Positions 1 through 34,074 of a stretch of 34,074 nucleotides of DNA are shown here, piece by piece. A model generated the notes under the pieces. It did no database searches, was not told the origin of the DNA, and saw nothing but the letters and a program-made list of their open reading frames with translations. The DNA comes from Candidatus Nanopelagicales bacterium (GTDB lineage Bacteria > Actinomycetota > Actinomycetes > S36-B12). Positions within the stretch are counted from its first letter, which is position 1. Each line of letters starts with the position of its first letter. The position numbers and the translations under genes are program-made. The stretch is from NCBI GenBank assembly GCA_012103605.1, contig WLWL01000010.1, positions 1 to 34,074 on the forward strand. Direction: 5' to 3'.

Positions 1-490
1 CTTCGGAGCCTTCGGAGCCTTTGGACCGCCCGGGGTCCCGGGCGCCCGGCGAATCCTGCGCGTCCTGACGGTTCGTCGCGGTCGGCGTGAAGTCCGTGTG
101 TGCCACTTCGGGAACCACGCGCAGATGACCACGGCGGCCGTGCGTCGCGTCCCCAGCGGCGTCGTCACTGTCCGTACCGTCTGCCGTCGGCGCATCCGGT
201 GTCTCGAACCGGGGCTTGGCGGCCTCTCGCACTGCGTCGGCGAGTGCTTGCAGATCGTCGCTGCTTGGTTTCAGCGCGTCCGGATCCGGCGTGATGCGCA
301 CAACCTCCCAACCACGGGGAGCCGTCAAACGGTCACTGTGCATTTGGCACAGGTCGTAGCAGTGCGGTTCGGCGTAGGTTGCAAGTGGACCGACGACTGC
401 CGTCGAATCGGCGTATACATAGGTCAGAGTGGAGACCGCCGGCTGAGCACACGACGGCTTGGAGCAGCGGCGACGACTCACGTCCGGCAC
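1..490 (-). CDS. DUF3499-like small metal-binding-type protein, 3' end cut by the window edge
   Basis: Reverse-strand reading from GTG at 490: VPDVSRRRCSKPSCAQPAVSTLTYVYADSTAVVGPLATYAEPHCYDLCQMHSDRLTAPRGWEVVRI...; open to position 1, so absent from the ORF track. Cys/His pattern and the neighbourhood next to whiB2/fbiA fit DUF3499. Confidence 0.8.
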   Translation of the reverse strand, partial: MPDVSRRRCSKPSCAQPAVSTLTYVYADSTAVVGPLATYAEPHCYDLCQMHSDRLTAPRGWEVVRITPDPDALKPSSDDLQALADAVREAAKPRFETPDAPTADGTDSDDAAGDATHGRRGHLRVVPEVAHTDFTPTATNRQDAQDSPGARDPGRSKGSEGSE

Positions 491-619
491 GCTAGCGGTC
501 AGATCCTCATCACCGGTGTAGCCGCGCCGCCTTCTGGCGAAACGCCGTCCCGTGTGCCTGAACAGGGAACGTCCGTGCTCCGCGGGGAGGTGCTCGGAAA
601 CTGTTGATCGCGGCTGGCG

Positions 620-2143
620 CTAGCGGCCGACCACCGCGACGTCCGCAACAGCCTGAGGCACGGGCACCCGCACCCGCAACGGCTTCCACGGATAGCCGGT
701 GATTAGGTCACCAAAGTCAGACCGCTCCTTCACCCGGTGCGCCGCCAAAATCGGCCCGGACCCGGGAACGGGCGTAATCACACCTGTGAACCAGTCGACA
801 TCTGTCGGAGGTTCGAAGGTGATCACCCGCACCTCACCCGCAGGTACCGACACCCGCACCGGCTCCGTCTCCTCCGCGATCGTTGTTCCCCCGCGGAAGG
901 GAAGCATCGTGACGTCCACCTCCACCGACGTAGCCGGGGCAGCAATCTGCAACTTCACATCAGTCGCATTCCGCACCGGAAGTCCACTCACCGCCGAAGG
1001 ACCGACAAAAGGCTGAGCGCCGGCGGTGAAGGACGCCTCGTTTTGCACATTGCGCCCACCAAAGAACTGCCGCATTCCCACCACGATCGGCTGATCCGAC
1101 GTCAACTGCAGCGCCGCCGGGAGAACCCCGTTCGGTGATGGCGGTAACGCAGGCGTCATATCCAAGGTCGTGACCGCGCCCGCAGGAACGGTGACGCTGC
1201 CACGATCGAACGGCTGGTAGCTCCCGTCCTGAGCGAGGACGCGAATATCCACGATCGCGTCGCTGTCGGTCGTCGACACCACCGACAGCACCCGCGCCCC
1301 GTCACCGGCCAAGATTCCGGGCAGGTAGACGTTCGTCGCCGGGTCGGCAGCAGCAGGGATCCAATCGGTTCCGATCGCGTCCAACCCGCTGCGCTGCTCG
1401 TCGACGACCGACGCCCCCACGCGACCCGCCCGCGCGATCACGTGGAAGGCGGTGCCATTGATACCGGGGGCCACCTCATCGAGGCGAACGATGATTCGGT
1501 CTTGGCCCGGGACGACCAGTCCCCGCGTCGTCGGCGTCTCGATCTCTCCTTCCGGGCCGTGAATAATCACATCCACGATCGCCGACGTGACATCCGGATT
1601 CACCAACACGACACGCGTCACACGACCGGCAACAGCGCCTCCCCCCATGAACCAGAAATCCGATCCGGCCGGGGCGCAAGCGGTGCTCGCCATCCCTCGA
1701 CCACGACCGCTGGGGTCGCGACCCCATTGATCGGCGATCAGGCCTGGCGCCAGCGCTCCCTCACCGTAAGCCTCGACTGCGGGCAATTCGATTCCGAACG
1801 CCTCGATCTGGCCTTGTTCGCCCGGTGCCTTCAGGTTGGAGCCTGCAGATTCCGCGCCCGGGAGGGTGCGCAGCCCCGCCTCGCCGTCGCCCTCTTGCCC
1901 CGGCTGGCCGGGAATGACAGCTCCCGTGACGCGAACGCCCAGATTTCCGCCCGTTCCCGGTTCCGGACACAACAACACGCTCGATCGAATGGGTTCGGCG
2001 ATCGTGGTCCGGGTCACCGATTCATCGGAGTTAGCCCCGGCGAGGAAGCCGACCCCGACGATGCTGGCGATCACGGCGAGAACAAGCAGCGGGGGCACCC
2101 ACCGGGACAGGCGCCCACCCGAGGTGCTGGTGACCGTGGTCAT
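620..2143 (-). CDS. DUF5719-like secreted/membrane-anchored protein
   Basis: 507 aa ORF, N-terminal TM segment (VPPLLVLAVIASIVGVGFLAG), beta-rich extracellular body; 4-nt overlap with upstream GT2 gene. Confidence 0.75.
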   Translation of the reverse strand: MTTVTSTSGGRLSRWVPPLLVLAVIASIVGVGFLAGANSDESVTRTTIAEPIRSSVLLCPEPGTGGNLGVRVTGAVIPGQPGQEGDGEAGLRTLPGAESAGSNLKAPGEQGQIEAFGIELPAVEAYGEGALAPGLIADQWGRDPSGRGRGMASTACAPAGSDFWFMGGGAVAGRVTRVVLVNPDVTSAIVDVIIHGPEGEIETPTTRGLVVPGQDRIIVRLDEVAPGINGTAFHVIARAGRVGASVVDEQRSGLDAIGTDWIPAAADPATNVYLPGILAGDGARVLSVVSTTDSDAIVDIRVLAQDGSYQPFDRGSVTVPAGAVTTLDMTPALPPSPNGVLPAALQLTSDQPIVVGMRQFFGGRNVQNEASFTAGAQPFVGPSAVSGLPVRNATDVKLQIAAPATSVEVDVTMLPFRGGTTIAEETEPVRVSVPAGEVRVITFEPPTDVDWFTGVITPVPGSGPILAAHRVKERSDFGDLITGYPWKPLRVRVPVPQAVADVAVVGR

Positions 2144-5100
2144 GGGTTCACCCCCGTCGAGTCGTCGCTCGCGTCGTTATTCACGTCGTTACTCGCGTCC
2201 TTCGTCGTCACGTCCCCATCATGAGAGTCCTCGAGCGAAGCGCCCTGCGTTGTTGGTGGCGTCGACGTGGACTCGGTCGGCTCCCTCGACTCGGTCGGCT
2301 CCCTCGACTCCCTCCGGTCGGTCGAATCCGAGGTCGCAGTCGCCACCAGTGTCAGGTCGAGAAAGTGGGGCACCTCGGGAGCGTCCGGTCGGTCTGGGTC
2401 ATCGGGGTCAGGATCAAGAACCCGACGCTCGGGCAGTGCGAGAACAATCAGCGCAAGAATGACGATGGCCTGGAAGATGAGCCACCCACGCCGAAGAGAG
2501 TCATCAAAGGACGCCACGACCGTGGATGTCGCTTTCTCCACCGGAACGACGAAGGCCGCCGCCCAATTCAGGGGCTCGGGAAGTTCAGCCCGGGCCAGAG
2601 TTTGACCATCGATGGACGCTGACCACTGCGTTGTCGATGTCACGCCCAACCACAGAACCCGAGAGCCAGGATCGACGTCCACAGCCTCGGGAAGAGCGCC
2701 GTCGAGGTACGGGTCGGTCCCGATGTCGCCGGGTTGAGCAATGTCGAGAGCCATCGGAAGGAACTCACCCGACGCGCTGTCGATGTCGAAGACCTGCGCT
2801 CGCGACGTAACACCGCTGATGCGCCACAGCACCTCTCCTTCCGCGCGAGCAAGTCGACGTAATCCCGGCTCGGAGTCGAGTGCCGGGACGATCGAACGCG
2901 AAGACTTCGCCGCGAGGGTGACGTATCGAACGCCGTACGAACGCAACGCGTCTACTTCCCCGCCGCCGCGGCCAGACGCCAACGCCGAAACGAAGTCGTC
3001 GATCGGCTCCCACACCTCCGGTTCAGGCATCGTCTCGGCCGATCCCAACGTCAGGGCCGATCCGCCGATGAGCATGTAGCGGACCTCCCCTTCTCCGTTA
3101 TCGGTCAAGACCAACGTTCGCGGGGCTTGCGGACCGTCGGCCTCGGCTGCGACGAATGCCGGCACATCCAGACGCGGTGCGCGCTGGACAACGTCATCGT
3201 TCGCGGGGATCCACCACGCGGTAGCAGCGACCGGCGTCAGCGCGGCTGCGACGAGTCCGATGGCGGCGAATGGCTGTCCGAGCGTGAAGCTCTGCCCCGC
3301 GAAGCGTTGTCGCAGACCGTCGACAGCGATTCCGCACGCGGCAATCATTGCCAGGCCCATCACCAGCGTCATCGGTCCGGGCCACGGCTGCGCAGGCACT
3401 TCTGCCCCGGGGGGAAGAACGGTGATCGTGGACTGGACTACTCCTATCGCCAACGCGAGTACCACCACGACCCACCACGCACTCACGTAGCTCGCCGTGT
3501 CTCGTCGGAACAACGCGAGGAAAGCCGCGAAAACGAGTCCAGCGGTCACCAGGAGCGGGTTCATCCCCGGTCCGCCGGGATGCAGCAGCAGCACATCGAT
3601 GGGCCGCAGGTTTGGATCGATGATCCCCGGGATGTTCAGTCCTGGCTCGACGAAGAAAAGTGCCGGATTGCTGATCAGATGCACAGTCCAGGGCATCAGG
3701 ACGAGCAACGGCACAACTATCGCGATGGCGAACCGTGTGATGATCGCCCACGCATCGGGTCCCAAACGACGGATGGCCACAATCGAGGCGATTACTGCGC
3801 AACCGAGAGCCACCACCCAGACCGCCGGGGTGGCGGCAAGGATCACGGACATCAACAAGGCCGTCCCCGCCGCTCGACGCATGGTGCCTGTGCGACGCGA
3901 CAGACGAAAACCAGAGCGAATCGCGAACGGCAAAGCGATAGCGGTGATCAATGTCCCGACGCGCCCCTGCGCGAACGCGCCGGTCATCGCCGGCAACAGC
4001 GCGTACGTGACGGCCATCCACGCCCGGATCACCTTGCTCGTCAGCATGCCCCGCGTCGCGACGTAGGCGCTCCAGCCGGCAAGCGGCGCAGCAAGAAGTA
4101 CGAGCACATTCATCGCCCAGTCGGGATTACCGAACAGCACCGTGGCCACGATCCCGACCACGATGAGGAACGGTGCCGAGGGTGTGTGCGACCCGGGACC
4201 GACGTCATGCCAGGCGCGCGTGTAGGACGCCCAGACATCGCGGGCTCCTTCGGGGACGGGAAGAAGTGCACCGCCTTGAAGCACGCCTTCGCCCCACCAC
4301 AGTCCACGGGTCGTGATGGCAGCCACGACCAACAAAGCCATGGTCGCGACAAGGCCAGGAGCCAGCAGGACACGGCGAAGAACTCCGGAGGAGTCGTCCG
4401 GCAGGTACGCGGCCTCGTCGTCAATCGGTCCGGATTCCAGGGCGCTGACACTCGTCGGGCCGGTCGCCGAACTGGTGGTCAGAAGCCCCCCGACGGCTTC
4501 GCCGACGTCACGCAACTGGTCGGCCGAGGTCGGCCGCAGTGATCGGGCTACCGATGCCGGTTCGACACTCGATCGGGAGACCAATGATCGAGATGCCGTC
4601 AGACGGCGAGGTTTCGCCAGCACGGCGAATTGCGCGCTCACTTCATCCCGTGCAGCCGCAAAGTCCTTGCCTACGAGATAGGTCAGCGCTCGAATGGCGC
4701 TGCCGATCAACAGGCGTAAGGCAACAAAGAACATTCCAACCGTCGTAGCGTGGGCAAGCAGCACCCGAATAGCGGCTTCTCGGTCCGCGCGGTGCGGACG
4801 GGCATCGCCGTCGCCGGCCTGGCGACGGCCATGCGCCGACGCCTCCCGGTGATGAAGGACAGCGTCCGCCGCCACCAGCACTCGACCACCGGCACGGTGA
4901 ACCCGCCAGCAAAAGTCCACGTCATCCCGATACAAGGGAAGGTGAGCATCGAAGCCGGCTAGTTCCTCCCAAACGTCCTGCCTGATCAGCATTCCTGCGG
5001 AACTGACGGCCAGGACATCACGAACGCCGTCGTGCTGCCCCTGGTCATGTTCGCGTCGCTCCAGTCCCGTCACGCGCCGCCCGTCACCGTCGATGCTGAC

Positions 5101-5640
5101 CCCGACTTCGAGGAGGAGTCGGCGGTCGTGCCAGCCGAGAATCTTCGGGCCGAGGACATCCGCGGACGGGTGCTCGTCCGCCGCCTGCAACAACCGCTCC
5201 AGGCACGTGGGGTCGGGCGCACTGTCGTCGTGCAGGAGCCATACCCATCGGACAACGTCGTCGGGCAACGCTGGTTGCCGGGCAGCGACGGACGCGAAGC
5301 CGGCCGCGGCGGCCGATCCGAAACCGTCGTTGACCTCACGCTCGACGACAGCGTCGGCTCCTAGTGACTCCCGGAGCACAGCCGGGCTCGAATCCTGTGA
5401 GGCGTTGTCGACACCGACAACCGAGTTCACCGGGCGTGTTTGGCGAGCGAGCGTGGTCAAGACCGCCGGCAGCCAGACCTCTCCATCGTGGCTGACGACG
5501 ATGGCGGTGACGAAGTGCTCGCGGGATGGAGGCCCCGTGTCAAGGATCAGACTGTCGGTGAAGGTATCCCACTCCGACTCAGCGCTGGGTTCACCGGAAA
5601 TGTCGTCATCGGCGACGCCAGGGGAAGCAGGCTCGGTCAC
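2140..5640 (-). CDS. Large membrane glycosyltransferase, family 2 N-terminal domain plus multi-TM region
   Basis: 1166 aa; FVTAIVVSHDGEVWLPAVLTTLARQTRP...VGVDNASQDSS, WLLHDDSAPDPTCLERLL, then many TM helices. GTG start at 5640. Confidence 0.88.
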   Translation of the reverse strand: MTEPASPGVADDDISGEPSAESEWDTFTDSLILDTGPPSREHFVTAIVVSHDGEVWLPAVLTTLARQTRPVNSVVGVDNASQDSSPAVLRESLGADAVVEREVNDGFGSAAAAGFASVAARQPALPDDVVRWVWLLHDDSAPDPTCLERLLQAADEHPSADVLGPKILGWHDRRLLLEVGVSIDGDGRRVTGLERREHDQGQHDGVRDVLAVSSAGMLIRQDVWEELAGFDAHLPLYRDDVDFCWRVHRAGGRVLVAADAVLHHREASAHGRRQAGDGDARPHRADREAAIRVLLAHATTVGMFFVALRLLIGSAIRALTYLVGKDFAAARDEVSAQFAVLAKPRRLTASRSLVSRSSVEPASVARSLRPTSADQLRDVGEAVGGLLTTSSATGPTSVSALESGPIDDEAAYLPDDSSGVLRRVLLAPGLVATMALLVVAAITTRGLWWGEGVLQGGALLPVPEGARDVWASYTRAWHDVGPGSHTPSAPFLIVVGIVATVLFGNPDWAMNVLVLLAAPLAGWSAYVATRGMLTSKVIRAWMAVTYALLPAMTGAFAQGRVGTLITAIALPFAIRSGFRLSRRTGTMRRAAGTALLMSVILAATPAVWVVALGCAVIASIVAIRRLGPDAWAIITRFAIAIVVPLLVLMPWTVHLISNPALFFVEPGLNIPGIIDPNLRPIDVLLLHPGGPGMNPLLVTAGLVFAAFLALFRRDTASYVSAWWVVVVLALAIGVVQSTITVLPPGAEVPAQPWPGPMTLVMGLAMIAACGIAVDGLRQRFAGQSFTLGQPFAAIGLVAAALTPVAATAWWIPANDDVVQRAPRLDVPAFVAAEADGPQAPRTLVLTDNGEGEVRYMLIGGSALTLGSAETMPEPEVWEPIDDFVSALASGRGGGEVDALRSYGVRYVTLAAKSSRSIVPALDSEPGLRRLARAEGEVLWRISGVTSRAQVFDIDSASGEFLPMALDIAQPGDIGTDPYLDGALPEAVDVDPGSRVLWLGVTSTTQWSASIDGQTLARAELPEPLNWAAAFVVPVEKATSTVVASFDDSLRRGWLIFQAIVILALIVLALPERRVLDPDPDDPDRPDAPEVPHFLDLTLVATATSDSTDRRESREPTESREPTESTSTPPTTQGASLEDSHDGDVTTKDASNDVNNDASDDSTGVNP
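2271..2306 (-). repeat. Perfect 18-bp tandem duplication in the GT2 C-terminal tail (SREPTE repeat)
   Basis: ACTCGGTCGGCTCCCTCG twice in a row; encodes ESREPTESREPTES. Confidence 0.9.
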
Positions 5641-5671
5641 CAGATCAGAGTACGGCCCACCAGCGGTGGAA

Positions 5672-5947
5672 TCAGACGGCGCGCTTCTTCAAACGGCGGC
5701 GTTCCCGCTCGGACAGGCCGCCCCAGATGCCAAACCGCTCATCGTTGGAGAGCGCGTACTCCAGGCAGTCGTTGCGCACATCGCACGACAAGCAGACCCG
5801 CTTAGCTTCACGCGTGCTGCCGCCCTTTTCCGGGAAGAAAGCTTCGGGATCGGTCTGTGCGCACAGTGCCTGCTCTTGCCAGGCGAGTTCTTCGACGTCG
5901 GACAGTGGAAGGAGCGCCAACTCCGCGATCGTTCCTCGCTCGGACAC
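5672..5947 (-). CDS. whiB2: WhiB-family iron-sulfur regulator (WhiB2-type)
   Basis: ALCAQTDPEAFFPEKGGSTREAKRVCLSCDVRNDCLEYALSNDERFGIWGGLSERERRRLKKR: four Cys and G[VI]WGG turn; GAGGAGGG RBS upstream of GTG 5947; divergent from fbiA. Confidence 0.95.
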   Translation of the reverse strand: MSERGTIAELALLPLSDVEELAWQEQALCAQTDPEAFFPEKGGSTREAKRVCLSCDVRNDCLEYALSNDERFGIWGGLSERERRRLKKRAV

Positions 5948-6002
5948 GCAGGACCCTCCTCGACCCCCGGCTCACGCTCTAGTGAACGTGCTTACGGGGT
6001 GT

Positions 6003-6031
6003 ATTACAGGGGTGTAGTTCGTCTTCGTCAA
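6003..6031 (-). promoter_or_regulatory. Predicted whiB promoter: -35 TTGACG, 17-bp spacer, -10 TGTAAT
   Basis: Reverse strand TTGACG (6031-6026) N17 TGTAAT (6008-6003), about 55 nt upstream of the whiB start. Confidence 0.65.
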
Positions 6032-6173
6032 GCCCGATCCTCACATTGGTGATCTTTTTGCCCCATATGCCCTTTTCATGGACCCAAAACCACCGTTAAT
6101 CGGGTAATCCCGTGGGCCCGTCTCCCGGATCTCCCTCAGAGGGCAACAAACGCCGCAATGGTTGGATGCACGG

Positions 6174-7193
6174 ATGCGCATCACCGCTCTCGCCGGGGGA
6201 ATCGGTGGCGCGCGCTTCCTTCGCGGACTTCGTCACCACGTTCAGCGGGTCACCGACGATTCTGTACAACGCGAAACCGACGGCACCGAGATAACCGTGA
6301 TCGGCAATACCGGGGACGACATCTGGATCCACGGGCTGCGGGTGTGCCCCGATCTGGACACCGTGATGTACACCCTCGGGGAGGGAATCGATCCCGAGCG
6401 CGGCTGGGGCCGCCTCGACGAAACCTTCCGCGCCAAGGAAGAGCTGACCGCGTACGGAGTCGAGCCCACATGGTTCGGACTCGGCGATCGAGACATCGGG
6501 ACGCATCTGGTGAGAACGACGAGCCTGAACGCGGGCTACCCGCTCTCCCGCGTGACCGAAGCGCTGTGCGAACGCTGGCAACCCGGAGTCCACCTCGTTC
6601 CCATGACCGACGATCGCGCCGAGACGCACGTCATCGTCGATGATCCGGACAACCCAGGGACGGACATCGCCCTGCACTTTCAAGAGTGGTGGATTCGCTA
6701 TCGGGCATCACTGCCGGCGCGCCGGTTCGTCATCGTGGGAATCGAGGAGGCGACACCGGCTCCGGGAGTCGTGGATGCTCTGCGCAACGCCGATGTCATC
6801 GTTTTTCCTCCCAGTAATCCGATCGTCTCGATCGGAACGATCCTCGCGGTGCCCGGACTCGCGGACGAGCTTCGCACGGCCAAGGCCCCCGTGGTCGGCG
6901 TCAGCCCCATCATCTCCGGCGCCCCGGTCCGAGGCATGGCCGATGCATGCTTGCGAGCCAGCGGCATCGAGACCACCGCCGCAGCCGTGGCTCAGCACTA
7001 CGGCGCTCGCTCGAGTGGCGGTCTGCTGGACGGCTGGCTAGTGGACACCTCCGACGCCGCTTCGACACCGGTCATCGAGGAGGCGGGTATCACCGCTCGG
7101 GCCGTTCCGTTGCTGATGACCGATCTCGACGCGACGGCCGCCATGGCTGCCGAGACGTTGGACCTTGCTTCTCGCCTGCGCTCGACCCAGTGA
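6174..7193 (+). CDS. fbiA: 2-phospho-L-lactate transferase (coenzyme F420 biosynthesis, CofD/FbiA)
   Basis: MRITALAGGIGGARFLRGLRHHV...VIGNTGDDIWIHGLRVCPDLDTVMYTLG, FPPSNPIVSIGTILAVPG; start trimmed to ATG 6174. Confidence 0.95.
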   Translation: MRITALAGGIGGARFLRGLRHHVQRVTDDSVQRETDGTEITVIGNTGDDIWIHGLRVCPDLDTVMYTLGEGIDPERGWGRLDETFRAKEELTAYGVEPTWFGLGDRDIGTHLVRTTSLNAGYPLSRVTEALCERWQPGVHLVPMTDDRAETHVIVDDPDNPGTDIALHFQEWWIRYRASLPARRFVIVGIEEATPAPGVVDALRNADVIVFPPSNPIVSIGTILAVPGLADELRTAKAPVVGVSPIISGAPVRGMADACLRASGIETTAAAVAQHYGARSSGGLLDGWLVDTSDAASTPVIEEAGITARAVPLLMTDLDATAAMAAETLDLASRLRSTQ

Positions 7194-7204
7194 TCGCTGG
7201 TTCA

Positions 7205-7717
7205 ATGCCCCCCATGGACACCGCGACCGCTTTCACCTCCGATGGCGAGGCGGATCACTGGGTACCCGTCTCGCCGCGGCTGGTCACGGCTCGTCGCATC
7301 GTCCTAGTCGTGACGCTGGCACCCATCACCGCGATCGTGCTCGGAGTCCTCACGCTGCTGGGGGTAGTCACCTGGGTGTCCGTGGTGATTGCCGTCGCTG
7401 CACTGATCGGTCTGCTGTGGGGGTGGTGGCTCATTGGCCGACGGGTGCGCTCGTATGCCTACTGCGAGCGAGGCGATGACCTTCTGGTCTCCAGCGGAAT
7501 CTTGTTCCGACGTCTTGTCATCGTTCCCTACGGCCGCATGCAACTCGTTGACGTCAAGGCCGGGCCGATCGATCGGGCACTCGGAGTCACGACCGTTCAA
7601 CTCCACACGGCGGCTGCCACCACCGACGCATCTATTCCTGGACTCGAACCGCAGGTCGCCGCCGATCTCAGAGACCGCCTGGCACGACTGGGCGAAACCC
7701 GATCGTCCGGACTGTGA
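7205..7717 (+). CDS. Bacterial PH domain (bPH2/DUF304, YdbS-like) membrane protein
   Basis: In the ORF 6947-7717 frame: MPPMDTATAFTSDGEADHWVPVSPRLVTARRIVLVVTLAPITAIVLGV...SSGILFRRLVIVPYGRMQLVDVKAGPIDRALGVTTVQLHTA; start 7205 or 7214. Confidence 0.85.
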   Translation: MPPMDTATAFTSDGEADHWVPVSPRLVTARRIVLVVTLAPITAIVLGVLTLLGVVTWVSVVIAVAALIGLLWGWWLIGRRVRSYAYCERGDDLLVSSGILFRRLVIVPYGRMQLVDVKAGPIDRALGVTTVQLHTAAATTDASIPGLEPQVAADLRDRLARLGETRSSGL

Positions 7718-7724
7718 CACCCCG

Positions 7725-9248
7725 ATGACCGATCCGGCACGCCACACCCCGCGCGAGCACAATTCACCCGCGCACGAAGGAGTCGATTCCAGCTCCAGCG
7801 TGCCATCCAGCTCCAGCGCGCCGTCCAGCTCCATCGGTGACGACCTTGGACTCGGCATCACTGTCCCCGGCAGCCGCCTCATCGACGCTGAAGGGCACCG
7901 CAAGGTGCACCCGATCTCACCGCTCGTCCACGCGGTAGCGGTCTTTCCCGCACTCGCCGGTATCGCCTTCGCCGTCGGCATTCAACGCATCAACACACTG
8001 GCCGGGCGCCTCGACGACATCATCGGCATGGCGTGGATGCCACCCATCGCACTCGCCATCGTTGTTTTCGCCGTCATCGCCTTCCTCCTGAGTGCTCTCG
8101 TCGCAGTGCTGAACTACTTCCAATGGCGGGCGCTCAGTTTCTGGTTCGACGACGACGGTGACTTTCGAATGCAATCAGGAGTGCTGTTTCGCCAACAACG
8201 ACGCGTTCAACTCTCCCGAATCCAGACCGTGGACGTGACGCAACCATTCGCCGCTCGACTGTTCTCCATGGCCGTGGTCGTTATCGAAGTGGCCGGGCAG
8301 GACGACTCACGGGTTCGACTCAAGTACGTGACCCTTGACGACGCTCGAGAGATCCGACGAGAGGTCCTCGCACGATCGGCAGGACTCTCTGCCACGACCG
8401 CTGAAGCACCGCAGAGCGACATAGCCCGGGTGTCCGGCCGTCACTTGGCCGTGTCGCTGGCACTTCGTATGACAACGGCCGGTCTACTCCTGCTCACCGT
8501 CATCATCATCGTCACTAGCTATCTCACCGGAGGCTGGGGTGCTATCGGCGTGGCCGTCGTTACCGGAGGTATTCCCCTTGTTCTCGTCGTGGCGGAATTC
8601 ATTCGCTACTACGGGTTCACCGTCGCGCAATCTCCCGATGGACTCCGCCTGCGTTACGGATTGCTGCGCACCGAATCGCGGACCGTGCCTCCCGGCCGCG
8701 TCCAGGCCATCGAATACGTCGAGCCCTTGCTGTGGCGGAGGCAGCGATGGACACGCATTCGCGTCACGATCGCCGGCGTGGGCTCGCAATCCTCCGGCTC
8801 CGGAAGCCAGCGCAGCGACACCGTGCTCATTCCCGTCTCCGAGATGGACGCCGCCCAGGACATCGTTTCGCGGGTGCTGCCCGATCTGCGGGCTTCTTCG
8901 ATCACCTGGGTAGGTGCGCCGCGTCGCGCCTGGTGGCGATCGCCCATTCAGTGGCGGAATCTTGCCGTGGGGTGGGACGCACACAGTTTCGCGATCCGAC
9001 GAGGGCGGATCACGCGTCGGACAGCACTCGTGCCGCACGCACGCACCCAATCGGTCCGCTGGACGCAAGGGCCATGGGAGCGAGTCCTCGATCTGGCTTC
9101 CGTGCACGTCGACACGACTCCGGGCCCGGTGTCCGTCTCGGGCCTTCATCTGGACGCCTCCGCCACCCGCACCGTCGCTCACCTCCAGGCCGTGGCAGCA
9201 GACCGGGGACGCCGGACCGACACCTCACTTCATTGGGCTGCCCCATGA
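7725..9248 (+). CDS. Multi-PH-domain membrane protein (YdbT-like)
   Basis: MTDPARHTPREHNSPAHEG...; three bPH2-like stretches (MQSGVLFRQQRRVQLSRIQTVDV, LRYGLLRTESRTVPPGRVQAIEYVEP, IRRGRITRRTALVPHARTQSVRW) with TM helices; start trimmed to ATG 7725. Confidence 0.85.
   Translation: MTDPARHTPREHNSPAHEGVDSSSSVPSSSSAPSSSIGDDLGLGITVPGSRLIDAEGHRKVHPISPLVHAVAVFPALAGIAFAVGIQRINTLAGRLDDIIGMAWMPPIALAIVVFAVIAFLLSALVAVLNYFQWRALSFWFDDDGDFRMQSGVLFRQQRRVQLSRIQTVDVTQPFAARLFSMAVVVIEVAGQDDSRVRLKYVTLDDAREIRREVLARSAGLSATTAEAPQSDIARVSGRHLAVSLALRMTTAGLLLLTVIIIVTSYLTGGWGAIGVAVVTGGIPLVLVVAEFIRYYGFTVAQSPDGLRLRYGLLRTESRTVPPGRVQAIEYVEPLLWRRQRWTRIRVTIAGVGSQSSGSGSQRSDTVLIPVSEMDAAQDIVSRVLPDLRASSITWVGAPRRAWWRSPIQWRNLAVGWDAHSFAIRRGRITRRTALVPHARTQSVRWTQGPWERVLDLASVHVDTTPGPVSVSGLHLDASATRTVAHLQAVAADRGRRTDTSLHWAAP
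7788..7832 (+). repeat. 18-bp tandem repeat (2.5 copies) encoding a Ser-rich linker
   Basis: TCCAGCTCCAGCGTGCCA / TCCAGCTCCAGCGCGCCG / TCCAGCTCC. Confidence 0.9.
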
Positions 9249-10618
9249 CCTCCACCTTCACCGTTCTCCCGGTGCCCCTCGATCACCTGTTCTCCCCGGG
9301 TGACGACATCAACTCCATCGTCACCGAGGCCCTGGCCACCATCCAGTGGCCGGATGAATCCACCGGTATCAGCGACGGCGACATCATCGTTGTCACCAGC
9401 AAGGTGGTCGCTAAAGCCGAAGGCCGTGTGGTCGAGGCAGCATCGCGCGAGTCGGTCATCGATCAACAGGCCGAGCGAATCGTCGCTGTGAAGAACACTC
9501 CGCGTGGTGTCACCAAGATCGTTCAGACCTCGCACGGCTTGGTGCTCGCGGCGGCCGGCGTCGATGCCAGCAACACCGACCAAGGAACGGTGGTCCTCCT
9601 TCCCGTCGATTCCGATGAAAGCGCCCAAGAATTGAGAGATCACGTGATCGATCGCACGGGCGTCACCGTGGGCGTCATCATCACCGACACGATGGGCCGT
9701 CCCTGGCGGCTGGGAGTGACCGACGTTGCCATCGGATCCAGCGGCGTTCAGGTGCTCGACGACTACACCGGCCGCCACGATGATTTCGGAAACACGCTCG
9801 AGATGACGGTTGTCGCGATCGCCGACGAGATCGCATCCGCCGTCGACTTGGCCACTGGAAAACTCGACAACGCGCCCGTGGCCGTCGTTCGCGGGCTCTC
9901 CCATCTGGTGATCGCCGACGACGGCCCCGCCGCCAAGGACATCGTGCGCCCTCTCGAGGAGGACCTTTTCTCACTCGGCACTCGAGAGGCGATGCAGGCC
10001 GGAGCGCGCGCAGCGGTTTCGGCCCGACGCACCATTCGCTCCTTCACCGACGATCCCGTCGACCCACCCGCCCTCCATCGAGCCCTCGAGGATGCCGTGC
10101 TGGCTCCCGCACCGCATCACAGTGAGCCCTTCGGCTTCATCATTCTGCGAAGCGACAACCCGACTCATCACCGCAGGAGAATCGAACTCCTCGACGCGAT
10201 GCGCAGCGCGTGGGAACACGACCTGACGACCATCGACGGTAAGTCCGAGGACGAGGTCGAGCGCCGTGTCGCGCGCGGCAACATCCTTCGAACAGCACCC
10301 GTCGTAGTTGTTCCGTTCATTGATCTCGCCTCAGCGGCGCACACCTACCCGGATGATCGTCGCAACGCGGCCGAACGCGACCTGTTCATGGTTGCCGGTG
10401 GGGCGTGCGTGGAGAACCTCCTGATTCGACTCGCCGCCGAGGACCTGGGGTCAGCGTGGATCTCTTCCACGATCTTCGCCCCGCAGATCGTCCGCGAACA
10501 TTTCGGTCTCGGAGACCGGGTTATCCCCTTGGGAGCGGTAGCCGTCGGTGTTCCCGCGCAACCGGCCAGAGATCGACCCCCGCGGAGAGCCGAGGATTAC
10601 ATCATCCCCGTGGATTGA
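9245..10618 (+). CDS. fbiB: Bifunctional F420-0:gamma-glutamyl ligase / FMN-dependent nitroreductase-domain protein
   Basis: MTSTFTVLPVPLDHLFSPGDD...GDIIVVTSKVVAKAEGR, ITDTMGRPWRLGVTDVAIG, C-terminal nitroreductase domain RAAVSARRTIRSFTDDPVD...; ATGA overlap with preceding gene. Confidence 0.95.
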   Translation: MTSTFTVLPVPLDHLFSPGDDINSIVTEALATIQWPDESTGISDGDIIVVTSKVVAKAEGRVVEAASRESVIDQQAERIVAVKNTPRGVTKIVQTSHGLVLAAAGVDASNTDQGTVVLLPVDSDESAQELRDHVIDRTGVTVGVIITDTMGRPWRLGVTDVAIGSSGVQVLDDYTGRHDDFGNTLEMTVVAIADEIASAVDLATGKLDNAPVAVVRGLSHLVIADDGPAAKDIVRPLEEDLFSLGTREAMQAGARAAVSARRTIRSFTDDPVDPPALHRALEDAVLAPAPHHSEPFGFIILRSDNPTHHRRRIELLDAMRSAWEHDLTTIDGKSEDEVERRVARGNILRTAPVVVVPFIDLASAAHTYPDDRRNAAERDLFMVAGGACVENLLIRLAAEDLGSAWISSTIFAPQIVREHFGLGDRVIPLGAVAVGVPAQPARDRPPRRAEDYIIPVD

Positions 10619-10627
10619 CGTCGCGTA

Positions 10628-11704
10628 CTACGCGTCACTCGAGTACCGAATAGCGAGATCCGGTATCACCACCTGCGGCCACACGCGCGCACCCTCGCGG
10701 ATTTCGTTGCGCCCGCCTACGACGGCACCATCGCCGACGACGACGCCGTCGAGCGAGCACCCCTCACCGATACGGGCTCCACGTCCGATGATGCTGCCAC
10801 GAATCTCGCTCCCCTCGCCCACGATGGCCTCATCAAAAACGACCGACCTATCGACAACTGAGCCGGCAGAAACAACGGCGTTGACACCGATAGTCGAGCC
10901 GCCCCGCACATCGGCGGACGCCGCAACATCGGCACCGTCGAGCACGAGTGCCTCACCGGTGTTGGCAACCGCGGGAGACGGTGCAAGGCCGCGAACGAGA
11001 TCGCAACTGCCTTGCACGAACGCCAGCGGTGTGCCGAGATCGAGCCAGTAGCCGCGATCAACCACTCCGCGCACCACTGCGTTGTTTGCCAACAGGCCCG
11101 GAAAGGTCTCACGCTCGACCGACACCACCCGACCCGCGGGGATCTGCTCGATGATCGAACGGGTGAAGACGTAGCACCCAGCATTGATCAGGTCGGTGAC
11201 GATCTCTTCTGGCGTCGACGGCTTCTCCAAAAAGGCCTCAACTCGACCGTCGCCATCGATCGGAACAAGGCCGTACGCGCGCGGGTCCTCCACCGGGGTT
11301 AGGTACAACGTGACATCACTGGAGGTCTCCACGTGCGAGCGCACGAGTGCGTCGATGTCCAGACCGCTGAGGACATCTCCGTTAAAGATGACAATGGGAT
11401 CGTCGGGTCCGGACTCCAGGTGTGACAAAGCGTGTCGAATCGCGCCACCGGTGCCGAGTGGCTCGTCCTCCGTCGCGATAACGATGTCGATTCCGAGATC
11501 CACGCCTTCCACGAACTCCGCGAAGACCTCGGCCCGGTAACTCGTCGCCAGGACGATGCGTTCGATTCCCGCATCGCGGGCACGCGTGATCTGGTGCACG
11601 GTGAAAGGGACCCCCGCGACCGGCAGCATGGGTTTGGGCGTGTTCACCGTCAACGGTCGCAGGCGGGTTCCTTGGCCTCCTACAAGCAATACGGCTTCGG
11701 TCAC
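10628..11704 (-). CDS. manB: Mannose-1-phosphate guanylyltransferase / NDP-sugar pyrophosphorylase with left-handed beta-helix C-terminus
   Basis: VTEAVLLVGGQGTRLRPLTVNTPKPMLPVAGVPFTVHQITRARDAG...; hexapeptide-like C-terminus; start trimmed from 11866 to GTG 11704; position next to fbiAB as in mycobacteria. Confidence 0.85.
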   Translation of the reverse strand: MTEAVLLVGGQGTRLRPLTVNTPKPMLPVAGVPFTVHQITRARDAGIERIVLATSYRAEVFAEFVEGVDLGIDIVIATEDEPLGTGGAIRHALSHLESGPDDPIVIFNGDVLSGLDIDALVRSHVETSSDVTLYLTPVEDPRAYGLVPIDGDGRVEAFLEKPSTPEEIVTDLINAGCYVFTRSIIEQIPAGRVVSVERETFPGLLANNAVVRGVVDRGYWLDLGTPLAFVQGSCDLVRGLAPSPAVANTGEALVLDGADVAASADVRGGSTIGVNAVVSAGSVVDRSVVFDEAIVGEGSEIRGSIIGRGARIGEGCSLDGVVVGDGAVVGGRNEIREGARVWPQVVIPDLAIRYSSDA

Positions 11705-11754
11705 CGGGCAAGGGTGCCACACTCGGTCATCGTCTCTGGTCGGACAATGAAGCC

Positions 11755-12441
11755 ATGTCCTCGACGGCCACCGACATCCGCTCCGCTGTTCTCGCACGCA
11801 CCGACCCCGCCCAGCCCTACGTGACATATCTCGGATCCGACGGGCGGACGGAGTTGTCCGGAGCATCGGTCATCAATGCAGCCGCCAAGATCGCCAACGC
11901 ACTCACCTCGGAATTCGATTGCGATCCGGGACAACAGGTGGCCCTTCACCTTCCGTGGCATTGGCAACGGGTCACCTGGCTGCTGGGGATTTGGTCGGCG
12001 GGATGCGTGGTTGTTCCTCAGGGCGGCGCGGATTGCGATCTGCTCGTCGCAGGGCCACAGCAAGCTCCGGATCTCACGGGCAACGTGATCGTGGTGTCCA
12101 TGCACCCCTTCGGCTTGCCCCTGAGCCCCGACGACATGGCAGCGCTTCCGCCCGGAGCACAGGACGCAACGATCGCGGTGCGGGCCCAGCCGGATCAGCA
12201 AGTCTTCCTCGACGACCACTCCGATGCCCTCGCGCTCGACGGCCACACCCAACGCCAACTGCTTGAACGCGCCCGCGATGTTGCCCGTTCACTCGCAGGT
12301 GTAACTCGACTCGGACTTCACCCCGACGATTCCCAGTGGTGGCTTCCCGCACTATGGCCGGCGGTGACGGGTGGATCTGTGATTCTCGGGCAGTCCGTCG
12401 ACGACGGTTTCGGCTCCGAGCCGGTGGACGCGGTTCTCTAG
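11755..12441 (+). CDS. TIGR03089-like protein (AMP-binding-enzyme-related N-terminal fragment)
   Basis: MSSTATDIRSAVLARTDPAQPYVTYLGSDGRTELSGASVINAAAKIANAL...VALHLPWHWQRVTWLLGIWSAGCVVVP. Confidence 0.75.
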   Translation: MSSTATDIRSAVLARTDPAQPYVTYLGSDGRTELSGASVINAAAKIANALTSEFDCDPGQQVALHLPWHWQRVTWLLGIWSAGCVVVPQGGADCDLLVAGPQQAPDLTGNVIVVSMHPFGLPLSPDDMAALPPGAQDATIAVRAQPDQQVFLDDHSDALALDGHTQRQLLERARDVARSLAGVTRLGLHPDDSQWWLPALWPAVTGGSVILGQSVDDGFGSEPVDAVL

Positions 12442-13033
12442 CCAGAAACGTTCACCGTCACATCTTGGCTTGCGCCGGCGGCCTGCTTCTTGGCAACAAC
12501 GAGAATTCGGTAGGTGTAGGTGGCTCCGGCCGGCGCCGCCTTCTTGACCCGGAACACCACCCGGCCGCCCTTCTTCGTCGTGCTGCGCTGCACGGTTCGC
12601 CACTCACCGTCGACGAACGCCTGTCGCCACACCGTCAAGCCCTTGCGTTTGGGTCGCACCTTCGCCTTGATGGCGAAGGGCTTTCCGGCGGGGACATCCA
12701 TCACCGATGGGGTGATCAATGCAACCGACCGCGGTTTGACGCTGGGAACAACGGACACCCGGAAGACATCCCCCACGCCGATGGGCTGCTTCTTGCGCAC
12801 CACGACAACCCGATATTCCTGGGTCGTGTTGGGCGGCCACGCCTCCGAAACGCGGTAGCGAACCTTGCCGCTGCTGCGTGTTCGCTTCTTCTTGAACGTG
12901 ACCCACTCGCCGTCGACCATGCGTTGGAACCACACGCGCAGTCCTTTGCGCTCCGGGGACACCTGAGCGCGGATAGTGAACGGCTTCAACGCCCGGACCT
13001 CGCGATCAGCTGGCGTCAACATGGTTACCTGAC
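12438..13033 (-). repeat. Two tandem ~95-aa protein repeats at the C-terminus of the SpoIID/LytB protein
   Basis: VTMLTPADREVRALKPFTIRAQVSPERKGLRVWFQRMVDGEWVTFKKKRTRSSGKVRYRV... and VALITPSVMDVPAGKPFAIKAKVRPKRKGLTVWRQAFVDGEWRTVQRSTTKKGGRVVFRV... Confidence 0.85.
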
Positions 13034-14399
13034 GTTCGTAGTTGACGACCGGTTGTTCCACCGGAGCTTGCGTGGGAGGTGTTTGCGCCGGTGGTGCCTG
13101 CGGCACCGAGATCGGCACGCCAGCACGACCGTCGATTGCATTGATGTACGAGGACTTCAGACCCAAAGCGTTACGAACCTGATTGCCGCTTTTCGTCACC
13201 GTTGTTCCGTCGACAAGGGTCGCCTGGACGGTCTTTGCAACGCCACTCGGGTCGCGAGCGATCACATCGACCTGTTGCACCGCAGCCGCGGCGAAGGCTT
13301 GGGCCATACGCGCCTGATCAACCATCACTGTCCACGATCGATTCGGATTGTCTTCACTCAAGGACCAGGGGTCGGCCACCGATCGGACGTACGGCAGATC
13401 ACCACCCCATTGGTCGACGCTTGCTTGCGTAGCGCCACCGCTGGACGAGGAGTAGAAGGCGCGGATCGGCTGACCCTCGAACAAGATCACCATCCCCGCT
13501 GTCGGGGACGCGTGCGTTGCGTTCACGGCAGCGACCCAGCGTTCGCCCATCGCACCCGACTGCTTGGCCCACCCAGAGAACACCTGATCGGAGTACGGCC
13601 CGCGCCCATCGTCGACGTGACAATCACAGGCTTTGCGTGGACCGGCCGCGATGGCCGATAGCGCGTACGTTCGGGCGGCCAGCACCTGCGCCTGAAGGGC
13701 CGCATCCGGCCATGAACTGCTGACCTCGGAAATTCCGTACAGGTACTCCTCGTGCAGGCGCAGGGAATTGACAACGTTCAGGCGCGTGCGGCTCGGATCC
13801 GACGTCGGCAGGATCTCGATGGTTCCGTACCGATAACGATGACCAGCCGAGTCGAACGAGCCGTTCTTCGCGACGACGTTGGCCAAACCCGACCAGGTGA
13901 GTGACACCGACGGGAAGATTCCCAACTCCTGGCGTACTCCGCCGACGACCTTGGCCGCTACCACCGCACCTGCGTCGCCGGTGAACGCGAAACTTTCCCC
14001 CGGTGCTGCGGTGACGATCGTTCCCGCCAGGTTCGCCTGGACGGTGCCGTCACCTTCGACGGCTTCGCCGCGCATACGAATGTGCTTCTTCTTGAACTCC
14101 AGGTTGACGCGAACAGCCATGTCGTCTGGAACGGGCGTGACGTTCGTGCCCTGGTAGTAGTGAGTCACGATCGACGACGCATCCATGCCGGCTTTCGCCA
14201 TGGCCAGCGCGCCGTACTGGCTCATCCCGACACCATGTCCGAACCCGGCACCCGCAAGGGTGAACGACGCAGGCGGCGGCGTGGGGTTCGCCATCGCTAG
14301 CGAGGCGGCAAGGGTCGACGCGACCAGGGCGGTAGCGGCGATGCAGACGGTGAGCAGCGCCGAGCGCGTCCTACGCGCCGTATGGCCTGCCGTTCTCAC
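12438..14399 (-). CDS. SpoIID/LytB-domain protein with two C-terminal repeat domains
   Basis: FTLAGAGFGHGVGMSQYGALAMAKAGMDASSIVTHYYQGT, EEYLYGISEVSSSWPDAALQAQVLAARTYAL, FYSSSSGGATQ; GTG 14399 has AAGGA RBS 8 nt upstream (ORF track start is 14486). Confidence 0.9.
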   Translation of the reverse strand: MRTAGHTARRTRSALLTVCIAATALVASTLAASLAMANPTPPPASFTLAGAGFGHGVGMSQYGALAMAKAGMDASSIVTHYYQGTNVTPVPDDMAVRVNLEFKKKHIRMRGEAVEGDGTVQANLAGTIVTAAPGESFAFTGDAGAVVAAKVVGGVRQELGIFPSVSLTWSGLANVVAKNGSFDSAGHRYRYGTIEILPTSDPSRTRLNVVNSLRLHEEYLYGISEVSSSWPDAALQAQVLAARTYALSAIAAGPRKACDCHVDDGRGPYSDQVFSGWAKQSGAMGERWVAAVNATHASPTAGMVILFEGQPIRAFYSSSSGGATQASVDQWGGDLPYVRSVADPWSLSEDNPNRSWTVMVDQARMAQAFAAAAVQQVDVIARDPSGVAKTVQATLVDGTTVTKSGNQVRNALGLKSSYINAIDGRAGVPISVPQAPPAQTPPTQAPVEQPVVNYERQVTMLTPADREVRALKPFTIRAQVSPERKGLRVWFQRMVDGEWVTFKKKRTRSSGKVRYRVSEAWPPNTTQEYRVVVVRKKQPIGVGDVFRVSVVPSVKPRSVALITPSVMDVPAGKPFAIKAKVRPKRKGLTVWRQAFVDGEWRTVQRSTTKKGGRVVFRVKKAAPAGATYTYRILVVAKKQAAGASQDVTVNVSG

Positions 14400-14581
14400 G
14401 ATCGGTGTCCTTCCCGGGGCGGCGCCGAGCCATGGGCGGCCTGCGGCGACACACTGCAGTTTCGGGTCAAGCCTCACACGACCCATTGGTCACACCCGTC
14501 ACCGGCACGCCCGAAAATCGGAACCCCCCGTCCCCCTGGTGCGTCGCACAAAGGCAGACCCGAAGCCTGCGTACCATGACG

Positions 14582-14603
14582 GAACTCGCCGCCCGGCGAG
14601 TTC
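14582..14603. promoter_or_regulatory. Perfect 10-bp inverted repeat with 2-nt spacer upstream of LCP gene
   Basis: GAACTCGCCG-CC-CGGCGAGTTC; candidate -10 TACCAT at 14572-14577. Confidence 0.6.
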
Positions 14604-14633
14604 ACGCCCCAACTCCCCACAGGAAGGCGCCCG

Positions 14634-16067
14634 GTGTCCTCTCGCAGTGCAGTACGCCTGGGGTCGACCATCGCGGCCGGAGTGGTCGCGGGGGCCGTCC
14701 TGGTGACAACCGTCGTCGGCGCTGGGGTCACGTCCGTCATGGGCCAACTCGAAGGGAACATCACCGCACTTGATGTCTCCGAGCAGACCGGCACCACGGT
14801 GACCGAGGACCAGTCCATCGTGGTCGACGAGGACACCGGCGAAACGTCGGCTTTCACGATGGTGGTGATGGGCAGCGACTCTCGCAAGGGCAAAGGGAAC
14901 AAGGGCTACGGCAGCTTGAAGAAGTTCGGCGACATCGAGCGCAGCGACACCACCATGATCTTCCACGTCAACGCTGACCGCTCGCAGGCCATCGGCGTCA
15001 GCATCCCCCGAGACACCTTGATGATGCTCCCAGACTGCACCACAGACGGGAAGACCGTCGACGGCTACGAGGGACGCTTCAACGAGGCCATGGTCAATGG
15101 AGGTCCGGGGTGCGTGCTGAAGGCCGTCGAATCGCTCAGCGGGTTGGCGATCGACAACTTCATGGTGGTCGACTTCGCTGCCTTCAAGCGAATCACCGAG
15201 GCGATCGGTGGGGTGGAAATCTGTTTGCAGGACGACGTCAACGATCCCCTGAGCGGACTCACGTTGGACAAGGGCCTGCACACCGTCAACGGTGAACAGG
15301 CTCTCGCGTTCGTTCGAGCACGGAAGACATTGGGAGACGGATCGGATACTTCACGCATCCGGCGTCAACAGGCCTTTCTGTCGTCCATGGCCCGCAAAGT
15401 TCTCAGCAGCGACATCCTTCTCAACCCAGCATCCCTCCTCGGCGTTCTCAACGCCGCCACGGAGTCTTTGACTACCGATCCACAACTGGCGAACATCGAG
15501 AATCTGCGCGATCTGGCCTTGAGCATGAAAGATCTGCGGCCGAAGGACATCACCTTCACCACCATGCCGTGGAAGCAGTCCGGCGATGGAGCCACGGTCG
15601 TTGTGGCCAACAAGCGAGCGGCGCCGCTGTGGAGCGCCATCGCCAACGACACCCCCTGGCCGCCCAAGGCCACCACAGATCAGCCGCTGTTGAAGACGGC
15701 GCCGCAGGATGTTCGGGTCGAGATCATCAACGCCACCGGACAAAAGGGCACCGGGAAGCAAGCGAAAAGGGCTCTCACCAACGAAGGCTTCACCGTGGTG
15801 AACGTCAAGAAGATCAAAGCAGAACGCATCGACGAGTACCCCGCCGAGGACACCATCTGGTTCGACCCCGAGTGGGACGTCTCGGCCAAAACGTTGATCT
15901 ACAGCACCGGCATCGAGAACACCGAAACCGTCGAGGGTCAAGGAGGGACGATGCGCCTGATCATCACCGAGCCTTTGACGTCCGCCCGCTCGGTATCCAT
16001 CGCCGAGGCAACGAAAGACCTCAGCGCCAACGTCAACACCGGCGACGAGAACTTCTGCGCTTCCTAG
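14634..16067 (+). CDS. LytR-CpsA-Psr (LCP) family cell-wall polymer ligase with LytR_C-type C-terminus
   Basis: GSDSRKGKGNKGYG...RSDTTMIFHVNADRSQAIGVSIPRDTLMMLPDC, VNGEQALAFVRARKTLGDGSDTSRIRRQQAFL; C-terminal VRVEIINATGQKGTGKQAKRALTNEGFTV; AGGAAGG RBS. Confidence 0.95.
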   Translation: MSSRSAVRLGSTIAAGVVAGAVLVTTVVGAGVTSVMGQLEGNITALDVSEQTGTTVTEDQSIVVDEDTGETSAFTMVVMGSDSRKGKGNKGYGSLKKFGDIERSDTTMIFHVNADRSQAIGVSIPRDTLMMLPDCTTDGKTVDGYEGRFNEAMVNGGPGCVLKAVESLSGLAIDNFMVVDFAAFKRITEAIGGVEICLQDDVNDPLSGLTLDKGLHTVNGEQALAFVRARKTLGDGSDTSRIRRQQAFLSSMARKVLSSDILLNPASLLGVLNAATESLTTDPQLANIENLRDLALSMKDLRPKDITFTTMPWKQSGDGATVVVANKRAAPLWSAIANDTPWPPKATTDQPLLKTAPQDVRVEIINATGQKGTGKQAKRALTNEGFTVVNVKKIKAERIDEYPAEDTIWFDPEWDVSAKTLIYSTGIENTETVEGQGGTMRLIITEPLTSARSVSIAEATKDLSANVNTGDENFCAS

Positions 16068-16119
16068 TCCCGCACGGGCGGATCTTTACTCCCATACGGA
16101 ACGGCTTCGCCGTCGCGCG

Positions 16120-16983
16120 TCAGACGACGGGGGGCCGGCCAGCCCGCGTGAGACGCCAGGCGGTCCGCCACTTCATCGGACGTCGTTGCGCAGGAGCCGT
16201 GCGCACTCCTTCGGACAGTCCGGAGAACCACACCCGCAAGGCATCGCGGTCGCGGGTGCGGGCCAGCGTCAGGCCGATCCAACTACCCACGTACAACGGC
16301 TCGAGAACCACGGGCAGATTCCGTCGTGCGAGCCACACCCGATTGCGTGCATTCATTCGGTAGAACTCTTCGTGCCGGAGGGGATTGATGACCGGGTGAT
16401 GAACCACAAGGTCGCCGGCGTACCAGCACGTATAGCCGGCATCCCAGACCCTCCACACCAGATCAATTCCTTCGTGTCCGTAGAAGAACTCCGCCGGCCA
16501 GCCACCCGCGGCCTCGAACGCGCCTCGACGAACCGCCGTGGCTCCCTCCCACAAAGTGGTCGCCGGTCCTGATCGAGTCCGGTCACCGACGAACAGGCGG
16601 GGTACCCAACGCCCCGGCGGCTGGACCCCTTCCGGATCCTCGACTCGGGGCTGAACGAGACCGAGTTGTGGATCAGACTCGAACCGTCCCTTCAGGGAGG
16701 CAAGGAAAAATGGGTCGGGAAGGAATGCGTCGTCGTCTAAGAAGAACAGCAGATCGCCCTGGACCTGGTCGACTCCGGCGTTACGGCCCGCCGGTATTCC
16801 CTGGTTGTCCGCGAGCCCCACGGCTTTCACGCCATCGGGAAGCCCCACAGGTTGCCACGAGTTACCCACGACGACGATGTCCACATCGACGTCACGTTGG
16901 CTCAGCAGAGAGCGAAGTGCGCGATCGAGTTCCTCCGGTCGCTGCCCCATGGTCAGCAGCACCACCCCGAAATCCGACATCAC
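16120..16983 (-). CDS. Glycosyltransferase family 2
   Basis: FGVVLLTMGQRPEELDRALRSLLSQRDVDVDIVVVGNSW...GIPAGRNAGVDQVQGDLLFFLDDDAFLPDPFFLASL; GTG/ATG start overlaps upstream gene stop. Confidence 0.92.
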   Translation of the reverse strand: MMSDFGVVLLTMGQRPEELDRALRSLLSQRDVDVDIVVVGNSWQPVGLPDGVKAVGLADNQGIPAGRNAGVDQVQGDLLFFLDDDAFLPDPFFLASLKGRFESDPQLGLVQPRVEDPEGVQPPGRWVPRLFVGDRTRSGPATTLWEGATAVRRGAFEAAGGWPAEFFYGHEGIDLVWRVWDAGYTCWYAGDLVVHHPVINPLRHEEFYRMNARNRVWLARRNLPVVLEPLYVGSWIGLTLARTRDRDALRVWFSGLSEGVRTAPAQRRPMKWRTAWRLTRAGRPPVV

Positions 16984-17792
16984 GCACGCAACTTGCTGGA
17001 GGAAAGAATCGCGACAAGGTGCCCAAGGACGGTGACAACTCCGAGGATGACGAGAGCGGCTACCAAGAATTGAGTGCCCGCGAGGTCACCGGTGAATGCA
17101 TCGACCACTCCCGCGACGAGAGCCAGCAAGGTCAATTCCACGGAGTGGTAGGCCCGGTAGAAGGGGAAGAGTCGTGCGACGGATCTCAGACGCCGAAGCC
17201 CCGACGACTGCGGTGTGCCAACGCCCGTGACGTCGGACAACTTTGGTAGCCCGTTGTAGGCACGCGACACGTGCACCATGTCGTTGAGTGCTTTGTTCCA
17301 CAAAACCAATACCGCGAGCACCGCGCCGATGAAGGCCCACGAGCTTTGCGCCCATCCGGCTTCCGGGAACCCTGCAGCCCGCAATCCGAGAGCGATGGGG
17401 ATCAACCCCTCTGTCACGTAGTGACCCACTCGATCAAGAAAGACACCCGTGGGTGAGGACGTGTTGCGCCAGCGCGCAACCTCACCGTCACAGCAATCCA
17501 GCAGCATCTGCAGCTGACCCAAAATGGCCGCAAGCAGCACACCGGGGAGCCCTGGAATTAGCAGTGCAGCAGCCGTTCCGATGCCGGTGAGGATCATCAA
17601 GAACGTGACACCGTTTGCAGAGATGGGCGTCGTCACGAGTACTCGGGTCACGTACGGCGACACTCGGCGCAGGTAGACATCGGCAACCCAGTGTTCGGAG
17701 TTCGCCCGCATCCGAACCGCATCCGGCTGGCAGACGTCGCGAATCTCACTAATCGTCGGACGAGCCGGACGCTGCACGCGATCCTCGCTCAT
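16980..17792 (-). CDS. CDP-alcohol phosphatidyltransferase-fold membrane protein with variant motif
   Basis: MSEDRVQRPARPTISEIRDVC...; motif DCCDGEVARWRNTSSPTGVFLDRVGHYVTEG (last canonical Asp is His); start trimmed to ATG 17792, overlapping upstream TGA. Confidence 0.88.
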   Translation of the reverse strand: MSEDRVQRPARPTISEIRDVCQPDAVRMRANSEHWVADVYLRRVSPYVTRVLVTTPISANGVTFLMILTGIGTAAALLIPGLPGVLLAAILGQLQMLLDCCDGEVARWRNTSSPTGVFLDRVGHYVTEGLIPIALGLRAAGFPEAGWAQSSWAFIGAVLAVLVLWNKALNDMVHVSRAYNGLPKLSDVTGVGTPQSSGLRRLRSVARLFPFYRAYHSVELTLLALVAGVVDAFTGDLAGTQFLVAALVILGVVTVLGHLVAILSSSKLRA

Positions 17793-19582
17793 CTCTTGCT
17801 CCTCAACCATTGAATCGATGCCACAACACCGAACACGACTCCGAACCACACGAGCAGAACACCACTCAGCGCGTCGATGAGACTAGTCGCAGCGGCGATC
17901 GCCACAATGCCAAGCCGGCCATCCCAGCCCAGACCCATGTTTGTCAGCCACCGCGGCGCCGCCGACCCTTGCAGTGATCGGTACAAGTTGTCGTAGTGGT
18001 GGTACGCCACGAAAAAGAGCAACCAGAAGGTGGCGGCCGACAGGCCGACCGTGCTGACAGCCATGATCCATGCGATGCCGCCTAGTTCCACAGCCCGAAG
18101 GACAGGCGGAACACTCCAGCCGAACCGGCCGTCCAAACGCGGCCGAATGCCCGGAATAAGCCGGGCGAGCCCGGCGGCCACGGGACCTGCATCGAGTTGA
18201 GCCCGCAGGACGTCGACACCTTCTGCTGCAGAGCGTCCTGACCATGTCAGTGAGCGCACGATGCGACCAATCACCACGTACGTCAGCGCAACTCCGCCGG
18301 CAATGAGCAATCCGATGAGCGCCCACCTGGGTCCGGCCACAACGCTCAGGACACTCAACAGCAGCCAGCGCTCGCCGATCGGCATGTGCAGGATCTTCTT
18401 CATCCACCGGATCGCGGATCGTCGGTTCACGCGCGCCGAAACTTGCACCGCCCCGGCGAGGCGCCCTTCACCCTCGGGCAAGGGATCGGACGGATCACGA
18501 ATATCGGCCCGAGGCGCCTGCGCTTCACGAGTCTTTTGAATTCGCGCAAAGTCGTAATCCGACATGTGCCGGGAGGTCTGCAGAACGATCAGCACAATGG
18601 CGACCCACCACACGTCATCACCATTGCGCCCGGCGCCGATGGCAAGTCCTGCATAGACCGCAAACTCCTTCACTCGGTCGGTGGCTGCATCCAGCCATGC
18701 CCCGAGTGAACTAAATCGACCCGTGGCTCGGGCGACTTCGCCGTCGACGCAATCGATCACCAAGCTCAGTTGCAGCAACACCGCGCCCGCGAGCACCCAC
18801 ACCCAAGAACCAGCCGCGAAGGATGCCGCCGCCGCTAAGCCCACGATGAGAGAAACGATGGTGATGGCGTTCGGGGTCCAACCGGCACGAATGGCCATCC
18901 GGGTCAGAGGTTTGGACGCTCGACGGACCACCATGGTCGAGTAGAAGCCATCGTCCACTCGATTAGCCAAGAGTCCTCGGATGCGATCGTCTGATTCGGA
19001 TTCGATCGCACTGGCCACGTCTTCACTTTCGCTTCCCCGTGTCCAGGGGACATCCACGATGTCGGTTGCCCGCACCGTTACTCCGTGCCGGACCAAAGCA
19101 ACGAGCAGAGCATCGAATGCTTGGTCTTGGCCAACAGTCACTTCTCCTGATGCACACGCCCGGCATAGGTCATCAATCGCGGCCGCTGCCTGGGAAGTAT
19201 CCGATGGCGCGATGACGAGTGCACCAACACTGTCGTGACTCGGGAAACGAACATCATGGAAGGACGAGCCCGCACTCACCACCGTGTGATGGCGGACGGT
19301 CATCAATCCCTCAGGGTCTGGCGTCACTAGAGCCGTCGTCGGTGCACGACCATCGTCTGCGATGGGTGCAAGTGCCACGCGCGGCACCATCAAGTCGCCG
19401 GCAACGACCACCGTTCGCGCAGAGCGACGCACGATGCGGGACAACTCCGCAAACTGGGCGATGACCGTGCCCTCTGGTTGCAGCAAGACTGCACCTTCGA
19501 GGCCGAACAGTTGCCCGTTCGCGGCGGGGGTTGGCGCAGGCCCGAGCACAACCGTGACCGCATCCGCGGGAGTCTGGGTCAC
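17789..19582 (-). CDS. Multidomain CDP-alcohol phosphatidyltransferase: N-terminal domain, central canonical CDP-OH-P motif, C-terminal membrane domain (possibly DUF5941)
   Basis: Central motif DCVDGEVARATGRFSSLGAWLDAATDRVKEF; GTG 19582 overlaps the stop of the upstream sulfotransferase gene. Confidence 0.85.
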   Translation of the reverse strand: MTQTPADAVTVVLGPAPTPAANGQLFGLEGAVLLQPEGTVIAQFAELSRIVRRSARTVVVAGDLMVPRVALAPIADDGRAPTTALVTPDPEGLMTVRHHTVVSAGSSFHDVRFPSHDSVGALVIAPSDTSQAAAAIDDLCRACASGEVTVGQDQAFDALLVALVRHGVTVRATDIVDVPWTRGSESEDVASAIESESDDRIRGLLANRVDDGFYSTMVVRRASKPLTRMAIRAGWTPNAITIVSLIVGLAAAASFAAGSWVWVLAGAVLLQLSLVIDCVDGEVARATGRFSSLGAWLDAATDRVKEFAVYAGLAIGAGRNGDDVWWVAIVLIVLQTSRHMSDYDFARIQKTREAQAPRADIRDPSDPLPEGEGRLAGAVQVSARVNRRSAIRWMKKILHMPIGERWLLLSVLSVVAGPRWALIGLLIAGGVALTYVVIGRIVRSLTWSGRSAAEGVDVLRAQLDAGPVAAGLARLIPGIRPRLDGRFGWSVPPVLRAVELGGIAWIMAVSTVGLSAATFWLLFFVAYHHYDNLYRSLQGSAAPRWLTNMGLGWDGRLGIVAIAAATSLIDALSGVLLVWFGVVFGVVASIQWLRSKR

Positions 19583-20736
19583 GAGTCCGACTTGTCGAGC
19601 AGCGAACGGACTCCGTCCTTGCGCACCTGCCGCCACGTGCGCCCGGCCAACTCGCGACTGCTCGGATCCTCACGACTCGCATCGATCACCGCGGCAACTG
19701 CAGCGACCGCCGCATCGATCGGCATCTGGTCTGGTGACGAGGCGAGTTCCGAAGAGGACGCGGCACGCACCCCGAGGGCTTCGAGGTTCCCGAACACCTC
19801 GACCCCGAGCGAAGCGATCGTCTCCACAGATATCGCGCCCTGCACCGCCGCTGCATCCAGAGCCCAATCCGGGGTCACCAGCCGCGGCTCATCGGGGCCG
19901 GGATCTCGTCCCTCGACCATGCGCAGCGCGACACCGCGCCGGACCAAGCGGACGTAGTCCGTCCACTGCATCTGCTTCTTCACGCGCTTGTTGAGTCGCA
20001 CGAGGAGTTCAGCTTCCGCGGCGGTCATCGAGCGGTTACTCGTCAGATCCATCCGCGACACCAAGATCTCGTCCGACACCCCCATCATCTGGGCGAAAGC
20101 TCGAAATTGGGCGCTCCTATCGACGTCCTCGAGAACTAGAACCCTGATATTCGCCGCTCCGACGGCGTTGGCCCATCGTGTGATGACCGCACCGTGATCA
20201 TGGCGACGCCAAAAAGTCGGCGAGATCTTGGATGATCCCGGCTCAGCGAAAACATCCTCAAGCCATTTCTCGTACGGGGTGGTCAGTCCGTACTTCAGGT
20301 ACTGCTGCCATGAACTCGGAAGCAACGCGCCGAGATTTCGCAGCGTGACGACCACGGTCACCTTGTCCGATCCACCGAGAGCTTCGACAGTTTCGATCGC
20401 CTTGTCCTGCGGGGCTTCGCAGAAGAACTCACTGCTAATGACAACTCGGCCATCGTGGTTGGCGGTCCGCCGTACCAGGGTGTCGAAGTGTCGACGATCC
20501 ATGACCGCCCCGCCGCGGCTGTTCCACCCCCACGGTCGGCCCAGCAATGCCAACGCCGCTCGATGTTGTGCTTGCAACTTTCCTGGATATCGAATGCCGT
20601 GCGCCGCTAAGTCCTCTCGGGCATCGGCGAGCGCCGCCTGGATCGCCGTTGTACCGGTCTTGTGGACTCCGATGTGGAGCAACACCGAGTCCTTTGCCAG
20701 CTCCGGCACATCGGGAAGCATCCGCGCCTGCGACAT
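19579..20736 (-). CDS. Sulfotransferase-family protein
   Basis: VLLHIGVHKTGTTAIQAALADAREDLAAHGIRYPG (PAPS 5'-phosphosulfate loop-like KTGTT) and RVVISSEFF (3'-phosphate-binding Ser region). Confidence 0.85.
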   Translation of the reverse strand: MSQARMLPDVPELAKDSVLLHIGVHKTGTTAIQAALADAREDLAAHGIRYPGKLQAQHRAALALLGRPWGWNSRGGAVMDRRHFDTLVRRTANHDGRVVISSEFFCEAPQDKAIETVEALGGSDKVTVVVTLRNLGALLPSSWQQYLKYGLTTPYEKWLEDVFAEPGSSKISPTFWRRHDHGAVITRWANAVGAANIRVLVLEDVDRSAQFRAFAQMMGVSDEILVSRMDLTSNRSMTAAEAELLVRLNKRVKKQMQWTDYVRLVRRGVALRMVEGRDPGPDEPRLVTPDWALDAAAVQGAISVETIASLGVEVFGNLEALGVRAASSSELASSPDQMPIDAAVAAVAAVIDASREDPSSRELAGRTWRQVRKDGVRSLLDKSDS

Positions 20737-20781
20737 ATCCGGCAGCCTAGTTCCCTTCGCTACGGGACCCGCTGTATCGAT

Positions 20782-21582
20782 TCAGGGCGTGCCTTCTGCT
20801 GCCCCATCACCGTCACGAGCCTCTTTGCGTGCAGCACGCATCGCCGCCAGTGCCTCGGGAACCGTGGTGTCCGCCTCGAGACGCCCGTCGGCGATGTACA
20901 GCGCCCGGTCGCAGAACCGCCGAAATTGCTTCGGGCTGTCCGAGGACAACAGGAAGGTCGCACCGTTTTCGCGCAACTTGTCAACATGCGTCCAGCACTG
21001 CTGTCGAAAACTTCTCTCCCCCACCACGAGCGTTTGATCGATGGCATACGCATCAGCATCCACCGACATGGCGATCGACCACGCGAGTTTCTGTCGAACA
21101 GCCGGTGGGGCGGCATTCATGTAGCGGCCGAGCATGTTCGACACCCCCGCCTGTTCGGCGATGCCCGGCAAGGCCTCGTCGATGTGCTCGTGGGTCATAC
21201 CCAGCAGTCCGCCGACGATGAAGATGTTCTGCCGCACGGTGTAGAACCGCTGCAAGGCGCGCGCCACTTCGATCATCGGAACGATCCGGCGCCCTCGACG
21301 CACCTGACCCTCATCTGGTCGGAGCGTTCCGGCGGCGAGTCGAAGAAGAGCCTGCCGGCCCGGCCCCTTCGGCCCGATGATCGCTACCGACTCACCGGGT
21401 TGAATGGAAAACGAGACGTTGCGGAGAACCTCTAACTCCTCGCGTCGCACCTCACCCGCGATACGGCGAAGTCGCTGACGCCGGCCGGCACCCTTGCGGC
21501 GACGGCGGCGAGGCATTCGCATGGTCACGCTGTCGAATTCGACGACGGCATCGAGGTCCGCAGTGATGGCAACTCGCGACAT
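20782..21582 (-). CDS. TagH/Wzt-type ABC transporter ATP-binding-like protein with degenerate catalytic motifs
   Basis: Overall TagH/Wzt layout (RQNIFIVGGLLGMTHEHIDEALPGIAEQAGV..., AIDQTLVVGERSFRQQC) directly after the permease; Walker A reads GPKGPGRQ, Walker B AIDQ, H-loop SSD. Confidence 0.88.
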   Translation of the reverse strand: MSRVAITADLDAVVEFDSVTMRMPRRRRRKGAGRRQRLRRIAGEVRREELEVLRNVSFSIQPGESVAIIGPKGPGRQALLRLAAGTLRPDEGQVRRGRRIVPMIEVARALQRFYTVRQNIFIVGGLLGMTHEHIDEALPGIAEQAGVSNMLGRYMNAAPPAVRQKLAWSIAMSVDADAYAIDQTLVVGERSFRQQCWTHVDKLRENGATFLLSSDSPKQFRRFCDRALYIADGRLEADTTVPEALAAMRAARKEARDGDGAAEGTP

Positions 21583-21583
21583 C

Positions 21584-22357
21584 TCAGACCTCCTTCAAGA
21601 TTCTCGGTTCCAGTTTTCGGAACACCAGAACGCCGGCGACGAAGATAACCAGACACAGTGTCAACGAAATTCCGTATCCCGTCGCTGTCGACGCTTCTTC
21701 TGGCCACCACCCGACTCGATAGAGACCCAGGACGCCGACCAACGGGTTGAACGACGCAATGAACTGAGCGCTTTCAGGGATATTCGAGACCGAGTACAAC
21801 ACCGGCGACAGGTAGAACATGGCTCGCAGCACGATCCGAACCAAGCGTGCAACATCCGGGAAGACCACTGCTGCAGCAGCGATCAGCAGTGACAGTCCGT
21901 ACATCAACAGGAATTGCACAACGATTGCCACCGGGAACATCACGATCCACGGACCGGGAAGGAATCCCGTCAGTGCGATTCCCAGCACAATGACCGGCAG
22001 AGAGAAGATGAATTCGATGAGTGACACGAGCATCGCTCGCACGACCCACAATTGCGTGGGCAACGTACTTATCCGCAGTTGCGTTCCTGTTCGACGCCAG
22101 ATCCTGGTCGACGCACCGATGCCGGTGCTGAACCACCACCACGGCAAGATCGCGACAGACAAGAAGAGCAGGTAGGGCTGGAGACCCAACGCCCGCGCTC
22201 CCAGCAGGACCGAGAAGACCAACCACAAGACCAGCGACATGCCCAGGGGCTCGAGAAGCGTCCACAGGTAGCCCAGGCGAAAGCGCGTGTACTTCTTCTG
22301 GAGGTCCCGTAGGACCAACATTCGGAGCACCTGACGGTGCTCCCAGATTGAACGCAC
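21584..22357 (-). CDS. ABC-2 type polysaccharide/teichoic acid export permease (TagG/Wzm-like)
   Basis: VRSIWEHRQVLRMLVLRDLQKKYTRFRLGYLWTLLEPLGMSLVLWLVFSVLL... six TM pattern; the ORF track extension to 23416 runs antisense to a real gene. Confidence 0.88.
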   Translation of the reverse strand: MRSIWEHRQVLRMLVLRDLQKKYTRFRLGYLWTLLEPLGMSLVLWLVFSVLLGARALGLQPYLLFLSVAILPWWWFSTGIGASTRIWRRTGTQLRISTLPTQLWVVRAMLVSLIEFIFSLPVIVLGIALTGFLPGPWIVMFPVAIVVQFLLMYGLSLLIAAAAVVFPDVARLVRIVLRAMFYLSPVLYSVSNIPESAQFIASFNPLVGVLGLYRVGWWPEEASTATGYGISLTLCLVIFVAGVLVFRKLEPRILKEV

Positions 22358-22363
22358 GGCGTT

Positions 22364-22370
22364 TACGATA
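22364..22370. promoter_or_regulatory. Candidate symmetric shared -10 element for divergent promoters
   Basis: TACGATA: + strand TACGAT, - strand TATCGT; - strand hexamer lies 7 nt from GTG 22357, + strand hexamer 9 nt from GTG 22379. Confidence 0.45.
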
Positions 22371-22378
22371 GGCCAACT

Positions 22379-23647
22379 GTGTCCACCTCCCCGTCCAGCG
22401 ACTCTTGGTTGCGCCGCCAGAGCAAGCGCGCCGCGCGCAGTCTTGCCCGCCGGATGCGGGATTTCGGACAAGTCGAGCCCGCTGGTTTCGACCTCGCGGA
22501 CGTGCCGAGCGCCGATATCGCCCTGTACTTCCCCGACGGTCCGCCCAAGCTCTATCAACTCACGCAGTGGCTGCCCGTCTTCGAAGACAACAACGATGTC
22601 ACGACGATCGTGATCGTTCGTCAGGTGGACGCATTCAACGCCCTTCACGGCACAACACCGCTGCGGATCATCTTGGTTCCCCGGTATGAGGACCTGATGG
22701 CTCTGCTCGACCGGGCGAGCTTCGGAGCCGTGGTCTACGTCAACAACGGCTGGACGAATTTTCAGGCGCTGTCCTTCCAGCGCGCCGTTCACATCCATGT
22801 CAATCACGGAGAGAGCGACAAGATCTGCATGGTGAGCAACCAGGCAAAGGCGTACGACAAAGTCTTCGTCGCGGGGCAAGCAGCGATCGAGCGCCATGAG
22901 GCGGCGCTGGCCTGGTTCGATCAGTCGCACCTGGTTCGTGTCGGACGCCCGCAACTCGACCTCGAGGTAAGCCCGGCTCTCCCCCCGACCGACCGGACCA
23001 CCATCACCTACGCGCCAACGTGGGAGGGTGAGGACGAAGCCAACAACTACTCCTCCGTCGACGTCTACGGCGTGCAAATCATCCAGGCAATGGTGAAGCA
23101 CCCTGGATCGCGGATTGTCTATAAACCCCACCCCCGGGTGGCGGATTCCGACGATCCGGCGATTCGTTCCCAACACCGAGCCATCGTCGCCGCTGTCAAC
23201 CACGCGGCATCCGACGATCCATCCGCAGGCCACTGCGTTCTCGAAGGCGCCGACATGCTCGCGGTCATTCGCAGTACCGACGTATTGATCGCGGATGTTT
23301 CCTCGGTCAGCCTCGACTTTCTCTATCTCAAGCCCGGAGCCCCACTCGTCATCACCGACCGACGCACGGATCGATCCGGCCTTCTCGCCGAGTCGCCCGT
23401 GGCATCGGTATGTCACGTCGTGGATGCAAAATCCATCGATCAGCTGTCCGACGACCTACGTGCTGTCGTCACCTCCAATGGCGATGCCCCGCGCCGCTCC
23501 ATGCGTGACCACTACTTCGACGGCCTAGAACCCGGGGAGAGCACACAGCGATTCTGGGCCGAACTGGACTCGGCAATTCGAGAGCACGATCAGGCCCTGC
23601 AATCATTGAGTCGCATTCGCACCGTGAGCGATGGGACAGCATCATGA
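22379..23647 (+). CDS. CDP-glycerol glycerophosphotransferase-like (TagB/TagF family) protein
   Basis: VHIHVNHGESDKICMVSNQAKAYDKVFVAGQAAIERH, ITYAPTWEGEDEANNYSS, IVYKPHPR, STDVLIADVSSVSLDFLYLKPGAPLVITD. Confidence 0.85.
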   Translation: MSTSPSSDSWLRRQSKRAARSLARRMRDFGQVEPAGFDLADVPSADIALYFPDGPPKLYQLTQWLPVFEDNNDVTTIVIVRQVDAFNALHGTTPLRIILVPRYEDLMALLDRASFGAVVYVNNGWTNFQALSFQRAVHIHVNHGESDKICMVSNQAKAYDKVFVAGQAAIERHEAALAWFDQSHLVRVGRPQLDLEVSPALPPTDRTTITYAPTWEGEDEANNYSSVDVYGVQIIQAMVKHPGSRIVYKPHPRVADSDDPAIRSQHRAIVAAVNHAASDDPSAGHCVLEGADMLAVIRSTDVLIADVSSVSLDFLYLKPGAPLVITDRRTDRSGLLAESPVASVCHVVDAKSIDQLSDDLRAVVTSNGDAPRRSMRDHYFDGLEPGESTQRFWAELDSAIREHDQALQSLSRIRTVSDGTAS

Positions 23648-24333
23648 TTCAGGCGGTGATTCTCGCGGCCGGCATGGGGACGCGCCTGGGACGACCGTTC
23701 CCTAAGCCACTCACCCCTTTGAGTGACGGGCGCACGATCATGGAGCAGCAGATCGACAATCTGCAGCAGGTATTCGGGGCCGATGTACGCATCACCACCG
23801 TGGTCGGCTTCAAACTCGATCTCATTCTCGAAGCCTTTCCCGATGTCACCTACATCTACAACGAGGCCTACGACCAAACGAACACCAATCGCAGCCTGCT
23901 GAAGGCTCTTCGACTCTCGACAGAGGGTGGGGTCCTGTGGATGAACGGAGATGTTGTCTTCGATCCACGAGTACTGGAGAAAGTCAGCGATCTGATGCAA
24001 GAGGACACGTCTTTCATCTGCGTCGACACTGCAGCAGTTGGCGACGAGGAGGTCAAATACACGGTCGATGACGACGGGTACGTCGACGAACTCTCCAAAC
24101 AAGTCGTCAATGCGCGCGGAGAGGCGGTCGGCATCAACTTCGTCAGTGCCAGCGACAAGCCGACCCTCATCGACCGACTGTCCGAGTGCTCCGACGCTGA
24201 CTACTTCGAGCGGGGCATCGAACTCGCTATCAGCCACGATTCCATGCGTGTCATGCCCGTGGATATCGGAGAGTTCTTCGCCGTCGAGGTCGATTTCGAA
24301 GAAGACCTCACCCGCGCCAACAAGTACCTCTAG
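23644..24333 (+). CDS. Nucleotidyltransferase, LicC-like phosphocholine/alditol-phosphate cytidylyltransferase family
   Basis: MIQAVILAAGMGTRLGRPFPKPLTPLSDGRTIMEQQIDNL..., YIYNEAYDQTNTNRSLLKAL, LWMNGDVVFD; ATGA overlap with upstream gene. Confidence 0.85.
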   Translation: MIQAVILAAGMGTRLGRPFPKPLTPLSDGRTIMEQQIDNLQQVFGADVRITTVVGFKLDLILEAFPDVTYIYNEAYDQTNTNRSLLKALRLSTEGGVLWMNGDVVFDPRVLEKVSDLMQEDTSFICVDTAAVGDEEVKYTVDDDGYVDELSKQVVNARGEAVGINFVSASDKPTLIDRLSECSDADYFERGIELAISHDSMRVMPVDIGEFFAVEVDFEEDLTRANKYL

Positions 24334-25463
24334 CGCATCGCTCGAGCGATCAGACGCTCCCACCGGTCCATGACAAGCGGTAACCGGTATTCACTCATCG
24401 CGCTTCGGGCGCGAGTTCGCACAGACTCGCGCCACGCATCATCAGTCATCGCTTGATCAAGACATCGCGCGAGAGCTCGGGAGTCCTCGCGGACAGACAA
24501 CATTCCCCAATCTCCGATGAGTTGTCGAACACCACTCGAACAATCGGTGGCAACGACCGGCACTTCATAGGCCTGCGCCTCGGCAATCACCAACGGCAGA
24601 CCTTCGGTACGGGAGGGGACGACCAAAAGATCAGCGCGGGACAAAACGCTCTCTGGGTCGTCGGTTGTTTCCTGCCATTCGATCCGGTCTTCGCCGGCGA
24701 GATCAACCGATTGAGCGTGCAGCCGGTCGCGGTCTGGTCCATCGCCCACAATTTGGAGTTTCCATCCCGGGTGCGCATCCGCCACCAGACTCCAGGCGTC
24801 GATGAGCACGTCGATGCCCTTCTCGGGGGAGAGTCGACCGAGATAGAGCAGCGTTCCCCCGCGATCCGATGGCGTACCGGGCTCTCGGGCAGCGAGGGAT
24901 TCCGGCCACACTGCGACGGGATTGGGCATCGTGACAACGTTGTTCAGGCCGGCACGCGTGAAGGCAGCACCGTCCTCGTTGGTCAAGGCGGTGAATACCG
25001 GAACCGTGCGATAAGCGCGAAGGATCCTGTCCAGATCCCGCCCAGAAGCCGCCGCGGCGTACGCACCGTGGTACTGGCCGACGACGATCCAACGATCTCG
25101 AACGTCGGGGCTCACCGCGGCAAGGGCGTCCGCAAGAATCTCCATGGCCCACACCTGCGCGGTGATGATGACCGCGCGCCCGCTGTCCTGCGACTTGAGA
25201 ATGTCCGCCATACCCGCGACCGCTTCCCTGCGTAACTGAGCACGGATCCTCTCGGTCTGCGTGGATTTCTTGGGCCACGTCTGGGGCATCAAAACCCGAG
25301 TTTCGTACTCGCCGCGGAACGGATGGGCTGGCTCGAACGGGGTAACCCCGACAACGAGAACCTCGTCACCGCGTGAACCAAACCCATCAGCGAGGACTCG
25401 CACCACCTTCTGCGCTCCCCCGAGTTCGTCGATGTTGTTCGCGCACAAGACGATTCGAGTCAT
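24330..25463 (-). CDS. Glycosyltransferase family 4 (GT-B)
   Basis: IDELGGAQKVVRVLADGFGSRGDEVLVVG, LLYLGRLSPEKGIDVLIDAWSLV, LLVVPSRTEGLPLVIAEAQAYEVPVVATDCSSG. Confidence 0.93.
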   Translation of the reverse strand: MTRIVLCANNIDELGGAQKVVRVLADGFGSRGDEVLVVGVTPFEPAHPFRGEYETRVLMPQTWPKKSTQTERIRAQLRREAVAGMADILKSQDSGRAVIITAQVWAMEILADALAAVSPDVRDRWIVVGQYHGAYAAAASGRDLDRILRAYRTVPVFTALTNEDGAAFTRAGLNNVVTMPNPVAVWPESLAAREPGTPSDRGGTLLYLGRLSPEKGIDVLIDAWSLVADAHPGWKLQIVGDGPDRDRLHAQSVDLAGEDRIEWQETTDDPESVLSRADLLVVPSRTEGLPLVIAEAQAYEVPVVATDCSSGVRQLIGDWGMLSVREDSRALARCLDQAMTDDAWRESVRTRARSAMSEYRLPLVMDRWERLIARAMR

Positions 25464-27562
25464 CGGCTTGCCGCCACAACGGAGTGGACAGCATCGATGA
25501 GGTCGGCTGTGGTTTCCACCACGTCGTAGCCGTCGGGCAGATTGGGAAGGAGGTAACGGCCGGCACCAGCGTCCGGACGAAAGACAAGCGACGGTCCGGC
25601 CGTGTCGATCAAGGACGGATCGTCGGTGATGATCAAATCGGCAGCATCGAGTACCTCGCCGAGCTGCATCGCTCGCGCATCACGAACTGATCCCCAGACG
25701 CGGGTCGGCACCGCCTCATCGATCTCGCCGGCAACGAGGAGATAGCAGGTCATCGCCATGTTCTGATCCCACAGGGTCAGATCGAGCGGCCAACTCTGCG
25801 GCCCTTCCGCCGAGGGTGCAGGGAGGTACGCCACGATCGGTCGCGAGCACTCGAGGTCCGTGACCCCGGGCAGCAGAGCCTGGCGAGCCCGAGAGAGTTC
25901 GTTTCCCGATCCCGGGAGTCGTCGACGAGCGGCATGCCCGGCTCGCCGCCCCCACGCGGCGGGCCCTCGGGCGCGCCGAGCGGGTCGCCAACTCACCGAC
26001 GCGCGCTCGCCGGGCAGCAGTTGGGCGCCCGCCGGTCGGTCGGCGTAAGCGACGCTCGGGATCGGCACGAAGACATCGTCGACGTTTACCTCCGGAGCCC
26101 TCAGGGCCGTGGTGTTGACACTCGCGCCACGACGAAGGCGGACGCCCAGGGACCCCTTATCCGGCTTCATCAACGGCCGGTGAATGTGTGCCATTAGTTG
26201 ACCCGAGCCGCGCCATCGGATCGCATTCGTCGCACCCGATGCGTCACGTTGCAGCGGGAGCGACGCGATCACCGTGCCCTGCCGATCGGACCACACCAGG
26301 TGCGCCTCGACATCACCCTCTAGATCGGACGCGAAATCCACGGTGTCCACCACGACGGACACGCGCGAGCGAGACACCGCGATCTCCCGTAGCTCGTGGA
26401 AGTAGCGGCGAACCGAAAAGGGCATGTCCAGCAGGTTCAGGTGTGAGACATCCAGCCATTCGCCGGCACTGCGATTCAGCACCGACTCCCCCGATCCAGT
26501 TGCCCACAATTCGCGCTGGTCATCACCGGAGCCTTCCCGGACGACGACGGTGTCGACGACCGATGCCCAGCGCTCCCAACGCATGGCACGCCGCAGCAGG
26601 TCGAGATCACCCGTCAGCAAGCCGTAGAAAGCAACACGCAGAGCCGGGCGGATGAAGTCGAAGGCACGCGGATCAACGTTTCGGGCGTACTCGCGGAATT
26701 CACCGGCCGCTTCCTCGGCAGCCTGGGGATGCGGATTCTCTCCGATCGCCGACAGATACAGGTATCCCTCGTGGCGAAGAAACTTGATGCTCTTAGCCAA
26801 CCGCAGTTCGTCGGAGGAATCTCTCAGCAGAACGTCCATCCGCCTGTTGATCTCCACACGATCGCGCACGTTTCGCATCTGCATGCGACCTTGCGTGATG
26901 GATGCCTCCTCGGCTTTGCGGTCGACGTTCCAGATGTAGACGGCGGCCTGGACAACACCAATGCGTTCCGCGGACAGAAAACACTGCAGAGTGAACACCT
27001 GATCCTCGAAGAGCAGACCGTCAGGGAACTGAATGTCGTGTTCAAGGAGGAAGGAACGTCGATAGATCTTGTTGACACTGATGGTGTCGTACAACAGTTC
27101 CGGCTCCTGCTCGAGACTAGAGATCAATCGGTCAGCGGCATGGAGTTCTGGTCGCCACCTCTTGTCTCGATCACGGGCCACGTCGTGGCGGATAGCCGTT
27201 CCGCAGACGACATCGGCGTCCCAGTCTTCGGCTGCTCGTAGCAACGTGGCGCATGCATGCATGTCGTATTCATCGTCGGAGTCGCAGAACATCACCCAGG
27301 GTGCACGGGCCATCCGAAGGCCATCGTTTCGCGGAGCGCTACATCCGCCCGAGTTCTCCGAACGTGTGAGGAGGCGAATCCGGGAGTCGTTGACGGCAAC
27401 GGACTCGACCAATTCGGCGGTTCCATCCGTCGAGGCATCGTCAACGACGATGATTTCGATGCCGCGCAACGATTGTCGACGAATCGATTCGAGTGCCCGC
27501 CCGATTCGTCCCACATCGTTGAAGCCGATGAGGACGACACTGACGACCGGCTCGTCGCTCAT
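25460..27562 (-). CDS. Glycosyltransferase family 2 with long C-terminal region resembling a degenerate CDP-glycerol glycerophosphotransferase domain
   Basis: VVSVVLIGFNDVGRIGRALESIRRQSLRGIEIIVVDDASTDGTAELVE, FCDSDDEYD; C-terminal ADLIITDDPSLIDTAGPSLVFRPD. Confidence 0.88.
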   Translation of the reverse strand: MSDEPVVSVVLIGFNDVGRIGRALESIRRQSLRGIEIIVVDDASTDGTAELVESVAVNDSRIRLLTRSENSGGCSAPRNDGLRMARAPWVMFCDSDDEYDMHACATLLRAAEDWDADVVCGTAIRHDVARDRDKRWRPELHAADRLISSLEQEPELLYDTISVNKIYRRSFLLEHDIQFPDGLLFEDQVFTLQCFLSAERIGVVQAAVYIWNVDRKAEEASITQGRMQMRNVRDRVEINRRMDVLLRDSSDELRLAKSIKFLRHEGYLYLSAIGENPHPQAAEEAAGEFREYARNVDPRAFDFIRPALRVAFYGLLTGDLDLLRRAMRWERWASVVDTVVVREGSGDDQRELWATGSGESVLNRSAGEWLDVSHLNLLDMPFSVRRYFHELREIAVSRSRVSVVVDTVDFASDLEGDVEAHLVWSDRQGTVIASLPLQRDASGATNAIRWRGSGQLMAHIHRPLMKPDKGSLGVRLRRGASVNTTALRAPEVNVDDVFVPIPSVAYADRPAGAQLLPGERASVSWRPARRARGPAAWGRRAGHAARRRLPGSGNELSRARQALLPGVTDLECSRPIVAYLPAPSAEGPQSWPLDLTLWDQNMAMTCYLLVAGEIDEAVPTRVWGSVRDARAMQLGEVLDAADLIITDDPSLIDTAGPSLVFRPDAGAGRYLLPNLPDGYDVVETTADLIDAVHSVVAASR

Positions 27563-28521
27563 CGGACACCCTTGAATTCCCGCACAGACTCGATGAGAAC
27601 ACCTGCCCGTGCGTCGAAGGAGTGTTCTGTCGCGATAGTCCTCGCTGCCTCCATACGGCGATCGCGACTCGGGAAAGTGTCGTCGACGGGTGCGCGCAGG
27701 ATGTCGACTAGGTGGTCCTCATCGGCGAACACGACGACGGCGTCACCGAAAACATCCTCCAGGCCGGCAGCGCTGTCGCTCACCACACGCGCACCCGTCG
27801 CCACCGCGTCGAAGAGGCGATTACTGAGAAAACCGTCGGCCGCCATTTCCGGATGATGGTCGTTCAACACGATTCCCGCGCCCGCGTACGCCGCGGGCAG
27901 ATCGTCATTGTCGAGAAACTCTCCCGTAATCTGACCGACGTCGATGAATTCTTCCCACCCCACGCCATAAACAGACAACTCGTCTGCACGATCAGAGGCG
28001 AGCGCCCCGCGGACGGCAGGACGGAACTGCCCGCGCGTCGAGCCAACGAACAGCAGCTCCGCTCCCGAGTCGGGTAGCGCAGCATCGGGAGAGAATCGAT
28101 CGGGGGCCGTTGCTTGCAGAAGAGGCGTCGAGGGCACTCCACCGGGCAACGTCCATGTCTGGCTCGCAACGAAGACCATGTCATAAGCGCGAGCTTCGGC
28201 TTCAGTGACGAGCTCCGGGTGGGAAATCACCCACAAGATCCACACGCCACTTCGCTGCGGTGGCGGCTCGACACCCCTGAGTCCACGAAGGACGACGACC
28301 ACATCATCGTTCGACCGTGGTGGTTGGTTTGCTCCCGAGCGGGGCACTACCGAGACCTGTTGCCCCTGACGTTGCAAAGCTGCCGCTAGATCTCGAGCAA
28401 ACCAGGTGTCGCCCCACTGCTCGCCTGCTTCACCTTTCGGTGCCGACGTGATGATCGTCCAGCGGTAGGCATCTGACCCAGAGCCCGATAGTCGATCCTT
28501 GAAGGCCCGCAGCACCCGCAT
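27559..28521 (-). CDS. GT-B type glycosyltransferase (CgeB / Glyco_trans_1_2-like)
   Basis: MRVLRAFKDRLSGSGSDAYRWTIITSAPKGEAGEQWGDTWFARDLAAALQ..., LNDHHPEMAADGFLSNRLFDAVATGARVVSD; start trimmed to ATG 28521 overlapping upstream TGA. Confidence 0.8.
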   Translation of the reverse strand: MRVLRAFKDRLSGSGSDAYRWTIITSAPKGEAGEQWGDTWFARDLAAALQRQGQQVSVVPRSGANQPPRSNDDVVVVLRGLRGVEPPPQRSGVWILWVISHPELVTEAEARAYDMVFVASQTWTLPGGVPSTPLLQATAPDRFSPDAALPDSGAELLFVGSTRGQFRPAVRGALASDRADELSVYGVGWEEFIDVGQITGEFLDNDDLPAAYAGAGIVLNDHHPEMAADGFLSNRLFDAVATGARVVSDSAAGLEDVFGDAVVVFADEDHLVDILRAPVDDTFPSRDRRMEAARTIATEHSFDARAGVLIESVREFKGVR

Positions 28522-29516
28522 CAGCGACCAGCTCCCCCGCGCAAGAACCCGGCACCCCAGGCTCCATGCATCGTGGCGAACACCGCGGGCAACCGTCGCA
28601 ACAGCGAGGCGTTTGCCGACTGCGAGGCGACCGAGGCGGAGGCCACGAGGTTGCCCACGGCATAGACCGTTGCCGGGGCCACACCCGCGATGACCAGGCC
28701 GCTGCGGCCTGTCACTACCCCGACAATGCACACCCCCAACCCGCCTGCAACGGAGGCAACGGTCACCGGTGCGGCGAGATATCTGAGCGAAAGTGTCTCA
28801 GGGTGGCGGCGAGCCACTTCGCGGCGCCACCGCCCGTAGTCGAAATATTGACGTGCGAGAGCTTTGATCGAGTTACGTGGTCGGTAGGTGACGGTGAGGT
28901 CGGGCGTGAAATACACGATCCCTCCGGAATCGCGAATGCGCAGATTCATTTCCCAGTCCTGCGCCCTCTCCATCGTCTCGTCATACCCGCCGACGCGCTC
29001 GAGTGCCGCGCGGCGAAAGCACCCGAGGTAGACCGTCAAGGCAGGGCCCTCGTCTCCACCCACGTGGAACGATGCTCCACCGACTCCGAACCGCGACGTC
29101 ATTGCTGTCGCCACCGCCTGTTCGAAGGGATCCGTTCCCTCTGCGGCCATTAGTCCGCCGACGTTGTCCGCTCCCGTGCGCTCCAGCACCGCAACGGCGG
29201 TGGAGATGTAGTCCGACGGGATCAGGGCGTGACCGTCGACCCGGACGACAACCTCGCCAGCCGACGCGCCGATAGCGGCATTCAATCCCGCGGGCGTGGA
29301 CCCACTCGGGTTGTCGACCACATGCACCTGGGTGAACTCCGTTGCCAGCGAGGAGGCAACGCGAGCGGTGTCGTCACGACTCGGGCCCACGGCGAGGACT
29401 ACCTCGAGATCCCCCTGGTAATCCTGGTCGAGTATGCCCCGCACCGCACCACCAAGGTGCCGCTCCTCGTTCACCACGGGCATGACGACGCTGACGCTCG
29501 GTAGTGGTGTCGTCAC
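28521..29516 (-). CDS. Glycosyltransferase family 2 (ExoA-like, C-terminal membrane segments)
   Basis: PSVSVVMPVVNEERHLGGAVRGILDQDYQGDLEVVLAVGPSRDDT, VVRVDGHALIPSDYI, RAQDWEMNLRIRDSGG. Confidence 0.92.
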   Translation of the reverse strand: MTTPLPSVSVVMPVVNEERHLGGAVRGILDQDYQGDLEVVLAVGPSRDDTARVASSLATEFTQVHVVDNPSGSTPAGLNAAIGASAGEVVVRVDGHALIPSDYISTAVAVLERTGADNVGGLMAAEGTDPFEQAVATAMTSRFGVGGASFHVGGDEGPALTVYLGCFRRAALERVGGYDETMERAQDWEMNLRIRDSGGIVYFTPDLTVTYRPRNSIKALARQYFDYGRWRREVARRHPETLSLRYLAAPVTVASVAGGLGVCIVGVVTGRSGLVIAGVAPATVYAVGNLVASASVASQSANASLLRRLPAVFATMHGAWGAGFLRGGAGR

Positions 29517-31111
29517 GTCGCGGTCTCCGCGGTTCCCAGGGCGTGTGAGCGAAGCAAGCCCGGATACGTTGCCGTCGTTTTGGTCAGGAAATGACTCTCA
29601 TTCACCTGGGACGTGTTCGCTGAACCGTCGGCCGCACTGCGAACGTATGTGTAGCCGAGGCCATGCGTCCGATACACCAGACCGCCCGCCTCAAGTACGC
29701 GATCAAGCAGTGCCCGATCGACGGACTTGGGTACCGGTCGCCAACCTCCCACCTGGGCGAGGTCACCGGCGGAGATGAGCATGGTTCCGCCCGCGACGAA
29801 CTTCGCGAACCGCTCGGCCGGGTAGGTCGGACGAAACACGGTGGTGTCCGCGTGGGTCAGGTAGATCCAGTCCAGGGCTTTGCCGACGATCTGGGCACCG
29901 GAGTACATCCGAGCAAGAACGAGATCCCAGATGTGCGTCGCTGAGTAGAAATCGTCGTCATCCATCTTGGCTAGGAGTTCTCCCTCGGCCCGGGCGCTCG
30001 CGGCCGCGAGAGCGTGGCCCAGGGTCTGCTTGGGTGAGACACCCAGGACCACCAGGTCGCCGCTCCACCCAGCCAGGGACTGGTGAACATTCGGGGTGTG
30101 GTGGGAGACGAAGTCATCGTCGCCGTGCAAGACCACGATCACCTGAAGGTTCGGGTAGTCCTGGGCCCGCACCATCGAGAGTGCGTGGGCCAATCGGTCC
30201 GAACGATGAGAGGACAGCAAGATGCTCACGGTCGGCCACGGCGCCACGGCCGGCCACGGAGAGTGATGGCGAAGTGCATTCCGGCGACCAGTCACCGAGG
30301 CTTGCTGCCAGGCCAGAAAATCGCCGGGGTCCGGGAGTTCGTCGGCCGACTCAGCCAGCACTACGCCACACGCGGCAAGTTGCGTTCGCACATTCAGCGG
30401 CACGCTCGACGCATCGGTCACCGCCAAGATCGAACGCAGAGGTTTCACGTCTGTCGTGGTGATCCCATCGCAGTAGCGGTCGAGAATCTCCGCTGCGCTA
30501 CACACGTCGCCGATCACATCGCTACGCCGGCCGTGCGGGCGGTGAATCGACGGGTCCACCAGGACGTCGTGATCACCCCAGGAGTTCGCACCGACGCGAA
30601 CAACGATGTCCGCGTTGTCGTCGTCGACCACCGCATCGGTCCGAGCCAGCAATACATCGGTGCGCCGAACGTGAGGGTCGGTGTCGCGTTCGCTGACAAC
30701 GTCGCGCACGTGCTCGGCGAGCATGCCGTTAGCCGGGACCCCGGGCAACCAACTCGGAGCCGGGAAGCCAGACACCGTCGGTTGCAGCATCCGCACCATG
30801 GCAGACAAAACCGCCCCCGCGTCGCGCGGTTCGCGAAGGACCAGAGAGGCGTGAACGCCGTCCTTCTTCGTTCGCAGAGAAACGTCCTGCACCCCTGCGA
30901 TGCCCGGGTCCCCTGTCCACCCCATATGCGGGCGACGCCAGGTGTCCACTTCCACCTCGACGGCACTGACCGGCTCGGTGCCGATGGCGGCGGTCACCAA
31001 GGCTCGCAGGGCGCCCATATGGTCGGCACGCACGCTCCAGCGCGCTCCCGCCTCCGCCGACGCGCCGGCACGTCGGCGTACTCGGGTTCCCGGCACCGAG
31101 GGACTTGCCAT
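29513..31111 (-). CDS. Glycosyltransferase family 2 with N-terminal extension
   Basis: PWPTVSILLSSHRSDRLAHALSMVRAQDYPNLQVIVVLHGDDDF, LLAKMDDDDFYSATHIWDLV. Confidence 0.88.
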   Translation of the reverse strand: MASPSVPGTRVRRRAGASAEAGARWSVRADHMGALRALVTAAIGTEPVSAVEVEVDTWRRPHMGWTGDPGIAGVQDVSLRTKKDGVHASLVLREPRDAGAVLSAMVRMLQPTVSGFPAPSWLPGVPANGMLAEHVRDVVSERDTDPHVRRTDVLLARTDAVVDDDNADIVVRVGANSWGDHDVLVDPSIHRPHGRRSDVIGDVCSAAEILDRYCDGITTTDVKPLRSILAVTDASSVPLNVRTQLAACGVVLAESADELPDPGDFLAWQQASVTGRRNALRHHSPWPAVAPWPTVSILLSSHRSDRLAHALSMVRAQDYPNLQVIVVLHGDDDFVSHHTPNVHQSLAGWSGDLVVLGVSPKQTLGHALAAASARAEGELLAKMDDDDFYSATHIWDLVLARMYSGAQIVGKALDWIYLTHADTTVFRPTYPAERFAKFVAGGTMLISAGDLAQVGGWRPVPKSVDRALLDRVLEAGGLVYRTHGLGYTYVRSAADGSANTSQVNESHFLTKTTATYPGLLRSHALGTAETAT

Positions 31112-31148
31112 GCAGCAAGAGTAGAGGCGCTCTCGCTACGCTCGTGGC
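31112..31148. promoter_or_regulatory. Compact divergent promoter region with two leaderless-type -10 elements
   Basis: + strand TACGCT-N6-ATG(31149); - strand TACTCT-N6-ATG(31111). Confidence 0.5.
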
Positions 31149-32492
31149 ATGCCGCAAGACCGCCCCTCCGCTGCTACCCCCGTGCTGTCGGTCATAGGCA
31201 CCGGCTACCTCGGTGCCACCCACGCAGCATGCATGGCAGAACTCGGATTCACCGTCATCGGCGTGGATGTAGATCCCGACAAAGTGGCCTCCCTGAGTTC
31301 CGGAGTCGTGCCCTTCTTCGAGCCGGATCTCGATGATCTCCTGAAGCGAAACATCGACGCCGGCCGGCTACGTTTCACCACCAATTTCGCCGAGGCCGGT
31401 GAGGCAGCCGATGTCCACTTCATCTGCGTGGGCACTCCCCAGCAACCGGGTGCCTACGCAGCGGACATGTCGCAGGTGTTCGGATCGATATCGGCCCTGG
31501 CTCCCCACGTGTCGAGCACCGACGTGATCGTCGGCAAATCAACCGTCCCGGTCGGAACCGCCGATGAGATCGTCGATCAACTCAAGAACACGGCAGCGAG
31601 CGGGGTCGACGTGGTGTGGAACCCGGAATTCCTGCGTGAGGGCTTCGCTGTGCAGGACACACTGAAACCCGACCGACTGGTCGTCGGTGTGGCGAGCGAG
31701 CGAGCCGAGCAGGTCATGCGCAGTGTGTACGCACCACTGATTGCTGACGGCGTTCCCTTTCTCGTCACCGACTTCCCCACAGCAGAGCTCGTCAAGGTGG
31801 CGGCGAACTCCTTTCTGGCCACGAAGATCTCGTTCATCAACGCGATGGCCGAAGTGTGTGAGACGGCAGGCGCCGACGTCACCATGCTTGCCACCGCCAT
31901 CGGCCACGACCCACGCATCGGCAACCGCTTCCTGTCCGCCGGCCTGGGCTTCGGAGGCGGCTGCCTACCGAAAGACATTCGGGCGTTCATGGCGAGGGCT
32001 GGTGAGCTCGGAGCCGAAGAGGCCCTGACGTTCCTGCGCGAGGTGGATCAGATCAACCTGCGCCGGCGCGCACACACCGTCGACCTCGCCCGCAAGACTC
32101 TCGGAGGAGATCTGCGGGGCAAGGTCGTCACCATGCTCGGCGCGACATTCAAGCCCGATAGCGACGACGTGCGAGACTCCCCAGCCCTCGATGTTGCTGT
32201 AGCGATCTACAACGCGGGAGCGCACGTGCGCGTCCACGACCCGAAAGGGTTGCCCAACGCAGAACGCGTCTATCCGCACATGGACTACCGCAGCGACCTC
32301 GACGACGCTGCGACCGGCAGCGACCTTCTGATCCTGGGTACCGAGTGGCGCGAATACCGAGATCTGGATCCAACATCCTTGATCGAGAAAGTCCGCAATG
32401 CGGTGATCATTGACGGACGCAACGTCCTTGATCCGCACCTGTGGCGCACTGCCGGTTGGACTTACCGCGCACTCGGTCGTCCCACTGCATGA
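31149..32492 (+). CDS. ugd: UDP-glucose 6-dehydrogenase (UDP-glucose/GDP-mannose dehydrogenase family)
   Basis: SVIGTGYLGATHAACMAELGFTVIGVDVDPDKV, VWNPEFLREGFAVQD, FLSAGLGFGGGCLPKDIRAF, LGATFKPDSDDVRDSPALDVA. Confidence 0.93.
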   Translation: MPQDRPSAATPVLSVIGTGYLGATHAACMAELGFTVIGVDVDPDKVASLSSGVVPFFEPDLDDLLKRNIDAGRLRFTTNFAEAGEAADVHFICVGTPQQPGAYAADMSQVFGSISALAPHVSSTDVIVGKSTVPVGTADEIVDQLKNTAASGVDVVWNPEFLREGFAVQDTLKPDRLVVGVASERAEQVMRSVYAPLIADGVPFLVTDFPTAELVKVAANSFLATKISFINAMAEVCETAGADVTMLATAIGHDPRIGNRFLSAGLGFGGGCLPKDIRAFMARAGELGAEEALTFLREVDQINLRRRAHTVDLARKTLGGDLRGKVVTMLGATFKPDSDDVRDSPALDVAVAIYNAGAHVRVHDPKGLPNAERVYPHMDYRSDLDDAATGSDLLILGTEWREYRDLDPTSLIEKVRNAVIIDGRNVLDPHLWRTAGWTYRALGRPTA

Positions 32493-32914
32493 CCGGGAGC
32501 CTGGCGACCGACGATCAGATTCGAGATCTGCTCACCGACAGTCGCCTGTGGTTCGTCGTGGGCCTGGGCGACAACCCTGGGCGGCCGGCCTACGGGGTGG
32601 CTCGCTTTCTGCTTGATCTCGGCAAGACCGTGGTCCCGATTCATCCGCGTGCCGAGACAGTGCACGGGAACGAGGGCTTCGCGTCGATCGCAGACGCGAG
32701 TCGTGTCCATGGCCCTCCCGACGTCGTCGATGTCTTCATTCGATCCGATCGGGCTGGTGAGTTTGCCGATGACGCCATCGATGTCGTTGCCGCAGCTGTG
32801 TGGTTCCAGTTGAATGTCATTGACGCTAACGCAGCGCAACGCGTCATAGACGCCGGAATGCTCATGGTGATGGATCGCTGCCCAGCGATCGACTATCCGC
32901 GACTGGTTACCTAG
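32489..32914 (+). CDS. CoA-binding domain protein (YccU-like)
   Basis: [60 protein letters not shown]..., [39 protein letters not shown] overlap with ugd. Confidence 0.88.
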
Positions 32915-33414
32915 CGCTCGCGTCGGATCTTCTCGCCCTTTTCGCGTGCGGCCGCATTCAGCTCCCCTTGAAATTCCTCCATGCGGCCCAGCAGGGACTC
33001 ATCGGCGATCCCGAGCATCCGCACCGCCAGGAGCCCGGCGTTTCGCGCGCCACCCACGGCAACGGTGGCGACGGGAACCCCCGAAGGCATCTGGACGATC
33101 GACAACAGCGAGTCCATCCCGTCCAGTGGGGTCGCATTGACCGGCACTCCGATGACCGGCACTGGGGATACCGACGCAAGCATCCCCGGCAGATGGGCGG
33201 CTCCGCCGGCGCCGGCGATGATGACGCGCAGTCCACGAGAACGAGCCGACTTCCCGTACTCGATCATCTCCTCCGGCATGCGATGGGCGGAAACGACGTC
33301 GACCCGATGCGCGACATCGAACTCATCGAGGGCCGCCGAGGCAGCCTCCATCGTCGCCCAGTCCGAGTCACTACCCATGCAGATGCCCACACGGGCGTCG
33401 TCCGCCCTACTCAT
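32911..33414 (-). CDS. purE: N5-carboxyaminoimidazole ribonucleotide mutase
   Basis: [59 protein letters not shown]; start trimmed to ATG 33414. Confidence 0.96.
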
Positions 33415-34074
33415 CGATAGCCCCACTGAAGTAGTCAGCGGCATGACGAGCGCGAACCAACAGGCTCTGCGGATCACTTCCGACAGCGGTCACGTGCCCG
33501 ACTTTACGGCCAGGGCGAACGTCCTTGCCGTACAGATGAACTTTCACTCCGGGATCACGGGCGAACACGTGCCGGTACGCCGAGTACAGGTCACCCACGT
33601 CGCCGCCGAGGATATTGACCATCACTGCGGCTGGTTCGCGCACGTTCGGTGAACCCAACGGCAAGTCCAGCACTGCACGGAGATGGTTCTCGAATTGACT
33701 GGTGACGGCACCCTCGATGGTCCAATGGCCGGAATTGTGCGGTCGCATGGCCAACTCGTTGACGAAGATCTCATCACCCGTGTCAAACATCTCCACGGCC
33801 AGCATGCCGGTGACGTCCAACGCCCCTGCGATCTCAAGCGCGATCCGCTGCGCGTCCACCGCCCTGTCCGGATCCAAGCCAGGAGCCGGTGCGACGACCT
33901 CGCTGCAGATTCCGCCGGTCTGGACGGTGCGCACAACGGGATAAGCGGCAGTCTGACCACTCGGGGAGCGCGCTACTTGCGCCGATAGTTCCTGCGTGAA
34001 GGGAACCGCCGCCTCCGCGAGCCACACAGCTCCCGGCGGGAGGGGCTGAGACATGACTGCGTCGAGATGGCTTG
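33407..34074 (-). CDS. purK: N5-carboxyaminoimidazole ribonucleotide synthase, 5' end cut by window edge
   Basis: [49 protein letters not shown]...[40 protein letters not shown]; reading frame stays open to 34074. Confidence 0.94.

Follow-up and report, generated by a model that had tools for sequence, protein, structure and literature searches.

What defines ABC transporters is work driven by ATP. SUR, an ABC-type regulator, puts the ABC architecture to use in gating, not pumping, and SUR and CFTR both still bind ATP; solitary ECF S-components such as BioY are membrane parts derived from ABC systems and believed to function with no ATPase. The characterized Wzm–Wzt and TarGH exporters are described as ATP-driven (PMC6379404, PMC7078476). 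In Wzm–Wzt, the β1–β2 extension forms a cytosolic gate helix, with an electropositive pocket at the permease interface that has been proposed to recruit or bind the UndPP head group, and the Wzm channel is continuous even without nucleotide (PMC6379404); in TarGH, the β1–β2 loop is a gate loop at the tunnel entrance (PMC7078476). Degenerate nucleotide-binding sites are already known and occur widely among ABC exporters, as a rule together with a competent site, and the heterodimeric or full-length exporters with one such site include TAP, TM287/288, MRP1, Pdr5, and CFTR (PMC7756269). What appears to be new here is a conserved exporter pair in which the one NBD encoded no longer has an ATP site; for such a pair we found no precedent in the literature searched, and neither a pseudo-ATPase polysaccharide exporter nor a fully degenerate homomeric ABC exporter was matched in that search, which covered open-licence literature only and is weak evidence of novelty.

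The pseudo-NBD gene and its nucleotide-site motifs

The window, by which we mean the whole 34,074-nucleotide stretch of DNA analyzed, carries on its reverse strand an open reading frame of 266 residues (20782-21582) that an earlier sequence-only reading had taken for an intact, full-length TagH/Wzt-type ABC "ATPase" without catalytic motifs, its gene overlapping that of the permease. The frame is indeed open over its full length, but the two genes do not overlap: the permease stop codon lies at 21586-21584 and the ATG of the pseudo-NBD, preceded by a GGAGG ribosome site, at 21582, with a single spacer base between them. Pfam recognizes ABC_tran at residues 53-150 only (E = 1e-8), and the NCBIfam equivalog cut-offs are missed by far (94.6 of 538, 83.2 of 400 for galactan Wzt, and 75.2 of 320 for TagH, in bits). 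By sequence, the A. aeolicus Wzt NBD and TarH/TagH come closest among solved structures (E 1e-30 to 1e-18), and an AF2 model (pLDDT 84.7) returns Wzt/TagH NBDs as its top Foldseek and VIA-align matches, with Z up to 28.4. Because the sequence-closest structures and the best matches of the model are all Wzt and TagH, the protein is a TagH/Wzt-type NBD with degenerate motifs, in keeping with the original assignment. With the TagH/TarH and Wzt NBDs of TagGH and Wzm–Wzt, it shares the fold, the β1–β2 gate helix or loop, a place beside a Wzm/TagG permease, and syntenic descent from a canonical NBD (see below); it differs from them in lacking the Walker A Lys and Ser and the signature SSGM and in the loss of the Walker B Glu and the H-loop His.

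Motif positions were set by aligning pseudo-NBD sequences to canonical orthologs. The degenerate Walker A (residues 70-77; 21352-21375, reverse strand, as for all motifs here) reads GPKGPGRQ against the canonical GANGxGKS, with Lys76 changed to Arg and Ser77 to Gln. The signature region (residues 158-168; 21079-21111) reads APPAVRQKLAW, with APPAVR against the canonical FSSGMK, the Ser and Gly being lost and the helix after the signature conserved; Walker B (residues 178-183; 21034-21051) reads AYAIDQ, with the catalytic Glu183 changed to Gln. For these three motifs, the alignment bears out the substitutions first read from the letters. The H-loop region (TFLLSSDS, residues 209-216; 20935-20958) is also degenerate, although not by the pairing first proposed, SSD for SHD: the canonical VSHK lies opposite SSDS, so that the His aligns with Asp215 and the change is His to Asp. 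The further departure proposed for the D-loop, GERSF in place of GDxxF, proves minor, and at least 95% of pseudo-NBD sequences keep its Gly188.

When 166 genomes of the order were searched, orthologs were found in 54 genomes of f1, the family of aquatic actinobacteria to which the genome carrying this pseudo-NBD belongs, and 50 distinct sequences of at least 200 residues each were aligned. The Walker A Lys occurs in 0/50 of these sequences versus 10/10 canonical relatives, and position 76 is instead Arg in 39, Thr in six, Val in two, Leu in two, and Gln in one. Ser77 is absent, with Thr at that position in 19/50; the signature SSGM is gone throughout; and the H-loop His is usually Asp. The Walker B Glu and Asp are left in 8/50 and 31/50 sequences, respectively, which makes the earlier statement that every catalytic position is lost slightly too strong for the family as a whole. 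By variability, the Walker A octamer ranks at the 99th percentile of all the octamers in the pseudo clade; in canonical relatives, its mean entropy is 0.34 bits.

These counts bear on whether the pseudo-NBD might still bind or hydrolyze nucleotide at an unusual site, for example, via the Arg at the Walker A Lys position. The prevalence of that Arg, together with the retention of the Walker B Asp in part of the family and of the D-loop Gly188 in nearly all of it, leaves a little room for such a site, but Thr, Val, Leu, or Gln replaces the Arg in the other 11 sequences, the adjacent Ser/Thr is not kept, and the whole P-loop drifts freely, and we regard this reading as very improbable. The drifting P-loop also sets the pseudo-NBD apart from SUR and CFTR, in which ATP binding is kept, whereas the inferred use of ABC architecture for gating is a likeness to SUR.

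Conservation, selection, and descent

The segment after the Q-loop (TVRQN) is strongly conserved in the pseudo-NBDs; conserved too are the helix that follows the signature (R163 in all 50 sequences, W168 in no fewer than 95% of them) and the basic β1–β2 loop (R28, R29, G31, and R40). The pattern is one of selective loss of the ATP site with other surfaces retained. Comparison with three close relatives (dS about 0.18-0.23) gives a dN/dS of 0.06-0.09 for the pseudo-NBD and of 0.015-0.04 for its permease; with two relatives further removed, for which dS is near or at saturation, the values are about 0.10 and 0.04-0.08. Across both sets (0.06-0.10 and 0.015-0.08), constraint is stronger on the permease than on the pseudo-NBD. 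The two genes co-occur in 21/21 genomes and are jointly missing in six (G006, G015, G016, G017, G019, and G029); in G029 (L200) and G017 (L201), both are absent from between the CDP-OH and NTP-transferase genes, and the flanking pathway genes remain.

The source is a metagenome-assembled contig with an estimated contamination of 8.6%, which might suggest a decaying gene or an assembly error; however, the same loss recurs in 54 f1 genomes from many separate assemblies, the frames are open, and dN/dS is low. On these grounds, decay, a pseudogene, and assembly error are rejected, and we leave them next to no weight. Canonical motifs in close relatives, which would have refuted the sequence-only reading, were found in none of the 50 aligned f1 sequences, and its proposal that the fold is kept by selection for a non-hydrolytic role gains support from this absence and from the dN/dS values.

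Canonical NBDs (GANGxGKS, SSGM, VDE, and VSH) are found in two sister families, f6 (genus g35; L138-L144) and f7 (L053/L076 and L054/L077), at the syntenic place of the pseudo-NBD, in the order GT2, CDP-alcohol transferase, NBD, and permease. A second GT2 (q) lies on the other side of the NBD locus in f6 and further off in L076, and the gene arrangement around the canonical NBD of L077 (f7) is looser. In the tree, all 50 pseudo sequences fall on one side of a branch with a support of 100/100; the tool warned that long branches meet at this pseudo/canonical branch, and synteny provides independent support. Given this single branch and the canonical NBD held at the same place by f6 and f7, catalysis was lost in situ, most simply once, before the f1 radiation. 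Among 394 genomes drawn from the class, no pseudo-type NBD appeared outside f1; the matches listed outside f1 scored no more than about 200 bits and were judged on bit score, without one-by-one alignment, and within f1 complete copies score above 310 bits and fragments 169-298.

Some individual records deserve mention. In L143 and L144 (G133 and G134; f6), the canonical NBD match spans one in-frame TAA each. The public record L012 (PBTV01000004.1), entitled "Rubrivirga sp.", contains a copy of this actinobacterial protein at 97% identity, and for that reason its species label looks wrong.

The search for a second ATPase

The sequence-only reading had offered a second, competent NBD as one way to power the permease: an NBD from elsewhere might pair with the pseudo-NBD or replace it part of the time, giving a complex with one active site or one served by a shared multitask ATPase. 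Precedent favors such a complex, in that a degenerate site in the ABC exporters known so far usually operates with one competent site at its side (PMC7756269). The pseudo-NBD resembles the NBDs of those exporters in having lost catalytic residues and in being kept by selection for a structural role, but there the complex retains a second, competent site, whereas the operon of the pseudo-NBD encodes one NBD only.

We sought canonical Wzt-type NBDs with a profile built from canonical NBDs and second permeases by a permease search. At least one canonical Wzt-type NBD is present in the genome of the pseudo-NBD under study (G000) and in about ten relatives (G003, G010, G011, G014, G020, G021, G023, G024, G025, and G028), with a partial one in G032, and these could in principle supply the missing partner; however, they usually adjoin a divergent permease of their own, 24-29% identical to the permease of the pseudo-NBD (in all genomes except G024, which lay outside the permease search). 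Furthermore, six pseudo-bearing genomes of 92-99% completeness (G007, G012, G018, G022, G031, and G033) yielded no canonical Wzt/TagH NBD in the profile search and no second Wzm-type permease, only the permease of the pseudo-NBD being matched. With six genomes at least 92% complete and without either component, a Wzt-type heterodimer is rejected as the general answer, and the absence of a related partner NBD from several genomes is a further difference from the degenerate-site exporters. In G000, two 4790-base contigs (G000:C255 and G000:C256; L003 and L004) carry almost identical canonical Wzt-type NBDs; these are probably strain variants or an assembly duplicate, which fits the contamination estimate.

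One of the six, G018 (99% complete), has 47 PF00005 matches, which were surveyed with a crude hydropathy test for permease-like neighbors on the same strand. No such neighbor was detected by this test for a UgpC-type multitask ATPase, for SufC, for a double NBD about the size of an ABC-F protein, for an NHLM-type half-transporter located where a contig ends, or for three matches that were weak or partial, and the sole membrane neighbor of an FhuC/F420-like NBD of 258 residues lies more than 3 kb off. The lone UgpC-type ATPase and 258-residue NBD speak for a borrowed engine, but both belong to other subfamilies (CUT1 sugar import and FhuC/F420-like, respectively). The signature side of the pseudo-NBD is lost too, so that in a mixed dimer neither composite site would be left unaffected. 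On balance, we consider a complex with a competent NBD unlikely: the part of the earlier proposal that would call on a Wzt/TagH-type partner does not hold in general, although an unrelated, shared NBD energizing the permease cannot be excluded. Separately, G018:C6 (L191:1899-4406) encodes an 836-residue protein with an NBD at residues 590-821, and open frames of 790-1030 residues match the same NBD profile in many f1 genomes; these may be Rv1747-like FHA-ABC exporters, which is only a guess.

The permease, the gate loop, and the predicted glycopolymer locus

The Wzm/TagG-like ABC-2 permease (21584-22375, reverse strand; start codon uncertain) has an ABC2_membrane Pfam match and profile matches to Wzm (6m96_B, E = 3e-17) and TarG (6jbh_C, E = 5e-13); its AF2 model is poor (pLDDT 47.5). 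It retains the LG motif, the TM1 Trp and Pro, and the TM4-5 Asp. According to our own mapping on a profile alignment, the Arg equivalent to TarG R186 is kept and the equivalents of TarG K120 and R175 are lost. The TM2–TM3 coupling-helix region is without the consensus residues of canonical partners, E96, K98, S102, and R107. In the pseudo-NBD, the basic β1–β2 loop (residues 24-48, RRRRRKGAGRRQRLRR; 21439-21513, reverse strand) is the equivalent of the Wzt gate helix and the TarH gate loop. The AF2 model places strands at residues 14-24 and 49-60 and a helix at 34-41, the loop itself having a pLDDT of 56-69, and its net charge averages +8.7 in pseudo-NBDs versus +5.9 in canonical orthologs.

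Around the pair, the window encodes a LytR-CpsA-Psr (LCP) glycopolymer transferase (14634-16067, forward strand), a family 2 glycosyltransferase that is syntenic in the canonical-NBD families too (16120-16983, reverse), a CDP-alcohol phosphotransferase (16980-17849, reverse), a second one fused to DUF5941 (17789-19636, reverse), a CDP-glycerol glycerophosphotransferase-like (TagF-type) protein (22379-23647, forward), and a sugar/alditol-phosphate nucleotidyltransferase-like protein (23644-24333, forward); several glycosyltransferases are also encoded in the locus. The first of the CDP-alcohol transferases is present in 13/13 pseudo-bearing genomes tested and absent in 9/11 genomes without the pair. 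From the LCP transferase, the CDP-alcohol transferases, the TagF-like protein, and the glycosyltransferases, we infer that the likely product is a wall glycopolymer with phosphodiester links. The DUF5941 fusion has a dN/dS of 0.12-0.24, somewhat above most of its neighbors. A 385-residue protein with a sulfotransferase-like start (HIGVHKTGTTAIQAAL; 19579-20736, reverse) has no Pfam or NCBIfam match; its gene adjoins that of the pseudo-NBD in most, not all, relatives and, being missing in L068 and L071-L073, is not tied to the pair.

This setting raises the question of whether the pair transports at all. As a membrane scaffold, the permease and pseudo-NBD would hold or regulate the cytosolic glycosyltransferases and phosphotransferases encoded at the locus, as their constant synteny with CDP-alcohol transferases and glycosyltransferases and the altered coupling-helix consensus of the permease would suggest, along with the loss of the pair in G017 and G029, where the CDP-OH, GT2, and NTP-transferase genes stay. 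However, the permease is under tighter constraint than the pseudo-NBD, and it keeps channel elements (the LG motif, Trp and Pro in TM1, and the Asp of TM4-5) that a pure scaffold would not obviously need; we find a scaffold without transport unlikely, if still possible. The ATP-independent or regulatory-scaffold role that had been the other early suggestion, taken broadly, is favored but not proven.

Since its sole dedicated NBD has lost the ATP site and is yet strongly selected beside the permease, the exporter is probably not self-powered by ATP. Our preferred reading, to which we give about an even chance, is that the pseudo-NBD is a non-hydrolytic gate or docking subunit of a Wzm-like channel that does not power itself with ATP; the mechanism is inferred, and transport has not been shown. 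Its f1-wide form, an ATP-independent polymer channel or flippase with both NBDs dead, kept as a substrate gate, and with membrane potential, synthesis, or ligation as the drive, is a possibility that we advance only tentatively. Under the gate/docking reading, the pseudo-ATPase would have descended in place from the sole NBD of a TagGH/Wzm–Wzt-type wall-glycopolymer exporter, losing the ATP site in the f1 ancestor and keeping its permease-docking surfaces and the basic gate helix or loop that caps the substrate entrance; the sequence pattern is documented here, and the roles of the surfaces are taken from the solved Wzm–Wzt and TarGH structures. A 2+2 complex of permease and pseudo-NBD would be probable, the latter serving as a fixed gate or receptor for a phosphorylated lipid head group, not a motor, coupling to nucleotide-driven NBD closure having been given up. 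A lipid-linked or phospho-glycan substrate would then move through the Wzm-like channel by another drive, for which membrane potential, polymer synthesis inside, and ligation outside by the LCP transferase encoded there are candidates. Against a gate, the changed TM2–TM3 coupling region could mean that the complex no longer transports, and some basic tunnel residues of TarG (the K120 and R175 equivalents) appear, on the alignment, not to be kept in the permease.

Finally, in BioY the ATPase is absent, whereas here a dead copy of the ATPase is kept as an obligate partner. The dead-NBD pair and its canonical sisters at the same locus constitute a natural, conserved experiment, which lets one ask which of the jobs of an NBD (gating, substrate capture, docking, and power) a TagGH-type exporter needs.
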